Of a stretch of DNA of 64,000 nt, positions 1 to 64,000 are shown piece after piece; the first letter of the stretch is position 1, and each line of letters opens with the position of its first letter. The stretch is from assembly GCF_001975725.1 (NCBI RefSeq), contig NZ_CP019434.1, positions 620,001 through 684,000 of the forward strand, written 5' to 3'. Source of the stretch: Acidihalobacter ferrooxydans. Lineage in GTDB: Bacteria > Pseudomonadota > Gammaproteobacteria > DSM-5130 > Acidihalobacteraceae. The notes under the pieces are model-generated. The model saw only the letters and a list, made by a program, of their open reading frames with translations, was not told the DNA's origin and did not search any database. The position numbers and the translations under genes were made by a program.

Positions 1-465
1 GATCGCCAGCACGCTGACCAGTGCCGCCACCCACCAGCTGTCGGGAAAGGCCTGACCGAGTACGCTGATGCTGCCGCTGCCCAGGGCCGCACCCGGCAGG
101 GAGCGCTGGTCGGGGCCGAAGGCCATGATGCTCACGGCGTCGATGATCTGCGCGACGCCGAAGAACAGGATGAACGAGAGCATTTCCGGGTCGCGGCTTT
201 GCTGCAGTCGTGGGACCACGGCGTAGTACAGGGGGTAGCCGATCACAATGGCGCCGGCAACCGCCAGGGGGATACCGAACAACGGATTCAGATGCAAATG
301 CTCGACCAGCACCGACGCGCCCAGTCCGCCGAGTACGACGAATTGTCCGTGCGCGAGGTTGATCATGCGCATCACGCCGAATACCAGATTGAGGCCGATG
401 GCGATCAGGCTGAAAAAAATGCCGTACAGAATGCCGCCGACCAGTGCATATTCGAACAGACTCAC
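1..465 (-). CDS. Branched-chain amino acid-type ABC transporter permease (LivH family), 3' end outside the window
   Basis: The first 155 codons are visible; the rest lies beyond base 1. The protein opens with MSLFEYALVGGILYGIFFSL and contains GLNLVFGVMRMINLAHGQF, the LivH/UrtB signature where membrane helices precede the conserved NLAHG segment. LivH forms half of the inner-membrane channel of importers for branched-chain amino acids, urea or short amides. I chose a GTG start at 465 because GGAGGG lies 7 bases upstream; no ATG fits the conserved N-terminus. The likely partner is the periplasmic binding protein at 724-1980 on the same strand, with a family A repeat between them. The substrate cannot be told from sequence. 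Confidence 0.88.
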   Translation of the reverse strand, partial: MSLFEYALVGGILYGIFFSLIAIGLNLVFGVMRMINLAHGQFVVLGGLGASVLVEHLHLNPLFGIPLAVAGAIVIGYPLYYAVVPRLQQSRDPEMLSFILFFGVAQIIDAVSIMAFGPDQRSLPGAALGSGSISVLGQAFPDSWWVAALVSVLAI

Positions 466-514
466 CGCGCTCCCTCCGGATTTGTGATTATTTGCACGTC
501 CATTGCCCAGAAAT

Positions 515-677
515 AACCCGGATCATTCATTAGGCGATAGGCCCTTGTTTGATCTTTGAATTCACGAAACATCTTCTTTGCTCTGGCATGGCGCAGCCGT
601 GCTGCTCGCTGAACGAAATCCATTTTGATTCCAAATCGCAGCGCGATCATCGCCTCGCCCGACTGACCGTCCGGGTT
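515..677 (+). repeat. Dispersed repeat family A, copy A1 (full length)
   Basis: About 163 bp flanked by imperfect terminal inverted repeats: the left end AACCCGGATCATTCATTAGG faces a right end finishing CCGTCCGGGTT. The interior (TTGATCTTTGAATTCACGAA, then a segment like CATGGCGCAGC.GCTCGCTGA) recurs at 40232-40394, 43369-43715 and 59860-60024. It lies between the binding-protein and permease genes of one ABC operon. No convincing ORF or transposase is present. Confidence 0.75.
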
Positions 678-723
678 CAAGCCGGCCACGACGTTGCCGT
701 GACCGGGGTTTGGCACAGATTGC

Positions 724-1980
724 TCAGTTCTGCGGGGCGGGGTAGATCGGCTTGGCCGTTGCCGCGTGCGTCGGGTAGACGATTTCGATCGTGTTCTTGC
801 CGTTTTTCGGCACGATCTGCGCCACCGGGAATGCCTCGCCGAGCTGGGCGCCGTGGTCGTTCATCTTGAACTGACCGAGCACGGTGGTCGTTTTGCCGGA
901 CATCCGCAGCAGGGCGGCATCAAAGGCCTCCTGCGTGAATCGGTGCGAAGTGCCGAGCATCCGCTGCATGATCAGCCCGGTATTGTAGCCGGCAGCATCC
1001 AGGAAATTCGGCTCGGTATGCTCGGCGGACTTGAAGGCTTTGACGAAAGCGGCGGTGTTGAGGCCGAGATTGACGTGGTCGTACTTGACCAGCGGCGGTG
1101 TCGGGTAGGTGTAGGTGTAGGCCAATGCCTGTGCGCCGACGTTCTTGGTCAGCAACCCCAACAACTGGCCGGGGAAGACGGTGAAGACCATGTCAAAATG
1201 CAGGCCGCTGTTGGACAGCGCGCGCAGAAAGGCAATGTCGTTGTTCGGATAACCGAATTCGATGACCGCGTTCGGGTTGCGTGCGGCGATGCTGTGGAGC
1301 ATCACGTTGTAGTTCGATTCGCTGGTCGGGACGGCGTGAAAATACACCGGGTCGATGCCGCCCTTGGCGAGCACGGACTTGAGCGTTTGCGCCTGCGAAG
1401 CATCGAAATCGTTCGAGCCGTAGATGATCGCTACGCGGTCGATCTTGTGGTCGCGCAGGAACATACCCAACGGGATGGGCCACACGGTCGAAGAGGGAAT
1501 GCTCACGTCGGCCAGATAGGGCGTCTTGTGGGTGAAAAAGTTGGCGCCGGAACCGGTCGGGTCGATCAGCAGCATGTGATGCTCGGCGGCCAGCGGCACG
1601 GCAACCGACGTCAGCACCGAGCCGAAATCGGCCACCAGCAGATTGACCTTGTCCTGCGTGATCAACTGGTTGTACAGCGTGGTCGCAGTCGAGGTTGAGC
1701 TCTGGTCATCATAGGCGATGATTTTGACCGGAATTTTCTTGTCAAAGGCTTTGACGAACACGCCGCCGTCGGCATTGACCGTCCTGGCCCAGAACTTCAG
1801 GCCCTGGTATTGTCCCTGGGATGGCACCGCAAACGGGCCGCTGCCCGCGTACAGCGTGCCGATCTTGATCACCGACGGCGCGGATGCCGCCTGTGCCGCG
1901 GCACTGATGCTGAAAGCCGTCAGCATGCCGAGCGCGACCGTCAGGAATCGCCTCACAGACTTACCCATGAAAACGTTCAT
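724..1980 (-). CDS. ABC transporter periplasmic binding protein, branched-chain amino acid/amide type (Peripla_BP_6)
   Basis: A 418-residue secreted protein. The N-terminus MNVFMGKSVRRFLTVALG has a basic n-region, then a hydrophobic stretch and an AQA cleavage site near residue 30. The mature part IKIGTLYAGSGPFA...GLKFWARTVNADGGV matches LivJ/UrtA-type type I periplasmic proteins, where the early loop contacts ligand. The start at 1980 is preferred over an upstream ATG at 2025 because GGAGGAG precedes it at good spacing and the signal peptide begins there. It should deliver ligand to the permease at 1-465. Its 5' flank is a family B repeat ending 25 bases upstream, so its promoter lies in or beyond that repeat. 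Confidence 0.87.
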   Translation of the reverse strand: MNVFMGKSVRRFLTVALGMLTAFSISAAAQAASAPSVIKIGTLYAGSGPFAVPSQGQYQGLKFWARTVNADGGVFVKAFDKKIPVKIIAYDDQSSTSTATTLYNQLITQDKVNLLVADFGSVLTSVAVPLAAEHHMLLIDPTGSGANFFTHKTPYLADVSIPSSTVWPIPLGMFLRDHKIDRVAIIYGSNDFDASQAQTLKSVLAKGGIDPVYFHAVPTSESNYNVMLHSIAARNPNAVIEFGYPNNDIAFLRALSNSGLHFDMVFTVFPGQLLGLLTKNVGAQALAYTYTYPTPPLVKYDHVNLGLNTAAFVKAFKSAEHTEPNFLDAAGYNTGLIMQRMLGTSHRFTQEAFDAALLRMSGKTTTVLGQFKMNDHGAQLGEAFPVAQIVPKNGKNTIEIVYPTHAATAKPIYPAPQN

Positions 1981-2004
1981 CGTGTTCTCCTCCATGATGT
2001 ATCC

Positions 2005-2165
2005 AGGGTCTGCCGGATTGAGCAAAAAGGCACTGCGCGGTGGGATAAAGGGGGCGACAAATCACTCTTCTCGCCGGATAGAGGCATCACTTTTCTCAAA
2101 AAAGCGGAAAACAGGTCTTTATTCCCACGCACCTCGTTACCGTCCGATCAGTTCGACAGATTCCC
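2005..2165 (+). repeat. Dispersed repeat family B, copy B1 (degenerate, near full length)
   Basis: The left end AGGGTCTGCCGGATTGAGCA and right end CAGTTCGACAGATTCCC align with the family B termini AGGAGCCTGTCGGACTTGGA and CCAAGTCCGACAGGCTCCT. The interior GGGATAAAGG...CGCCGGATAGAG...TTTTCTCAAAAAA follows the same order as the intact copies at 39393 and 57418. It directly precedes the start of the binding-protein gene. Confidence 0.6.
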
Positions 2166-2331
2166 ATGTTTTTTAGTGGTTGAAGCACGCCGCGTGCGGC
2201 AGTATTTCCCCGCGTTCTGCTGTGCGCGGGTCGTGGGATTTCAAATGCATCCGAAGTGTAGCTCATCATGCCAGTGTGTCCAGTCATGGACGATGGCGGA
2301 TGCTGGATAACCCGGTGGCGCCGTTCGCTTG

Positions 2332-2417
2332 AACCCCGATGATCCATTAGACGAGGCGCTCTTGCCCGATCTTTCAACCCACGGCGTCATCACTGCGTCA
2401 GACAGGTGCTCCGGGTT
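2332..2417 (+). repeat. Dispersed repeat family A, copy A2 (internally deleted)
   Basis: The left end (AACCCCGATGATCCATTAGA, then CTCTTGCCCGATCTTTCAAC) matches copy A1, and the right end finishes GTGCTCCGGGTT like A1, but about 75 bp of interior is missing. Together with B1, this fills most of the 500-bp gap between the binding-protein gene and the MFS gene; the rest of that gap shows nothing recognisable. Confidence 0.6.
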
Positions 2418-2485
2418 GGATTTTACCTATGGTGGGTTCTGCTCGGAAGCTGCCAGACAATCGATGATTCAATACGGAGCATCTA

Positions 2486-3697
2486 ATGCAAATTGAACAC
2501 GGCGAGACCGCGCCAGCCGGCACCACGGGGGATGGTCATGAACTCAGCGGGCTGCTGGTTCTGGTGATGGCCTTGGCCTGCGGCATCACGGTCGCCAACC
2601 TTTACTATGCGCAACCGCTGCTCGATACGCTGGCCAGCGTATTCGGTGTCAGTACGGGTGCCGCCGGTCTGATCGTGACCTTTACGCAGCTTGGCTATGC
2701 GCTCGGGCTGGTTTTCCTGGTGCCTCTGGGCGATATCCTGAACCGTCGGCGCTTGATCGTCGCGCTCATGCTGAGCACGGCCGTGGCCCTGGCTGCCGCC
2801 GCGCTGGCCGACAGCATCGGATTGTTTCTTGCCGCCTCGCTGGCTATCGGCACGACCTCTGTGGTGGCGATGGTACTGGTGCCCTTTGCGGCAAGTCTCG
2901 CGGCCGACTACAAGCGCGGCCGCGTGGTCGGCCAGATCATGAGTGGTTTGCTGATGGGGATACTGCTGGGGCGCACCGTCTCCGGGCTGCTCGCCGACGC
3001 GGCCGGCTGGCGCGCGGTGTTCTGGTTCGGTGCCGCGCTGATGCTGGTGCAGGCCGCAATCATGTGGCGCCTGCTGCCGGATGTGCGCAATCACGGCCGG
3101 ATATCCTATCCGGCGCTGTTGATCTCCGTGTTGCCCCTGCTGCGCGAAGAGCCGGTGTTGCGTCGACGCATCGTTTACGGCGCCACCCTGTTCGCCACCT
3201 TCAGCGCACTATGGACCTGTCTGCCATTTCTGCTCAACGAAGCGCCCTACCATTATGGCGATGCAGTGATCGGCGCGTTCGGGCTGATCGGAGCTGCCGG
3301 CGCGATGAGCGCATCGCTGGCCGGGCGCATGGCTGACCGTGGCTGGGCGCGTGGCGCCACCGGCGTGTTCATCGTCAGCGTACTGCTGTCGTTCGGGTTG
3401 ATGGACGTGGCCGGACACGTGTTGCTGGCGCTCATCGTCGGTATCGCGCTGATGGATTTCGGCGTGCAGGGCGCGCACATCACTAATCAGAGCGAAATCT
3501 ACCGTCTGCGCCCGGATGCCCGCAGCCGCATCACCACGGCTTATATGTTCTTTTTCTTCATTGGTGCAGCGGTCGGTTCATCGCTGTCCGCCTATCTGTA
3601 CCAGTTCTATGGCTGGGCCGGTGTGTGCCTGCTGTGCATGGGCTTCGCCGGCGTCGCGCTGGCATTCTGGCTGACCGAGTTCCGGCGTGTGATTTGA
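2486..3697 (+). CDS. MFS transporter, drug-efflux-like
   Basis: A 403-residue integral membrane protein with about twelve hydrophobic segments. After a short cytoplasmic N-terminus come ANLYYAQPLLDTLA and, in the loop after helix 2, LGDILNRRRLIV, the usual MFS motif A region (G-D-x-x-x-R-R). This placement of NLYYAQPLL is typical of small proton-driven exporters of the multidrug-efflux type. The start has GGAG seven bases upstream. It stands alone on the plus strand, next to the ring-amidohydrolase cluster but in opposite orientation and convergent with it. It may export a product or be unrelated. The substrate is unknown. Confidence 0.88.
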   Translation: MQIEHGETAPAGTTGDGHELSGLLVLVMALACGITVANLYYAQPLLDTLASVFGVSTGAAGLIVTFTQLGYALGLVFLVPLGDILNRRRLIVALMLSTAVALAAAALADSIGLFLAASLAIGTTSVVAMVLVPFAASLAADYKRGRVVGQIMSGLLMGILLGRTVSGLLADAAGWRAVFWFGAALMLVQAAIMWRLLPDVRNHGRISYPALLISVLPLLREEPVLRRRIVYGATLFATFSALWTCLPFLLNEAPYHYGDAVIGAFGLIGAAGAMSASLAGRMADRGWARGATGVFIVSVLLSFGLMDVAGHVLLALIVGIALMDFGVQGAHITNQSEIYRLRPDARSRITTAYMFFFFIGAAVGSSLSAYLYQFYGWAGVCLLCMGFAGVALAFWLTEFRRVI

Positions 3698-3736
3698 AAG
3701 GCTAACGCCCGCTGCAGAGGCAACCGTCGCCTCGGT

Positions 3737-4810
3737 TCACGCACTACGCTCCGCGACCACGGCAATCGGCCCGCCACCGCTCGGACCCTGATGCTCGGCG
3801 CCGCCGGAGACGTAGATCATCGGCTCCCCCGTGATGCCGGCGATCACGCCGCCGACCGCGGCCCGCGCATGCCGGGTGGAGTGAATGTCGGAATCGTTGA
3901 GCATCGTCGTCCGCCGGCCGCGCACGGTTCCCGCGGGATCGGCCTTGGCGAATATCTGCCGAATGCGTTTGCGCCCCGTGTCGGTCATCGGGAAGCCAGC
4001 GCCGACGGATTCGAGCATCCGCACCACGGCGGCGGCATCGATGGGGTTTTCCATGACCTCGTGCGCGACGGTCAGGGGGCCGGCGACCTGCGTGCTAACC
4101 CCCATAAGCAGGATTTCGCAATCGAGCAATTCAGCGCCAGAGGAAATCGAAGCAACCGACGATGACAGTGCCCAGTTCTCGCAGATATCGTCGTCGGTCA
4201 GCGCGGCGGCGTCGATCTCACCCAGCGCGACGGCGACGCCGAGCGCCGACGCCGCGCGCGAATAGGCCATCGAAAGATACGTGTCGTCGGTAGCGAGCGC
4301 TACGCCGGCCTGCCGCGCGGCGACGACGTCCGCATCGGTCAGCAACGGGCATTTGATCTGCACGAAATGCACATCGCGCGGTTGTTCGATGCCGGCATCC
4401 GCCATGGCGTCGAGCACAGCACGGCCGACTGCCTCGACCTGCCCCATGCGGCCGAGTTCAGCCTTCGGGATGTCGGGTGTACGCGCAGCGCCGCAGGCGA
4501 GCGCCGGACCCGGCCGATCGTCGCTTCGCCGCGGACGGCGGACGAATGCCGTGACGTGCGGACTGAGGACACCTGCGGTGCCGCCCGACATGATCAGCAA
4601 CGGGCGTTTGTCCGTGTCGGCGAATAGCGCACCGTAGGCCGTGGCTGCGAGCGTGCGCGAAAAATCGTTCACGCAGCCGTTGCCCTCCGTCTTACCCATG
4701 ATGGCCAGCACTTCGTATTCGGGCACGTGCGCCAAACGGCTGCGCAGCCCGGAAACGTCGCCCGGATCGGCCGTGGGGATGCACCATAGATCGTACGTCC
4801 AGTCAGACAT
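3737..4810 (-). CDS. Ring-opening amidohydrolase, cyanuric acid hydrolase/barbiturase family
   Basis: 357 residues, the normal size for this family, whose members open cyanuric acid or barbiturate rings by hydrolysis using three Ser-Lys pairs in a threefold pseudo-symmetric fold. All three repeats are visible: GKTEGNGCVNDFSR and MSGGTAGVLSPH; VQIKCPLLT and SVASISSGAEL; FAKADPAGTVRGRR, NDSDIHSTRHARAAVGG and YVSGGAEHQGPSGGGPIAV. It is the last gene of a minus-strand cluster containing a VOC protein, an ABC importer and a LysR regulator, which suggests uptake and hydrolysis of a cyclic ureide as a nitrogen source. No biuret or ureidomalonate hydrolase is nearby, so the substrate remains open. 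The start codon lacks a strong ribosome site. Confidence 0.92.
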   Translation of the reverse strand: MSDWTYDLWCIPTADPGDVSGLRSRLAHVPEYEVLAIMGKTEGNGCVNDFSRTLAATAYGALFADTDKRPLLIMSGGTAGVLSPHVTAFVRRPRRSDDRPGPALACGAARTPDIPKAELGRMGQVEAVGRAVLDAMADAGIEQPRDVHFVQIKCPLLTDADVVAARQAGVALATDDTYLSMAYSRAASALGVAVALGEIDAAALTDDDICENWALSSSVASISSGAELLDCEILLMGVSTQVAGPLTVAHEVMENPIDAAAVVRMLESVGAGFPMTDTGRKRIRQIFAKADPAGTVRGRRTTMLNDSDIHSTRHARAAVGGVIAGITGEPMIYVSGGAEHQGPSGGGPIAVVAERSA

Positions 4811-4853
4811 GCGCGGGATTCCAGCGGCTAGGGTTCATCGGTAAAGCCCGGCG

Positions 4854-5324
4854 TCAGCGGGCGAAAAAGGACGTTCCGGCGATATAACGCCTGTGCTCCG
4901 GGATCTCGCGCGGCTTGATCGCGTCGACGTTCTCGTCGAAAGTCAGTTCCAGCATGACGCCGCTGGGGTCGTAGACGAACACCTGCCAGAGCGAGGTATT
5001 CGGCACGTCGAACTCCTTCCAGACGGTTCCGGCCGCCTCCAGGCGTTCGACGATATCGTGGAAGCCCCGGCAGAACAGCGACACATGATCGATAGCGCCG
5101 GTGCCGTAGAGCTGCGTGCCGTCCTCGGCCAGCCCCTGCTTTCCGCCATAGAGATGCACGATGATGTCGCCGGATTCGGTCGCCAGCCAGCTCCCCGGAT
5201 AGCCGAACGGGGGGCGCTCGGCATCCCGCATGCCCAATATCCCTTTATAGAACGCGACCGTCGCATCCAGATCGAAGGTTCTGATGGCAATATGGTAGAG
5301 ACCCTCCAGCACAAAACCGCTCAT
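4854..5324 (-). CDS. VOC (glyoxalase/bleomycin resistance/dioxygenase) family protein
   Basis: 156 residues with the paired beta-alpha-beta-beta-beta modules of the vicinal-oxygen-chelate fold. Likely metal ligands are the His in GLYHIAIRT (residue 11), the His in GAIDHVSLFC and the Glu in GVMLELTFD, the spacing seen in metal-dependent members. The VFYDP-like stretch VFVYDPSG is also typical. AGGAG precedes the ATG. It lies between the ABC permease and the ring amidohydrolase on the same strand, so it probably acts on the same compound or its product, for example as an isomerase, lyase or dioxygenase. Family membership is clear; the reaction is not. Confidence 0.85.
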   Translation of the reverse strand: MSGFVLEGLYHIAIRTFDLDATVAFYKGILGMRDAERPPFGYPGSWLATESGDIIVHLYGGKQGLAEDGTQLYGTGAIDHVSLFCRGFHDIVERLEAAGTVWKEFDVPNTSLWQVFVYDPSGVMLELTFDENVDAIKPREIPEHRRYIAGTSFFAR

Positions 5325-5388
5325 CCCCCGACTCTCCTTTGCAATGGCATGTTAGGCATATCGAACAGCGCTCCCTCAGACGCGTGAT

Positions 5389-6150
5389 TCAACGTTCGGA
5401 AATGTAATAGCGGTCCAGATGGATCATCTGGGCCAGGGAAGTGATCAGCAGGTACAGCACGATACCGATCAGCGCGGCGAAACTGATGGCCGCGAACAAC
5501 AGCGGCGTATCCACTTCGTAGGACGCCTGGATGATCACGTAGCCCAGCCCGGAATCTGCGGTCACAAGTTCACCGACGATGGCGCCGACCACCGCCAGCG
5601 CAACGCCGAACTGGAGCGAGGACAGGATGCCCGGCACCGCCAGGGGAAAGGTAATCATGAGAAACCGCCGTACCGGGCCATATTTGAACACCCGGTAGAT
5701 ATCGTGCCGGCCGCCGTCCTCGACCTGGAACGCCTGAGTCATCGTGATCGTCATCGGAATCAGGGTCACAGCGAATGAGGACACAATGCGCGACAGCATG
5801 CCCTCACCGAACCACAGAACGAATAATGGCGCAATCGCAACGATCGGCGTCGTCTGCACGATCACCAGATACGGCATGATCATCTTGTTGATGAACTGGA
5901 AATGCGCCGTGACGATCGCGACCGCAAGACCAACCGCGACAGCCAGGCCCAAGCCCGCCAGCGCCTCCTGACTCGTTACCCAAAGTGCAGCCAGCAATAT
6001 CTGGTGATGCCGCTCGATGCTCAGCAGCAAACCCATCGGAGACGGGAAAACGTAGCTTTTGACGTCGAACGCTGTGATACATATCTGCCATACGATGATC
6101 ATGGCGATGCCGAACAGTATCGGGCTATAAATCTGCGAGTGTCTTTTCAT
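5389..6150 (-). CDS. ABC transporter permease (SsuC/TauC/ThiX-like, BPD_transp_1)
   Basis: 253 residues with about six membrane helices, the normal size for SsuC-type permeases of nitrate/sulfonate/pyrimidine-precursor importers. The cytoplasmic EAA loop, which docks on the ATPase, is visible as DIYRVFKYGPVRRFLMITFP followed by AVPGILSSLQFGVALAVVGA, then GELVTADSGLGYVI. It lies 44 bases downstream of the ATPase gene on the same strand and belongs to the 3.7-8.2 kb operon. Confidence 0.9.
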   Translation of the reverse strand: MKRHSQIYSPILFGIAMIIVWQICITAFDVKSYVFPSPMGLLLSIERHHQILLAALWVTSQEALAGLGLAVAVGLAVAIVTAHFQFINKMIMPYLVIVQTTPIVAIAPLFVLWFGEGMLSRIVSSFAVTLIPMTITMTQAFQVEDGGRHDIYRVFKYGPVRRFLMITFPLAVPGILSSLQFGVALAVVGAIVGELVTADSGLGYVIIQASYEVDTPLLFAAISFAALIGIVLYLLITSLAQMIHLDRYYISER

Positions 6151-6193
6151 CGAATTCTCTCGGAACGACAGGTCTTACCACTCGGGGTGGGAC

Positions 6194-7012
6194 TCAACCC
6201 ATCAATACGTTCGCCTTCCCCAGCACCGCAGCGATGGCCGTGCGATACGTGTCGCGTGCCGGCTGTTGCAGTCGCACCGCATACTCTTGGTACGCCCCGG
6301 GCCACTGCTCCAGGTCGTTGATCTGCGTTCGTTCGGCGTCACGAGTGACCACCAGGGCACGCGAAGCCAGCACGCTGGCCTCCTCAACGGAATGCGTATT
6401 GAAAACGATGGTCAATTCCTCCCTGGCCCACAGGTCGAGCAGAAACGCCCCCAGATAGCTGCGCAGATTTTCGTCCAGCGCGGAAAACGGTTCGTCCATC
6501 AGGATCACGTCCGGCTCGGATGCCAATGCCCGCGCAATCGCGACGCGTTGCTGCATGCCGCCAGACAGCTCCTTGGGATACATACCGTACTTGTCCGCGA
6601 GTCCGACAATGTCCAGTTTTTCCCGCGCGAGTTGCAGCTTTGCCTGCTTGTCCATGCCCTCCTTGGTGATGCCGCTGGCGACATTGGACACGATCGTGCG
6701 CCAGGGCAGCAGTGTCGGGTTCTGCGCGACCAGCGCAACCCGCAGCGCCTTGTTTTTCATCCGCAGATAGCCGTAGGAAATCTTCTGCAATCCGGCCAGC
6801 ACGCGCAGCAGCGTGGTCTTGCCTACACCGCTACCGCCCAGGACGCAGGCAAAATCCTTCCTGTGAATCGTCAGGCTGAGGTCTTGCAGCACGGAAACGC
6901 CATCGAATTCGACGCCGATTCGATCCAGCTCGATCAGCGCCCCCCCCGGATTCTTGGCCGCATCAACCGAAGCCTGCGAAACGTCGTCGCCCAACAATTC
7001 AGCACTACTCAT
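6194..7012 (-). CDS. ABC transporter ATP-binding protein (nitrate/sulfonate/NMT1 type)
   Basis: About 272 residues from the start used here. Walker A is GGSGVGKTT, the Q-loop lies in VALVAQNPTLLPWR, the signature is LSGGMQQRVAIARAL, Walker B is VILMDEPFSALD, and the switch His is in FNTHSVEEAS. This is the SsuB/TauB/ThiZ pattern with cytoplasmic ATPase function. The frame is open to 7111, but an ATG there would lie at the base of a strong hairpin (7112-7138), so MSSAELLGDD at 7012 is preferred; ribosome sites are weak at every candidate. It powers the permease at 5389-6150 with the binding protein at 7155-8144. Confidence 0.88.
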   Translation of the reverse strand: MSSAELLGDDVSQASVDAAKNPGGALIELDRIGVEFDGVSVLQDLSLTIHRKDFACVLGGSGVGKTTLLRVLAGLQKISYGYLRMKNKALRVALVAQNPTLLPWRTIVSNVASGITKEGMDKQAKLQLAREKLDIVGLADKYGMYPKELSGGMQQRVAIARALASEPDVILMDEPFSALDENLRSYLGAFLLDLWAREELTIVFNTHSVEEASVLASRALVVTRDAERTQINDLEQWPGAYQEYAVRLQQPARDTYRTAIAAVLGKANVLMG

Positions 7013-7111
7013 ATTCGCGCACCCATTGCTGCCCCCACCTTGCATGGAAGCCGGCATTTTGTAAGCGGCATGGAGGTCGGACCCAAACGCGCTGCGCACT
7101 CGACACGCCAC

Positions 7112-7138
7112 GCCGGAGGCGCTAGCCGCGCCTCCGGC
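7112..7138 (-). terminator. Intercistronic hairpin between binding-protein and ATPase genes
   Basis: A perfect 10-bp stem (GCCGGAGGCG paired with CGCCTCCGGC) with a 7-base loop lies 17 bases past the binding-protein stop codon. There is no run of U, so it is more likely an mRNA-stabilising or partial termination element that would leave the binding protein more abundant than the ATPase and permease, a common arrangement in ABC operons. Confidence 0.55.
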
Positions 7139-7154
7139 AGGACAACATACCCAC

Positions 7155-8144
7155 TCAATGCGCGCAGGACAGATACTGGTTGGAGAAGAAAGTCTCGGGT
7201 GCGGGCAGTGCTCCCGACTTCTGCCAACCGCCGAATTTCACCATGTCCTTTTCCATCGCCGACACCCTGCCCGCATCCATCCAACCGAAGCAGTGTGTCT
7301 TGGTCGCGGCGGATGTCATCAGTGGAATGGCGGCCTGTGCTTCCTGGCTCAGAGCCTTGTCGCTCTTCTGCGGATTGATCTTGCGGATGATCGCAATGGT
7401 CTCCTTCGGATGTTCGGTCGCGAAAACCCAACCCTTTTGAGACGCCGAAACGAACTTCCTCACGATATCCGGATGGTTGGTCACATAGCTGCTTTTCGCA
7501 AACAGCACATCGCCGTACCAGTTTGGAACGTACTTCGCCAGTTTGAACTCACGCACGGGCACGCCCTGATTCATTGCCTGGAAGGGTTCGTTGCCGACGT
7601 AGCCATTCCAGATCGGCACGCGATCGCTCAGAAACGGGGTCAGACTGATCGTCTTGCGCACGGTGTGAACCGAGCTCGGATCGACGCCCTCGCTTTCCAG
7701 CATCACCGGCAGCAGCAACTGCGAAAGGCCGCCGATATTGATACCCACGGTTTTACCGGCAAAGTCCTTGACCGACATGATCTTGGAGCTTTTCTTCACC
7801 ATGAATTCTTCATAGGGCTCCTGGAAGTCGGCCATCAGCATGGTCAGGTTCAGTCCGTGCGAGTAGGCGTAGAAAATTGGTTCCGCGGTCTGAATGCCGA
7901 ATTGAGCGGCGCCATCGGCGATTTCCTGCACCGTGTTGATATTTGGTCCACCCGGAACGATGTGCACGTCAAGACCGGCATCCTTGTAGTAGCCCTTTTT
8001 TTCAGCTACCAGATAACCCGCAAACTGATATTGCGGTACCCATTTCAGGTACAGCGTGACCTGGGGCATCGATGATGCGTAGGCTCCCAAAGGAGCCATC
8101 AAGGCGCCTAATAACCCGGCGATGGAAAGGAGTCTATTCTTCAC
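7155..8144 (-). CDS. NMT1/THI5-like ABC transporter substrate-binding protein
   Basis: About 329 residues. VKNRLLSIAGLLGALMAPLG is a signal peptide ending near AYASS. The mature protein has TLYLKWVPQYQFAGYLVAEKKGYYKDAGLDVHIVPGGP, the hallmark of the NMT1/SsuA-like group that binds pyrimidine precursors, nitrate or sulfonates. I chose the GTG at 8144 because AGAGG precedes it and the signal peptide starts there; the frame extends to 8210. It is the first structural gene of the ring-amidohydrolase cluster, so the ligand is probably a heterocyclic amide, which is inference. The CCCFG motif of yeast THI5 is absent. Confidence 0.88.
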   Translation of the reverse strand: MKNRLLSIAGLLGALMAPLGAYASSMPQVTLYLKWVPQYQFAGYLVAEKKGYYKDAGLDVHIVPGGPNINTVQEIADGAAQFGIQTAEPIFYAYSHGLNLTMLMADFQEPYEEFMVKKSSKIMSVKDFAGKTVGINIGGLSQLLLPVMLESEGVDPSSVHTVRKTISLTPFLSDRVPIWNGYVGNEPFQAMNQGVPVREFKLAKYVPNWYGDVLFAKSSYVTNHPDIVRKFVSASQKGWVFATEHPKETIAIIRKINPQKSDKALSQEAQAAIPLMTSAATKTHCFGWMDAGRVSAMEKDMVKFGGWQKSGALPAPETFFSNQYLSCAH

Positions 8145-8564
8145 TTTTTCATGCCTCTTCAGATTGGTAGATGAGTTTCGTGAGTGTTTTGCTGGTGCGC
8201 ATACCATCAAGATGCATATAGCTTGCCAAGTCGCTCCGATACGACAACGATGGAATCAGACTGATGAGATGCGACAAGCCTAGAATCGAGGCGTGGAGCG
8301 CGGAGGGGCAATACAAGGCCCGAATGCACCACTCTGGTGCGGGATATGCCGCGAGCGCCTCGTCCATCTGCAAGTTGTGCTGATATCAGCAGAAGTCGAG
8401 CGCAAGACTTTCTGCTGGACTCTCATCGGACGCGTACTTGGGTGCTTATGTCATGCAGCGAGTCTATTCTGCTGTTTGCCTCCATCGCACAGCTCAATGC
8501 ACTCAGATTAAGCCTCAAGAGTGTGCGTGACCAGCAGCATTAATGGAGCATGGTGATGCTTTTT
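8145..8564. promoter_or_regulatory. Intergenic region between LysR gene and ABC/amidohydrolase operon
   Basis: 420 bp without a convincing gene. The short frames here lack ribosome sites and recognisable products. It should hold the operon promoter and any LysR binding sites. I did not find a sigma-54 consensus on the minus strand, nor a family A or B repeat. Nothing else is recognisable. Confidence 0.4.
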
Positions 8565-9527
8565 TTAGAGCGCTTTCCACAGCGCGGTTAGTGTTTCGGC
8601 GAAAGCTGCCGAAGCTGGTGCTAATACGCGTCCCTTACGAACAGCGATTACGAGCTTGGCGTGCACAAGCTCTGGATCAGACAGGGGAACGGCAACTAGA
8701 TCTTGTTGTTCTGTATGTTGAATGGCGCCGATTCTAAACTGAAAGAAAATGGCCTGCGTCATGCGACAATAGCTTCTCATCATCTCAATGGAATTAGAGA
8801 CTAGAATTGGTTCAAGAGCGAACGATGTCTTGGCAAGTACGCGTTCGATCAGTCCTTGTACAGAAAGTGTCGAATCGGGCAGTGTAATCGGGTATTCAAG
8901 GCATTGTCGGAGTCTGATGCTGGCGCAGGTCGCAAGCGGGTGGTTCTGGTCAAGCACGGCACACAAAGGGTTTTCCACGCGGGATATGATTTTCATATCC
9001 CGGTGTTCTGGCAATTCGTGGCCTAACGCTATTTCGACCTCATCGGCAACAAGAGAGCGTGTGAGGTTGCGGTGTGTGTCGATCTGAACATGCAATCGTA
9101 CTCCGGGATATGTGGAGTGAAACGACGCGATGGCCCGAGGTAGTATGTTGGCAAGTGATTCGGAAGCGGCAATTTTGACTTGGCCGCGTACTAGGCCACG
9201 TAAATTTTCTATCTGCGACCCTACCAAATCCAGGTCAGTTAAGCTTCTGCGCACATAGCCTACAAACAACTCTCCTGCCGCGGTTAATCGGACGCCGCGG
9301 GGCAAACGCTCGAACAAGTCCGTGTCAAGCGTTGCTTCCAGTTCAAGAATGTGGCGATTCAGAGCGGAAGAGGCAATGTGTAGTGCTTCGGCCGCTTTTC
9401 GAATCGAACCGTGACGAGCAACTGCGTCTATGTATAAATACAAGCGTGGCGGGCGAATGCGATTTTTCGCTGAGCTATTGTGAGCAATGCTAGTTCGGTG
9501 CGTTTTGATTTGCTTACCGTCGTCCAT
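8565..9527 (-). CDS. LysR-type transcriptional regulator
   Basis: 320 residues. After a roughly 25-residue leader, the winged helix is plain: LYIDAVARHGSIRKAAEALHIASSALNRHILELEATLDTDLFERLPRGVRLTAAGELF. The rest is the effector-binding domain (QVKIAASESLANILPRAIASFHSTYPGVRL). It is transcribed in the same direction as the ABC/amidohydrolase operon, lies immediately upstream and is its likely activator; AtzR plays this role for cyanuric acid genes elsewhere. Base composition is visibly less GC-rich than the neighbours, consistent with horizontal acquisition. Confidence 0.88.
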   Translation of the reverse strand: MDDGKQIKTHRTSIAHNSSAKNRIRPPRLYLYIDAVARHGSIRKAAEALHIASSALNRHILELEATLDTDLFERLPRGVRLTAAGELFVGYVRRSLTDLDLVGSQIENLRGLVRGQVKIAASESLANILPRAIASFHSTYPGVRLHVQIDTHRNLTRSLVADEVEIALGHELPEHRDMKIISRVENPLCAVLDQNHPLATCASIRLRQCLEYPITLPDSTLSVQGLIERVLAKTSFALEPILVSNSIEMMRSYCRMTQAIFFQFRIGAIQHTEQQDLVAVPLSDPELVHAKLVIAVRKGRVLAPASAAFAETLTALWKAL

Positions 9528-9783
9528 GGTAACGTACGAGGTTCTGAAATTCGACGCTAAGCATAGTGCTCTATTGTTGCATTTCTAGACAAGTACTCAA
9601 CCCAATCTGCTTGTTGGGTGCGCTCGGTTGATAATGAGTTGGAACTCAAGCATGGTCATGAATTGATGCCGTGCTTTTGCCAATGGATACGCCGGTCGGC
9701 TCGATTTTTATGCGCGTGCTTGCTTTCAACCCCGTATGAAAGGCTATTCACGAGTCGGGGCAATTAAAACACGGGTTATAATC

Positions 9784-10182
9784 TCAGTCGCGCCCGCGAA
9801 ACTCGCGGAGCTGGCGTCGCTGGCGTTTGTCGGGCCGGCGTTGGGGCGCGGGTTCGGCCTGGCGTTGGAGCCGCCGGTCCTCGCGTAACGCGTCGCGCGC
9901 CGCGCGGCTGGCCGCAGTTTCAGTGTAGAGTTTCTGTGCCTCGACAGCCTGCCGACGCTGTGCGTCGAGCCCCGACACCGTGACGATGTAGCGCTCGTGG
10001 CCGCGTTGAACCGTCAACTCATCGCCCGGTCTAACCGCATGCGACGGCTTCACCCTCGCGCCATTGAGATGAACCTTGCCGCCGCCGACCGCCTGCGAGG
10101 CGAGGCTGCGGGTCTTGAAAAAGCGGGCGGCCCAGAGCCACTTGTCGAGCCGCATACCGGCGCTTTCATTGACCGTTGTCAT
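9784..10182 (-). CDS. hslR: Heat-shock protein 15, S4-domain RNA-binding protein
   Basis: 132 residues, as expected for Hsp15. The S4 domain begins at MRLDKWLWAARFFKTRSLASQAV and continues GGGKVHLNGARVKPSHAVRPGDEL. The C-terminus is very basic (RRPDKRQRRQLREFRGRD). Hsp15 binds stalled 50S subunits carrying nascent chain and tRNA and helps recycle them. The gene is divergent from the GST gene with a 41-bp gap. The 250 bp downstream, towards the LysR gene, are AT-rich with nothing recognised. Confidence 0.93.
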   Translation of the reverse strand: MTTVNESAGMRLDKWLWAARFFKTRSLASQAVGGGKVHLNGARVKPSHAVRPGDELTVQRGHERYIVTVSGLDAQRRQAVEAQKLYTETAASRAARDALREDRRLQRQAEPAPQRRPDKRQRRQLREFRGRD

Positions 10183-10223
10183 GCATACTTTCCGCTCGTG
10201 ACCACCGATATCCGAGGATTCCC

Positions 10224-10889
10224 ATGCATCTTGAGCTTATCAGTTTCAACCGCTGTCCCTTCGTTCAACGCAGCGTGATCACGCTGCTGCACAAACAGTC
10301 CGCCTACGACATCACGTACATTGATCTGGCCGCGCCGCCGGCCTGGTTTCTTGAAATTTCGCCTTTCGGACGCGTGCCGGCGTTGCGTGTGGACGGCGAG
10401 ACCGTACTGTTCGAATCCGCGATCATCAACGAATTCATCGACGACGTCACGCCCGGAACGCTGATGCCGGCCGATCCGCTGCTACGTGCGCAGAACCGCG
10501 GCTGGATTCAGTTCGGCGAACAATGCATCGGAGATCAGTATCAGCTGGGCAACGCGAAGGACGAAAAAACCTGGGACGATCTGCTTGAGCGTACGCACCG
10601 CAATCTGGGTAAGGTCGAGGCCATCCTTGGCGCTGGGCCTTACTTCAACGGCGCGGCATTTTCGCTGGTGGACGCGGCCTACGCGCCGCTGTTCATGCGC
10701 TATGCACTGGTGCGCGAACACCTGGATGTGATATCGACCGAGGATTACCCGCGCCTGCGCGCCTGGTCGGATGCGTTGCTGGCGCTGCCCGAGGTGCGCG
10801 ATTCTGTGGTCGAGAATTTCGCGGAGCTCTATCGGGCCTCCATCCGCGATCAGGGTGGCTATGGCGCGAGCGTGTTGACGCCGGGTTAA
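10224..10889 (+). CDS. Glutathione S-transferase family protein
   Basis: 221 residues: an N-terminal thioredoxin fold with FNRCPFVQRSV (omega-like CPF motif), SPFGRVPALRVDG carrying the conserved cis-Pro, and ETVLFESAIINEFIDD containing the Glu-Ser pair that binds the glutathione gamma-glutamyl group, followed by a helical C-terminal domain with FSLVDAAYAPLF. The start is set by GAGG six bases upstream. Its stop overlaps by 4 bases the stop of the convergent amine oxidase-like gene. The cysteine suggests thioltransferase or dehalogenase-type chemistry; the substrate is unknown. Confidence 0.88.
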   Translation: MHLELISFNRCPFVQRSVITLLHKQSAYDITYIDLAAPPAWFLEISPFGRVPALRVDGETVLFESAIINEFIDDVTPGTLMPADPLLRAQNRGWIQFGEQCIGDQYQLGNAKDEKTWDDLLERTHRNLGKVEAILGAGPYFNGAAFSLVDAAYAPLFMRYALVREHLDVISTEDYPRLRAWSDALLALPEVRDSVVENFAELYRASIRDQGGYGASVLTPG

Positions 10890-11887
10890 GTCGCGCCGCT
10901 CTCCAGCGCTGCTGCCAGGGCGACAGCGCTGAGCATCGCGCCTTCGACGCGTGGGGCAAGACACCAGTCGCCGCAGGCGAACAGGCCCGCCGCGGGGGCG
11001 GCCAGGAAGGGTTCGCCCACGGGGTTGATGGGCTCGGCCATGGGCCAGAAATGCGCCATGGCGACGGTCGGCGGCGGCAGCACAAGCCCGGCTGCGGTGG
11101 CGAATACCTGCCGCAGTGTGGTGACGACGTCGGGCGCGGGCAGAGTTGCATGCGCCGTGCTCCATTCCGGCGTTGCTTGCAGCACCCAGGCCTCGCGGGC
11201 GCTGCGCCCCGGTTTGCTGCTATTGCGTCCGCACCAGATCAGATCCTGGCCTTCCAGGTAGGCCTGGTCGAACGGCACCGGCAGCGGGGTGTCGTAACCG
11301 AGCATCACGGTCCAGCGCGGGCGCATCGCCACGTCGGCGGCGCGGGTCGCCAGTTCGGGTGCATGTGGCTCCAGCAGGCGCGCGGTCGTCGCGGGAGGCG
11401 CTGCGCAGACGACGCGCGCGAACGGTCCATGCCGCTGATGCAAGGTATCCACCAGCCACCAGTGACTGCCTTCGCGCGCGAGTTTGGTAATTTCGATACC
11501 CGCCCGGAAATCGAGCAGCGCGGCGAGCTGACCGGCCAGCGCGGCCATGGTGGGGGTGCCGACATGGCACGTCGCACCCAGATCGCGGGTCATGAAGTTG
11601 CCGTGATCGAGTTCCACTGTCCAGCCGTCCCAGCGCGCCAGGTAGCCTGCGGCCGTCCAGTCACGCAATCTGGCGTGCAGGTCCGGGTCAGTCACTATGC
11701 AATGCGGCGCGCCGCAGTCGAATTCGAAGCCGTTGCCGCGGCAGACCGCCAGGCGACCGCCGGGATGCAGATCGCGTTCGAACAGCACGACATCGCTGAA
11801 CAGGCTCAGATCCAGCGCGCAGAGCACGCCGGCGATGCCCGCGCCGATGACGGCCGTGCGCGGTGCGGCGTCAGCGTGGCCAGACAA
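10886..11887 (-). CDS. FAD-dependent amine oxidase/renalase-like protein
   Basis: 333 residues. The FAD-binding Rossmann motif is [15 protein letters not shown], followed by the Glu of [15 protein letters not shown] and a second flavin contact, [11 protein letters not shown]. The C-terminus has the family's [19 protein letters not shown], where the last FAD contact is made. It matches bacterial renalase-like NAD(P)/FAD oxidoreductases of unknown substrate. The start overlaps the end of the YcgN gene by 17 bases, so the two are probably co-transcribed and translationally coupled. Confidence 0.85.
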
Positions 11888-12305
11888 CGATGTGGTCCTC
11901 GATATCGTCGGTCACGGCAGTTTCACTGACGCAGCGGTCGCGGGCCGAAATGCCGGCTGTGTGTACGCTTTCGGGATCGCCGGTCAGCAGCGGATGCCAG
12001 GCTGGCAGATCGCGGCCATCGGCGAGCAGGCGGTAGGCGCAGGTCGACGGCAGCCAGCCGAAATGTGGGATGTCCTCGACATGCAGCGCGAGGCAGTCCG
12101 ACACGCTGCTGAAGCGATTCGGATAATCGCGGCAACGACAGCTGTGGGTGTCGAGCAGGCGGCAGGCGACGTCGGTAAAATAGAACTCGCCGGTGTCCTC
12201 GTCTTCCAGTTTGTGCAGGCAACACCGGCCGCAGCCATCGCACAGCGATTCCCATTCCGTTTGCGTCATTTGCGCCAGCGTTTTGTGTCGCCAGAATGCA
12301 TCCAT
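11871..12305 (-). CDS. ycgN: YcgN/UPF0260 cysteine-cluster protein
   Basis: 144 residues, the normal family length. It begins [19 protein letters not shown] and contains [18 protein letters not shown], then the cysteine-rich stretch [24 protein letters not shown], probably a metal or Fe-S ligand set. The open frame runs far upstream to 13094, but that part is antisense to the GT-B-like gene and has no family similarity, so ATG 12305 is used. The molecular function is unknown in the family. Confidence 0.88.
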
Positions 12306-12443
12306 TGTGCCCAGCCCTGCGTGTGTGTCCGATGGAGTGCCGATTGTAGCAAGTCGGCGGCCGCGGGCCTGCGTCGCCGGACGGAGGAGGACGCGGTAAA
12401 CTGTCGGCTTCGACCTTAACACGCGACCACATGGAGCCCCCGA

Positions 12444-13043
12444 ATGCTGCCGGATTACACCCCAGACACCCGCCTGTGCGAACGGTTTCAGGAATTCCAC
12501 GACCGCAATCAATGGGTTTTTTACGTGCCGTACACCGGGAGCGCAGAGGAGGAGGCCAGGGCCTATGGTCTGCTGTTTGAAGTCCTGCGCAAGAAAACGG
12601 CGATCATGATGATCACGCCAGCGGACCCGGAACGCTACGTGCCGGTGTACCAGGATGCGCTCAAGTACCGTCTGCCGACGATCCGTCACAGCCGCCTGTA
12701 TACCTCGAAAGTACCCAAGAACAACCGCGTGTATTTCATCGAGGAAGTTGAGCCGGTACGCGACTTTTACGCCTGCGCCGGGATGGTCATCCCCGGCGGC
12801 ACGCTCAGCGCCGACAGCACGACGACCCCCGATCTGGTTACGCCGATACTCGCCGGCAAGCCGGTGCTGGTCGGCCCTCATCGGGAGGACCCGGTGGTGC
12901 AGGAGGCGGTGGCCGCCGACGTGGTGCGCATGGCTGATGATGTCGAAGGCTTGGCCGAAGTGACCCGCGCGTTGTTCGCAGACCCGGATGCGGTCGTCGA
13001 GCAGGTTGCCGCCGCGCGTGCCTGGCTGGAACAACGCGGCTGA
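12444..13043 (+). CDS. Standalone WaaA (Kdo transferase)-like C-terminal GT-B domain
   Basis: 199 residues. It resembles only the C-terminal, nucleotide-sugar-binding half of lipid A Kdo transferase: [17 protein letters not shown] corresponds to the GSTHEGEE region, [13 protein letters not shown] to VPRHPERF, and [15 protein letters not shown] plus [15 protein letters not shown] to the AFVGGS and PVLMGPH region. The NPLEP segment that contacts the sugar nucleotide is replaced by TTTPDLVTP, and the whole acceptor-binding N-terminal half is absent. GGAG seven bases before the ATG argues for a real gene rather than a decayed one. It may be a regulatory or partner subunit. The catalytic role is uncertain. 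Confidence 0.65.
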
Positions 13044-13137
13044 TGCGTCGCGCCTGAACGGTCGGGCTGCGGTCCGCAAACGCGGGTCTGCCACGTATCC
13101 TGATGGACTTGCGTATCAAGAACGGCTTAGCGCGCTG

Positions 13138-13231
13138 GCCGTGTGTCGGATTAGGTTGATGAGGGCGGGGCCAGTGGGAAATGAATCCATTGCCCATCGC
13201 CGCAGCTGATCTTTCCGAGTCTGACATCCCG
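13138..13231 (-). repeat. Dispersed repeat family B, copy B2 (internally deleted)
   Basis: CATCGCCGCAGCTGATCTTT followed by CCGAGTCTGACATCCC matches one end of family B read in reverse. An upstream piece, CGTGTGTCGGATTAGG, matches the other terminus, with about 70 bp of interior missing. It ends 2 bases before the stop codon of ptsP. Confidence 0.5.
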
Positions 13232-13233
13232 GT

Positions 13234-15555
13234 CTAGCGCTTGCCCGGGCGAACCAGTCCGCCCAGGCCGGCCTCGATCAGCGCGTCGTCGAGCAGTTCC
13301 CTGACGTGCAGCGGATCTTCCAGTCGCAGTGCTTCCTCGAACAGCGCTCTCGCCCGTACCCGCGTGAAACTGCGGATGACCCATTTCACCCGCGTCAGGC
13401 CTGCCACGCTCACGCTCAGCGCGTCGTAACCCATCCCGAGCAGCAGAATGACGGCCGCCGGGTCGCCGGCCATCTCGCCGCAGACGTAGATCGGCTTACC
13501 GGCGCGATGGGCTCCTTCGCAGGCTTGCTGGAGGGCTTGCAGAACCGCCGGGTGCAACGGATGGTAAAGCGAGGCGACGCGGGTGTTGTTGCGATCCACG
13601 GCAAGCAGGTATTGCACCAGATCGTTGGTGCCGACGCTCAGGTAATCGACCCGCCGCGCCAGGGCCTCGGCCAGATATACCGCCGAGGGCACTTCGATCA
13701 TCACGCCGCGCTGCGGTACGCCGATGCTGGCGCCTTCTTCGAGCAGTTCGTCGCGCGCGCGGGTCAGCAGTTCGTTCGCTTCGTCGACTTCGGCCACATT
13801 GCTGATCATCGGGAACAGGATGCGCAGGTTGTCCAGGCCGTCGCTGGCGCGCAGCATGGCGCGCGTCTGGGTCAGGAACAGTTCGGGGTGATCCAGCGTA
13901 ATGCGGATGCCGCGCCAGCCGAGGAACGGGTTGTCTTCGCGCACGGGAAAATACGCCAGTGGCTTGTCACCTCCGATATCGAGCGTGCGCAGAGTAACCG
14001 GCCGCGGATGGAAGGCCTGTAACATCTGCCGATAGGTGGGAATCTGTTCCTCTTCCGATGGAAAGCGGTCACGCACCATGTATGGGAATTCGGTGCGGTA
14101 CAGCCCGACGCCTTCGGCGCCGGATTTGAGGGCCGGCTCGACGTCGGCGAGCAGACCGCTGTTGACGTAAATCGGCAGGGTTACGCCATCCAGCGTGATC
14201 GCAGGCTTGCTCGCCAGGCCGCTCAGGTCTCTGGCGAGTTCGCGCTCTTCGCGCGCTAGGCGCGTGAACTCGCGCCGTACCTGACGACCGGGCTGCACGA
14301 ACAGGCGGCCGCCGTAGCCGTCGACGATCACTTCGCGGCCGTCCAGCCGCCCCACCGGCAGGTTCTCCGCGCCCATCACGGCCGGGATGCCGAGGGCGCG
14401 GGCGAGGATCGCCACATGCGAGGAACTCGATCCGCGCGCGGAGACTACGCCGATCAGGCATTCGGGCGGGACTTCGGCCAGTTGCGAGGCGGACACGTCA
14501 TCGCCGATCAGCACGGTGTTTTCGCGGTACGGCGTTTCGCCGCGCTCCTGGGCCAGTAATTGCGACAGAATGCGTCGGCCGAGATCGCGGATATCGGCCG
14601 CACGCTCGCGCAGGTAAGCGTCGTCCATTTCCTCGAAGGTGCGCGCGTACTTGCGCACCGTGTCGCGCAGGGCCGTGGGCGCCCACGCGCCTTCTTCAAT
14701 GCGCTGGACCGTGCCGCCGATGAGATGATCGCTGTCGAGCATCATCGCGTATGCGTCGAACAGCGTCTGTTCCTCGGCCGGCAGGGCGCGGACCATGCGT
14801 TGGCGGATCTGGGCCAATTCCTCGCGGACATCCTCGACCGCGTGTTCAAAGGCGGCGATTTCTTCCTCTATGTCGTCGGCGCTGCGATCCGGAACCTTCT
14901 CCAGGTCGGCCTGTGCATAGACCACGCGCGCGGTGCCGATCGCCACGCCGGGCGAGCCGCCGAGGCCGCGGATGATGAGGTCGGTGGGCAGTTCGCCGCG
15001 CAGCAGGCGCTGGATTTCGCCGGACAGTTCGGCCTGGCGGATCGCCACTGCCACTTGCACCGCCAGGGTGGAGAGGAAGGCGACCGCCGATTCGCCGAAG
15101 CCGCGGCGGGCGCGTTTCTGCACCACCAGCACGCCGAGCACGCGGCGCTGGTGGATGATCGGCACGCCAAGGAAGGCGTGGTAGCGCTGTTCGCCGGTTT
15201 CGGGGAAGTATCTGTAGCGGGCGTGTTGCGGCGCATCGTCCAGATTGACCGGTTCGGCGCGCTGGGCGACCAGCCCGACCAGACCTTCCTCGAAGCTCAG
15301 TCGCACCTTACCGACGGCGGTTGCGTTCAGCCCTTCGGTGGCCATCAGCACGAGATGTTCGCTGCCCGGCATGACGAGGTATACCGAGCACACGTTGACC
15401 TTCAGCGCCGTGCGGATATTCGCCACCAGGATGGCGAGCGCGTCGCTCATCGAAGCCGCGGAGCCGACCTCCTCGACGATGCGCTGCAAGGTTTTGAGCA
15501 AGGGTGACGCCTGTGCGCCGGGCCCTGCTTTGCCCGTGTGTTCATCAAGAGACAC
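13234..15555 (-). CDS. ptsP: GAF-domain PEP-protein phosphotransferase, nitrogen PTS enzyme I
   Basis: 773 residues, close to the 748 of E. coli PtsP. An N-terminal GAF domain (about 10-165: [27 protein letters not shown]) is followed by the PEP-utiliser N-domain, the swivelling domain with the phospho-His segment [23 protein letters not shown], and the PEP-binding TIM barrel ([41 protein letters not shown]). It starts the PtsP-NPr-EIIANtr phosphorelay, which senses nitrogen status through the GAF domain. The GTG start at 15555 overlaps the rppH stop by 11 bases; the longer frame to 15744 is antisense noise over rppH. The rppH-ptsP order is conserved in gammaproteobacteria. Confidence 0.93.
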
Positions 15556-16060
15556 GATGCGGCATTTCCACGCTCCGAGCGCGCTCGTCGCCGAACAGCA
15601 GCGGTTCGAGTTCGCGCAGCGCGCGCTCGTACACGCGACGTTTGAAGGAAACCACCTCGCTGGCCGGAAGCCAGTAATCGACCCAGCGCCAGCCGTCGAA
15701 CTCGGGTTTGTGCGTGGAGCACAGGTTGAAACACGCGTCGTCACCGCGCAGATGGAGCAGAAACCAGACCTGTTTCTGGCCGATACAGATCGGATGCGAA
15801 TGGCGGCGGATCATGCGCCGCGGCAAGCGGTAGCGCAGCCAGCCCCGCGTGCGGCCGGCAATTTCGACGTGACAGGACTCCAGGCCGGTTTCTTCCCAGA
15901 GCTCGCGATACAGCGCATCTTCGGCGGATTCGTACGAGCGGATGCCGCCCTGCGGGAACTGCCAGGCGCGCTGGCCGATGCGCTTGCCCCAGAATACGTG
16001 GCCGTCGGAGTTGCTGAGAATGATCCCTACGTTAGGTCGAAAGCCGTCTGAATCAATCAC
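15545..16060 (-). CDS. rppH: RNA pyrophosphohydrolase (Nudix)
   Basis: 171 residues from the GTG start, against 176 in E. coli. [20 protein letters not shown] is the family N-terminus and AGGGG precedes the GTG by 7 bases, so the longer frame to 16126 is rejected. The Nudix box is [23 protein letters not shown] with the catalytic REXXEE-type glutamates present. RppH removes pyrophosphate from mRNA 5' ends to trigger RNase E decay. It is followed directly by ptsP, which overlaps its end. Confidence 0.95.
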
Positions 16061-16213
16061 TTGCAAACCCCTGATGTGCATGTCCGAACAGCTGTCATTC
16101 TTCCACAAGCAGGCCGTCTTCGGCAAATGCGCGCGTCCGCATCCATGGGTCGGATAGGGGGCTGGCTGCTGGTAGAATCAGCGCTCGATTGATCAACGCC
16201 GGAAGTGAACCGC

Positions 16214-16891
16214 ATGGGACTTGCCCTGTTCGACCTCGACAATACACTGCTCAGCGGCGACAGCGATTACGAGTGGGGCCGCTTTCTGGCGGACATCGGC
16301 GCTGTCGATCGCGAGCAGTACGCCCGTACCAACGCGCGCTTTCATGCCGACTATCTGGCCGGTCGGCTCGATATCCATGCTTTCTCGCGGTTTTCCTTCA
16401 CACCGCTGGCGGAAAATCCGCCGGGCGTGCTGCAAGCCTGGCGCGCGCAGTTTCTGGAAGAGCGCATCCGGCCACTGGTCGGCGCGCCGGCCCTGGCGCT
16501 GGTGGAAAAGCATCGGGCCGCTGGTGATACGCTGATGATCATCACGGCGACCAACAGTTTCGTTACGCGGCCGATTGCCGATCTGTTCGGTGTGGCGCAC
16601 CTCATTGCGACCGAGCCCAAGCGCGTGGGCGAGCGTTTCGTGCCCGAAATCGAAGGGATACCCGCTTTTCAGGAGGGCAAGGTGCTGCGTCTGCAGGCGT
16701 GGCTGGAGGCGCATCCCGAGCTTGACGGCGAACGCTGGTTCTACAGCGATTCGCGCAACGACGTGCCGCTGTTGGAGCGCGTCGATCACCCCGTGGCCGT
16801 CGATCCCGATGAGACCCTCGCACAGATCGCCGCAGAACGCGGTTGGCCGGTTATCAGCCTGCACGGCGGGCCGGCGCAGGCACCGCGCTGA
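16214..16891 (+). CDS. HAD-IB family phosphatase
   Basis: 225 residues with all HAD motifs: LALFDLDNTLL (nucleophile Asp and acid/base Asp), MIITATNSF (motif II Thr/Ser), the Lys of FQEGKVLRL, and YSDSRNDVPLL (motif III/IV metal aspartates). The cap between motifs I and II is helical, as in phosphoserine-phosphatase-like HAD-IB enzymes. GGAAG lies eight bases before ATG 16214; a GTG at 16205 is possible. It is divergent from rppH. The physiological substrate is unknown; histidinol-phosphate or phosphoserine-like substrates are typical of the group. Confidence 0.85.
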   Translation: MGLALFDLDNTLLSGDSDYEWGRFLADIGAVDREQYARTNARFHADYLAGRLDIHAFSRFSFTPLAENPPGVLQAWRAQFLEERIRPLVGAPALALVEKHRAAGDTLMIITATNSFVTRPIADLFGVAHLIATEPKRVGERFVPEIEGIPAFQEGKVLRLQAWLEAHPELDGERWFYSDSRNDVPLLERVDHPVAVDPDETLAQIAAERGWPVISLHGGPAQAPR

Positions 16892-16911
16892 CAACCTGGA
16901 TGATGCACGGT

Positions 16912-16933
16912 GCAGGCGACGCCCTCCGCCTGC
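16912..16933. terminator. Hairpin between convergent genes
   Basis: A 7-bp perfect stem (GCAGGCG paired with CGCCTGC) with an 8-base loop sits between the end of the HAD gene and the end of the gene at 17007-17444. It has no U-run and may serve both strands weakly. Confidence 0.35.
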
Positions 16934-17006
16934 GACGCACGAATGCAGGCGGTGAATGCAGGCGCTATATCGCGCAAGCGCGGTCTGGGCGGCGGGTGAA
17001 GTGTGT

Positions 17007-17444
17007 TCAGGCGAACGCCGCGGCGATGCTCAGCACCCGCCGGCCGGCGGGCGTTTCGTCCTTGCCGGCATCACGCACGGCATCCGCCAGGCCGACAAAG
17101 AACTCCGGCAGGGCCTGAATCAACTGCTGCTTGCGCAGCCGGGCCACGCCGTAGATCGGCCACATCGGGCGCAGTGAACCGTTCGGCAGGCCGTCGCAAA
17201 CCTTCAGTCCCCAGCCTTCTTCGGTCACGTTCCAGACATGGTGGCGCACTGCGAGGCGGAAGACATGTTCGGCCTGCATGTCGCGCATGCCGACGCCGGG
17301 GCCGATGTGCTCGACGCGCAGTACCTCGGCCAGTTCGCTCATCTCGGTGTCCAACTCGCGCAAGGCGGCGTCCAGCTCGGCAGTGATCCGCACCTGTTCG
17401 GCGTGTGCCTGACCGGCGAGAAATTCGATGGTTTTCTGTTCCAT
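17007..17444 (-). CDS. Uncharacterised protein downstream of rubredoxin
   Basis: 145 residues, soluble, with no signal peptide. The N-terminal part (EQKTIEFLAGQAHAEQVRIT, then LDAALRELDTEMSELAEVLR) is amphipathic helix, possibly a coiled coil. The central part, RHHVWNVTEEGWGLKVCDGL, is followed by PMWPIYGVARLRKQQLIQALPEFF. I do not recognise the family. The ATG at 17444 lies 17 bases after the rubredoxin stop on the same strand, so the pair is probably an operon. One Cys and a His pair are present but no redox motif. Confidence 0.7.
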   Translation of the reverse strand: MEQKTIEFLAGQAHAEQVRITAELDAALRELDTEMSELAEVLRVEHIGPGVGMRDMQAEHVFRLAVRHHVWNVTEEGWGLKVCDGLPNGSLRPMWPIYGVARLRKQQLIQALPEFFVGLADAVRDAGKDETPAGRRVLSIAAAFA

Positions 17445-17461
17445 GTCCGATTCTCGCCCGC

Positions 17462-17626
17462 TCAAATCTCGATCATTTCGAAGTCTTCCTTGCTCGCGCC
17501 GCAGTCCGGACACGTCCAGGTCAGCGGCACATCGTCCCAGCGCGTGCCCGGCGCGATGCCCTCATCGGGCAGGCCCTTGGCCTCGTCGTAAATGAATCCG
17601 CAAATTACACACATATATTGTTTCAC
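17462..17626 (-). CDS. Rubredoxin
   Basis: 54 residues: [20 protein letters not shown], then a middle containing [20 protein letters not shown]. The two CxxC knuckles (CVIC and CPDC) bind a single Fe(SCys)4 centre; length and aromatic core are classical. Rubredoxin is a small cytoplasmic one-electron carrier, for example for alkane hydroxylase or for oxygen and peroxide reduction. The GTG start at 17626 has AGGAG at ideal spacing. The gene is divergent from thiD, an arrangement seen in many gammaproteobacteria. Confidence 0.97.
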
Positions 17627-17698
17627 CGAACTCTCCTGGCATCGAATGCAAGCAAGGCGCTATTCTCCACACTTGCCTCGTGATGCGTAACCCCCACC

Positions 17699-18505
17699 AT
17701 GCCTTCGCAAGCACTGCCCGTTGTTCTGATTCTTGCCGGTAACGACCCCAGCGGCGGGGCCGGGCTGGCCGCCGATACCGCCGCCGTACTCAGTCTTGGC
17801 GGGCATCCGGCACCCGTGGTCACGGCTGTTACCGTGCAGGACACCCGTCGCGTGCAGCGTTTCGAGCCGGTCCCGCCGACGCTGATCGTCGAACAGGCCC
17901 GCGCCGTACTCGAAGACATGCCGGTTGCCGCCATCAAGCTGGGCATGCTCGGCAGTGCGGCCGTGGCCGAAGCGGTGCATGGCGTGTTGCTCGACTACCC
18001 CGGTCTGCCGGTGATCCTCGACCCCGTGCTGCACGCCGGTGGCGGTGGCGCGCTCAGTGACCTTGCGATGCTCGATGCGCTGCGCGATCTGCTCCTGCCG
18101 CAAACAACGCTGCTCACGCCCAACCTGCCCGAGGCGCTGGCTCTGGCGCCCGACGCCGATGGGTGCGATGCGGCGGGCGCCGCACTGCGCGAACTGGGTG
18201 CGCAATACGTGCTCGTCACCGGTGGGCATGCCGACGGCGAGACGGTTGTCAATCGCCTGTACAGTCCGCACGGTGGCTGCGATCCCGTGAGCTGGCCCCG
18301 TCTGCCCGGCGAATTTCACGGCTCGGGCTGCACGCTTGCCGCGGCGGCGGCTACGCTCATCGCCCAGGGCGAAATGCCAGCCGCCGCTGCCCGTGACGCG
18401 CAGCGCTACACCTGGCACGCCTTGCAGGTGGCCCATCGGCCGGGCCGGGGACAAAGCGTGCCGGACCGCCTGTTTTGGGCGCGGGATCCGGGACGCGACG
18501 CATGA
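17699..18505 (+). CDS. thiD: Hydroxymethylpyrimidine/phosphomethylpyrimidine kinase
   Basis: 268 residues, full length. [21 protein letters not shown] is the HMP-binding loop. [12 protein letters not shown] and [15 protein letters not shown] follow. [17 protein letters not shown] and the anion-hole motif [17 protein letters not shown], with the catalytic Cys, complete the ribokinase-like fold. It phosphorylates HMP to HMP-PP for thiamine synthesis. The stop overlaps the thiE start by ATGA, so the genes are translationally coupled. The 72-bp leader is too short for a TPP riboswitch. Confidence 0.95.
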
Positions 18506-19173
18506 GCCGCCCTGCGCTGCGTGGTCTCTATGCCATCACCGATGCCCGGCTCAGCCCCGGCGACCGGCTGCTCGACGCGGTCGACGCCGCGTTGCGCGGT
18601 GGCGCGCGCTGGATCCAATACCGCGACAAAGGCACGGATGCCGCGCGTCGTCTGGCCGAGGCGCGCGCACTGGTCGAACTCTGCCACGCGCACGGAGCCG
18701 GACTGATCGTCAATGACGATGTCGAGCTTGCCGCCGCATGTGGCGGGGACGGGGTGCACATCGGCGCTGAGGATGCGAGCCTGGCGCAGGCGCGTGCACG
18801 CCTGGGGACGGATGCCGTGATCGGCGTGTCCTGTTACAACCGCCTGGAACTGGCCATGACAGCGGCGGCCAAAGGCGCCGACTATGTTGCGTTCGGCAGC
18901 GTGTTCAGCTCGCCGACCAAACCGCACGCGGTGCGCGCCGACCTGGCTTTGCTGCGCGCTGCCCGCGAGCGCTTGAGTCTGCCGATCTGCGCCATCGGGG
19001 GAATCGACGCGGGCACTGCGGCGACGGTGGCGGCGACCGGCGTCGATCTGCTGGCGGTGATCAGCGCAGTGTTCGCGGCGACCGATGTGGCCGGGGCCGC
19101 AGCGGAAATTGTGGAGGCGATTGCTCAGACGATTGCGCGGACCGGGGCAGGGCAGTCGCCGCCGGTGCTTTGA
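18502..19173 (+). CDS. thiE: Thiamine-phosphate synthase
   Basis: 223 residues. [35 protein letters not shown] (pyrophosphate-binding Arg and Lys), [56 protein letters not shown] and [15 protein letters not shown] are all canonical. ThiE joins HMP-PP and thiazole phosphate to make thiamine phosphate. The start ATG overlaps the thiD stop by 4 bases. No thiazole-branch genes are nearby. Confidence 0.96.
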
Positions 19174-19198
19174 GCCCGTTTATATCAGGCGTCCTGCA

Positions 19199-19906
19199 TC
19201 AGGTGTGTTCGATCGCACAGTGCATCAGCGCCAGCACGCGCTGCGCGAAATTGTCGGGCGATTCGCCCGTCGCCCGGTGTTTCCACGGCTTGAGGTAGCG
19301 ATCCTGGATCAGTGCGATGAGCATGGTGGCGACGATCGGCGTGTTGTCGCAGGCGATGCCCCGGGTCTGGCGTACGCGATCGATCCACTCGCGCAGCGCC
19401 GCTTCCAGCCGCAACTCGATGTTTTTTGATTCTTCCTGATGCGCGCGCGGCAGGCTGCGTGTCTCGAAATACAAGAATCCAAACCAGTCCTGCAGGATTT
19501 CCGCCGCGAAGATGTGCTCGCGCAGCGCCGTCTCCAGCGCCTGCATCGGAGCGGTCTGCGCGTGGGCTCTGGCCAGCAGCTCGTCGGTGACCTGGTTGAC
19601 CAGATCCTTGATCATGATGGCGATGCGTTCCTTGCTCTCGATGTACGAGTAGATGCCGCCCATGCTCAGCCCGGACTCGCGGCTGAGGTCGCGCAGCGAC
19701 ATCACCGGGAAGCCGATTCGCGGGGTCAGCGCGAAGGTGGCAGAAAAAATCTTTTCGAGATTCCCGACCGCGAATTTTGCCTGGTTGGTGGTGATGCGGT
19801 CCTTGTTGCGTTCGAACAACCAGGCGTAAAGCGCGCTGCCCTGGTACGTGAACGCGTTTTTGAAGCTTGCAAAATCGTCCGGCAGGGCGATCGATACGTC
19901 GGTCAT
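19199..19906 (-). CDS. TetR family regulator of fatty acid degradation (inferred target)
   Basis: 235 residues. The helix-turn-helix is displaced from the N-terminus: MSLRDLSRESGLSMGGIYSYIESKERIAIMIKDLV (about 68-102), the TetR recognition pattern GxxxGxxYxYxxxKxxL. The first 60 residues (DFASFKNAFTYQGSALYAWL and after) are an uncommon extension. AAGGGG lies upstream of the ATG. The gene is divergent from fadE, and a palindrome lies in the shared 134-bp gap, so it most likely represses the beta-oxidation operon and is released by an acyl-CoA. That role is inferred from position. Confidence 0.87.
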   Translation of the reverse strand: MTDVSIALPDDFASFKNAFTYQGSALYAWLFERNKDRITTNQAKFAVGNLEKIFSATFALTPRIGFPVMSLRDLSRESGLSMGGIYSYIESKERIAIMIKDLVNQVTDELLARAHAQTAPMQALETALREHIFAAEILQDWFGFLYFETRSLPRAHQEESKNIELRLEAALREWIDRVRQTRGIACDNTPIVATMLIALIQDRYLKPWKHRATGESPDNFAQRVLALMHCAIEHT

Positions 19907-19990
19907 TTTCGTCCCCTTGCGCCGCCCGGCGCGTTCGATTCGCAGCCTGCGGCGCTTGCGTCTTGGTAGGCAAATACTACACTATGTTTA

Positions 19991-20006
19991 GAACGAACGT
20001 TCGCTC
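19991..20006. promoter_or_regulatory. Palindromic operator for the TetR regulator at fadE
   Basis: GAACGAACGTTCGCTC is a 16-bp inverted repeat with one mismatched pair, centred on AACGTT. It lies in the gap between the divergent tetR and fadE genes, just after a plausible promoter (TTGCGT and TACACT), where binding would block transcription. Confidence 0.65.
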
Positions 20007-20040
20007 GATTTATCGGATGATCGAATTACGGGGTATGCGC

Positions 20041-22521
20041 ATGACGACTCTCGCTTTTATCGTGGTTGCCGTGGTCTGGTTGTTTGCCAGCCTTTATTTC
20101 CGCCACCGCCTGGCTTTGGCCGCAGGTTTGGGCGCGGGACTCGCGGTGGTCGGTTGGCTGACCCCGGTGAATGTGCTTGCCGCAGTGGTGGTCAGCATCA
20201 TCGCCGCCGTGCTGGTCGCGCTATCGATCCTGCCGCTGCGCCGTCGCGTGTTGACCCGGCCATTGTTTGCCGCCTTCGCCGCCCATCTGCCGAAACTCTC
20301 GGCCACCGAGCGTGAGGCCATCGATGCCGGTACCGTGGGTTGGGACGGCGAACTGTTCAGCGGCCGGCCGGACTGGCGGCGTCTTGTCGACCGACCCGCA
20401 CCCGCGCTCAGCGCCGAGGAACAGGCGTTTCTCGATGGCCCTGTCAACGAACTCTGTCGGCTGTCGGATACGTGGAATATCAATCATTCCTGGAATACCG
20501 TGCCGGAGCACATCAGCCGTTTCGTGCGCCGCAACGGCTTTCTCGGCATGATTATCCCGAAGCGCTATGGCGGCCTTGAATTGTCCGCCTATGCGCAGTC
20601 TCAGGTGCTGGTGCGTCTGGCCAATGCCGGCGGCGGAGTGACCTATCTGGTCGGCGTGCCGAACTCGCTCGGACCGGGCGAACTGTTGCTCAAATACGGT
20701 ACCGAGGCACAAAAAGACTATTACCTGCCGCGCTTGTCCAGCGGCGAGGAAATTCCGTGTTTCGCGCTGACCGCGCCGACCGCCGGCTCGGATGCGACGT
20801 CGATCCCGGATACTGGCGTGGTCTGCCGCGGGCAGTGGCAGGGGCGCGAAGTGCTGGGCATGCGCCTGACTTTCAACAAGCGCTATATCACGCTGGCCCC
20901 GATTGCCACCCTGATCGGTCTGGCTTTCCGACTGCGCGATCCCGAGCACCTGCTCGGTGAGGAGAGTGATCTGGGAATCACGCTTGCGCTTATCCCGCGC
21001 GCCACTCCGGGGTTGGATATCGGTCGCCGTCATCTGCCGGTGGGCGATGCCTTTCTCAACGGCCCGGTACGCGGCAAGGATATTTTCGTGCCGCTGGACG
21101 ACATCATCGGCGGCCCGGCGATGATCGGCAAAGGCTGGACGATGCTGGTCAACTGTCTGTCCGTGGGGCGCGCCGTGACACTGCCGACCGGCGCGGTGGC
21201 GGTCGGCAAGCGCATGCTCAAGGGCAGCAGCGCCTACGCGGTGCTGCGCGAACAGTTTGGCCTCAGTCTGGCGCGTTTCGAGGGTGTCCAGCAGCCGCTG
21301 GCGCGCATCGCCGCCTTTGCTTACATCATCGATGCCGCGCGCAGCCTCACCATTCAGTCGCTCGATCACGGCGAAAAGCCCAGCGTGCCCTCGGCGATCG
21401 TCAAGTACCACTGCACGGAACTGGCCCGCTGCTGCGCGCTGGATGCAATGGACATCCACGGTGGCAAGGCGGTGATGAAAGGGCCCGGCAACTATATCGT
21501 CAACGCCTTCGAGTCGATTCCGGTGGCGATCACCGTCGAGGGCGCGAACATCCTCACCCGTAATCTGATGATTTTCGGCCAGGGCGCGACGCGCAGCCAT
21601 CCGTTCGCGCTGAAGGAAATGGAGCTGGCGCAACGCGTGGGCGAGCCGGGCGCGCTGGCCGAGTTCGACCGCGTACTGTTCCGTCATATCGGCGCAACGC
21701 TCGGCAACACGGTGCGGGCCTTCGGCATGGGGCTGACCGGCGCACGTTTCGCCGCAGTGCCGGGCGATCCCTCGCTGCGCCGTCATTACCAGACGCTGGA
21801 TCGCCTCAGCGCGGCCTTCGCGGTCGCCGCCGATGTCGCCATGCTCGGACTCGGTGGGCGGCTGAAATTCAAGGAAAGCCTGTCCGCGCGGCTCGGCGAC
21901 ATGCTCAGCGCGCTCTATCTGGGCAGCCTGGTGCTCAAGCATCACGAAAACGCCGGTTGCCCGCACAGTGAACGGCCGGCGGTCGACTGGGCGCTGGCCT
22001 ACCTGACCCATGCCTGGCAGGAGGCCTGCGTCGAGTTCCTGCGCAACTATCCGGCGCGGGGCGTGGCGCGCGCGCTGCGTCTGCTGCTGCTGCCGCTGGG
22101 TGCACGACTGCGCGGCCCCAGCGATGCGCAGAGTTTCGCGCTGGCCCAGGCCGTGACCACGGACACGCCGTTGCGCGAACGGCTGATCGACGGCCTGTAT
22201 GACGAAGACGGGCTGAACAATCCGCTGACCCACGTCGACCGCGTGTTCCGTGAGCGCCTGGAACTGGAACCCTTGTTTCAGCGGCTGCGCGAAGCGATCA
22301 AAGCCCGCCGTATACGGAAGCTGCAGGGCGTCGAACTGATCAAGGCGGCACGGCGCCACGGCGTGCTCGAACGCGATGAGGCGCGCCGCCTGTTCGCCTT
22401 CGACGCACGCTTGATGGAGGTGATCAATGTCGATGATTTCGACGCCGCCGACCTGTGCCGCAAACCCTACGATCCGGCGGACGATACCTGTTTGCCCGAC
22501 GGCCTGCGCGCTGCCGTCTGA
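20041..22521 (+). CDS. fadE: Acyl-CoA dehydrogenase, membrane-anchored FadE type
   Basis: 826 residues, close to E. coli FadE (814). The N-terminus MTTLAFIVVAVVWLFASLYF and a second hydrophobic stretch (about 20-70) anchor it to the inner membrane. The ACAD core follows: INHSWNTVPEHISRFVRRNG, PCFALTAPTAGSDATSIPD, LTFNKRYITLAPIATLIGLA and the region ITVEGANILTRNLMIFGQGA near the catalytic base. It carries out the first, FAD-dependent oxidation of beta-oxidation. ATG 20041 has GGGG seven bases upstream; the frame is open earlier but shows no family similarity. It is first in an operon-like run with the 3-hydroxyacyl-CoA dehydrogenase and thiolase genes. Confidence 0.95.
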   Translation: MTTLAFIVVAVVWLFASLYFRHRLALAAGLGAGLAVVGWLTPVNVLAAVVVSIIAAVLVALSILPLRRRVLTRPLFAAFAAHLPKLSATEREAIDAGTVGWDGELFSGRPDWRRLVDRPAPALSAEEQAFLDGPVNELCRLSDTWNINHSWNTVPEHISRFVRRNGFLGMIIPKRYGGLELSAYAQSQVLVRLANAGGGVTYLVGVPNSLGPGELLLKYGTEAQKDYYLPRLSSGEEIPCFALTAPTAGSDATSIPDTGVVCRGQWQGREVLGMRLTFNKRYITLAPIATLIGLAFRLRDPEHLLGEESDLGITLALIPRATPGLDIGRRHLPVGDAFLNGPVRGKDIFVPLDDIIGGPAMIGKGWTMLVNCLSVGRAVTLPTGAVAVGKRMLKGSSAYAVLREQFGLSLARFEGVQQPLARIAAFAYIIDAARSLTIQSLDHGEKPSVPSAIVKYHCTELARCCALDAMDIHGGKAVMKGPGNYIVNAFESIPVAITVEGANILTRNLMIFGQGATRSHPFALKEMELAQRVGEPGALAEFDRVLFRHIGATLGNTVRAFGMGLTGARFAAVPGDPSLRRHYQTLDRLSAAFAVAADVAMLGLGGRLKFKESLSARLGDMLSALYLGSLVLKHHENAGCPHSERPAVDWALAYLTHAWQEACVEFLRNYPARGVARALRLLLLPLGARLRGPSDAQSFALAQAVTTDTPLRERLIDGLYDEDGLNNPLTHVDRVFRERLELEPLFQRLREAIKARRIRKLQGVELIKAARRHGVLERDEARRLFAFDARLMEVINVDDFDAADLCRKPYDPADDTCLPDGLRAAV

Positions 22522-22541
22522 ACCCAGCCTGAGGAATCACG

Positions 22542-24956
22542 ATGTCCAGACAAACCGCCGTTCAGTCACCTGATTCAAGCGCCTTGGCGCGTCTGCCGAC
22601 CGTGCACCGGGTTGCCGTGCTCGGCGCTGGCGTGATGGGCGCGCAGATCGCCGCGCACTTTGCCAATGCCGGCATCGCCGTGCGCCTATATGACCTGCCT
22701 GCCGACGGCGCCGACAAGAGCGCCATCGCGCGCAAGGCACTGGCCGGAATGGCCAAGCTCAAGCCTGAGCCGCTGGCTGCCAGCGATGTCGCCGCGTTGG
22801 TCACGCCCTGTAATTACGACGATGATCTGCCTGGTCTGGCCGATTGCCAGCTCGTGCTGGAAGCGATTGCCGAGCGCATGGACCTGAAGGCCGCGCTGTT
22901 CGAGCGGATCGTGCCGCATTTGTCCGGGCAGGCTGTGTTGGCCACCAATACATCAGGGCTGTCGGTTGAGGAAATGGCCGGACATCTGCCCGCTGCGCTG
23001 CGCGAGCGCTTTGTCGGTATTCACTTTTTCAATCCGCCGCGTTACATGCAGCTGGTCGAGTTGATTCCGAGTCGCGAGACCGCGCCGGGTGTGCTCGACA
23101 GCGTCGAGACGTTTCTGGTCGGCGCGCTCGGCAAAGGCGTGGTGCGCGCGCGCGACACCGCCAACTTCATTGGCAACCGCATCGGCGTGTTCGCGATGAT
23201 GGTCACCGTGCACCACGCGCAGCAGTACGGGCTGAATTTCGAGACCGTCGACGAACTGACCGGGCGCAGGATCGGCCGGCCGAAAAGCGCCACCTTCCGG
23301 ACTGCGGACGTGGTCGGCCTGGATACGCTGCATCACGTGCTCGAAGGCGCCCTTGCCAACCTGCCGGACGACCCCTGGGCGAAACTCTACGTCGCGCCCG
23401 ACTGGCTCGATGATCTGATTGCGGCCGGCGCACTCGGGCAGAAGACCAAACGCGGCATCTACCAGAAAGTCGAGGGCGAGATTCGCGTCTACGAACCGGC
23501 TACGGGCGAGTACCGCAAGCGCCATGCGAAAGTGCCCGGCAAGGTCGAGAAACTCCTCGATACGCGCGATCCGGCCCAATACCTGCCCAGGCTGCGCGCG
23601 CTGAAAGACCCGCAGGCGCAATTCGTCTGGGCGATTCATCGCGACGTGTTCCACTACGCGGCGCACCTGCTTGGCGAGATTGCCGACACCGCGCGCGATG
23701 TCGATTTCGCCATTCGCTGGGGTTTCGGCTGGGATCGTGGGCCGTTCGAAATCTGGCAGCAGGCCAGCTGGCGCGAGATTGCCGCGCTGATAACCGCGGA
23801 CATCGACGCTGACGCGACGCCGGCGCTGGTGCCGCTGCCCGACTGGGTCGGTGAGATCGATGCCGCGCATGAGGCGCGCGCCTCGTGGTCGGCCGCCGAC
23901 GCACGGTTCAAGCCGCGCTCGACGTTACCTGTCTACCGTCGGCAGATCTGCCCTGCGATGCTCTATGGCGAGGACGGCGAGTGCGGCGAAACCGTTTTCG
24001 AAACCGCCGCGGCCCGCGTCTGGCACACCGGCGACGATGTGCTGATCGCCAGCTTCAAGACCAAAATGCACACCGTCAACGACGCGCTGATCGCCGATCT
24101 GCACCGCGCCGTCGAACTGGCCGAACGCGAATACGCGGGTCTGGTGATCTGGCATCCGGACGGGCCATTCAGCGCCGGTGCCGATCTCAAATCGTTCATG
24201 CCGGTGGCGGTCAAGAGCCTGTTGCCGGGCAATAACGCGCTCGACGAGCTATTGCAGCGCTTTCAGGGCATGTGCATCCGCATGCGCCGCGCCAGCGTGC
24301 CGGTGGTCGCCGGCGTGCATGGCCTCGCCCTGGGCGGTGGCTGCGAGTTGATGATGCAGTCCGACCGCGTGGTCGCGGCGCTGGAAAGCTATATCGGTCT
24401 GGTCGAGGTCGGAGTCGGCCTGATCCCGGCCGGCAGCGGCTGCATGGAGCAGGCGCGGCGCGCCGATCAGGCCACGCGCGGCGGCGATATCTTCCCGCAT
24501 CTGCGCGGCATCTTCGAAACTATTGCCATGGGCAAGGTGGCGACCAGCGCCCTGCGCGCCCGCGAGATGGGCTTCCTGCGCGAGGCCGACGTGGTGGTAA
24601 TGAACCGCGAGGAGGTGCTCGGCGCAGCCAAGGCCCAGGTCCATGCGCTCCAGGCGGCGAGTTACCGCGCACCGGCAGAGCGCCCGATCCGCGCCGCCGG
24701 GCGTGAGGCGGTGGCGAATTTCCATGCCGCGATGGCGAATATGCATGCCGGGGGCTACATTTCCGATTACGACATGACCATCGGACTGGGCGTGGCGAAC
24801 GCCTTATGCGGCGGCGACGTGGACGCCGGCACCGAGTTGCCCGAGGACTGGTACCTGCGCGAGGAGCGCAAGCATTTCTGTCAACTGATCCGCAGCCCGA
24901 AGACGCATGCGCGCGTGGCGCACATGCTCAAGAACGGCAAGCCGCTGCGCAACTGA
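22542..24956 (+). CDS. 3-hydroxyacyl-CoA dehydrogenase/enoyl-CoA hydratase (FadN-type order)
   Basis: 804 residues. The dehydrogenase comes first: VAVLGAGVMGAQIAAHFANAG (NAD site, about 25-45), ATNTSGLSVEEMAGHL, RFVGIHFFNPPRYMQLVELIPS (catalytic His) and FIGNRIGVFAMM. The enoyl-CoA hydratase/crotonase domain is C-terminal: FSAGADLKSF and VHGLALGGGCELMMQSDRVV form the oxyanion hole. This order is the reverse of E. coli FadB and matches the Bacillus FadN group. It hydrates and then oxidises enoyl-CoA. GAGG precedes the ATG. It lies 20 bases after fadE and 13 before the thiolase. Confidence 0.93.
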   Translation: MSRQTAVQSPDSSALARLPTVHRVAVLGAGVMGAQIAAHFANAGIAVRLYDLPADGADKSAIARKALAGMAKLKPEPLAASDVAALVTPCNYDDDLPGLADCQLVLEAIAERMDLKAALFERIVPHLSGQAVLATNTSGLSVEEMAGHLPAALRERFVGIHFFNPPRYMQLVELIPSRETAPGVLDSVETFLVGALGKGVVRARDTANFIGNRIGVFAMMVTVHHAQQYGLNFETVDELTGRRIGRPKSATFRTADVVGLDTLHHVLEGALANLPDDPWAKLYVAPDWLDDLIAAGALGQKTKRGIYQKVEGEIRVYEPATGEYRKRHAKVPGKVEKLLDTRDPAQYLPRLRALKDPQAQFVWAIHRDVFHYAAHLLGEIADTARDVDFAIRWGFGWDRGPFEIWQQASWREIAALITADIDADATPALVPLPDWVGEIDAAHEARASWSAADARFKPRSTLPVYRRQICPAMLYGEDGECGETVFETAAARVWHTGDDVLIASFKTKMHTVNDALIADLHRAVELAEREYAGLVIWHPDGPFSAGADLKSFMPVAVKSLLPGNNALDELLQRFQGMCIRMRRASVPVVAGVHGLALGGGCELMMQSDRVVAALESYIGLVEVGVGLIPAGSGCMEQARRADQATRGGDIFPHLRGIFETIAMGKVATSALRAREMGFLREADVVVMNREEVLGAAKAQVHALQAASYRAPAERPIRAAGREAVANFHAAMANMHAGGYISDYDMTIGLGVANALCGGDVDAGTELPEDWYLREERKHFCQLIRSPKTHARVAHMLKNGKPLRN

Positions 24957-24969
24957 GGAGATTGGCGCC

Positions 24970-26154
24970 ATGAGTCAGGATGTCTACATTGTCGCCGCGC
25001 GACGCACGCCGGTCGGCAAGGCCCCGCGCGGCGTATTCCGCCGAACCCGCCCGGACGATCTGCTGGCACACGCGCTGCGCATCACGCTGGCCGATTGCCC
25101 CGGACTCGATCCGGCCGAGATCGGCGACGTGATTGTCGGTTGCGCGATGCCCGAGGGCGAGCAGGGCATGAATGTCGCGCGCATCGCCGCACTGCTGGCC
25201 GGGTTGCCGGACAGTGTGCCGGGGATGACGATCAACCGTTTCTGCTCATCGGGCTTGCAGGCCATCGCCCAGGCCGCCGACCGCATCCGTCTCGGTGAGG
25301 CGGATGTCATGGTCGCCGGCGGGGTCGAGAGCATGAGTATGGTGCCGATGGGCGGTAACAAGCTGTCGATCAATCCGGCTATTTTTACCGATGAACACGT
25401 CGCCATCGCCTACGGCATGGGGATTACCGCCGAGAATGTGGCGAAGCGCTGGAAAGTGAGCCGCGAGGCGCAAGATGCCTTCGCGCTGCGCAGCCATCAG
25501 CGCGCGCTGGCGGCGCGTGAGGCAGGTCTGTTCGACGCCGAGATGGCGCCGTTCACCGTGGTTGCACACCTGCCCGGCGCAGACGGTGCGGTGCGGCAGA
25601 TCGAGACCGTGGTGCGCCAGGACGAAGGTCCGCGCGCGGACACCAGCGCGCAGGCGCTGGCCCGCTTGCGGCCGGCGTTCGCGCAGACCGGCTCGGTGAC
25701 CGCGGGTAACAGCTCGCAGACTTCCGATGGCGCGGGCGCCGTGGTGCTGATGAGCGAGAAACGCATGCACGCGCTCGGCCTGGAGCCGCTGGCGCGGTTC
25801 GTCGGCTACGCGGTGGCCGGCGTGCCGCCGGAGATCATGGGCATCGGCCCGATCAAGGCGATTCCGAAGGCGCTGCACAATACCGGCGTGAAGCTGGCGG
25901 ACATGGACTGGATCGAGCTTAACGAGGCGTTCGCCGCACAGTCGCTGGCCGTGATTCGCGAAGTCGGGCTCGACGAGGACAAGGTCAATCCGCTGGGCGG
26001 CGCGATTGCGCTCGGCCATCCGCTGGGCGCGACCGGCGCCATCCGCACGGCCACGCTGCTGCACGGCCTGCGCCGCACCGGGGGGCGTTACGGCATGGTC
26101 ACCATGTGTATCGGTACGGGTATGGGCGCCGCGGGGATTTTCGAGCGATGCTGA
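24970..26154 (+). CDS. fadA: Acetyl-CoA C-acyltransferase (thiolase)
   Basis: 394 residues. The nucleophilic Cys is in MTINRFCSSGLQAIAQAADR (about residue 91); the second active-site stretch is NEAFAAQSLAVIRE; the general base Cys and His lie in IALGHPLGATGAIRT and MCIGTGMGAAGIFE. It cleaves 3-ketoacyl-CoA with CoA to release acetyl-CoA. ATG 24970 has GAGGAG upstream. It completes the fadE-fadN-fadA set. A family B repeat follows immediately, before fadD. Confidence 0.95.
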   Translation: MSQDVYIVAARRTPVGKAPRGVFRRTRPDDLLAHALRITLADCPGLDPAEIGDVIVGCAMPEGEQGMNVARIAALLAGLPDSVPGMTINRFCSSGLQAIAQAADRIRLGEADVMVAGGVESMSMVPMGGNKLSINPAIFTDEHVAIAYGMGITAENVAKRWKVSREAQDAFALRSHQRALAAREAGLFDAEMAPFTVVAHLPGADGAVRQIETVVRQDEGPRADTSAQALARLRPAFAQTGSVTAGNSSQTSDGAGAVVLMSEKRMHALGLEPLARFVGYAVAGVPPEIMGIGPIKAIPKALHNTGVKLADMDWIELNEAFAAQSLAVIREVGLDEDKVNPLGGAIALGHPLGATGAIRTATLLHGLRRTGGRYGMVTMCIGTGMGAAGIFERC

Positions 26155-26156
26155 CC

Positions 26157-26301
26157 CGGATGGGCGTGGCAAGGCGCATGAGCAATGGAGGCTGGTTTCC
26201 CGATTGTTTGACAAGAGCGGTTCCATGCGGCGAGTAGAGCGGGGCAATGTCCCCATGACTTCATCGCCGCAGTCGATACATTCCAGGTCCGACAGGCTCC
26301 T
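26157..26301 (-). repeat. Dispersed repeat family B, copy B3
   Basis: Reads GAGCAATGGAGGCTGGTTTC, GACAAGAGCGGTTCCATGCG, TCATCGCCGCAGTCGATACA and ends TTCCAGGTCCGACAGGCTCCT. This follows family B in reverse orientation with an eroded left end. It fills the gap between the thiolase and fadD genes, so readthrough into fadD would cross it. Confidence 0.7.
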
Positions 26302-26322
26302 GGGCGCGATGAGGTAACGGCC

Positions 26323-28062
26323 ATGACACAGCATCCCTGGTATGCCAGCTACGATCCGCAGGTGCCGCATACGGTGGATATCGACTCGTTCGCGTCCATC
26401 GTCGATGTATTCGAGCGCAGTTGCGCCGAGTATGCCGACCGCCCGGCGTTCACGAACATGGGCGTGCAGCTCGGTTATGCCGAGTTGGACCGGCTGAGCC
26501 GGGATTTCGCCGCCTGGCTGCAGCACGGGGCCGGTCTGGCGCGCGGCGACCGCGTCGCGCTGATGATGCCCAACGTGTTGCAGTATCCGGTGGCGTTGTA
26601 TGGCGCGCTGCGGGCTGGCTGTGTCGTGGTCAACGTCAATCCGCTATACACACCGCGCGAACTGGAACACCAGTTGCGTGACTCGGGCGCCAAGGTCATC
26701 GTGCTGCTGGATACCTGCGCGCACACGCTGGAGCAGGTGCGCGAGCGCGGCGCGCTCGAACAGATCGTGCTGACGCATCTCGGCGACCTGTTTGCGTTCC
26801 CCAAGTCGGTGCTGGTCAATGCCGCGATCAAATATGTGAAAAAGCGGGTGCCGGCCTGGTCGCTGGATGGTGTGGTCTGGTTCAAGACGGCGCTTCGTGC
26901 AGGAGCGCGCGAGACCTACGTCCGGCCCGCACTCACGCATGCCGATCTGGCCTTCCTGCAGTACACCGGCGGCACCACCGGACGTGCCAAGGGTGCGATG
27001 CTGAGCCATGGCAACATGGTCGCCAACATCTTGCAGGCCAGCGCCTGGATCACTGCCGGCCTGCGCGCGGAGCGCCCCGTGGTGGTGACTGCCTTGCCGC
27101 TCTATCACATCTTCTCGCTGACGGCGAACTGCTTCGTATTCATGCATGTAGGTGGGGAGAACCTGCTCATTACCGACCCGCGCGACTGCAAGGGCTTCGT
27201 CAGAACGCTTGCCCGGTCGCAGTTCACTGCCATTACCGGGGTCAATACGCTGTTCAAGGCGTTGATGGACACCGAAGGTTTCGAGCGCATCGATTTTTCC
27301 CGTCTGGAGGTGGCGCTGGGCGGCGGCATGGCCGTTCAGCAGCCGGTGGCGGAGCGCTGGAAGGCGCTGACCGGGAAACCCCTGATCGAGGCCTACGGGC
27401 TGACCGAGACTTCGCCCGCGGCCTGCATCAACCCGCTCAGTCTGCATGACTACAACGGCTGCATCGGCCTGCCGGTGTCGTCGACCGAGGTGGCGATCAT
27501 GGATGAGACCGGCCATGAACTGCCCGTCGATACCCTGGGGGAAATCTGCGTGCGCGGTCCGCAGGTGACCGCCGGTTACTGGAACCAGCCGGAGGAGACA
27601 GCGGCCACCTTCTTCCCCGGTGGCTGGTTGCGCACAGGTGATGTGGGTTCAATGGATGCGCGCGGGTTCGTCAAACTGGCCGACCGAATCAAGGACATGG
27701 TTGTGGTCTCCGGCTTCAATGTCTATCCCAACGAGGTCGAAGCGGTGCTGGTGGAGCATCCGGGCGTGGCCGAGGCGGCGGTGGTCGGCGTACCGAGCGC
27801 CGATAGCGGCGAGGCACTCAAGGCGTTTGTGGTCCGCCGCGATCCAGACCTTACCGCGGAGGCGCTCATCGCGCATTGTCGCACCGAACTGACCGGTTAC
27901 AAGGTGCCCAAGCTGATCGAATTCCGTGACGATCTGCCGAAGACGAACGTCGGTAAAATCCTGCGTCGCGCGCTGCGGGACATGCCTGAGAGTGCAAGCC
28001 AGCCGATGCGGCATGAGCGTTTGGCGCAGGCCGGCGCCGATCGCAGGCGGGCCGCGCGATGA
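26323..28062 (+). CDS. fadD: Long-chain fatty acid-CoA ligase
   Basis: 579 residues. The ATP-binding P-loop is QYTGGTTGRAKGAMLSHGN, followed by IEAYGLTETSPAACI, GEICVRGPQVTAGYW, GWLRTGDVGSMDARGFVKLADRIKDMVVVSGFNVYPNEVE (FACS signature) and the C-terminal Lys in PKTNVGKILRRAL. It activates imported fatty acids to acyl-CoA via acyl-AMP. GAGG precedes the ATG. The thioesterase gene overlaps its stop by ATGA. Confidence 0.95.
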   Translation: MTQHPWYASYDPQVPHTVDIDSFASIVDVFERSCAEYADRPAFTNMGVQLGYAELDRLSRDFAAWLQHGAGLARGDRVALMMPNVLQYPVALYGALRAGCVVVNVNPLYTPRELEHQLRDSGAKVIVLLDTCAHTLEQVRERGALEQIVLTHLGDLFAFPKSVLVNAAIKYVKKRVPAWSLDGVVWFKTALRAGARETYVRPALTHADLAFLQYTGGTTGRAKGAMLSHGNMVANILQASAWITAGLRAERPVVVTALPLYHIFSLTANCFVFMHVGGENLLITDPRDCKGFVRTLARSQFTAITGVNTLFKALMDTEGFERIDFSRLEVALGGGMAVQQPVAERWKALTGKPLIEAYGLTETSPAACINPLSLHDYNGCIGLPVSSTEVAIMDETGHELPVDTLGEICVRGPQVTAGYWNQPEETAATFFPGGWLRTGDVGSMDARGFVKLADRIKDMVVVSGFNVYPNEVEAVLVEHPGVAEAAVVGVPSADSGEALKAFVVRRDPDLTAEALIAHCRTELTGYKVPKLIEFRDDLPKTNVGKILRRALRDMPESASQPMRHERLAQAGADRRRAAR

Positions 28063-28505
28063 GAAGCGCGCCTGGCCTGCTGGGCGGCGTGGAGCCGGTG
28101 CTGCGCGTGCCGGTGCGTGCCGACAAGGCCCAGGAGCGCGGCGAGATTGGCAATCTGTTCGGTGGCTGGCTCATGGCCCAGATCGATATTGCCGGTGGCA
28201 TCGTGGCCGTGCTACGTTCGCGCGGCCCTGCGGTGACGGCGGCCGTGGAACAGTTGGCGTTTCTCGTGCCGGTGAGGGTCTGGGATGTCCTGAGTGTCTA
28301 TGCCGACCTGCTGGATATCGGCCGGACCTCGATGCGGATCCGGGTCGAGGCGTACGTACACCGCAATCCGCAGGCGCCCGAGTTCATCCGGGTGGCCGAG
28401 GCCACGCTGACCTACGTCGCGGTGGACGCTGCGGGCGAACCACGCCCGGTGCGCGATGAAAACGCCGCGCGGCATTCCGCGCCAGCCGCGGCTATGCTTG
28501 ACTGA
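28059..28505 (+). CDS. Acyl-CoA thioesterase, hotdog fold, YciA-like
   Basis: 148 residues. GEIGNLFGGWLMAQIDIAGG is the YciA/ACOT signature in which the central helix carries the catalytic Asp. VTAAVEQLAFLVPVRVWDVL and the strand RTSMRIRVEAYVHR follow the single-hotdog layout; such proteins act as hexamers. It hydrolyses acyl-CoA. Overlap with fadD by 4 bases suggests a balancing role between activation and release of acyl chains. Confidence 0.9.
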   Translation: MRSAPGLLGGVEPVLRVPVRADKAQERGEIGNLFGGWLMAQIDIAGGIVAVLRSRGPAVTAAVEQLAFLVPVRVWDVLSVYADLLDIGRTSMRIRVEAYVHRNPQAPEFIRVAEATLTYVAVDAAGEPRPVRDENAARHSAPAAAMLD

Positions 28506-28544
28506 TCGACACGATGACAACAACACGATGGAGTGAGGTGACCG

Positions 28545-29864
28545 ATGAAAATTCGTACAGTTCCGGGCCGGCTGGCCCCTTGGTTGCTAGTGGCTGGCAT
28601 GGGTGTACCTGCGGCGGCGATGGCGGCTGGTTTCGCCATCACCGAGGAAAATGCCACCGGCCTCGGCATGGCCTATTCCGATATGGCGACCGGCAACGGC
28701 AACGCCAGCGGCATGTTTTTCAACCCCGCCACCCTGAGCGACCTGCCGGGCACGCAGCTCAGCGCGGGTCTCATCTACATCGATCCGTTGTTTCAGTTGA
28801 ACAATGGCAAGAGTACGACGCCCTTGGGCACGACGGTCAGCGGCGGTGACGGCGGCAATGCCGGTGTTGCCGCGCTGGTGCCCAATCTGTACGTCACGCA
28901 TCAGATCGATTCGCGCCTGCATGTCGGGATCGGACTCAGCGTGCCCTATGGTTTATCGACGAAATACACCGATGGCTGGCTGGGCCGTTACCATGCGATC
29001 AAAAGTGAAGTGCAGGTTATCAATCTCAATCCTGCATTGAGCTACACGGTCGATCCGACGCTGAGTCTCGGATTCGGCCTTGATATCCAGCGGGCCTCGG
29101 CGGATCTGACCAGTGCGATTGACAGTGGCACTCTGTGTATTGCAGGCGGTGGTGGTTCCGCCTGCGCCGGAAGCAAAGACGGTAGTGTTCGTATCAAAGG
29201 CCATGACTGGGCGCTGGGCTGGAACGCCGGTCTGTTGTGGCGCCCGACTGCCGCGACCACGGTCGGTCTGGCCTACCGATCAGCCGTGGATCACAAACTC
29301 AAGGGTACTGTTCAATACAATGTGCCCGCCTTGCTGGCGAGCAACCCCCAGTTCGCCGACACCAATGCCACGGCCAAGCTGGATCTGCCCGCCACGCTGA
29401 ATCTGGGCGTCAGCCAGAAGCTGTCGCCGCGCTGGACGGTGACCGGCGGTGTGCTGTGGACTCAATGGAGCCGGTTCAAGGAACTGCGCGTGGTCAAAGA
29501 CAACGGCCAGCCCGATTTGCTGACCACCGAAAACTGGAAGAACACGCTGCGTTATGCGGTCGGTGCCAGTTTCCGGCAAAACGACCGCCTGACCTGGCGC
29601 GCAGGCGTGGCCTATGACCCGACGCCGGTGCCGAACGCCGAGCATCGCACCGCCCGCCTGCCCGACAGTAACCGCACATGGCTCTCACTGGGCGCGGGCT
29701 ACAAGGTCAGCAAACAGATGACGGTCGATGTCGGGTACACCCATATCTGGTTCAGGAATGTGAACATCGATAACACCACCGAAGGCGCGTACAAAAATAC
29801 GCTGACGGGTACCTATACAGGTTCGGTCGATATCTTCGGCGCGCAGTTGAGCTATCGTTTCTGA
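28545..29864 (+). CDS. fadL: Outer membrane long-chain fatty acid transporter
   Basis: 439 residues with a signal peptide (MKIRTVPGRLAPWLLVAGMG, cleavage after AMAA), then the FadL hatch segment GFAITEENATGLGMAYSDMATGNGNASGMFFNPATLS, which plugs the barrel lumen. The remainder is alternating amphipathic strands ending in ...SVDIFGAQLSYRF, a C-terminal aromatic typical of outer-membrane barrels. It imports long-chain fatty acids. It is the last gene of the regulon and is followed by a hairpin. Confidence 0.94.
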   Translation: MKIRTVPGRLAPWLLVAGMGVPAAAMAAGFAITEENATGLGMAYSDMATGNGNASGMFFNPATLSDLPGTQLSAGLIYIDPLFQLNNGKSTTPLGTTVSGGDGGNAGVAALVPNLYVTHQIDSRLHVGIGLSVPYGLSTKYTDGWLGRYHAIKSEVQVINLNPALSYTVDPTLSLGFGLDIQRASADLTSAIDSGTLCIAGGGGSACAGSKDGSVRIKGHDWALGWNAGLLWRPTAATTVGLAYRSAVDHKLKGTVQYNVPALLASNPQFADTNATAKLDLPATLNLGVSQKLSPRWTVTGGVLWTQWSRFKELRVVKDNGQPDLLTTENWKNTLRYAVGASFRQNDRLTWRAGVAYDPTPVPNAEHRTARLPDSNRTWLSLGAGYKVSKQMTVDVGYTHIWFRNVNIDNTTEGAYKNTLTGTYTGSVDIFGAQLSYRF

Positions 29865-29884
29865 GGCTGACGTTCTGGCAGAGC

Positions 29885-29916
29885 ACGCCGACGGCGCCCT
29901 AAGGCGTCGTCGGCGT
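29885..29916 (+). terminator. Transcription terminator after fadL
   Basis: ACGCCGACGGCGCC pairs with GGCGTCGTCGGCGT around the loop CTAA: a 14-bp stem with one mismatch, 20 bases past the fadL stop, followed by the mildly T-rich TCGCGTTCTT. Confidence 0.7.
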
Positions 29917-29967
29917 TCGCGTTCTTGCGCTGGATTACAGCAAGGAATTACTTCGATGAAAGTCTTC

Positions 29968-30120
29968 AACCCGGATAATCCATCAGTCGACAGACGATTT
30001 CTTTCGCTTTGGCGTGGCGCGCGCGATATTGCTCGCTCAAACAAATCGCCGATCAGTCCAAATCCCCGATCAGCCCAAATCCCCGCGCATTCATCGCCTC
30101 GCCGATGAAACAGTCCGGTT
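29968..30120 (+). repeat. Dispersed repeat family A, copy A3
   Basis: The left end AACCCGGATAATCCATCAGT is close to the family consensus. The middle GCTTTGGCGTGGCGCGCGCG and TTGCTCGCTCAAACAAAT follow A1, and the right end TCATCGCCTCGCCGATGAAA, then CAGTCCGGTT matches the family terminus. It contains an internal direct repeat (CCGATCAGTCCAAATCC and CCGATCAGCCCAAATCC). Its right end overlaps the predicted start of the DUF2147 gene. Confidence 0.7.
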
Positions 30121-30647
30121 TCAATGCATTGCGCATCCATCGTGGCAAGGTCTGGCGGCGGCGCGCAGCACTCATGTGCGCGGCGCTGTGCCTTGCCGCC
30201 GGCTCGGGCGTAGTCACGGCCGCTGCGCCGCAGGACGGCGTGCTCGGCACCTGGGTGACACCGGGCGGCAAATCGCACGTCACAATCGAGGCCGGGCCGC
30301 ACGGCACGTATGCTGGCAGGATCGTGTGGCTCAGGCACCCCGATTATCCACACGATTATCCGGCCAACGACAGCGATCAGGCGTTGGCCGGTCGACCGAA
30401 GGTGGATAACCACAACCCTGACCGGAAGTTGCGCAATCGCCCGATTCTGGGGTTGCGGGTCATCAGCGGTTTTCATTGGAACGCGTCGGATAACGCTTAT
30501 GTGGGCGGCGCGTGCTACGACCCGACCGACGGCAAGACCTATCACTGCCGCATGTGGCTGACCGATGGCGGCAAGGAATTGAAACTGCGCGGCTATGTGT
30601 GGATTTTCTACAAGACGCAGACCTGGCGGCGGTTGTCCGGCCATTGA
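30105..30647 (+). CDS. DUF2147 secreted protein
   Basis: 180 residues. The N-terminus has a basic region (HRGKVWRRR) and hydrophobic core (AALMCAALCLAAGSGVV) ending at TAAAPQDG, a signal peptide. The mature domain VLGTWVTPGGKSHVTIE, GTYAGRIVWLRHP, ILGLRVISGFHW, CYDPTDGKTYHCRM, LKLRGYVWIF is DUF2147, a calycin-like periplasmic domain of unknown function. The ATG at 30105 lies inside the right terminus of a family A repeat and has no ribosome site; a TTG nine codons on, or an in-frame ATG at 30174, are alternatives, but the latter would lose the basic n-region. Confidence 0.82.
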   Translation: MKQSGFNALRIHRGKVWRRRAALMCAALCLAAGSGVVTAAAPQDGVLGTWVTPGGKSHVTIEAGPHGTYAGRIVWLRHPDYPHDYPANDSDQALAGRPKVDNHNPDRKLRNRPILGLRVISGFHWNASDNAYVGGACYDPTDGKTYHCRMWLTDGGKELKLRGYVWIFYKTQTWRRLSGH

Positions 30648-30678
30648 GTCGGGTGCGCGCAGCCTCTGACAGACATCC

Positions 30679-30706
30679 GCCGATGTCTTATGGCCGATGT
30701 CTTATG
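30679..30706 (+). repeat. Two tandem 14-bp repeats upstream of the MDR reductase
   Basis: GCCGATGTCTTATG occurs twice in direct succession, ending 37 bases before the start of the following gene. It could be a regulator site or simple slippage product. Confidence 0.6.
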
Positions 30707-30743
30707 CTTGAGTCTCGCCCCGACCAGTCAACAAGGAACTGCT

Positions 30744-31742
30744 ATGACATCTTTCAACGCCTTTCGCATTCATCTCGAAGCCGATGGCAAGGTGCGCAGC
30801 GGCATCGAGTCGTTGCATCTGGACGAGTTGTCGCCCGGCGAGGTGGTGATCGAAGTCGAGTATTCCGCGGTTAATTACAAGGATGCCCTGGCCGGCACGG
30901 GTCGCGGACGGATTCTGCGGCAGTCGTCGCTGATTGGCGGGATCGACGCGGTCGGCGTGGTCATCGATGGCGGCGCGACGGGATTTGCTGCCGGTCAGCC
31001 GGTGGTGGTCACGGGTTGCGGCCTGTCTGAAACCCGCGATGGCGGTTATGCGCGCTATTTGCGCGTGCCGGCCGATTGCGTGGTGCCGCTGCCGGATACT
31101 CTGACTTCATTCCAGGCGGCCGCGCTCGGTACGGCCGGTTTCACCGCGGCGCTGGCGGTGCAGCGCATGGAGGACAATGGCCAGACACCGGCGCATGGGC
31201 CGATTCTGGTTACCGGCGCGAGTGGCGGGGTCGGGAGTCTGGCAGTCGACCTGCTGGCCGGGTGTGGGTACGAGGTCCACGCGCTGACCGGAAAGCCGGA
31301 TCGCAGCGGTGACTGGCTGCGCACGCTGGGCGCGGCGCAGGTCGTCGACCGGCATGCGCTGGATTATGGCAAGCGACCGTTGGAAAAAGCGCTGTGGGGC
31401 GGCGCGGTCGACAATGCCGGTGGCGAGACGCTGGCGTGGCTGACGCGTACCGTGCGCCCCTATGGAAATATCGCGGCCATCGGGTTGGCCGGCGGCGTTG
31501 AATTAAACACCACGGTCATGCCCTTTATCCTGCGCGGCGTCAGTCTGCTGGGCATTCATTCGGTCGATTGCCCGTCGGCCTTGCGCCGGCATGTCTGGTC
31601 GCGCCTGGCAGGAGATTTGCGTCCGCGACATCTGGAGGCCATCGTGCAGGAAACGGTCGATCTCGAAACGCTGCCGCGGGTCTTCGAGCAGATGCTTGCC
31701 GGTGCTGTGCAGGGCCGGGTGGTGGTGCGGGTGGGCGTTTGA
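30744..31742 (+). CDS. acuI: YhdH/AcuI-type acryloyl-CoA reductase (MDR oxidoreductase)
   Basis: 332 residues. EVEYSAVNYKDALAGTGRGR, GIDAVGVVIDGG, LGTAGFTAALAVQRMEDNG, the NADPH loop ILVTGASGGVGSLAVDLLAG and AAIGLAGGVELNTTVMPFILRGVSLLGIHSV are the YhdH/AcuI hallmarks. These zinc-free MDR enzymes reduce acryloyl-CoA to propionyl-CoA with NADPH. AAGGA precedes the ATG. It stands alone; detoxification of acryloyl-CoA would fit an organism that degrades fatty acids, but this is inference. Confidence 0.9.
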   Translation: MTSFNAFRIHLEADGKVRSGIESLHLDELSPGEVVIEVEYSAVNYKDALAGTGRGRILRQSSLIGGIDAVGVVIDGGATGFAAGQPVVVTGCGLSETRDGGYARYLRVPADCVVPLPDTLTSFQAAALGTAGFTAALAVQRMEDNGQTPAHGPILVTGASGGVGSLAVDLLAGCGYEVHALTGKPDRSGDWLRTLGAAQVVDRHALDYGKRPLEKALWGGAVDNAGGETLAWLTRTVRPYGNIAAIGLAGGVELNTTVMPFILRGVSLLGIHSVDCPSALRRHVWSRLAGDLRPRHLEAIVQETVDLETLPRVFEQMLAGAVQGRVVVRVGV

Positions 31743-31755
31743 CAGCACAGTTGGC

Positions 31756-32403
31756 TCAGGAGTCGTAACCGGCCATCACGCGCCTGACGAAGCGCTGGGT
31801 TTCCGGGTAGGGCGGGATGCCGCCGTATTTTTTCACCGCGCCGGGGCCGGCATTATAGGCGGCCAGGGCCAGATGCAGGTTCCCGTTGTAACGCTTGATG
31901 AGCCGGGCCAGATAGCGTACGCCGGCTTGCAGATTGGCCTCGGGATTGAACAGGTCGGTGATGCCGAAGAGTTTCGCCGTGTCCGGCATCAGTTGCATCA
32001 GGCCGCGTGCGCCGACGGTCGACTCGGCCTTCGGATCGAAACAGGATTCCACCGAAATGATCGAACGCACCAGCTCCCATGGGACCTGGTGCTGGGCCGC
32101 TATTCGTTCGATCAACGGAGTGTACGATACCGCGCGCCGCGTCAGATCGGCGTTGCTCAGACCGATGCAGGAGCGCCAGGCCGGTGGCTGGCCGTAATTT
32201 TTCACGGTTTCCAGTGTGTAGTTGCTCGGCGCGGCCGGATGGCCGGTGAACCACAGTTGACCCTGCGCATTGCGATAGACATAGACCTTCTGTGCGAATG
32301 CCGCGGGGGCGGCGAGCATGGCCGCACACAACAGCAGCCACAGCCAGCGTGTCGGGAGGCCGCCGCTTCCCGCATGTCCTGCATATTGGAAATTTCGCTT
32401 CAT
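31756..32403 (-). CDS. Lytic transglycosylase with SLT domain
   Basis: 215 residues from ATG 32403. The signal peptide runs through LWLLLCAAMLAAPAAFAQ. KVYVYRNAQGQLWFTGHPAAP is a short DUF4124-like segment. The SLT domain has the catalytic Glu in LVRSIISVESCFDPKAEST, then GARGLMQLMPDTAKLFGI, FNPEANLQAGVRYLARLIKRYNGNLHLALAAYNAGPGAVKKYGG. It cuts the glycan strand of peptidoglycan in the periplasm. It is divergent from the peroxiredoxin-like gene. The last residues overlap no other gene. Confidence 0.92.
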   Translation of the reverse strand: MKRNFQYAGHAGSGGLPTRWLWLLLCAAMLAAPAAFAQKVYVYRNAQGQLWFTGHPAAPSNYTLETVKNYGQPPAWRSCIGLSNADLTRRAVSYTPLIERIAAQHQVPWELVRSIISVESCFDPKAESTVGARGLMQLMPDTAKLFGITDLFNPEANLQAGVRYLARLIKRYNGNLHLALAAYNAGPGAVKKYGGIPPYPETQRFVRRVMAGYDS

Positions 32404-32470
32404 CGCATCCGTTTTCTTATTTGCCGCGAATCCCTCAATAGTAGCGTCCAATCAGCCAGAGGTGGGAATC

Positions 32471-33034
32471 ATGTCAGGGAATCGTTTGCAGGAACTCGAG
32501 AAAGCGCCGCTATTCAAGGCAAAGACCTTGAATGGCGACACATTGGATCTGGGGCAACTCTATGGGCATAAGGTGTTGCTGGTATTTTTCCGTTATGCGA
32601 CGTGCCCGCTGTGCAATCTGCGCGCGGAGGAGTTGCGGCGCGAGTACGAAAGCCTGCGCCGCGACTATATCGTGATCGGCGTGTTTCAGTCCGATCCGGA
32701 GTACATCCGCGAATACATCGGTAGCCGCGGGATACCGTTCCCGATCATTCCGGACCCCGAAGGCGATCTGTATCGCATGTACGGCGTCGAACATTCCTGG
32801 TGGAAGCTCTGGCTCGGTTTCCGTCGGGTCAAGACCGTGTTCAACGCGTTTTTCCGCAACGGCTGGAGACCCGGCCCGGTGGACGGCGTGATCAGCCGGA
32901 TTCCGGCGGATTTCCTGATCGATGAGTTTGGTCGCCTGATGCTTTGTCATTACGGCTCGGACATCACCGATCATGTGCCGCTCGCCCGGCTGAGCGAGCG
33001 GCTGGAGGAGGATCGCATACTGGGGCTGGCTTGA
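32471..33034 (+). CDS. Peroxiredoxin-like AhpC/TSA family protein
   Basis: 187 residues with thioredoxin fold. VLLVFFRYATCPLCNLRAEELRR holds a CPLC motif in the position of the peroxidatic Cys, followed by YIVIGVFQSDPEYIREYIGSRGIPFPIIPDPEGDLYRMYGV. The C-terminal part RIPADFLIDEFGRLMLCHYGSDITDHVP contains the Pro-x-x-Phe-Leu-Ile strand common to the family. It is probably a cytoplasmic thiol peroxidase or disulfide reductase; no signal peptide is seen from ATG 32471, which follows AGGTGGG. Confidence 0.85.
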   Translation: MSGNRLQELEKAPLFKAKTLNGDTLDLGQLYGHKVLLVFFRYATCPLCNLRAEELRREYESLRRDYIVIGVFQSDPEYIREYIGSRGIPFPIIPDPEGDLYRMYGVEHSWWKLWLGFRRVKTVFNAFFRNGWRPGPVDGVISRIPADFLIDEFGRLMLCHYGSDITDHVPLARLSERLEEDRILGLA

Positions 33035-33036
33035 AC

Positions 33037-33777
33037 TCAGTCCAGCCTGCGCCAGCGCAGGCCCAGCGTGTCCAGGCCGTTCTGCAACTGATCGAGTGCG
33101 CTGCGCGCCTGAGCGGCGCGGCCACGCACGCCGAGTTCGATCTGATTGCGCTGTTCGGTGTTGGGCAGGCTGGAGAGTTTAAGTCCCGGATGCTCGGCGA
33201 GCACGGCTTCCATCAGGGGAATCAGTTGGCTCTCCTGCGCGCCGTCGACGCATAGGCGGTGCTCCTGCGGCGGCGTGGCGTCGAATAGATGGGCGTAGCG
33301 CGTGTCGAGAACCTGTTCGGCCATCGGCCAGGCCATGTTCGGAAAGCCCGGCACGAAATGGTGATCGCCGAGGCTGAAGCCTGGGATTCGATTGATCGGA
33401 TTGGGGATCAGCGTGGCGCCGGCGGGCAGTTCGGCCATGCGGATGCGCAGTGGGTAGGCGTGCGCACCGAAGCGTTCTTCGAGGATGGCGACGGCTTCCG
33501 GGTGGCGTTCGATGGGGCGGCCGAGTGCTGCGGCGGCGCATTCGCGGGTGAGATCATCGGGGGTGCCCCCGATGCCGCCGAAGCTGAACACGATGTCGCC
33601 GCTGGCGAAGGTTTCGCGCAGCGTTCGGGTCAGGCGTTCGCGTTCGTCGCCGACGATGCGTACCCAGGCGATGTCCAGACCGCGCGCGGCCAGTACTTCG
33701 CGCATATGCGCGAAGTGTTTGTCCTGGCGTTTGCCGCTGAGCAGTTCATCGCCGATCAGCACAAGTCCGATGTTCAT
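33037..33777 (-). CDS. CinA-like molybdopterin-binding-fold protein
   Basis: 246 residues. MNIGLVLIGDELLSGKRQDK, AWVRIVGDERERLTRTLRE, IVFSFGGIGGTPDDLTRECAAAALG and FVPGFPNMAWPMAEQVL are the MoCF_biosynth/CinA N-terminal domain, which in CinA proteins carries ADP-ribose pyrophosphatase activity. The nicotinamide-nucleotide amidase domain of full CinA is missing, so this is the short YfaY-like form. It stops 2 bases past the peroxiredoxin gene, convergent. The longer frame to 34185 is antisense to the PEBP gene and rejected. Confidence 0.85.
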   Translation of the reverse strand: MNIGLVLIGDELLSGKRQDKHFAHMREVLAARGLDIAWVRIVGDERERLTRTLRETFASGDIVFSFGGIGGTPDDLTRECAAAALGRPIERHPEAVAILEERFGAHAYPLRIRMAELPAGATLIPNPINRIPGFSLGDHHFVPGFPNMAWPMAEQVLDTRYAHLFDATPPQEHRLCVDGAQESQLIPLMEAVLAEHPGLKLSSLPNTEQRNQIELGVRGRAAQARSALDQLQNGLDTLGLRWRRLD

Positions 33778-33788
33778 CGTATGCGTGT

Positions 33789-34319
33789 TCAATAGCGCCC
33801 GAGATCGAGACGGGTTGTACCGAGCACCGTTGCCGGACTGCCGGCGGCATTGAGGGTAACGGCTTCGAGGGTGACAGAATACATGTGGCGCTTGCCGCCC
33901 GAGCACGGCGGCATGTACGCGCCGGCAATGTCGTGTTTCGGATTGGCGTGCGGGTGGACGATAAAAAAGCCGTGAGGCAGGTCGAAGGTGTGTCCGGGTA
34001 CGGACGGCACCAGAGCGGTAGTGCCGGTTCCGGGCGGCAGTATGTAGGCGATCACGCCATGTCCGCCGTGGTTCATGGGTGGATAGTCCTGATCGCTGAA
34101 GGCGAGAACCAGTGCCTGCGTGCCGGGCGGAATGTCGCTGACCGCGATCCGTGGCGTGGCGCCGTGCCCACCGAAGCGGTGGCATTGCTGGCCTGGCGGG
34201 ATGACGCGTCCGTTCCAGCCGGGCGCGTCAAGGTGGGCTTTGAGGTTGGCTGCGTTGGCAGTACCTGAGCCGAGAAGCGCGAGTGTCAGTGCGGCGGCGC
34301 CAAGTATGCGGTTGCTCAT
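33789..34319 (-). CDS. YbhB/YbcL PEBP-family periplasmic protein
   Basis: 176 residues. MSNRILGAAALTLALLGSGT is a signal peptide, cleaved near ANAANL. The PEBP domain shows GHGATPRIAVSDIPPGTQALVLAFSDQD (YbhB: D-P-D ligand loop altered to DQD), MNHGGHGVIAYILPP and HGFFIVHPHANPKHDIAGAYMPPC, where histidines line the ligand pocket. GGGAG precedes the ATG. It is upstream of the CinA-like gene with an 11-base gap, so probably co-transcribed. Function in bacteria is unknown. Confidence 0.83.
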   Translation of the reverse strand: MSNRILGAAALTLALLGSGTANAANLKAHLDAPGWNGRVIPPGQQCHRFGGHGATPRIAVSDIPPGTQALVLAFSDQDYPPMNHGGHGVIAYILPPGTGTTALVPSVPGHTFDLPHGFFIVHPHANPKHDIAGAYMPPCSGGKRHMYSVTLEAVTLNAAGSPATVLGTTRLDLGRY

Positions 34320-34358
34320 ATACCCGTGTCTCCCGGCAGTGTGAATCGAAGGCGTTGT

Positions 34359-34478
34359 GGTGCCTCTCGGATCTGTAGAAAATAAGCTGCGGCGATGGAG
34401 TCTTGCTCTTAAAGATCGGCAAACCAGTCTCCATGTCTCGCTCGCTTCGCTACGATCCTCCGCGTCCGACAGCGTTGT
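34359..34478 (+). repeat. Dispersed repeat family B, copy B4 (internally deleted)
   Basis: Left TGCCTCTCGGATCTGTAGAA, then ATAAGCTGCGGCGATGG, and right CTTCGCTACGATCCTCCGCG followed by TCCGACAG match family B, with about 45 bp of interior missing. It lies between the PEBP gene promoter and the fbp terminator. Confidence 0.6.
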
Positions 34479-34493
34479 TACTCCTGGAGCCAG

Positions 34494-34519
34494 TGCCTGC
34501 CGCCGCTGGGCGGCAGGCA
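34494..34519 (-). terminator. Hairpin after fbp
   Basis: A perfect 11-bp stem (TGCCTGCCGCC with GGCGGCAGGCA) and 4-base loop lies 8 bases past the fbp stop. There is no T-run on the minus strand. Confidence 0.6.
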
Positions 34520-34527
34520 TTGAGTGC

Positions 34528-35538
34528 TTATTGCTGATGGTAGCCGGTGACGCGTTCGACTTCGTTTTTCGAGCCCAGCACGACCGGTACGCGCTGATGA
34601 ATTTCCTGTGGCTGGATATCGAGGATACGCTCGCGACCCGTGGTGCTGGCGCCGCCGGCCTGCTCGACGATCATGCTCATCGGGTTGGCTTCGTACATCA
34701 GGCGCAGCTTGCCGCCCTGGCCTTTGGACTTGAGTTTCGAGTCGATGGGATACATGAAAATGCCGCCACGGGTCAGGATGCGGTGCACTTCGGCAACCAT
34801 CGACGCGACCCAGCGCATGTTGAAGTCCTTGCCGCGCGGGCCTTCCTTGCCGGCCACGCATTCGTCAATGTAGCGCTTGATCGGCGCTTCCCAGAAGCGC
34901 TGGTTGGACATGTTGATGGCGAATTCCTGGGTGTCTTCCGGAATCGTCATATTCGGATGGGTAAGGATGAATTCGCCGATGTCCTGATCCAGAGTGAAGC
35001 CGTTGACGCCGTTCCCGGTGGTCAGAACCATGATGGTGCAGGGGCCGTACAGCGCGTAGCCGGCACAGACCTGTTGGGTGCCGGGCTGCAGGAAATCGGC
35101 CTCGGTTGGTTCCTCGATGCCCTCTGGGGCGCGCAGTACGGAGAAAATGGTGCCGACGGAGACGTTGATGTCCATGTTGGAAGAACCGTCCAGCGGGTCG
35201 AACACCAGCAGGTATTTGCCGTGTTTGGCGCCTTGCGGTACCGCCGAGATTTCTTCCAGTTCCTCGGAGGCCATGGCAGCAACGTGGCCGTTGTGTCCAT
35301 TGACGTGCAGCATGATGTCGTTGGACAGGATGTCCATTTTTTTCTGCGTTTCGCCCTGCACGTTCTCGCTTTCGGCGCTGCCGAGCACGTCGGCTAGCGC
35401 GCCGTGGTTGACGCCGTCCGAAATCGCCTTGCAGGAAGTGGCGATGTCGTTGACGAGCAGGGTGAACTCGCCGGTCGCGCCGCTGATCTTGCGCTGTTCT
35501 TCGATGATGAATTGGGTCAAAGTCTTGCTGTCTAGCAT
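34528..35538 (-). CDS. fbp: Fructose-1,6-bisphosphatase, class I
   Basis: 336 residues. [46 protein letters not shown] carries the metal-binding DPLDGSS motif. [43 protein letters not shown] and [20 protein letters not shown] form the sugar-phosphate site. It hydrolyses fructose 1,6-bisphosphate in gluconeogenesis or the Calvin cycle. It is divergent from the PFK gene at 35697, so opposite carbon fluxes share one intergenic region. Confidence 0.96.
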
Positions 35539-35696
35539 GGTCTTTCCGCCTGTGTCGTTAGAAAAGCGTGTTGCCCGTTATGACCGGGCTATGCGTTGAT
35601 CATAGCAAAGCCGTCTGCTAAAGACCCATGATCCTGCCGCGGTTGCCGCTAGCGACGCTACAATTGGAGGCTTTCAAGCATCGCTCTGGTTATCCA

Positions 35697-36983
35697 ATGA
35701 AGAAAAACATTCTCTACGCCCAGTCCGGCGGCGTGACTGCTGTCATCAATGCTTCGGCCTGCGGGGTCGTTGAAACCGCGCGGCGCTGGCCTGATGTGTT
35801 CGGCGGCGTGTTTGCGGCCCGCGACGGGATCGCCGGCGTGCTCGACGAGGCTTTGTATGACCTGGCCGGCGAGACCGCGCAGGCCATTGCCGGTCTGCGC
35901 CACCGGCCGGGCGGAGCGTTCGGCTCCTGCCGCCTCGACCTCGATCCATACGCGACGCATCGGCACGAATACGAGCGCGTACTGGAGGTGTTCGCCGCGC
36001 ACGACATTGGTCACTTTCTCTACAACGGCGGCGGCGGATCGATGCTGACCGCAACCCGGTTGGCGCAGGCAGCGGCTGACATGGGCTATCCGCTCGACGT
36101 CATCGGCATTCCGAAGACGATCGACAACGATCTCTACGACACCGACACGAGCCCTGGGTTTGGCTCGGCGGCCAAGTACGTGGCGGTGTCCACGCGCGAG
36201 GCGGCCTGCGATGTGGCCTCGATGCAGGCCACATCGACCAAGGTGTTCATTCTTGAAGTGATGGGGCGCAATGCTGGCTGGCTCGCGGCGGCCGGCGGCC
36301 TTGCCGAGCGTGATGCCGGCGAGTTGCCGCTGGTGTTGTTGTTTGCCGAGCGCGCTTTCGATGCCGAGCGTTTCGCCGCGGCGGTGCGCGAACGGGTCGA
36401 GCATGCAGGCTATTGTGTGGTGGTGGCCAGCGAAGGCATGCGCGATGGGCAGGGCGAGTATCTGTCCGTGCGCCAGAAGAGCACGGTGCGTGGTTGGACG
36501 CGGCTTGGCGGCGTGGCGGCGCAGTTGGCGGAGCTGGTCAGGATGCGGCTGGGTTATCGAACGCACTGGGCCGTGTCCGACTATTTGCAGCGCGCGGCGC
36601 GGCATATAGCCTCGCAGACCGATGTCGAGCAGGCTTATGCGGTTGGGCGCGCAGCGGTCGAGCTTGCCCGGCAGGGACGCAGCGGCGTCATGGTCACCTT
36701 GCGCCGGCTGACCGATGAGCCCTATGGCTGGGAAACCGGCGCAACCGACCTGCAGGCCATCGCCGACCGCGAGCGTGGAGTGCCCGACGAATTCATCAGT
36801 GCGGACGGTTTTGGCATCACGCCGCTGGCGCGGCGTTATCTGCGCCCCTTGATCACAGGCGAGGCGTACCCGCCGTTTCGTGACGGCGTGCCGGAGTACC
36901 CTGCGTTGCGCCACACGCTGCGCGCGCGGCGCCTGCCTCAGTACACGCCGCGTTCGGGCGATTACTATGGCACGGTGGCGTGA
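35697..36983 (+). CDS. 6-phosphofructokinase family, diphosphate-dependent-like
   Basis: 428 residues, the length of methylotroph-type PPi-PFKs. ILYAQSGGVTAVINASACGV is the first nucleotide loop; IGHFLYNGGGGSMLTATRLA, DVIGIPKTIDNDLYDTDTSPGFGSAAKY (catalytic TIDND with the Lys typical of PPi enzymes) and EVMGRNAGWLAAAGGLA follow. The phosphate-donor loop reads GGGGS, whereas ATP enzymes have GGDGS and most PPi enzymes GGDDS or GGGDS, so donor choice is unclear. It phosphorylates fructose 6-phosphate; PPi forms are reversible. The start is the ATG preceding KKNILY, with a weak ribosome site. Confidence 0.88.
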   Translation: MKKNILYAQSGGVTAVINASACGVVETARRWPDVFGGVFAARDGIAGVLDEALYDLAGETAQAIAGLRHRPGGAFGSCRLDLDPYATHRHEYERVLEVFAAHDIGHFLYNGGGGSMLTATRLAQAAADMGYPLDVIGIPKTIDNDLYDTDTSPGFGSAAKYVAVSTREAACDVASMQATSTKVFILEVMGRNAGWLAAAGGLAERDAGELPLVLLFAERAFDAERFAAAVRERVEHAGYCVVVASEGMRDGQGEYLSVRQKSTVRGWTRLGGVAAQLAELVRMRLGYRTHWAVSDYLQRAARHIASQTDVEQAYAVGRAAVELARQGRSGVMVTLRRLTDEPYGWETGATDLQAIADRERGVPDEFISADGFGITPLARRYLRPLITGEAYPPFRDGVPEYPALRHTLRARRLPQYTPRSGDYYGTVA

Positions 36984-36991
36984 AACATTCG

Positions 36992-37258
36992 GGTTAAGGA
37001 CAATAGGGCGTCTATTCGACGAACCAGGAGCCTGTCGGACTTGGAGAATCGTAGCGAGGCGAGTGGGGAATGGAGGCCAGTTTCACGGTCTTTTGAGGAC
37101 AATAGTGGTTCTATTCGACGAAAAAGAGCGAGGTGTGGGCACATTATCCCACCGCCGCAGCCGATTCTTTCCAAGTCCGACAGGCTCCTAGGTCGGGGAA
37201 ATAGGCTTATTATTTCGCCGTCGCAGTCGATTCGTTCCAGGTTCGACGGGTTCCAGGG
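36992..37258 (-). repeat. Nested family B repeats: intact copy B5 (37026-37189) inside an older copy
   Basis: B5 runs from AGGAGCCTGTCGGACTTGGA to CCAAGTCCGACAGGCTCCT, 164 bp with near-perfect 20-bp terminal inverted repeats. The left flank, TTAAGGACAATAGGGCGTCT then ATTCGACGAA, is the interior of another B copy, and the right flank, TTTCGCCGTCGCAGTCGATT then CGTTCCAGGTTCGACGGGTT, is its end. The older copy is therefore split by B5, both in the same orientation. This fills the gap between the PFK and rnfB genes. Confidence 0.85.
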
Positions 37259-37342
37259 TTGCACCATGTCCGCACTAAGAGGGCTCCGGGTAGGCGCCGA
37301 TATTGAGCCAGGGCGCGTTGACGATAGGGATGTTCTGCAGCC

Positions 37343-38110
37343 ATGACACTGTATGTGCTGTTTTTTTGCGTGATCGTGTTGCTTGGAGCGGCCATTTCAG
37401 GTGTCGTGCTCGTGCAACGCCACCGTGAGCGGCAGCGGCCGCTGGCCGAGCGTATTGACGACATTCTCCCGCAGACTCAATGCGGGCAGTGCGGGTATCC
37501 GGGGTGTCGCCCGTATGCCGAAGCGCTGGCCAGCGGCGCTGCCGACCTCAATCAATGTCCGCCGGGCGGCGACGCCGGTATCCGCAGGCTCGCCCGGGTG
37601 TTGAACCGCGCGCCCAAACCGCTGGACACAACGCATGGCGAGCATAAGCCCCAACTTCTCGCGCGCATCGACGAAAGTGTCTGCATCGGTTGCACGCTAT
37701 GCATCCAGGCCTGCCCGGTAGATGCGATTCTGGGCGCACCCAAGCTGATGCATACCGTGATCGAAGCCGAATGCACGGGCTGCGAACTGTGCCTGCCGCC
37801 TTGCCCGGTCGATTGCATCGAGCTGATTGCGGCAGAGCCGGAGCGTGGCCGGTTGCCGTCGTTCGGGGTGCCCCGTGCCGAGCGGCGCAAGGCAGCACAT
37901 GCGCGCGCACGCTATCAGGCTCGGCTGCGGCGGCTAGCCGCCGAACAGGAGGACAAGCAGACGCGTCGCCAGCGCAAACTCAAGCCGACCGTTCAGGTGG
38001 GTGAAGACCCGCGCAAGGCGGCGATCGCGGCTGCTATTGAGCGCACCCGCGCCAAAAAACGCGCTGCGAGGGTGTCCGCGGCATCATCGATCTTTTCCGA
38101 TGAGGGTTGA
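37343..38110 (+). CDS. rnfB: RnfB-type electron transport protein (standalone)
   Basis: 255 residues. One N-terminal membrane helix ([20 protein letters not shown]), then the 4Fe-4S domain [21 protein letters not shown] with NQCPPGG, then two ferredoxin clusters, [15 protein letters not shown] and [15 protein letters not shown], and a long basic, helical tail rich in Arg and Ala. RnfB feeds electrons from NADH or ferredoxin through the Rnf complex, but no rnfA, C, D, G or E is present here. The rnfB-nth neighbourhood is common in gammaproteobacteria. This copy may be a remnant or serve another membrane redox chain. Confidence 0.93.
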
Positions 38111-38133
38111 AATTCGGCAAACCCTGATATACT
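38107..38133 (+). promoter_or_regulatory. Possible sigma-70 promoter for the gene at 38244
   Basis: TTGAAA and TATACT separated by 15 bp. Downstream, the roughly 105-base leader can fold: GGGGATGCCCC is self-complementary, and GATGCCC (38164 region) can pair with GGGCATC (38194 region). Confidence 0.4.
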
Positions 38134-38243
38134 CCCGTTTCGTTGAACCCTTACAGACTTCGGGGATGCCCCAAGCCGGTCGCTAACGCCGCGGGCATCA
38201 GACACAACGCAACTACATACCTTATACAGAGGAGAGCCCCAGC

Positions 38244-38678
38244 ATGTCAGGTCACTTTCCGTTTTCAGCGGCCAGAGGCACGAGCTATGGCCTTGCACCC
38301 CGGATGGCGATCAGCGCCTTCTTCGAAAAAAACCAGTTCGACATGGCCACGCAAGAGGCCTACTACAAGTGGTGGTACGACTGGACCAAAGCCTATGTTG
38401 AGCAGGACGCCGATCTGAAAGCCACCATGGTGATGCGCTTCAAGCATTACCCGATGGGCCAGCACTCCGAGCATGGCTTTCATCTCAACGGCAAATATTG
38501 GGCGAGCTGCATGGACGATCTGGGGGCCTTCATCCGCAACCTGATCCTGCCGAAACTCGATCATGATGCCGAGCACGCGCTTGCGGAAGAGCACGAAAAG
38601 ATGGTGCATGATCTCAAGGCTCAGGCCACCGCGAACTACACGCCGGCCCCCGACGTCGGCCTTTTCCGCCACGTCTGA
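38244..38678 (+). CDS. Unknown 144-residue soluble protein
   Basis: A soluble protein with no signal peptide; GAGGAG lies at good spacing before ATG 38244. Aromatic-rich helices dominate: FFEKNQFDMATQEAYYKWWY, DWTKAYVEQDADLKATMVMR, FKHYPMGQHSEHGFHLNGKY, then WASCMDDLGAFIRNLILPKL and a charged helix DHDAEHALAEEHEKMVHDL. His and Glu are abundant (HSEHGFH, DHDAEHALAEEHEKMVH) and could bind metal. I do not recognise the family. It has its own promoter candidate, a long folded leader and a strong terminator, so it is probably expressed well as a single gene. Confidence 0.85.
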   Translation: MSGHFPFSAARGTSYGLAPRMAISAFFEKNQFDMATQEAYYKWWYDWTKAYVEQDADLKATMVMRFKHYPMGQHSEHGFHLNGKYWASCMDDLGAFIRNLILPKLDHDAEHALAEEHEKMVHDLKAQATANYTPAPDVGLFRHV

Positions 38679-38701
38679 GAGCTGTTCTGTCGGACGCTCC
38701 A

Positions 38702-38734
38702 CCACGAGCCCCGCGCTGCGGGGCTCGTGGTTTT
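38702..38734 (+). terminator. Rho-independent terminator before nth
   Basis: A perfect 13-bp stem (CCACGAGCCCCGC with GCGGGGCTCGTGG), 3-base loop, then TTTTCT. It ends 15 bases before the nth start codon, leaving almost no room for an nth promoter downstream of it. Confidence 0.93.
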
Positions 38735-38749
38735 CTGCCGCCTGCTACG

Positions 38750-39058
38750 ATGAACGCAGCCAAACGTCACGCCATTTTCACGCGCCTGCGTGAAGCCAAT
38801 CCGCATCCCACAACCGAGCTGCATTACCGCACGCCGTTCGAGTTGCTGATTGCCGTGATGCTGTCCGCTCAGGCTACCGACAAGGGCGTCAATCGGGCCA
38901 CCGCGGAGTTGTTTCCGGTCGCCAATACGCCGCAGGCCATCCTTGATCTCGGTCTCGACGGGTTGAAGGAGAAGATAAAAACCATCGGCCTGTATAACAC
39001 CAAGGCCGAAAACGTGATCAAGACCTGCCGCCAACTGCTCGACATTCATGGCGGCTAA
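38750..39058 (+). pseudogene. nth: Endonuclease III, N-terminal part, ended by an in-frame stop
   Basis: 102 codons, then TAA at 39056-39058. The sequence is normal Nth: FTRLREANPHPTTELHYRTP, FELLIAVMLSAQATDKGVNR, LKEKIKTIGLYNTKAENVIK, LLDIHGG, then stop where E. coli has a Glu (HNGEVPEDR), so a single GAA-to-TAA change would explain it. The reading frame continues without shift into the next 111 codons. This part alone lacks the catalytic Lys and Asp and the Fe-S cysteines. It could be a pseudogene, a sequencing error, or a split gene. Confidence 0.85.
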
Positions 39059-39394
39059 GTGCCGCACGACCGCGCCGCGCTGGAGGCATTGCCGGGCGTC
39101 GGGCGGAAGACGGCCAACGTGATTCTCAATACGGCGTTTGGCGAACCGACTATCGCCGTCGATACACACATCTTTCGCGTTGCGAACCGTACCGGCATCG
39201 CACCGGGCAAGAATGTGCAGGAAGTGGAAAAGCGCCTGCTGCGTCTGGTGCCAGCCGAATTTCGCCTAGACGCACATCATTGGCTGATTCTGCACGGGCG
39301 CTATGTGTGTACCGCGCGCGCACCTAAATGTGCATCATGTCCGATCAACGATTTGTGTGAGTATCGCGGAAAAAGCCCGCGAGCAGACTCATAG
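39059..39394 (+). pseudogene. nth: Endonuclease III, C-terminal part with catalytic site and 4Fe-4S cluster
   Basis: 111 codons directly following the TAA, beginning with GTG. It has LEALPGVGRKTANVILNTAF (helix-hairpin-helix and catalytic Lys), AVDTHIFRVANRTG (catalytic Asp) and the cluster ligands of CTARAPKCASCPINDLC. All catalytic parts of the DNA glycosylase/AP lyase are here, but the six-helix barrel is missing half. No ribosome site precedes the GTG, yet TAAGTG would permit reinitiation. The stop codon TAG (39392-39394) straddles the junction with repeat B6. Confidence 0.85.
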
Positions 39395-39556
39395 GAGCCT
39401 GTCGGACTTGGAAAGAAGCGGCTGCGGCGATGGGATAATGGGCCCACCCCACGCTCTTTTTCGTCGAATAGAACCACTATTGTCCTCAAAAGACCGTGAA
39501 ACTGGCCTCCATTCCCCACTCGCCTCGCTACGATTCTCCAAGTCCGACAGGCTCCT
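39393..39556 (+). repeat. Dispersed repeat family B, copy B6 (intact)
   Basis: 164 bp from AGGAGCCTGTCGGACTTGGA to CCAAGTCCGACAGGCTCCT, a perfect 20-bp terminal inverted repeat. The interior is nearly identical to B5 and B7 (GGGATAATGGGCCCAC, TTCGTCGAATAGAACCACTA, GAAACTGGCCTCCATTCCCC). It sits between convergent nth and hflD-like genes and provides the stop codons of both. Confidence 0.9.
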
Positions 39557-40211
39557 GGCCGAGCAATTGTTCGGCAGCCTTCAGACTCGCGCGCGAAACG
39601 CGCAGAAAAGGCGAACGGCCACCGCCGGCAGCGCGCCATAACCAGGCGGCCCGCACGCCGTACAGCCAGATTACTGCAGCATCCTCGCTGCCCAGAGTAC
39701 GCTGACCGGGCCCTGAGCGCCGGGCCAGGCTGCGTGCGCATATGGCCAGTTCGTGAACCTGACCTGCGTCATCCATTGCCGCCGCACGGTGTAACGCAGT
39801 GCATAGCCCTGCGCGCAGTGTGGCACTGCTGGCTCTGTGCAGGAGCCGTGCCATGCGCAGGTAATCGGCCACCGCATCCAGCACCTGCACATCGCCAAAC
39901 CCGGCGATCGGTTTGGCGACCAGCCTCAGATAACGGCGCAAACCGGAACGCAAGCCGCGTCGCCCTCCCAGTGTTTGCTCTACCGATAAATTTTCACAAG
40001 ACAGGACACTACGCACCGCTGCCGTGCGTACCGCTGGAGGTCGGTGTCTGTTACGGGCGAAGAACGCCGCCTGTACCATCGCCGCCGCACACAACATACG
40101 ATCCCGATCGCCATCGGTCGGCGGAACGCTTACTCGTTTGCGGCGCCCGTAAAGGCGCAGGAGCGCAACGGCCGCACCTGCCAGCATGAGAGATTGCGGA
40201 GCATCGTGCAT
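39528..40211 (-). CDS. hflD: HflD-like lysogenisation regulator homologue, C-terminus altered by a repeat
   Basis: 227 residues as read. Similarity to HflD is clearest at the C-terminal GVRAAWLWRAAGGGRSPFLRVSRASLKAAEQLL, matching E. coli IRAAVLWHQVGGGRLQLMFS, and at MLCAAAMVQAAFFARNR near the family N-terminus. HflD is a small all-helical membrane-associated protein that binds phage CII; its host role is unclear. The last ten residues, GQEPVGLGES, and the stop come from repeat B6. The ATG at 40211 adds about 38 residues over E. coli; ATG 40097 is the alternative start. The usual neighbours mnmA and purB are absent, and repeat A4 lies 20 bp upstream. Confidence 0.68.
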   Translation of the reverse strand: MHDAPQSLMLAGAAVALLRLYGRRKRVSVPPTDGDRDRMLCAAAMVQAAFFARNRHRPPAVRTAAVRSVLSCENLSVEQTLGGRRGLRSGLRRYLRLVAKPIAGFGDVQVLDAVADYLRMARLLHRASSATLRAGLCTALHRAAAMDDAGQVHELAICARSLARRSGPGQRTLGSEDAAVIWLYGVRAAWLWRAAGGGRSPFLRVSRASLKAAEQLLGQEPVGLGES

Positions 40212-40231
40212 CTTGGCATCCCACAGGAATC

Positions 40232-40394
40232 ACTACGAAAAACTCATTCGGCGAGGAGTTTTTACTCGATCACAGAATCCGAGAGAAATTTTGTTCGCTC
40301 GGGCACCGCGCAACGACGCCGCTCGCTGAAGAATGGTCGCTGTGAATCCAGCTTTTTGCGCAATCATCACTTCGCCTAATGGATTATCTGGGTT
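40232..40394 (+). repeat. Dispersed repeat family A, copy A4
   Basis: The right half is well conserved (CGACGCCGCTCGCTGAAGAA, GCGCAATCATCACTTCGCCT, then AATGGATTATCTGGGTT); the left terminus is eroded. It lies directly upstream of the hflD-like gene. The remaining 140 bp to amtB contain only a hairpin. Confidence 0.7.
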
Positions 40395-40465
40395 GAAGGC
40401 GCCGTTTTTGCGCCTGTTTCAACCTTGGAGTGCGAAATGAAGGCAAAGTTCTCAACGTCGAACCG

Positions 40466-40511
40466 CATCCCCTCGCTGCCGATGCAGGTCTATGCAGGCA
40501 GCAAGGGGATG
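40466..40511 (-). terminator. Hairpin downstream of amtB
   Basis: CATCCCCTCGCTGCC pairs with GGCAGCAAGGGGATG (15 bp, one mismatch) around a 16-base loop, 26 bases past the amtB stop. No T-run follows on the minus strand, so termination efficiency is uncertain. Confidence 0.55.
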
Positions 40512-40536
40512 TGGGTGGGAGGATGGGCGGATTCGC

Positions 40537-41844
40537 TCAGTCGCCGCGAACCGGTTTGCGGTCTCCCTCGCCATAGAAGGCGTAGGCTTCTTCGCCGTGA
40601 ATGGCGTCGTCGCCGATCAGCAGGTCTTCTTCTTTCATTCTCAGCGGCACGAAGAAGCCAATGATTTTGAGAATGATGTAGGTCATCACCACGTTCAGCA
40701 CGATGATGAAGCCGGCGCCGATCAGTTGTTTGACGACCTGATAGGCATTGCCGTAGATCAGCCCATAGTCGCCGGCCACGCCGAACGCGGCAGTACCCGC
40801 CTTGGTTGCGAAGAAGCCGGTGAAGATGCCGCCGAGCAGACCGGCCACCGCGTGGGTGTGGAACACGCCGAGGGTGTCGTCCACCTTGCGGAACAGCGCC
40901 ATTTTTTTGCCCAGGACGTTCATCGTGAACCAGGGGATCGAACCGGACAGGATGCCGAGCAGAATCGCCTCATAGCCGTTGATGAAGCCAGCGGCCGGTG
41001 TGATTGCCACCAGGCCGGTGATCATGCCCTGCACCGCGCCTACTGCCGAAGGCTTCCCGAAGTATGTGTAATCCAGCACGGTCCACACGAGCAGGCTCAT
41101 TGCGGTGGTCACATTGGTGTTGAGTACTGCTGCGCCCGCATCGGCGCTGGCCGCATACGGATCGCCGCCGTTGAAGCCATTCCAGCCGAGCCAGAGAAGA
41201 CCGGCGCCGGCAAGGAAAATCAACACGTTGTTCGGCAGAAAGTTCTCCCGATCCCGGGGCAGCCGTGGTCCTATGACAGCCGCCGCCGTGAAGCCCGCGA
41301 TGCCTGCCGCCAGATGAATAACGTAGCCGCCGGAATAGTCGATTACGCCCATCTGCGCCAGCCAGCCGCCGCCCCACAAGCTGAACGCGCCGACGGTATA
41401 GGACAACGTCAGCCAGGCCGGGACGAAGAGCATCCAGGCCAGAAAGCTCATGCGTCCGAGTACGGAACCGGCGATCAGGATGAGCGTGATTGCGGCGAAT
41501 ACGAACTGGAAGTAAACCATCGCCGACATCGGAAAGGCCGCTGTTGCGCCTGCGGCGGGAATCGCTGCCTGTTTGAGTTCGTCGGCCATGGTGGCGATCG
41601 GGTGAGGAAAGCCGACGAAGGGCAATAACTGGTGTCCAAAACCCATGTTATAGGCCCACAACAGCCACGCGATCAGAACCGCCGCGAAAGCATAGAAGAC
41701 CATGAAAGCGGAATTGACCGCCCATTTCTTCTTGACGATTCCACCATACAAAAGCGCCAGGCCCGGCACGCTTTGCAGCCCAACGATCGTGGCCGCGGTG
41801 AGTTGCCAGGCTGTATCGCCCGGGCTTAGCCAATTTGCCGCCAT
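40537..41844 (-). CDS. amtB: Ammonium transporter
   Basis: 435 residues, eleven helices. The N-terminus has no signal peptide, which is usual outside enterobacteria. The twin-His pore is present ([14 protein letters not shown] and [15 protein letters not shown]); ammonium-site aromatics lie in [16 protein letters not shown] precedes the ATG. AmtB conducts ammonium across the inner membrane and is normally gated by GlnK, but no glnK is adjacent. The upstream region has a sigma-54 promoter and an NtrC-like site, so expression should rise under nitrogen limitation. Confidence 0.96.
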
Positions 41845-41942
41845 AGTGATGCTCCTTAATCAATCAAGGTTATAGGGTCTAACGTCTGTACTGAGCGCCA
41901 GCCCAAGCGCGTCACTAGCCATTTATTGTAAAGATACGCAAA

Positions 41943-41958
41943 AGCAAGAAGCGGGCCA
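41943..41958 (-). promoter_or_regulatory. Sigma-54 promoter for amtB
   Basis: On the minus strand this reads TGGCCCGCTTCTTGCT, matching the -24/-12 consensus TGGCACRNNNNTTGCW at all but one fixed position with exact spacing. It lies about 100 bp upstream of the amtB start codon. Confidence 0.75.
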
Positions 41959-42120
41959 TGCGGTGGGTGAATCGGCATTCGTGGCACGCGATGTGAGTGA
42001 AAAGCGCTCTGGCGACGTGAATTGTCGGTAAACTGACGCCCGTTCATGGAGTCACACGGTGTAAAATCACTGCGCGCATCGCTCGTGATGTGAGCGATAC
42101 AGTCTTGTTAGTATGAAGAG

Positions 42121-42137
42121 CGCACCAAATTGGCGCA
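42121..42137. promoter_or_regulatory. NtrC-like binding site
   Basis: CGCACCAAATTGGCGCA is a 17-bp dyad closely matching the NtrC consensus TGCACCANNNTGGTGCA. It lies about 190 bp upstream of the inferred amtB transcription start and 110 bp from the divergent threonine aldolase gene. The rest of this 400-bp gap shows nothing further. Confidence 0.6.
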
Positions 42138-42246
42138 CGATGGGCGAAATCGCACATTTTTGGTTTGCCGATATGCGGTTTTTCCCTGATGCGCCACTTT
42201 CCTGTGACTGTTTTTCCCGTAGAATTTTCTTTGTTTGAGCCTGATC

Positions 42247-43308
42247 ATGATGCCCCGTGTGACTGAAAACCGGCAGCAGTTCGCCAGCGACAATCTGGCG
42301 GGTATGTGCCCCGAGTCCGCCTACTGGTTCAACCTGGCGAACGCCAGCGGCCATGTGCCCGCTTACGGCGACGACGAGTGGACGGAATCGGTCTGCCAGG
42401 CGATGCGCGAGTTATTCCACGCCGACTGCGATGTGTATTTCGTTTTCAACGGCACGGCGGCCAATTCGCTGGCTCTCGCAAGCCTGTGCCAGAGCTACCA
42501 CTCGGTGATTTGCAGTCACGTCGCGCATGTGGAGACCGACGAGTGCGGCGGGCCGGAATTTTTTTCCAACGGTTCCAAACTGCTGGTCGCCGAAACGGCG
42601 GATGGCGAGGACGCCGGCAAGCTCACACCCGAGGCTGTCGAGGCGCTGATTCTCAAGCGCAAGGATATCCATTATCCGAAACCCAAGGTGGTTACCCTGA
42701 CGCAGACGACGGAGCTGGGCACGGTCTATACCGTCGAGCAGGTGCGTGCTATCACGGATGCGGCCAAGGCGCACGGACTGCGCGTACATATGGATGGCGC
42801 GCGCTTCGCCAATGCCGTGGCCGCGCTGGGCTGCGATCCTGCGGACCTGACATGGCGGGCTGGCGTCGACGTCTTGTGCTTCGGGGGGACCAAGAACGGA
42901 CTGCCGGTGGGTGAGGCCGTGGTGTTCTTCGATCGCAAGCTCAGCGAAGACTTCGCCTACCGTGTCAAGCAGGCGGGCCAGCTGGCATCCAAAATGCGCT
43001 TCATATCCGCACCCTGGCTGGGTTTGCTGGAGGACGATACCTGGCTTGCCAACGCGCGCCACGCCAACGCGATGGCCAGGCGCCTCTACGAAAGACTGCA
43101 AGCGATCCCCGGCGTTGAGGCGCTGCGCGCGCCCGAGGCCAATGCGGTTTTCGCCTCGCTACCGCCGGGTACGGCTCAGCGTCTGCGCGAACAGGGCTGG
43201 AGCTTCTACGAGTTTATCGCCGGCGGTGGTTGTCGTTTCATGTGTGCCTGGGATACGCGGCCGGAATCCATCGACGCGTTTGCTGTGGCAATCGCGGCCG
43301 CCGTTTGA
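42247..43308 (+). CDS. ltaE: Low-specificity L-threonine aldolase (PLP)
   Basis: 353 residues. FASDNLAGMCPESAYWFNLAN, FVFNGTAANSLALASLCQSYH, AHVETDECGGPEFFSNGSKL, VHMDGARFANAVAALGC and the PLP-binding Lys in DVLCFGGTKNGLPVGEAVVFFD follow the beta-eliminating lyase/threonine aldolase fold. It cleaves threonine or allo-threonine to glycine and acetaldehyde. The ribosome site is weak; ATG 42247 is used, though ATG 42250 is equally possible. It is divergent from amtB. Confidence 0.9.
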   Translation: MMPRVTENRQQFASDNLAGMCPESAYWFNLANASGHVPAYGDDEWTESVCQAMRELFHADCDVYFVFNGTAANSLALASLCQSYHSVICSHVAHVETDECGGPEFFSNGSKLLVAETADGEDAGKLTPEAVEALILKRKDIHYPKPKVVTLTQTTELGTVYTVEQVRAITDAAKAHGLRVHMDGARFANAVAALGCDPADLTWRAGVDVLCFGGTKNGLPVGEAVVFFDRKLSEDFAYRVKQAGQLASKMRFISAPWLGLLEDDTWLANARHANAMARRLYERLQAIPGVEALRAPEANAVFASLPPGTAQRLREQGWSFYEFIAGGGCRFMCAWDTRPESIDAFAVAIAAAV

Positions 43309-43368
43309 CCGCCGCAAGAGGCGCTTCCTCTCGTCGACGCGATGTGGTCCTGGCGCTGCCGCAATATA

Positions 43369-43715
43369 GACCCTAAATCATCCATTAGCTGTTGTTGTCT
43401 ACGCATGCGGCTCGACAGGGCCTCAAAATCGGGCTCATGTGCTTATTGACGGTCTGTAAACGGCGTTTTGTCGCCTGATAATTCTTCTCTCGCGCTGGTC
43501 TGAGCGAAAGCAACAGTCTTGTTGGGAGAGACGCCCTTGCCTGATCTTTGAGTCTACAGATTGCATCTTCAGTCGAGCATAGCGAACGATGCCGCTCGCC
43601 CAGAGCCTTTCCTGTGGATACAACTACTTGTACGACCAGTAATCTCGCCTGATGGACTGCTCGCCTGATGGACTGCTCGCCTGGTGGACTGCTCGCCTGA
43701 TAGACCATCTGGGTT
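43369..43715 (+). repeat. Composite family A repeat, copy A5
   Basis: The left end ACCCTAAATCATCCATTAG is separated by about 150 bp of unrelated sequence from the family core (CCTTGCCTGATCTTTGAGTC, AGCATAGCGAACGATGCCGC), and the right end finishes GATAGACCATCTGGGTT. A second right-end-like motif, TTGTCGCCTGATAATTC, lies mid-way. Just inside the right end the terminal motif is tandemly amplified four times (43645-43708). It probably arose from one copy landing in another. It occupies most of the 520-bp gap after ltaE. Confidence 0.65.
43645..43708 (+). repeat. Four tandem 16-bp units inside repeat A5
   Basis: TCGCCTGATGGACTGC occurs as two exact copies, then TCGCCTGGTGGACTGC, then TCGCCTGATAGACCAT. 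The unit is the inner part of the family A right terminus (CGCCTAATGGATTATC in A4). Confidence 0.9.
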
Positions 43716-43831
43716 GCAAACCGCCCGGAGGTACTCCCTTCGTGCAAGCGGCCGAATTTCGCGTAGGCCGGTTGGCAGCGTTGGGTGAGGGTGGTGACAC
43801 CTGGAGCGTTACGGCCCGTTGGACGTGATGA

Positions 43832-44872
43832 TCAGGTCGTCGAACCGGCTATTTCCGAAGTGCGGTGAGTACGGCGTCGCGCGCCATGCTCTTTGATCAC
43901 GATGGTTGCTGTCATCCCCGCCGCCAGCACGATGTTGCGCGGAAGCGATGCCGCATCGATCTGGATGCGTACCGGGATGCGCTGCGCCAGGCGTACCCAG
44001 GTGAAGGTAGGCGTCACGTTGGCCAGGCCGTCACCGCCTGTCGTGCCGCCGCTGTTGGCGATGCCGCGGGCGATACCCGCCACCGTACCCTGCAGACGCG
44101 TGCCATCGAGCAAATGAATTTCGGCGCGCTGCCCGATCCGTATGTGTCCGATTTTGGTTTCTTCGAAATAGCCGGTCACCCAGAAATCATGGCTGTCGAT
44201 CAAGGCGATGGATACCACGCCGGCATGCGCATAATCACCGGCATAGGTGCGCAGATGTGTGACATAGCCATCTGCCGGGGCGCGCACAGTGGTTCGCCTG
44301 AGATTCAGTTTGGCTAAGGACAGCGCTGCCTGCGCCCGATCCAGAGCCGCTTGCGCCTGGGCGTGGGCGGCTTGCGCCTGAGCCTGGTGTGCCTGGGCCA
44401 CGCGCAGGGCGGCATGTGCCGCTTGCGCCCTGTAGCGCGCATCGGCCAGCTTCTGGCGCGATACCGCGTTCTGGCTGTGCTCCAGGCGTTCGGCGTCCCG
44501 CTTGCGCATGGCATAGCCGGCCTGGGCCTGGGCAATCGCCGCCGTGCTCTGCTCGACATTTGCGACGGCAGCCTGTAACGCAGCCTGCGCGGCGTCAAGA
44601 TTGGCCCTGGCTTGCTGAACGGCGATGGCGAAGCGAGCGGGATCGATGCGAAACAGCACCGCACCCTGATGCACAAATTCGTCATCCTTGACGTCGACCG
44701 CAACGATACGCCCGGATACGTCCGGTGCGATTTTCAGGACTTTGACATGGACGCGACCGTCGCGTGTCCATGGCGAGTTCATATAGCGTTGCCACAACAG
44801 GTAGGCCAGGGTGGCCGCGATGGCCACGACGATTAGCGTCAACGCGAGTCGGGTCGCTGAGGCAATACTCAT
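43832..44872 (-). CDS. HlyD-family membrane fusion protein, AaeA/EmrA-like
   Basis: 346 residues. One N-terminal membrane helix (ALTLIVVAIAATLAYLLWQR), the first biotinyl-lipoyl half (VKVLKIAPDVSGRIVAVDVKDDEFVHQGAVLFRIDP), a long Ala/Gln-rich coiled-coil hairpin (about 85-195), the second lipoyl half (TTVRAPADGYVTHLRTYAGDYA) and a beta-barrel (FWVTGYFEETKIGHIRIGQ). It bridges the inner-membrane FUSC pump to an outer-membrane channel. It is last in the marR-FUSC-DUF1656-HlyD operon, 9 bases after the DUF1656 gene. Confidence 0.9.
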   Translation of the reverse strand: MSIASATRLALTLIVVAIAATLAYLLWQRYMNSPWTRDGRVHVKVLKIAPDVSGRIVAVDVKDDEFVHQGAVLFRIDPARFAIAVQQARANLDAAQAALQAAVANVEQSTAAIAQAQAGYAMRKRDAERLEHSQNAVSRQKLADARYRAQAAHAALRVAQAHQAQAQAAHAQAQAALDRAQAALSLAKLNLRRTTVRAPADGYVTHLRTYAGDYAHAGVVSIALIDSHDFWVTGYFEETKIGHIRIGQRAEIHLLDGTRLQGTVAGIARGIANSGGTTGGDGLANVTPTFTWVRLAQRIPVRIQIDAASLPRNIVLAAGMTATIVIKEHGARRRTHRTSEIAGSTT

Positions 44873-44881
44873 GACGGTCGC

Positions 44882-45082
44882 TCAGTTCAAGGCCAGCAGG
44901 CCGAGTGTGCAGAAAAGGCACACGAACACGGCCAGGCGCAGCAGTGGCGGGTTCCAGATGTGCCGGTACAGTCCGAATCGCGCACTTAGGTGATCGACGC
45001 CCCATTGCAGCAGCAGACTGAACACAAAGACGAATAGCAGACTCGGCATCAGCGCGCCGAACACGGAGAGTTCACGCGGCAT
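44882..45082 (-). CDS. DUF1656 small membrane protein, AaeX-like
   Basis: 66 residues with two membrane helices (ALMPSLLFVFVFSLLLQWGV and LLRLAVFVCLFCTLGLLALN). DUF1656 proteins such as E. coli AaeX (67 residues) always accompany FUSC/HlyD aromatic-acid efflux genes; their function is unknown. It overlaps the end of the FUSC C-terminal frame by 11 bases. Confidence 0.88.
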   Translation of the reverse strand: MPRELSVFGALMPSLLFVFVFSLLLQWGVDHLSARFGLYRHIWNPPLLRLAVFVCLFCTLGLLALN

Positions 45083-45875
45083 ACGTCATTGACCTTGGTT
45101 GGGACTTACCGTGTGTGGGGTCGGCGCTGAGCACCGCGCGGGCATCAAGCAGGGCGAGGCGGATCAAATGCAGATGCGCTGTTTCAGGCGCATCGTGCGC
45201 CGTGGAGTCGAGCGCGGCGTTTATCGAGTTCAGCGCCTGGCGGTAATGTTGCGTGGAAGGGGTTGCGTAGACCGCAGCGACATCGTCCAGCACGCGTGCC
45301 GACAGCGGCGCGTCACTGACATGCGCCAGGTGCTGGCGCAGTTCGATCACGGCGCGGCCGATCTCCTGCATGCTCAGCGCACTGGCCAGCAGGTGGCGCG
45401 AGGCGCTGCTGCCCGGTGGGGTCAGGCCAGCGATCTGAAAAAGCACATCGCGACTGGCGCTCTCGAAGCGCCCGAGCAGACCGTCCAGTGACTCGTGGCA
45501 GGTGCGAACCACTTGCAGCCGTAACTTGCTGCGCAAACGGTTCTGCAGCCATCGGCTGCCATACACGCCTGCGAACAGGATGAAGCCCATCAATGCGCCG
45601 AGCAGGCCGAAGAACAGACCCAATGCTAAGTCGAAATACCCCACTGCGCTGAAATTCATCGCGTCGACCTGCATCAGCATGAGCGAGAGGAACACCATGA
45701 AGCCGGTTCCGATGCCCGACAGAGTCGGGCGCGTGTACAGATAAAATCCCACCAGGATGAACGGCAGCAGGCTCGCGGCCCACAATGTGAATCCATCCAT
45801 CTGCGGCAAAATCAGGAACTGCAGAAAGAAGGCGGACACGATGCCAGCCAGAGCGCCGAGAGCCATCTGCTTCAT
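45072..45875 (-). pseudogene. FUSC efflux protein, C-terminal part after a frameshift
   Basis: 267 residues starting at an ATG that overlaps the previous stop (ATGA). It opens in the middle of a membrane domain (MKQMALGALAGIVSAFFLQFLILPQMDGFTLWAASLLPFILVGFYL) and ends in a helical cytoplasmic domain. Intact FUSC/AaeB proteins are about 650-700 residues in one chain; the two parts here add to that. Upstream in this frame the coding similarity continues (AILSALLSSAPNPFAAM) back to a G-run, showing it was once fused. Confidence 0.85.
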
Positions 45876-47185
45876 TGCGGCGAATGGATTCGGCGCACTG
45901 GACAGCAGCGCCGAAAGAATCGCCCCAGCATCAACGCCCAGGCGCCGAAGGTCGCTGCGGTCAGGAACCAGAACACGCTCATCACGGCAATGACGGTCAT
46001 CGCGCGCACGGCAGCCAGGCCGGCACTGGCCAAATCGCTGTCGTGCGTGAAACGGTGCGGCGCTACATTCTCGTTCGTCGTTGGCGAGGCCAGACTGGAG
46101 TAGGCCTCGGCATAGTCACGCATTTCGCGCACGAAACGCGTCAGTAATTCCATGCCCGCGGCGTAATCCAGCCGCGCTTCATGCCCCTCAAGCCGTGTAT
46201 GTGCCGTATTCAGTGTGACCGGGAGATCGGCTTCCAGGGCACGCATTCGCTGCGCAAGAATACGTGCCCGCTCCCGTATCCGGTCTGCTGCGAGCGCGGC
46301 ATCAAGCCCCGCGGCGACCGGCTCGAACGCTGTGAGCAGCGCGTTGCGCACGGATACCCGAGGCGCGCTATCCAGCCGGTTCAGCAGATGCTGGAGCGAT
46401 TGGTAGGTTGTGGACGCGACCATGAAGGCGTGGTTAAGACGCCTAAGCCGCGGATTGCGCAGGCGTACGCCGGCATGCTCGAACACCACGGAACTGCGCA
46501 ATCCCTCTATCTGCACGACTTCGCGCACGATGCGCAGGTGCAAGGCCTCCAGCGTTGCCCGGTCATGCACGCCATCGACCGAGCCTGCCACGAATCCCAG
46601 AAACTCGGCAAACTGGCGCCGTAGCGTCTGGCTTAGCACATCGCTTAACCGTTGCGGGAATACCACATCGCTGAACACGCCCGCCACCAGCAGGCCGAGG
46701 AGCACTTCGCTGATGCGCATCGTGGCCGCTGTGAAACCCTGCTCGGGCGTTCCCATGATCGGCAAGGCCACCATGGCAGCGGTGTAACCCGCGAGTACGA
46801 ACGCATAGGACTTGAAATTACGGTACAGCGACGCCCCGGCGGCGCACAGACCGATCCACACCGCCATGGCAGCCAGGAACAGCACGTGTTGCTGCGGAAA
46901 CAGCGCGATCAGCAGCAAGCCTACCAGCGACCCCACGAGCGTGCCGATTGCGCGGTAGAAGGCTTTGCTCAGTACCATGCCGCTTTGCGGATGGATGACG
47001 ACGGCGACCGTCATCATCGTGATGGCGGGAAGTTCCAGCTGTAGATACATCGCCAGCCAGGCTGCCACCAGCATGGCCGCCGATGCCTTGACGGCGAACA
47101 ACCAATCGCGCCCGGCGCCACGCAGACCGTCGGTGATTCCGGCGCGCAGTTGCGCAGGCCATGTCGCAGTCAGGCCAGCGCTCAT
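45872..47185 (-). pseudogene. FUSC efflux protein (AaeB-like), N-terminal part, frameshifted
   Basis: 437 residues. The first membrane domain (WLFAVKASAAMLVAAWLAMYLQLELPAITMMTVAVVIHPQSGMVLSKAFYRAIGTLVGSLVG) and central cytoplasmic domain are normal. After TAATFGAWALMLG the frame turns into FFRRCCPVRRIHSPQ and stops, where an extra G in the GGGG run (45923-45926 on the plus strand) would restore ...MLGAILSALLSSAPNPFAAMKQMALGAL. AaeB-type pumps export hydroxylated aromatic acids. Whether the shift is a true mutation, an assembly error or a programmed event is open; the ATGA overlap could still allow two chains. Confidence 0.85.
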
Positions 47186-47715
47186 TCCGGCCTCCGCGCG
47201 GCATGCTGCTCCATATTTTCGAGCATACGTTTGAGCAAGTCTTCAAGCTGCGCAAGATCGTCGGTGCCGAAGCCATTCAGGTGCTGCTCCGATTCCGCTG
47301 AAATGACCGGCAGCAGTCGCTCGATCAGCGCCTCGCCCTGCGTGCTCAGTGAGAGTACGACCTTGCGGCGATCTTCGAGGCTGGGTACGCGATCGATCAG
47401 GCCGCGCTTGAAAAGCGCGTTACAGATGCGGGTCAGATTGGCCCCTTTCTCGCCGCTGGCCACGCTCAGTTCCGAGGGATTGATGCCATGGCCCGCGTTG
47501 CTGTACAGCATCATCAGGATGCCGTATTCGCTGTAGCACAGGCCGAACGGACGCAATTGCGCGTTGAGCATATCCTGCCCTTCGCTATGCACGTGCCGGA
47601 TCAGGCGGAGGATCAGCGCTGTCCGACGCGGGAACTCCGGAAATCGGGCCTGAGTCGCGTCGATGCGCTGCTCGATTGCCGCGAGACGCTCAAAAGTGGT
47701 GTGCTGCTCTGTCAT
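47182..47715 (-). CDS. MarR family regulator of the efflux operon
   Basis: 177 residues. The winged helix is LRPFGLCYSEYGILMMLYSNAGHGINPSELSVASGEKGANLTRICNALFKRGLIDRVPSLEDRRKVVLSLSTQGEALIERLLP, with the MarR wing motif D-R-R-K. It overlaps the FUSC start by 4 bases, so it controls its own operon, probably released by a phenolic or aromatic acid. A perfect palindrome lies 8 bases upstream of its start codon. Confidence 0.92.
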   Translation of the reverse strand: MTEQHTTFERLAAIEQRIDATQARFPEFPRRTALILRLIRHVHSEGQDMLNAQLRPFGLCYSEYGILMMLYSNAGHGINPSELSVASGEKGANLTRICNALFKRGLIDRVPSLEDRRKVVLSLSTQGEALIERLLPVISAESEQHLNGFGTDDLAQLEDLLKRMLENMEQHAARRPE

Positions 47716-47723
47716 GGCGGTTA

Positions 47724-47742
47724 GTTTATTTATAAAATAAAC
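47724..47742. promoter_or_regulatory. Palindromic MarR operator
   Basis: GTTTATTT-ATA-AAATAAAC is a perfect 8-bp inverted repeat with 3-base spacer in an AT-rich island, immediately before the marR start codon. Binding here would block the promoter or ribosome access, giving autorepression. Confidence 0.75.
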
Positions 47743-47908
47743 ATAAGTAAATTATTTCGTGGCGGCTCGATACGCCCGCGATGAGGATTCAGAGCGAGTG
47801 ATTCGATGACGGATTTTCCGCGAAAGCGGCATGGCGCGTAATGCCCCCTGAAAGGCGCCTGTGGATTTGATCGTGTAGATCTACTGCACAAAGCGCTGAG
47901 AGGCTTCC

Positions 47909-48000
47909 AAGCCGGATATTCCATCGGGCGAGGCGATGATTGCGCGGCGAGATGGATTCACATCGCTGCGAGTGTGCATGGATGGGGCGCACTACACCGG
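47909..48000 (-). repeat. Dispersed repeat family A, copy A7 (partial, reverse orientation)
   Basis: AAGCCGGATATTCCATCGGG, CGAGGCGATGATTGCGCGGC, and GATGGATTCACATCGCTGCG are the reverse complement of the family A right half (compare A4: TCGCTGTGAATCCAGC...GCGCAATCATCACTTCGCC). The other end is not identifiable. It occupies the gap between marR and the end of tatD. Confidence 0.6.
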
Positions 48001-48043
48001 CTGTTTCGCGTGTTGGTGCATCGGCCGGCCAGGCGTTCGCCTG

Positions 48044-48832
48044 TCAGAGTCGGTAGAACGCGCGCGCGGTGGCCGTTGTCTCTTTCGCTATGGCGCTGAC
48101 CGGCCGGTCGACCGCGGTGGCGATGGTTTGCAGAATGTGTGGCAGATACATCGGCTCGTTGCGCCGCGAGCGTGGCTTCGGGTGCAGGTCGCGGGGCAGC
48201 AGATAGGGCGCATCGGTCTCGATCATCAGGCGGTGTGGGGGGATGTGGTGGATGAACTCGCGCAGATGATGGCCGCGGCGTTCGTCGCAGATCCAGCCGG
48301 TAATGCCGATGTGCAGGTCGAGGTCGAGGTAGGCGAGCAGTTCGGCCTCGGTGCCTGTGAAGCAGTGCACGACGGCCTTGCCTATGCGGTGGCGGTAACG
48401 GCGCAGGATGGCGATGAAACGCTCGTGCGCCTCGCGCTCGTGCAGAAAGAGGGGCAGGCCCAGTTCGATGGCTAGTTCGAGTTGCCCTTCGAAGGCCTGT
48501 TCCTGGCGGTCGCGCGGTGAGTAGTCGCGGTTGAAGTCCAGCCCGGCCTCGCCGATGGCGCGCACCCTGGGATGTTCGACGGCGAGCCGGCGCAGGGCGT
48601 CTGCGGTGGCGGCATCCCAGGTAACCGCGCGGTGCGGATGCACGCCGACGGTCGCGTACAGGTGTTCGGGAAAGTGCTCGGCCAGTGCGACCGAGCGCTC
48701 ACTGTCTTCGAGGTCGGAGCCGGTGCAGAGCAGGCGCGTGACGCCGGCCTCGACGGCGCGCCTGAGCACGGCGTGTTCGTCCGCCCGGAAGGCGTCGTGG
48801 GCAAAGTTGAAGCAGATGTCGACGAGTTCCAT
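48044..48832 (-). CDS. tatD: TatD-family metal-dependent DNase
   Basis: 262 residues, very close to E. coli TatD: MELVDICFNFAHDAFRADE, ATVGVHPHRAVTWDAATADA, AIGEAGLDFNRDYSPRDRQEQAFEGQL, FLHEREAHERFIAILRRY, VHCFTGTEAELLAYL, IGITGWICDERRG and LMIETDAPYLLPRDLHPKPRSRRNEP carry the metal ligands His, Glu and Asp. It is a 3'-5' exonuclease of the amidohydrolase superfamily involved in DNA repair and degradation. ATG 48832 has GGAGG upstream; the frame also begins earlier with TTG but without reason to use it. Confidence 0.95.
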   Translation of the reverse strand: MELVDICFNFAHDAFRADEHAVLRRAVEAGVTRLLCTGSDLEDSERSVALAEHFPEHLYATVGVHPHRAVTWDAATADALRRLAVEHPRVRAIGEAGLDFNRDYSPRDRQEQAFEGQLELAIELGLPLFLHEREAHERFIAILRRYRHRIGKAVVHCFTGTEAELLAYLDLDLHIGITGWICDERRGHHLREFIHHIPPHRLMIETDAPYLLPRDLHPKPRSRRNEPMYLPHILQTIATAVDRPVSAIAKETTATARAFYRL

Positions 48833-48949
48833 AGGGGCCTCCAAAAACGGCAGGCACTATAGCAAACCGCCGCTGTCCATTGTCGCGGGGCAGGAACCCG
48901 GGTGTACCATGTGCGGTCTATTAACCCACCCCGAACAGGACGCGCAGGC

Positions 48950-51589
48950 ATGAAGGAAGCATCACCCCGCACCATCTATCTCAAGGATTACCGACCGCCG
49001 GCGTTTCTGATCGAGCGCACCGAGCTGCGCTTCGCGCTGGGCGAGGACTCCACGCAGGTCGAGAGTCGCCTGCGGTTGCGCCGCAATCCGGCTGCCGCGA
49101 CGCCCGCTGCGCCGCTGGTGCTCGACGGTGAGGATCTGGAACTGCTTTCGGTGCGTCTCGATGGGCGCGATCTGGCGCCCGGGGAATGGGTGCAGGACGC
49201 CGAATCGCTGACGCTGGCGAACGTGCCGGATGCGTTCGTGCTGGAGATCGTCAATCGCATCAAGCCGCAGGAGAACACGCGACTGGAGGGCTTGTACAAG
49301 TCCTCCGGCAATTTCTGCACGCAGTGCGAAGCCGAGGGCTTCCGTTGCATGACGTATTACATCGACCGGCCCGATGTGATGAGCGTGTTCACGACCACGG
49401 TGGTCGGCGAGCAGGCGCGTTACCCGGTGTTGCTCTCGAACGGCAATCCGGTGGAGAAGGGCGTGCTGGACGACGGACAGCATTTCGTCACCTGGCACGA
49501 TCCGCATCCCAAGCCGAGTTACCTGTTCGCGTTGGTCGCCGGCAATCTGAGCTGCCTCGAAGACAGCTACAAGACCGCATCCGGGCGCGAGGTGGCGCTG
49601 CGCATCTACGTCGAGCCGCACAACATCGACAAGTGCGACCACGCCATGGCCTCGCTGAAAAAAGCCATGCGTTGGGACGAGCAGCGCTTTGGGCTGGAAT
49701 ACGATCTGGACATCTTCATGATCGTCGCGGTCGACGACTTCAACATGGGAGCGATGGAGAACAAGGGTCTCAACGTGTTCAATTCCAAGCTGCTGCTGGC
49801 CCGCCCCGACACCGCCACCGATCTCGATTACGAGCGTATCGAAGGCGTCATCGCCCACGAGTATTTCCACAACTGGACCGGTAACCGCGTAACCTGCCGC
49901 GACTGGTTCCAGCTCTCGCTCAAGGAAGGGCTGACGGTGTTTCGCGACCAGAGTTTCACTGCCGAGGTCACGGCCGGCACGGTCAAGCGCATCGACGATG
50001 TGCGCATGCTGCGCAGTCGCCAGTTCGTCGAGGATGCCGGGCCGATGGCGCATCCGGTGCGCCCGCCGTCGTACATGGAGATCAACAACTTCTATACGGT
50101 GACGGTTTATGAAAAGGGCGCCGAGGTCGTGCGCATGTATGAAACCCTGCTCGGTCGCGAGGGTTTCCGCCGTGGCATGGACCTCTACTTCGAGCGCCAC
50201 GATGGCCATGCCGTCACCACCGACGACTTTCTCGCCGCGATGGCCGACGCCAACGGCGAGGATCTGAGCCAGTTCCAGCGCTGGTATGAGCAGGCCGGCA
50301 CCCCGCGGGTGACCGTCGAGGACGCCTGGGACGCAGCCAGCGGCCGCTACACGCTCACCCTGCGCCAGAGCTGCCCGGCCACGCCGGGGCAGCCCGAAAA
50401 GCGCCCGTTCCTGATTCCTGTTGCCGTCGGTCTGCTCGACGCGCAGGGGCGGGACATGCCGCTGCGTCTCGCCGCAGAGGCGCAGGCGGCGGGCACCACG
50501 CGCGTGCTGCGCCTGACCGAAGCCGAGCAGCAGTGGGTGTTCGAGGGCCTGGTCGAGCGGCCACTGCCGTCGCTCAATCGCGGCTTCTCCGCGCCGGTGC
50601 GGGTGAGCTATCCGTATACCGAAACGCAGCTCGCATTTCTCGCCGCGCATGACGCCGACGCCTTCAACCGCTGGGATGCCGGCGAACAGCTGGCGACGCG
50701 CGTGCTGCTCGGCCTGATCGCCGACATCCAGGCCGGGCGCGAACCGGCGCTGCCGGAGCGCTTCCTCACCGCGTTCGCCGCCGTGCTCACCGATGCCGGG
50801 CTGGAAGCCGCGGTGAAGGCGGAAATGCTCATGTTGCCGAGCGAAAACTGGCTGGCCGAGCAGATGGACGTGATCGACCCCGATGCCATCCACGCCGCGC
50901 GCAGCTATGCCCGTCGTGCCCTGGCGGGCGAACTGGAGGCTCAGTGGCTGGGGCTCTATCACACCCACGAGGTGAGCGGTGAGTATCGCTTCGACCCCCG
51001 CGACGCCGGCCGGCGGCGGCTGCGCAATCTGGCGCTCAGCTATCTGGCCGCGCTGGACGGCAAACCGATGCGGCAGTTGGCGGCGAGCCAGTTCGAGCAG
51101 GCCGACAACATGACCGACAGCCTTGGTGCGCTGGCCGCGCTGATGCTGATCGACGGAGCTGAGCGCGAACAGGCGCTGGCCACCTTCTACGACCACTGGC
51201 GCAACGATCCGCTGGTGCTCGACAAGTGGTTCGCGCTACAGGCCAGCGCGCAGCGCCCGGATACACTGGCGCGGGTCGAGCAGCTCATGCAGAACCCCGC
51301 ATTCTCGATCCGCACGCCCAACCGCGTGTACTCATTGATCGGCGCCTTCGCCGGCAACCCGACGGGGTTCCACGCCGCCGACGGCTCCGGCTACCGTTTT
51401 ATCGGCGCGCAGGTCGAGACGCTGAACGCGCTCAATCCTCAGGTCGCGGCGCGCATGGTCGGCGTGTTCACCCGCTGGCGGCGTTACGACGCCGGTCGCC
51501 AGGCGCAGATGCGCGCCGAACTGGAGCGGTTGCAGGGCCTGGATCTGTCGCGCGACGTGTACGAAATCGTCAGCAAGAGCCTACAGTAG
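48950..51589 (+). CDS. pepN: Aminopeptidase N (M1 metallopeptidase)
   Basis: 879 residues, matching E. coli PepN (870). The GAMEN exopeptidase motif is in DFNMGAMENKGLNVFNSKLL; the zinc site is VIAHEYFHNWTGNRVTCRDWFQLSLKEGLTVFRDQ (HExxH plus downstream Glu); the transition-state Tyr lies in NNFYTVTVYEKGAEVVRMYE. It removes N-terminal residues from cytoplasmic peptides. AGGA precedes the ATG; the frame opens 16 codons earlier without family similarity. The long antisense frame here is an artefact of GC-rich codon use. Confidence 0.96.
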   Translation: MKEASPRTIYLKDYRPPAFLIERTELRFALGEDSTQVESRLRLRRNPAAATPAAPLVLDGEDLELLSVRLDGRDLAPGEWVQDAESLTLANVPDAFVLEIVNRIKPQENTRLEGLYKSSGNFCTQCEAEGFRCMTYYIDRPDVMSVFTTTVVGEQARYPVLLSNGNPVEKGVLDDGQHFVTWHDPHPKPSYLFALVAGNLSCLEDSYKTASGREVALRIYVEPHNIDKCDHAMASLKKAMRWDEQRFGLEYDLDIFMIVAVDDFNMGAMENKGLNVFNSKLLLARPDTATDLDYERIEGVIAHEYFHNWTGNRVTCRDWFQLSLKEGLTVFRDQSFTAEVTAGTVKRIDDVRMLRSRQFVEDAGPMAHPVRPPSYMEINNFYTVTVYEKGAEVVRMYETLLGREGFRRGMDLYFERHDGHAVTTDDFLAAMADANGEDLSQFQRWYEQAGTPRVTVEDAWDAASGRYTLTLRQSCPATPGQPEKRPFLIPVAVGLLDAQGRDMPLRLAAEAQAAGTTRVLRLTEAEQQWVFEGLVERPLPSLNRGFSAPVRVSYPYTETQLAFLAAHDADAFNRWDAGEQLATRVLLGLIADIQAGREPALPERFLTAFAAVLTDAGLEAAVKAEMLMLPSENWLAEQMDVIDPDAIHAARSYARRALAGELEAQWLGLYHTHEVSGEYRFDPRDAGRRRLRNLALSYLAALDGKPMRQLAASQFEQADNMTDSLGALAALMLIDGAEREQALATFYDHWRNDPLVLDKWFALQASAQRPDTLARVEQLMQNPAFSIRTPNRVYSLIGAFAGNPTGFHAADGSGYRFIGAQVETLNALNPQVAARMVGVFTRWRRYDAGRQAQMRAELERLQGLDLSRDVYEIVSKSLQ

Positions 51590-51644
51590 GCTTCGGCATG
51601 AGGTACGGCGGGAGGCGATAGCCTCCCCGCCGCCGTATCGGGTG

Positions 51645-52016
51645 CTATTGCAGCGCCCGTTCCAGACCCTCCGCCCAGTCGTCGACGAAGGCTTGAATCG
51701 ATTCGGCGAAATCGGGTTCCAGTTCGCTCTTGTCGATCGTGAAATGCACGATCAGTTCTTGTTTCTGCGCGTCGTAGGTGACCGTCCAGGTCGCCGCGTG
51801 CGGGCAGTTGAGCAGTGAGAAGCGCGTTCCGCAGCGCACGTCCATGCGGTCGACATCAAATGCGCCCCACAGGCAGTACAGGCTGCCCTCGCGGGCGTTG
51901 TCGACTTCGATCGAGTCGATCAGGCTGCATAGCTCGGGCAGATTGGTCAGTTCCAGCGTCTGCTGAAGGCGGTCGATGTCGAGTGTTGCGCGGGGTGTCT
52001 TGTGGTAGAACTCCAT
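51645..52016 (-). CDS. Uncharacterised 123-residue protein
   Basis: A soluble acidic protein: MEFYHKTPRATLDIDRLQQT, LELTNLPELCSLIDSIEVDN, GSLYCLWGAFDVDRMDVRCGTRFSLLNCPHAATWTVTYDA, then HFTIDKSELEPDFAESIQAFVDDWAEGLERAL. It contains about eight beta-strand-like segments and a C-terminal helix. I do not recognise the family. It lies between pepN and hemN, convergent with pepN and divergent from hemN. Codon use looks like the neighbours, and the frame is well defined, so it is probably a real gene. Confidence 0.75.
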   Translation of the reverse strand: MEFYHKTPRATLDIDRLQQTLELTNLPELCSLIDSIEVDNAREGSLYCLWGAFDVDRMDVRCGTRFSLLNCPHAATWTVTYDAQKQELIVHFTIDKSELEPDFAESIQAFVDDWAEGLERALQ

Positions 52017-52173
52017 GGGAAAATCTGTCCTGGTGGTGAGTGTTCGCGTCGGCGGGGGTGCCGAAGATGCCTATTGTAAGCGGGTTTTGCCCGGGGCAGG
52101 CGGCGTCCGCCTTGGGGCATAATGTCGCTTTGCTGCGCCAGGCGGCGTGGCGTGGTATTGCAGGAGACCTGCG

Positions 52174-53556
52174 GTGAATGCAGACAACCAGAACGTTCGT
52201 TTCGATCCCGAACTGATCAGGCGCTACGACCGAGCCGGACCGCGCTACACCTCGTATCCGACGGCGGTGCAGTTCCACGAAGGCTTCGGCGAGGAAGACT
52301 ACCGCGCCGCCGCGGCGCGCAGCAACGCCGGCGGCCGTGCCCTGTCGCTGTATTTCCATCTGCCGTTCTGCGACACGGTCTGCTACTACTGCGCCTGCAA
52401 CAAGATCGTGACCAAGGATCGCAGCCGTGCCGCGCCGTATCTGCAGCGCCTGCACCGCGAGCTGGCCATGCAGGGCGAGTTGTTCGACGCCCGGCGCAAG
52501 GTCGAGCAACTGCACTGGGGCGGCGGCACGCCGACCTTTCTGTCGCATGCCGAAATGAGCGAACTGGTCGACGTCACCGGCCGGCATTTCGAGCTGGTCG
52601 AGGACGGCGAGTATTCCATCGAGATCGACCCGCGCGAGGTCGACGGCGAAACGGTCGGATTGTTGCGCCGGCTCGGTTTCAACCGCCTGAGCCTGGGCGT
52701 GCAGGACTTCGACGCGCGGGTGCAGAAGGCGGTCAACCGCATTCAGGGCGAGGCTGAAACGCTGGGCGTGATCGACGCCGCACGCGGCGCGGGCTTCCGC
52801 TCGGTCAGCGTCGATCTGATCTACGGCCTGCCGCATCAGAGCGTGGCGAGTTTCGCCGCGACCGTGGACAAGATTATCGCCGCCGCGCCGGATCGCCTGT
52901 CGGTGTTCAATTACGCGCACCTGCCTGAACGCTTCAAGCCGCAGCGGCGCATCGCCGCCGCCAATCTGCCGAGCGCAGCGCAGAAGCTGGCGATTCTCGA
53001 AGACACCATCGGTCGTCTGACCGCCGCCGGCTATGTCTACATCGGCATGGATCATTTCGCGCGCCCTGACGACGAACTCGCCGTGGCTCAGCGCGAGGGT
53101 ACGCTGTACCGCAACTTCCAGGGTTATTCGACGCACGCCGACTGCGACCTTGTCGCCGTGGGCGTGACCTCGATCGGCATGATCGCCGACACTTACAGCC
53201 AGAACGTGCGTACCGAGGCGGAGTACTTCGAGCGCGTCGATGCCGGGCGGCTGCCGGTGTTTCGCGGTGTGCGCCTGAGCGCGGACGACAGGCTGCGTCG
53301 CGCCGTCATTACCGATCTGATCTGTCACTTTCGCGTGGATTACGCCCGCATCAAGGCAGCTTATGGCGTCGTCTTCGAGGACTACTTTGCGGCTGAACTG
53401 GCGGTGCTGGAATCCATGCAGAACGACGGGCTGCTCAGGCTCGAAGCATCGGGTATCACGGTTGCGCCGGCGGGTCGGCTGTTGATCCGCAATATTTGCA
53501 TGGTTTTCGATCGCTATTTAAGCGAGGTGAAAGGCGGATATTCAAAGGTGATCTGA
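52174..53556 (+). CDS. hemN: Oxygen-independent coproporphyrinogen III oxidase
   Basis: 460 residues (E. coli 457). GPRYTSYPTAVQFHEGFGEED is the N-terminal trip-wire region. The radical-SAM cluster is in LYFHLPFCDTVCYYCACNKI (CxxxCxxC, plus the extra Cys of CAC). QLHWGGGTPTFLSHAEM, SIEIDPREVDGETV, GVQDFDARVQKAVNRIQ and YIGMDHFARPDDELAVAQREGTLYRNFQGYSTHADCDLVAVG are canonical. It decarboxylates coproporphyrinogen III under low oxygen. A GTG start has AGGAG seven bases before it. I saw no clear FNR box upstream. Confidence 0.96.
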   Translation: MNADNQNVRFDPELIRRYDRAGPRYTSYPTAVQFHEGFGEEDYRAAAARSNAGGRALSLYFHLPFCDTVCYYCACNKIVTKDRSRAAPYLQRLHRELAMQGELFDARRKVEQLHWGGGTPTFLSHAEMSELVDVTGRHFELVEDGEYSIEIDPREVDGETVGLLRRLGFNRLSLGVQDFDARVQKAVNRIQGEAETLGVIDAARGAGFRSVSVDLIYGLPHQSVASFAATVDKIIAAAPDRLSVFNYAHLPERFKPQRRIAAANLPSAAQKLAILEDTIGRLTAAGYVYIGMDHFARPDDELAVAQREGTLYRNFQGYSTHADCDLVAVGVTSIGMIADTYSQNVRTEAEYFERVDAGRLPVFRGVRLSADDRLRRAVITDLICHFRVDYARIKAAYGVVFEDYFAAELAVLESMQNDGLLRLEASGITVAPAGRLLIRNICMVFDRYLSEVKGGYSKVI

Positions 53557-53767
53557 CGCGTCGGGCATGCCAGTCAGCGCAACGCGGTGACGATGTCGGG
53601 ATGACTTCGAGGGTGTCCGACGAAAGCGAAAATTTACGTGCAGGTCAATGGCCTGCGAGCTGCGTGGGCGCTGTGCGAAGATGGAGCGGAAACAGCCTGG
53701 CCGGCCCGGGCAGCGCATCTGTCAGGGGTTGCTGTTTGACGCGATATTTCACGCGTTTCGTTGCTCG

Positions 53768-55171
53768 TTACCCGGCTTCTCGGGGTTGTGGCCTGGGAGG
53801 AGCCTCTTGGCGTGCGTTCGAGTTCTTCAGAGCGGCATCGGCCGCGTTACGCAGGCGTTGCAGGGTCGCGCGATCGAATTGGCCTTCGGCGATTGCCGCC
53901 AGCGCCTGTGCAGGCAACAACGGTGCGGCATGTCCGAATTGGCGCGTGAAGCGTTCGGCAACATGCCGTGCGAGTTCTGTCATGCGGTTCTCGTCGCCAT
54001 GCGATTCGGCCATGATGATGGCGATCAGGGATTCGGTGTCGCGTAGCGCGCGCTTTTCGCGCCGTTCGTAGAGCGTTTCGAGTGTGAGCACGATGGAGCG
54101 AATGGAGTCGGCGGGATAGCCGCTGGTTTCCAGGTGCTGATATAGCGTGCGGTTCAGCTCGAAGGGTAGCGCGGCAAAACGCTCCACGAAGGCGCTCACC
54201 AGGGCATCGATGCCGGTAGCGATGTCGGATTGTGCGAGGTTCTCGGTTTTTTGCACGGCACGCACCGCGTAGCTCAGCAGTTCGGATACACGCTGCGGGT
54301 CGAGGCGGGTGAGAGCGGTCGCGGGCGGGTCGTCGTTCGCCGTGGTTGGTTCGACGGGTTTCGCCGAGCTTGCGACGGCCTCAGATAAGCTGCGCTGTGT
54401 GTTGGCCGGTAGCGGGTCGGTGACGGCATGGTCGAGGCGTTTGGCGAGTTCGTAGAAGCACAGGCTGGCTGGGGCATCGTAGCGCAGGAAAATCACGGGT
54501 CGTTGGATGCGTACTGCAGCGCCTACATTGTCGTCGGTCAGGATGTGTCCAAGGGCCGCGACCCGTTGCTGCAGATATTTGGTGACGGCAGCGTGAAAGC
54601 GGTTGAATACGGTGCGAAATTCCTGAATATTCGCCACTTGATTGACGACGACATGGGTCGGGGCACTGACGCCGGCGCGCCGCATGACCCGCAACAGCGA
54701 AAAACTGTTGGTCAGTGAGGTCGGCTCGGGCGTGATGACGAGGATGATGAACGCCGCCGCCTTGAGGAAGAAGATCACGTCATGGCCACTACCCGCGGCG
54801 GTGTCGATAATGAGGTAGTCGAATGTCTCCTCCAGCGCGGTCAGGGCTTCGGTAAGGCGCTGGCGCTGCGTGCCGTCGAGATCCTCGCCGTCGGCGATGC
54901 CCGAAGCGGCCGGTATGATGGATACGCCTCCCGGTGCCTTGATCAGAATGTCTTCGATCGGATGCTGGCCGTTGAGCACGTGTTCGAGCGTCAGCTTCGG
55001 TTTGAGGCCGAGCAGGATGTTCGCATTGGCCTGATTGGTGTCGGCATCGAACAGGCAGACGCGGCGGGGCAGGCTGGAAAGGGCCACGGCCAGGTTCACG
55101 CTGGTGTTGGTCTTGCCTACGCCGCCTTTGCCACTGGTGACGGCGATGATCTTCGCTTTCCTCGGTATCAT
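53768..55171 (-). CDS. MinD/ParA-like ATPase with long C-terminal extension
   Basis: 467 residues. The ATPase core (1-260) has the deviant Walker A SGKGGVGKTNTSVNLA, LFDADTNQANANILLGLKP, YLIIDTAAGSGHDVIFFLKAA and VITPEPTSLTNSFSLLRVM, most like the FlhG/MinD branch. After about residue 265 comes a low-complexity linker, then a roughly 170-residue helical domain (SELLSYAVRAVQKTENLAQS, FAALPFELNRTLYQHLETSG, RMTELARHVAERFTRQFG) of unknown function. It lies 18 bases after the REC-GGDEF-EAL gene, so probably in one operon, perhaps positioning or gating a signalling or polar complex. Confidence 0.87.
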   Translation of the reverse strand: MIPRKAKIIAVTSGKGGVGKTNTSVNLAVALSSLPRRVCLFDADTNQANANILLGLKPKLTLEHVLNGQHPIEDILIKAPGGVSIIPAASGIADGEDLDGTQRQRLTEALTALEETFDYLIIDTAAGSGHDVIFFLKAAAFIILVITPEPTSLTNSFSLLRVMRRAGVSAPTHVVVNQVANIQEFRTVFNRFHAAVTKYLQQRVAALGHILTDDNVGAAVRIQRPVIFLRYDAPASLCFYELAKRLDHAVTDPLPANTQRSLSEAVASSAKPVEPTTANDDPPATALTRLDPQRVSELLSYAVRAVQKTENLAQSDIATGIDALVSAFVERFAALPFELNRTLYQHLETSGYPADSIRSIVLTLETLYERREKRALRDTESLIAIIMAESHGDENRMTELARHVAERFTRQFGHAAPLLPAQALAAIAEGQFDRATLQRLRNAADAALKNSNARQEAPPRPQPREAG

Positions 55172-55189
55172 CCGACCCGCCCCAGTGAA

Positions 55190-57364
55190 CTATGCGTTGT
55201 GGCGATTGGCCTGGATCAAGCCGGGGTTTTCCTGATCGGCCTGGCTCGCGCGCAGCAGTTCTTCAATATCCTGGACTGGCAAAGGGCGGCTGAACAGGTA
55301 GCCCTGCATCGTGTGGCAGTTACGCTGCTCCAGCCAGTCCCGCTGTGCCTCGGTCTCCACGCCCTCGGCGATTACCTTCAGGTTGAACCCGTGCGCCATG
55401 ACGATGATGGCGTCGATGACGGAACGCTCGTTGCGTTCCGGGGCGATGTCGCGCACGAAGGAGCGGTCGATTTTCAATGTGTGGATCGGTAGCCGATGCA
55501 AATAGTTCAGCGAGGAATAGCCGGTGCCGAAATCATCGATGGCGATGTTGATGCCGTGGTGAGAAAGCGCGGTCAGGTGATGGGTCGCACGGGTGATGTC
55601 CTGGGCGATCAGCGTTTCCGTGATTTCCAGTTCCAGCCGGTTGCCGGGAACGCCATGGCGCTGCAGCGTCTGGATGGTTTCATCCACGATGGTGGTGTGC
55701 TTGAGGTCGAGTGCCGAGAGATTGACGGCCAGGCGCGGCGGGGCGATGCCTGCGTCCATCCACTGCCGCATTTGTGCGGTGGTGGCATCCAGTACCCAAA
55801 GGGTGATGCGACTGATGAGGTCGATTTCCTCCGCCAGGGGAATGAAGCTGTCCGGATACAGCATGCCGCGTTCCGGATGCTGCCAGCGCAGCAGGGCCTC
55901 GATGCCAACGATGCGGCGATTCGTGGTGTCGAACTGCGGCTGATAGTAAACGGCGAATTCTTCTTTGCTGAGCGCTCGCCGCAGGTCCATCTCGAGATCC
56001 ATGTGCTGCGAGAATTCCGATCCCATCGCCTGCGCATAAAACGCGTAGCCTCCGCGGGAATCGTTTTTGACACTGTACATGGCAATGTCGGCGTTCTTGA
56101 TCAGTTCGTCATCGGTGCTTCCGTCATCGGGAAACATGGCGATACCGATACTGGCCGAAATGAACAGTTCGCGTTGATTGATGACGAAAGGCTGCTTGAG
56201 TGCGGCGATGATTTTGGAGCTGACGGCGGATGCGCTCTTGTGGTCGGTGACCTGCGGCAGCAGGATGACGAATTCATCTCCCCCGAGCCGGGCAAGCGTG
56301 TCGGCGTCGCGCAGGCATTCCTGCATGCTTTGCCCGGCAGCGCGCAGCAGCTGGTCGCCAATGACGTGGCCGAGGGTGTCGTTGACGATCTTGAAACGGT
56401 CCAGGTCGATGAACATGACGGCGACCTTGTGCCCTGTGCGGCGGGCCTGGGCAATCATCATGTTGAGGCGATCCTTGAACAGCGTGCGATTGGGCAGGCC
56501 GGTCAATAGATCGTGATGGGCCTGGTAGCGGATGGTCTCCTCGGCCTGTTTGCGCTCGGAGATGTCGCGCGCCACCCCGTAGGTGCCGACGTGGCGGCGT
56601 TCGTTGTCATGCCCGGTCGATGAATAAAGGCCGATGGCATTGAGTTCGATACACATGAGCTGGGTCGAGAAGCTCCTGTGTCCGCCGGAGCCCCCCTTTG
56701 TCCGCAGGCGCAGTTCGACGTTGTGCGTGGCACGCTTGCCCGTGCGCCGCTCGTTGAAGGTGAAGCGCGCGAGTTCCTGATCCTCTTCATGGACCAGCGT
56801 GGTGTAGTGCTTGTCAATCAGATCGTCGCGGGTGAAGCCGAGCAGTTGGGTGACGCGTTTGTTCAGGAAGGTGAAGCAGCCTTCCTCGTTGAGCACATAA
56901 ATGATGTCGGGCGATGTATTGACGAGGAAACGGTGCAGCTTTTCCGAATTGCGCAGACGTTTCTGATATGCGGTGGCATCGCGGCGCAGGCGACGCTGTG
57001 CCAGGGTGTTGTCCAGGCGTTTGAGCAACTGTTCCGGCGTGTATGGTTTGGTCAGAAAATCGTGCGCGCCCAGTCGCAAGGCTTCCACTGCGGTTTCAAA
57101 GGACGCCTCACCGCTGATGACGATGATGTCGGTCGGGATGTTGTGCTGCGCGACGTATTGCATGATCTGCTGACCGTTTACGTGCGGCATCTTCAGATCG
57201 AGCAGCGCGATGTCGTAGTGCCCGGTACGCAATCGCTCGATTGCGTTGCGACTGTCGCTTTCGAGGTCGACTTCGTAGCCGTTGAGCGAGAGTAGATCGC
57301 GCATGCTGTTGAGAAGGCGCGGTTCGTCGTCGACGGCGAGCAGCGTGGGGCTGGCAGGTAGCAT
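55190..57364 (-). CDS. Response regulator with PAS, GGDEF and EAL domains
   Basis: About 724 residues. The receiver domain has TLLAVDDEPRLLNSMRDLLS with the phospho-acceptor Asp in DIALLDLKMPHVNGQQ and the Lys in HDFLTKPYTP. PAS (LHRFLVNTSPDIIYVLNEEG) follows. The cyclase domain is intact (DTLARLGGDEFVILLPQ), and the phosphodiesterase keeps GIEALLRWQHPERG, NYLHRLPIHTLKIDRSFV and VIAEGVETEAQ. It can therefore make or break c-di-GMP in response to phosphorylation, probably from the HDOD kinase next door. The frame extends to a TTG at 57400; ATG 57364 is used. Repeat B7 lies just upstream. Confidence 0.9.
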   Translation of the reverse strand: MLPASPTLLAVDDEPRLLNSMRDLLSLNGYEVDLESDSRNAIERLRTGHYDIALLDLKMPHVNGQQIMQYVAQHNIPTDIIVISGEASFETAVEALRLGAHDFLTKPYTPEQLLKRLDNTLAQRRLRRDATAYQKRLRNSEKLHRFLVNTSPDIIYVLNEEGCFTFLNKRVTQLLGFTRDDLIDKHYTTLVHEEDQELARFTFNERRTGKRATHNVELRLRTKGGSGGHRSFSTQLMCIELNAIGLYSSTGHDNERRHVGTYGVARDISERKQAEETIRYQAHHDLLTGLPNRTLFKDRLNMMIAQARRTGHKVAVMFIDLDRFKIVNDTLGHVIGDQLLRAAGQSMQECLRDADTLARLGGDEFVILLPQVTDHKSASAVSSKIIAALKQPFVINQRELFISASIGIAMFPDDGSTDDELIKNADIAMYSVKNDSRGGYAFYAQAMGSEFSQHMDLEMDLRRALSKEEFAVYYQPQFDTTNRRIVGIEALLRWQHPERGMLYPDSFIPLAEEIDLISRITLWVLDATTAQMRQWMDAGIAPPRLAVNLSALDLKHTTIVDETIQTLQRHGVPGNRLELEITETLIAQDITRATHHLTALSHHGINIAIDDFGTGYSSLNYLHRLPIHTLKIDRSFVRDIAPERNERSVIDAIIVMAHGFNLKVIAEGVETEAQRDWLEQRNCHTMQGYLFSRPLPVQDIEELLRASQADQENPGLIQANRHNA

Positions 57365-57417
57365 GGCGGTATCGTCAGTGTGAACCACTCGGTCTGTCAA
57401 CTCCGCCGTTTATTCCT

Positions 57418-57581
57418 AGGAGCCTGTCGGACTTGGAAAGAATCGACTGAGGCGATGGGATAATGGGCCCACACCCCGCTCGTTTTCGTCGAATAGAACC
57501 ACTATTGTTCTCAAAAGAGCGAGAAACTGGCCTCCATTCCCCACTCGCCTCGCTACGATCCTCCAAGTCCGACAGACTCCG
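57418..57581 (+). repeat. Dispersed repeat family B, copy B7 (near intact)
   Basis: 164 bp from AGGAGCCTGTCGGACTTGGA to CCAAGTCCGACAGACTCCG, nearly identical inside to B6. It separates the histidine kinase gene from its likely response regulator. Confidence 0.9.
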
Positions 57582-57642
57582 AGACCCGACGAGACCGTGG
57601 CGTGAGAGGCGCTTCGGCCTGCCGTCGCATGTCAGGAATGCT

Positions 57643-59787
57643 TTACGCATCGGGCAGGGTCCGTGGCAGCAGGATCTGGAAACGTGTGCCTTGAGTGCCG
57701 CTGCGGCAGGTGATTTGGCCATGCAGGCTGTCCACGAGCCGCTTGGTGATCGACAGACCCAGCCCGGAGTGGCTCTTGCCTTTGGTGCTGACGACCGGCT
57801 CGAAGAGCGTGGCGAGAATTTGCGGCGGAATGCCGGGGCCATTGTCGGATATTTCGACACTGACATACGCGTTGCTGCCGCTGTAGACATAGTCCTCGGT
57901 GCGGATGTAAACCGTTTGCCCCGCACGCAATGCTTCGGCCGCATTTTTGACCAGGTTAACCAGAATCTGTTTGACGCTGTTGCGTGAAACCACGATGTCC
58001 GGAATGGCAGGGTCCAGCGATAGTTCGAGGCCGATCTGCTGTGGCGTGAACAGGGTTGGCTTGAAAAGGTTGGCAACGTCTTCGGCCAATGTGTTCAGGC
58101 GGGTGATTTCGTCCTGGCTGTTTTCGTCGACGGTATCGGTCAGCGTGCGCAGGATCGCGCCGACCCGGGTAATTTCCTCGCCGATGATGCGTATGTCCCC
58201 GTGTATTTCGGGACTGGCGGATGCAGCGTGTTTTTCCAATACAGCCAAATAGTTCTGGATGATGCTGAGAGGGTTCCTGGCCTCGTGTGCAATGCTGTGG
58301 GTGAGCAGGCGGAATTCGGCCGCCTGCGCTTTGCGCTCGGAGTCTTGCTGTTCGCAACGCTGGCGCAGCGCTGTGAGTGCACTGCCCAGTTCCTTGGCGA
58401 ACAGGGACAGAAGGGTCTTGCGGTGCGTCAGGCGTGTTTCCTCATCCGGATCCAGGCCGATCAGGATCGCGCCCACGCGCGTGTCGCCCGCGGTCAGCGC
58501 GATTGCGAGCAAACCCTGACGTTGCAGTAGCGACATCAGCTCGCAATCGACGATGGCTGGGGCTGGCGTTTCGCTGATGTTTCTGCGCCATGGATAATAC
58601 TGACGTGTCTCCCCCGTGGAGAGAACGGCACCGACCAGGCTTTGTTCTTCCGGCAGTTTGAAGACGAATTCCGGCCATATACCGGCAGTATCCAGCGGCG
58701 AATGAGCAATGGCACTGGCGCCGTTGTCCTGGATCAGGACAAAACCGATGGCGTGGACGCCGAATAGCAGACTGCAGGCGATTTGCGAGGCTGCGCACAG
58801 GGATTCGATGCTGTCGGCATCGCTGAATTGCCGGCGCACGGCCGCTATAAGGTGTAATTCGCTGAGGCGGTGGGCCAACGGCGAGACGTGTGCATCCGCC
58901 GCGGGTGTGGTTGAAGAGACTTCGTCTGCAAGGGCGAATTTCTGGGCGGTTTGTTCGGTCTGCGCCAAGGCCGCGTCATAGGTCTCGTCGAGGAAGCCGG
59001 GAATAAGACCCAGAAGGCGATCGGCTTCGACCAGGCTTGTTGCATCGGCTACCTGGCCGGCGGCGGTAAGGCGATTGGCTACCGCGATCAGGCGCACGAG
59101 GTGGTGGGCATTGGTCAGCGCATCCGCACTCGCGTGGTGATGGCGGATGGCGTCCACTAACGGTCCGGTGCGTCCCGCACGCTGCAGCAGCATTGCACCG
59201 AGCGCGGCGTGATCAATGCCGAAGGTGGCGATTTCCTGGCGTAACAGGCCGTCCGGCGTATTTCCGCTCTGCTCGAACAGCGGGACGTAATCCGCGGGGA
59301 AATGTGCCAGCAGGGCGATTTGTCCCAGATTGCTGATCAGTCCGGCCAGATATGCCTCGTGGCGCGCTGCATAACCGCTGAGTGTCGCCAGTCGCTCGGC
59401 CAATGTGGCGGTCAACAGGGACTCGCGCCAGAACCGACGCAGCAAGTCGGAATGAGTCGCGAGGGACTTGTTGATGTATTGATACACTGCGGCGGTGAGC
59501 GCGAGTGTCCTGACGGTGTCGATGCCCAGCAGCATGAGGCTTCGTTCGAGGCTGGCCGGATGGTTGCTGTGGCGTTGATGTCCATAGATGGGGCTGGCGG
59601 ACAACGCCAGTACGCGTGCAGCAAGCGCGGCGTCTTGCCGAATCAGATCGGCGATATCCGTCAAGTTTTTGTCCGCTTCCTCGCAGGCATCGAGCAGTTG
59701 GAACACGACCTGCGGCGGTGTCGGCAGCTGCGTTATATCGACAGCTTTGAGTTGAGGCGTCAGGGCGCTGTTCTGAGCACTGTTCAT
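57643..59787 (-). CDS. HDOD-GAF sensor histidine kinase
   Basis: About 714 residues. N-terminal HDOD domain (10-275): LPTPPQVVFQLLDACEEADK, LIRQDAALAARVLALSASPIYG, LMLLGIDTVRTLALTAAVYQ, AYLAGLISNLGQIALLAHFP and GAMLLQRAGRTGPLVDAIRHHH. A GAF-like domain follows (about 315-470). The kinase core has the phospho-His in THSIAHEARNPLSIIQNYLAVLE and the ATP domain boxes ILVNLVKNAAEALRAGQ, EISDNGPGIPPQI and SHSGLGLSITKRLVDSLHG. No membrane segment is present, so it is cytoplasmic. The likely partner is the response regulator at 55190. ATG 59787 has GAGG upstream. Confidence 0.9.
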   Translation of the reverse strand: MNSAQNSALTPQLKAVDITQLPTPPQVVFQLLDACEEADKNLTDIADLIRQDAALAARVLALSASPIYGHQRHSNHPASLERSLMLLGIDTVRTLALTAAVYQYINKSLATHSDLLRRFWRESLLTATLAERLATLSGYAARHEAYLAGLISNLGQIALLAHFPADYVPLFEQSGNTPDGLLRQEIATFGIDHAALGAMLLQRAGRTGPLVDAIRHHHASADALTNAHHLVRLIAVANRLTAAGQVADATSLVEADRLLGLIPGFLDETYDAALAQTEQTAQKFALADEVSSTTPAADAHVSPLAHRLSELHLIAAVRRQFSDADSIESLCAASQIACSLLFGVHAIGFVLIQDNGASAIAHSPLDTAGIWPEFVFKLPEEQSLVGAVLSTGETRQYYPWRRNISETPAPAIVDCELMSLLQRQGLLAIALTAGDTRVGAILIGLDPDEETRLTHRKTLLSLFAKELGSALTALRQRCEQQDSERKAQAAEFRLLTHSIAHEARNPLSIIQNYLAVLEKHAASASPEIHGDIRIIGEEITRVGAILRTLTDTVDENSQDEITRLNTLAEDVANLFKPTLFTPQQIGLELSLDPAIPDIVVSRNSVKQILVNLVKNAAEALRAGQTVYIRTEDYVYSGSNAYVSVEISDNGPGIPPQILATLFEPVVSTKGKSHSGLGLSITKRLVDSLHGQITCRSGTQGTRFQILLPRTLPDA

Positions 59788-59859
59788 ATGGCCTCGCGGC
59801 AAGTTATGTATTATTGATTATGAATCCCGTTAATGTACTTCTTGAGCGCTTGTTTATTC

Positions 59860-60024
59860 AAGCCAGATAGTGCATTAGAAGCGGCACGCTTGCTTGATCT
59901 TTAGAACTCACTTTAAAAATCTTCTTCGCTCGGTCATAGCGTAACGACGCTGTTCGCCGGAAAAAATTTCCTGAAATTCCAAATTTATACGCAATCATCC
60001 TCTGTCTAATGGAATATCTGGATT
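59860..60024 (+). repeat. Dispersed repeat family A, copy A6 (full length)
   Basis: 165 bp: left AAGCCAGATAGTGCATTAGA, core GCTTGATCTTTAGAACTCAC and GGTCATAGCGTAACGACGCT, right TACGCAATCATCCTCTGTCT, then AATGGAATATCTGGATT. Ends are inverted repeats of each other. It is more AT-rich than other copies and lies directly upstream of the histidine kinase gene. Confidence 0.75.
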
Positions 60025-60251
60025 CAAGCAATGACCTGTTTTCCGGACTTCTGGCGTCTGGCTTGTTTCGGCCTCCGGTATTTTATCTCCGCCCATCAAT
60101 AAAACTGTCATCTGTCGAGTGTGACCGTGCTGTTGAGCCTGAGTGGCGCTAGTCTGTGTGCCTATGTCTGCCGCGGAAGGTATCTTGCAAAGAAGTATTG
60201 GGGGCGTTTTTGGTGCATATAAAATATTTTGAACTTTTATGGTGCGTTCCC

Positions 60252-60391
60252 AATGGCCTGTCGGACTCGGAGGATCGTGGTGAGGTGAGAGCGGGCCGGA
60301 ATAAAAATGGTTTTACTCGACAAAAAAGAGCGGGGTGTGATCCCATTATCCCATCGACGTAGGCGATTCTTTCCAGGCCCAACAGGTTTCT
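60252..60391 (-). repeat. Dispersed repeat family B, copy B8 (internally deleted)
   Basis: ATGGCCTGTCGGACTCGGAG, ATGGTTTTACTCGACAAAAA, CATTATCCCATCGACGTAGG and TTCTTTCCAGGCCCAACAGG match family B in reverse with about 25 bp missing. With A6 it fills much of the 720-bp gap before the ABC operon; the rest (60025-60251 and 60392-60508) is AT-rich and should hold that operon's promoter, but I could not pick one with confidence. Confidence 0.65.
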
Positions 60392-60508
60392 GGCCCGAAT
60401 ATTTCATGCATCTGTGCGGATCTCGCGCCGGATATGATTTTAAAGGGGGATTTCAGGCGGCCCGAGTGATCGGTGGGGAATTTTGTGAAATATCCGGGTT
60501 GATAACGA

Positions 60509-62083
60509 ATGGAAGATATGCAATCAACGCAGAACGCGATTGCGCCTGCGTCCGCTCGCCTTGAACTGAATGCCATCACCAAGCGCTTTCCGGGAGTGCT
60601 GGCAAACGATGATGTTTCGTTGCGCGTGCGCCCGGGTGAGATTCACGCGCTGCTCGGGGAGAATGGCGCCGGTAAGAGCACGCTGATGAAGATGATTTAC
60701 GGCCTGCTCGCGCCTGATGCGGGCAGCATTCTTTGGGAGGGCCGCGAACTGCACATCGATGGGCCGATGCAGGCGCGCGCGTTGGGCATGGGCATGGTGC
60801 AGCAGCATTTTGCGCTGCTGGAGAGCCTCACCGTGGCCGAAAATCTGGCGTTGACGCTCAATCGTCACGGGCGCTGGAATCCCGAGCGCATTGTGCAGCG
60901 GGTGGCGGCAGCGGAGCGCGAGTTTGGCCTGAAGGTGCACGCGCGCCGCCCGGTGCATCGCTTGTCCGTCGGCGAGCGTCAGCGGGTCGAAATCCTGCGT
61001 TGTCTGTTGCAGGAGGAACCGCTCAAGTTGCTGATTCTCGACGAGCCGACAGCGGTGCTCACGCCGCAGGAAATCGACGGTCTGTTTGCGATTCTGCGCA
61101 AGCTGGCCGCCGACGGGCTGAGTATTTTGTTCGTCAGCCACAAGCTCGACGAGGTGCGTGCGCTGTGCGAGCGGGTGACGGTGCTGCGTGGCGGGCGTGT
61201 GGTGGCCCGGCGCGAGACGTCGGATGTGTCGGTCGAGCAGCTGGCTGCGCTGCTGGTCGGCGACGCGCCGCCGCCGCTGCGCGAGCGCAGCCAGCCGACA
61301 GTCGAGCCGCGTGTGCGGCTGGCCGTGACGGATTTGAATCTATCAACGGACGATCCGCATGGCACGGCGTTGCAGCATGTTGCGTTCGAGCTGCGTCAAG
61401 GTGAAATCGTCGGGTTGGCAGGCGTTTCCGGCAACGGTCAGCAGGAATTGCTCGCGGCGCTGGTCGGCGAGCGGCCGACGGCGCCGCAGGCGGTGAGATT
61501 GAACGGACGTGCGGTCGGACGCCTGGGTGTGCGTGCGCGGCGACGGCTTGGCTTGCGTTACGTGCCGGAGGAGCGTCAGGGTAAGGGTGCCGTGCCGGAG
61601 CTGTCGTTGATCGATAATGCCTTGCTGACGCGTTGGGCACAGGCTTTGCGCTGGGGCTGGCTGCATCTGGGTGCGGCGCGGGCGCAGGCCGAGGCGCTGT
61701 GTGCGCGGCATCAGGTCAAGCAGGCGGGGGTTGGCCAGCCGGCGGCGGCATTGTCCGGGGGTAACCTGCAGAAATTCATTATGGGCCGAGAGTTGGACGA
61801 GAACCCCGAAATTTTCATCGTTGCGCAGCCGACCTGGGGTGTGGACGTGGCCGCCGCGCGGCGCATTCAGGATGGCTTGCTGGCGTTGCGCGAGCGCGGC
61901 TCTGCGTTGCTGGTGATCTCGGACGATCTGGACGAGTTGCTGCTGCTCGCCGATCGTATCGTGGTGATGAGTGATGGCCAGGTGTCGCCGATGCGTGCGG
62001 TGGGCGAGGTGAGCCGCATTGAACTCGGGCGCTGGATGGGCGGCAGCCGGGACGGCTGGGAGAGCGTCGACGATGCGGCCTGA
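60509..62083 (+). CDS. ABC transporter ATP-binding protein, duplicated domains (BMP/nucleoside type)
   Basis: 524 residues with two ABC cassettes. First: LLGENGAGKSTLMKMIYGLL, MVQQHFALLESLTVAEN, LSVGERQRVEILRCLLQE, LLILDEPTAVLTPQE, FVSHKLDEV. Second: GLAGVSGNGQQELLAALVGE, YVPEERQGKGAVPELSLIDN, LSGGNLQKFIMGRELDENP, FIVAQPTWGVDVAAARR. This is the YufO/NupO-RbsA-like branch; MVQQHFxL marks the purine/nucleoside (BMP) importers. It overlaps the first permease by 11 bases. A substrate-binding lipoprotein usually precedes this gene but is absent here. Confidence 0.93.
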   Translation: MEDMQSTQNAIAPASARLELNAITKRFPGVLANDDVSLRVRPGEIHALLGENGAGKSTLMKMIYGLLAPDAGSILWEGRELHIDGPMQARALGMGMVQQHFALLESLTVAENLALTLNRHGRWNPERIVQRVAAAEREFGLKVHARRPVHRLSVGERQRVEILRCLLQEEPLKLLILDEPTAVLTPQEIDGLFAILRKLAADGLSILFVSHKLDEVRALCERVTVLRGGRVVARRETSDVSVEQLAALLVGDAPPPLRERSQPTVEPRVRLAVTDLNLSTDDPHGTALQHVAFELRQGEIVGLAGVSGNGQQELLAALVGERPTAPQAVRLNGRAVGRLGVRARRRLGLRYVPEERQGKGAVPELSLIDNALLTRWAQALRWGWLHLGAARAQAEALCARHQVKQAGVGQPAAALSGGNLQKFIMGRELDENPEIFIVAQPTWGVDVAAARRIQDGLLALRERGSALLVISDDLDELLLLADRIVVMSDGQVSPMRAVGEVSRIELGRWMGGSRDGWESVDDAA

Positions 62084-63146
62084 GGTGCTGCGGATGCGTC
62101 TGGTGCGCCGTGAGCGTCCTTCGGCGGCCATGCGTATTGTGGCGCCGTTGTTGGCGGCGCTGGCGGCGGCGTTGATAACGTTTGCCTTGCTGGGGCTATC
62201 GGGCAAGGCGCCGTTTGGCGGATTCTACGCGTTGTTCCTTGCTCCGCTGGGCAGCGCGTCGGGCTGGGCGGATGTACTGGTGAAAAGTGCACCACTGGCG
62301 CTGATCGGCGCCGGACTGGTGGTCGCCTTTCGCGCGCGGGTGTGGAACATAGGCGCGCAGGGGCAGTACATTGCCGGCGCAGTGCTGGGCAGTGCAGTGG
62401 TGGTGTATCACCCGCAGATTGCCAGCGCATGGGCGCTGCCGGCGATGGTGGCGCTCGGGCTTGTCGGCGGCATGCTGTACGCGGCAATTCCGGCCTTTTT
62501 ATACACGCGCTTCAATGCCAATGTGATCCTGACCAGCCTGATGCTGGACTATGTCGCACTGGCCGGCCTGCATTACCTGACCTTTGGCCCGTGGCGCGAT
62601 CCGGCCAACTTCGGTTTTCCCGGCTCGGTGAGTTTCCCCGCAGCCGCGTCACTGCCGGTGCTCTGGCCGGGTACGCAGTTCGACCTCGGCGCGCTGGCCG
62701 CCTTTGGCGCCGCACCGCTGATCTGGCTGCTGCTGCGCGGTACGCTGTTCGGTTTTCAGGTGCGGGTGTCGGCCAGCGATGCGGCATCGACCTATGCCGG
62801 CTTCAGCCGGGCGCGGGTGATCTGGTCAGCGCTGCTGCTCAGTGGTGGGCTGGCGGGGTTGGCCGGGCTGTTGCAGGTGGCCGGACCGATCGGTCAGTTG
62901 CAGACGAGTATCGCCTCCGAACTCGGTTTCGCGGCGATCATCGTCGCCTATCTCGGTCAGCTCAATCCGCTTGGCGTGCTGCCGGCCTCGCTGCTGGTCG
63001 GGTTGTTCTATGTGGGCGCCAACAACGCGCAGATCAGCTTCGGTCTGTCATCCTCGCTGGGTGAGCTGCTGCAGGGTGTGCTGTTGTTTACACTGCTGGC
63101 GAGCAATGTGCTGGTGAACTACCGCATCGCACGAGGACGCCTATGA
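62073..63146 (+). CDS. ABC transporter permease, YufP/NupP-like
   Basis: 357 residues with about nine helices. APLLAALAAALITFALLGLSGKAPFGGFYALFLAPLGS, WADVLVKSAPLALIGAGLVVAFRARVWNIGAQGQYIAGAVLG (family motif NIGAEGQ), LTSLMLDYVALAGLHYLTFGPWRDP and ASDAASTYAGFSRARVIWSALLLSGGLAGLAGLLQVAG are typical of the first permease of nucleoside/BMP importers. ATG 62073 follows GGAGAG and overlaps the ATPase stop; its own stop overlaps the next start. Confidence 0.92.
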   Translation: MRPEVLRMRLVRRERPSAAMRIVAPLLAALAAALITFALLGLSGKAPFGGFYALFLAPLGSASGWADVLVKSAPLALIGAGLVVAFRARVWNIGAQGQYIAGAVLGSAVVVYHPQIASAWALPAMVALGLVGGMLYAAIPAFLYTRFNANVILTSLMLDYVALAGLHYLTFGPWRDPANFGFPGSVSFPAAASLPVLWPGTQFDLGALAAFGAAPLIWLLLRGTLFGFQVRVSASDAASTYAGFSRARVIWSALLLSGGLAGLAGLLQVAGPIGQLQTSIASELGFAAIIVAYLGQLNPLGVLPASLLVGLFYVGANNAQISFGLSSSLGELLQGVLLFTLLASNVLVNYRIARGRL

Positions 63147-64000
63147 ACACAGCGATCTGGATTTCCCTGCTGGCCAGCGTGGTGGTCGCTGCCACGCCGC
63201 TGCTGTTGGCCGCGACGGGCGAACTCGTCTGCGAGCGCGCCGGCCTGCTGAATCTTGGTGTCGAGGGGATGATGGCTGTTGGCGCGGTGTGCGGCTTCAT
63301 CGGCGCCTTCCACACCGGCAATGCCTATGTCGGCTTGCTGGTCGGTGTCGCGGCGGGCGCGGTCTGCGGGCTATTGTTCGCCTGGCTGACGGTGCAACTG
63401 GTGGCCGATCAGGTGGCGACCGGACTGGCCCTGACCATTCTCGGTCATGGTCTGAGCGGTTTCATTGGCCACGGTTACGCTGGCGCGTCCATCGCCGGGC
63501 TCAAGCCGCTGGCGCTGCCGGGCCTGGCGCAGATTCCTCTGCTCGGGCCGATTCTGTTCGATCACACCTTGCCGGTCTATGCGGCACTGCTGTTGGTTGC
63601 GGGCGTGCATTGGTTCCTCACGCGCAGCCGGGCGGGGCTGACGCTACGCAGCGTCGGTGAGGATCCGAAGGTCTCCTATAGCCTGGGTTTGCGGGTCTAC
63701 GCGGTGCGCTATGCTGCCGCAATCTTCGGCGGCGCGATGGCCGGATTCGCCGGCGCATTCCTCTCGACCGCTTACACGCCGATGTGGGCCGAGGGCATGG
63801 TCGCCGGGCAGGGCTGGATCGCCGTCGGGCTGGTGGTGTTCGCCACCTGGCGGCCGCTGCGCCTGCTGGCCGGTGCGTGGCTGTTCGCCGGGGTTGGTAT
63901 CGGTCAGTTGTTTTCCCAGGCTGTCGGTTTTGCGCTCAATACCTATCTGCTGTCGGCGCTGCCGTATCTTGCAGTGCTGCTTGCGTTGGTATTGATCTCG
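63143..64000 (+). CDS. ABC transporter permease, YufQ/NupQ-like, cut by the window edge
   Basis: 286 codons visible, open at the right edge, with perhaps 20-30 residues missing. MNTAIWISLLASVVVAATPL, LLAATGELVCERAGLLNLGV followed by EGMMAVGAVCGF (the NLGVEGMM motif), and RSRAGLTLRSVGEDPKVSYSLGLRVYAVRY with AGAFLSTAYTPMWAEGM are diagnostic of the second permease of this family. It overlaps the preceding gene by ATGA. A binding protein or purine-catabolism gene may follow outside the window. Confidence 0.92.
   Translation, partial: MNTAIWISLLASVVVAATPLLLAATGELVCERAGLLNLGVEGMMAVGAVCGFIGAFHTGNAYVGLLVGVAAGAVCGLLFAWLTVQLVADQVATGLALTILGHGLSGFIGHGYAGASIAGLKPLALPGLAQIPLLGPILFDHTLPVYAALLLVAGVHWFLTRSRAGLTLRSVGEDPKVSYSLGLRVYAVRYAAAIFGGAMAGFAGAFLSTAYTPMWAEGMVAGQGWIAVGLVVFATWRPLRLLAGAWLFAGVGIGQLFSQAVGFALNTYLLSALPYLAVLLALVLIS

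Follow-up and report, generated by a model that had tools for sequence, protein, structure and literature searches.

A repeat of family B lies between two genes of Acidihalobacter ferrooxydans, enclosed by sequence that resembles it, which raises the question of whether one mobile element has inserted into another of its own kind, and in what order the parts of this locus came together. The window, i.e. the whole stretch of 64 kb that was analysed, contains three intact B copies (~160 bp) and several diverged ones. The locus is bounded on the left by a pfp-like gene (diphosphate--fructose-6-phosphate 1-phosphotransferase; 35628-36983, + strand; NCBIfam NF010675, 557.9 bits), whose C-terminus was aligned with that of four relatives, and on the right by rnfB (37343-38110, + strand; TIGR01944, 224 bits), which together with the following genes is syntenic in relatives. 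A first-pass annotation had placed an intact B copy at 37026-37189, and comparison with a consensus of the 30 best genomic copies affirmed this assignment (96% identity). Between the target duplicates, this inner copy comprises 160 bp on the + strand (37028-37187) with the ends GAGCCTGTCGGACTTGG and CCAAGTCCGACAGGCTC, is 95.8% identical to the consensus, reaches 148 bits with the covariance model, and has a DNA fold with a z of -10.8. It is preceded by CCAG (37024-37027, + strand), one change from CTAG, and followed by CTAG (37188-37191, + strand), the two target duplicates differing by one base.

Diverged B pieces in correct order and orientation surround the inner copy, as annotated, but they are not the halves of a whole copy: the outer B is represented by consensus positions 70-166 only, and positions 1-69 are absent. 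Its left remnant (36994-37023, + strand) corresponds to consensus 70-99 (26/30 identical). The right remnant (37192-37256, + strand) ends in its own decayed terminal CTAG (CCAG, 37253-37256) and shows 47 of 61 identical positions over 37194-37254, equivalent to consensus 106-166.

When the flanks were rejoined without the inner B (37028-37187) and with one of the two tetramers taken out, a check that the first-pass annotation had suggested, they aligned continuously and without gaps with consensus positions 70-166. This alignment of 97 columns, 75 of them identical (77.3%), scored 84, compared to a maximum of 25 among 1802 random segments of the window. None of the bases of the outer B is missing at the insertion point, where consensus position 99 is followed by position 100 on the same strand. 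Upon stepwise removal of 0 to 8 bp, zero gaps were obtained at 4 bp only. Removal of 2 bp yielded a score of 87 with two gaps, slightly above the gapless 4-bp solution, so that 4 bp is favoured by register and not by score. The claim that the outer copy is more diverged, and hence older, also held, with 77.3% identity to the consensus versus 95.8% for the inner copy. Nesting by itself proves the order, and this divergence agrees with it.

A second nest of B within B is situated at contig positions 2019100-2019700 (L163), where the intact inner B is reversed and the old outer copy is nearly complete. Rejoining of its flanks resulted in the best score (93) and zero gaps at exactly 4 bp, and the alignment was gapless at this step only. 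At a third place (L030), a B copy resides inside a family-A element, at a CTAG belonging to A, and the best score was again obtained at 4 bp. Throughout the genome, CTAG-like tetramers border the B copies; the left boundaries are exactly CTAG in 18 of 30 cases and one base off in most of the others. B thus shows the target-site duplication of a MITE, here of 4 bp and CTAG-like, with three nests restored at this length. Given the zero-gap register at 4 bp, the genome-wide CTAG-like bounds, and the same rule arrived at independently in L163 and L030, the nest is best explained by a B copy having transposed into an older one, which supports the earlier reading of the nest as evidence of mobility. 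The relatives searched, one congener and three members of the family, offer no empty orthologous site, as pfp and rnfB are unlinked in all of them; the insertion was therefore reconstructed from paralogous copies.

Neighbouring B copies, which in tandem or adjoining position do exist in this genome (L150, L155), could instead have been joined by recombination, slippage or tandem duplication, leaving the apparent halves as chance fragments. However, adjoining copies would not give flanks that are contiguous from 99 to 100, lie on the same strand and carry a 4-bp duplication, which makes such an origin very improbable. We give marginally less credence still to the idea that the inner B replaced a palindrome instead of inserting with target duplication, as described for IS1272, a member of the IS1182 family that takes the place of stem-loops and leaves no duplications (PMC5678879). 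The outer B is itself a stem-loop, and members of the IS1182 family are heterogeneous, yet no outer bases were lost, 4-bp duplicates are present in three nests, and two IS1182 copies of other genomes (L198 and L208) have CTAG on their flanks. Stem-loop replacement of the IS1272 type was rejected for the nest, with its 4-bp duplicates and nothing lost at the insertion point.

Insertion of B into B leaves the left edge of the outer copy to be accounted for. This edge reads TGAAACATTCGGGTTAA-GGACAATAG, and its first 17 bases constitute an end of family A. The A end (TGAAACATTCGGG plus TTAA; 36981-36997, + strand) is identical to the A terminus at 17/17 positions (18 nt including 36980), and the remainder of the A copy is missing. 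Its first three bases form the stop codon TGA of pfp, and the first four bases of the outer B left remnant double as the A target site. Within two mismatches, the A-end pattern has 99 occurrences in the genome (reversed control, 0), and the ends often form inverted pairs separated by about 150 bp; an A element is ~168 bp long when its target tetramers are counted, and it has no transposase gene. An A/B junction of this kind exists at two genome places only, the nest and L147 (contig 847300-848000). At L147 an intact A, bordered by TTAA at either end, interrupts a B copy at the very position where the A remnant meets B in the nest. The identical junction at a second place would fit an older composite that was copied, the outer B having arrived already with A. 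However, the L147 copy lacks a B stretch that the outer copy of the nest keeps, no third composite was found, and it is enough to assume that A inserted twice, each time at this TTAA-like site. The difference between the two B copies thus favours separate insertions over a copied composite, which we consider unlikely. The locus records at least three layered events, namely an old B, insertion of A into it with loss on the left side, and insertion of B into B. The truncation of the outer copy and the third event, A insertion plus sequence loss at the left edge, had been overlooked in the earlier reading.

The congener and three further members of the family agree with the window in the genes that precede pfp and in those that come after rnfB, but in them pfp and rnfB are apart from each other. 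Shortly after pfp, all four of these relatives have a reading frame of one kind starting M..(A/T)LLGTGLMG, which was translated fully in two of them and encodes a 6PGDH-like reductase, as named from reading of the sequence. A protein search with the 6PGDH-like protein of the congener gave no match in the A. ferrooxydans genome, an empty answer that is weak when taken alone. The linkage of pfp to rnfB together with the apparent lack of the post-pfp gene in the genome places the nest at a break in gene order, for which A or B is a plausible cause.

The B end sequence occurs 256 times within 3 mismatches in the 3.45-Mb contig, versus 6 times for the reversed pattern. Near full-length copies scored at ≥90% identity number 40, and the 30 best copies share a mean pairwise identity of 94.8%. 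With 160 bp, no coding capacity, inverted ends of ~20 bp and many dispersed copies, B has the form of a MITE. The window further includes intact B copies at 39391-39558 (- strand, covariance model 142 bits) and 57416-57583 (- strand, 145 bits), within which the repeat unit itself spans 39393-39556 and 57418-57580, and old diverged copies at 26139-26303 (+ strand, 33 bits, E 3e-6) and 2004-2167 (- strand, 30.5 bits, E 1e-5). The stop codon (39392-39394) of ORF 39059-39394 is the TAG in the CTAG duplicate of the B copy at 39391-39558, whose insertion may have fixed the end of this ORF. Elsewhere in the genome, shortened B-type elements retain both ends with the interior deleted or rearranged (L151, L152, L162), tandem or adjoining B copies occur, e.g. 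at L150 and L155, and copies of A and B also adjoin at further sites. No match of the B element was detected in plasmid and phage records.

Concerning the transposases that may have moved the two families, the genome's own IS1380 copies have A-like ends, CTAG plus CCCGGATATTTCA, the ends of A being TTAA plus CCCGAATGTTTCA. Two loci with A-like ends (L141 and L142) encode IS1380 transposases (NF033539, 402.8 and 295.9 bits). Having ends in common with IS1380 elements of the same genome, A is best read as a MITE of the IS1380 family. At L142 (transposase 3194777-3195463), the IS1380 copy and a B copy use one common CTAG, with GAGCCT directly after the IS end. The other DDE transposase loci of the genome (L137, L139, L140, L143-L145) have neither A nor B ends.

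An all-against-all comparison of 28 loci from the class, made for a transposase beside B ends, revealed no common ORF. One class locus, L189, carries an IS1182 transposase and led to a candidate helper of B. This IS1182-family transposase beside a B-type end was assigned by NF033551 (334 bits, cut-off 270), and CTAG and B-like ends are present on both sides of the IS. In a second genome, a 60% identical IS1182 transposase also has CTAG and B-like ends on both sides. The full-length, CTAG-flanked IS1182 copies with B-type ends outside A. ferrooxydans (L198 and L208) are autonomous elements that share the ends of B; the genome of A. ferrooxydans itself retains a decayed remnant. Here, the search for an intact IS1182 helper gave broken pieces only, one of which is still preceded by CTAGCAGCTTGTCGGACTT. 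Judged by its ends and target, B is most likely a MITE that an element of the IS1182 type, itself targeting CTAG, would have moved in trans. Since only broken IS1182 pieces were recovered from its own genome, B may no longer be mobile in A. ferrooxydans.

Altogether, it is highly probable that B is a non-autonomous hairpin MITE moved by an IS1182 transposase with a 4-bp CTAG-like duplication, and that A entered an old B, the left side was lost, and a young B entered the remainder. In the proposed course of events, a family-A MITE, with the IS1380 family as putative helper, would have entered the old B at its TTAA/TTGA site. The sequence on the left, namely the greater part of A, positions 1-69 of B and the gene found after pfp in relatives, would then have been lost or moved away, and the younger B would have inserted into the surviving right part of the outer copy. 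The nesting, the 4-bp duplication, the truncation, the A/B junction and the synteny break are directly demonstrated, whereas both helpers, the deletion and its timing with respect to the inner insertion are inferred.

Beyond this genome, the B end TAGGAGCCTGTCGGACTT was found in 69 genomes out of a class-wide sample of 369, and full-length relatives from many genera are 165-169 bp long and 58-91% identical to B. A common hairpin on 23 relatives (168-nt fold) consists of 62 pairs, with standard pairs in 95.8% of cells. Changes on both sides were observed for 38 pairs, and 0 of 500 shuffles reached any of five covariation measures, a control that is inflated by relatedness. When the pairing partners were shifted by one to three columns, a control that retains relatedness, the covariation signal collapsed. 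Moreover, asymmetric internal loops are kept in the alignment (GTAGCGAG versus CGCAGTAG; TTTGAGGCGAATAG versus CTATTTAACGA), which homogenisation of the arms alone would not maintain. Among 299 genomes sampled across the phylum Pseudomonadota, the covariance model detected the element in 52, which belong largely to a single family in a second class. In one family outside the class of the window, many genomes carry several copies of B-type hairpins. Rfam gave no match at the gathering score for 30-45 kb of the window and sub-threshold matches only for six related loci. A literature search with the end sequences did not find the element, which ISfinder may nonetheless catalogue, and nothing was found on IS1182, MITE and CTAG together. 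We tentatively raise the possibility that B-type elements throughout the phylum make up a single family of structured mobile hairpins, whose fold might be kept by selection on the folded strand (ssDNA in transposition, or RNA) and not only by end binding by the transposase.

Nested MITEs are well known and the nest itself is ordinary; the layered history and the covarying hairpin across genera are slightly above routine. Nests yield relative ages and the exact insertion target without a related strain. The three nests described here fix the 4-bp CTAG-like rule and point to the helper family, and mobile debris lies where gene order broke. The wider B-type family offers a test case for why a non-coding element retains a long covarying hairpin over many genera.

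Like B, the REP, ERIC and Correia palindromic repeats are small, palindromic and of high copy number, but they differ from it in ends, length and target duplication, a comparison made from general knowledge and not from alignment. With the IS1182 family (NCBIfam NF033551), B shares the kind of end found beside CTAG on both sides of full-length IS in two other genomes, whereas B lacks a transposase gene and has an interior that does not resemble those of the IS inspected. In contrast to IS1272, B does not replace palindromes. The ends of the genome's own copies of the IS1380 family (NCBIfam NF033539) resemble those of A, which at ~168 bp has no transposase. The bacterial MITEs moved in trans by IS, such as QMITE1 and QMITE2 of Coxiella (PMC5896051; reviewed in PMC10969869), are like B in being at most ~400 bp long and non-coding, with terminal inverted repeats, short direct repeats, a long hairpin and many dispersed copies. 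For QMITE1, no orthologues in other genomes were reported (PMC5896051). B differs from QMITE1 and QMITE2 in its CTAG-like duplication and IS1182-type ends, and in a sequence and structure conserved over many genera.
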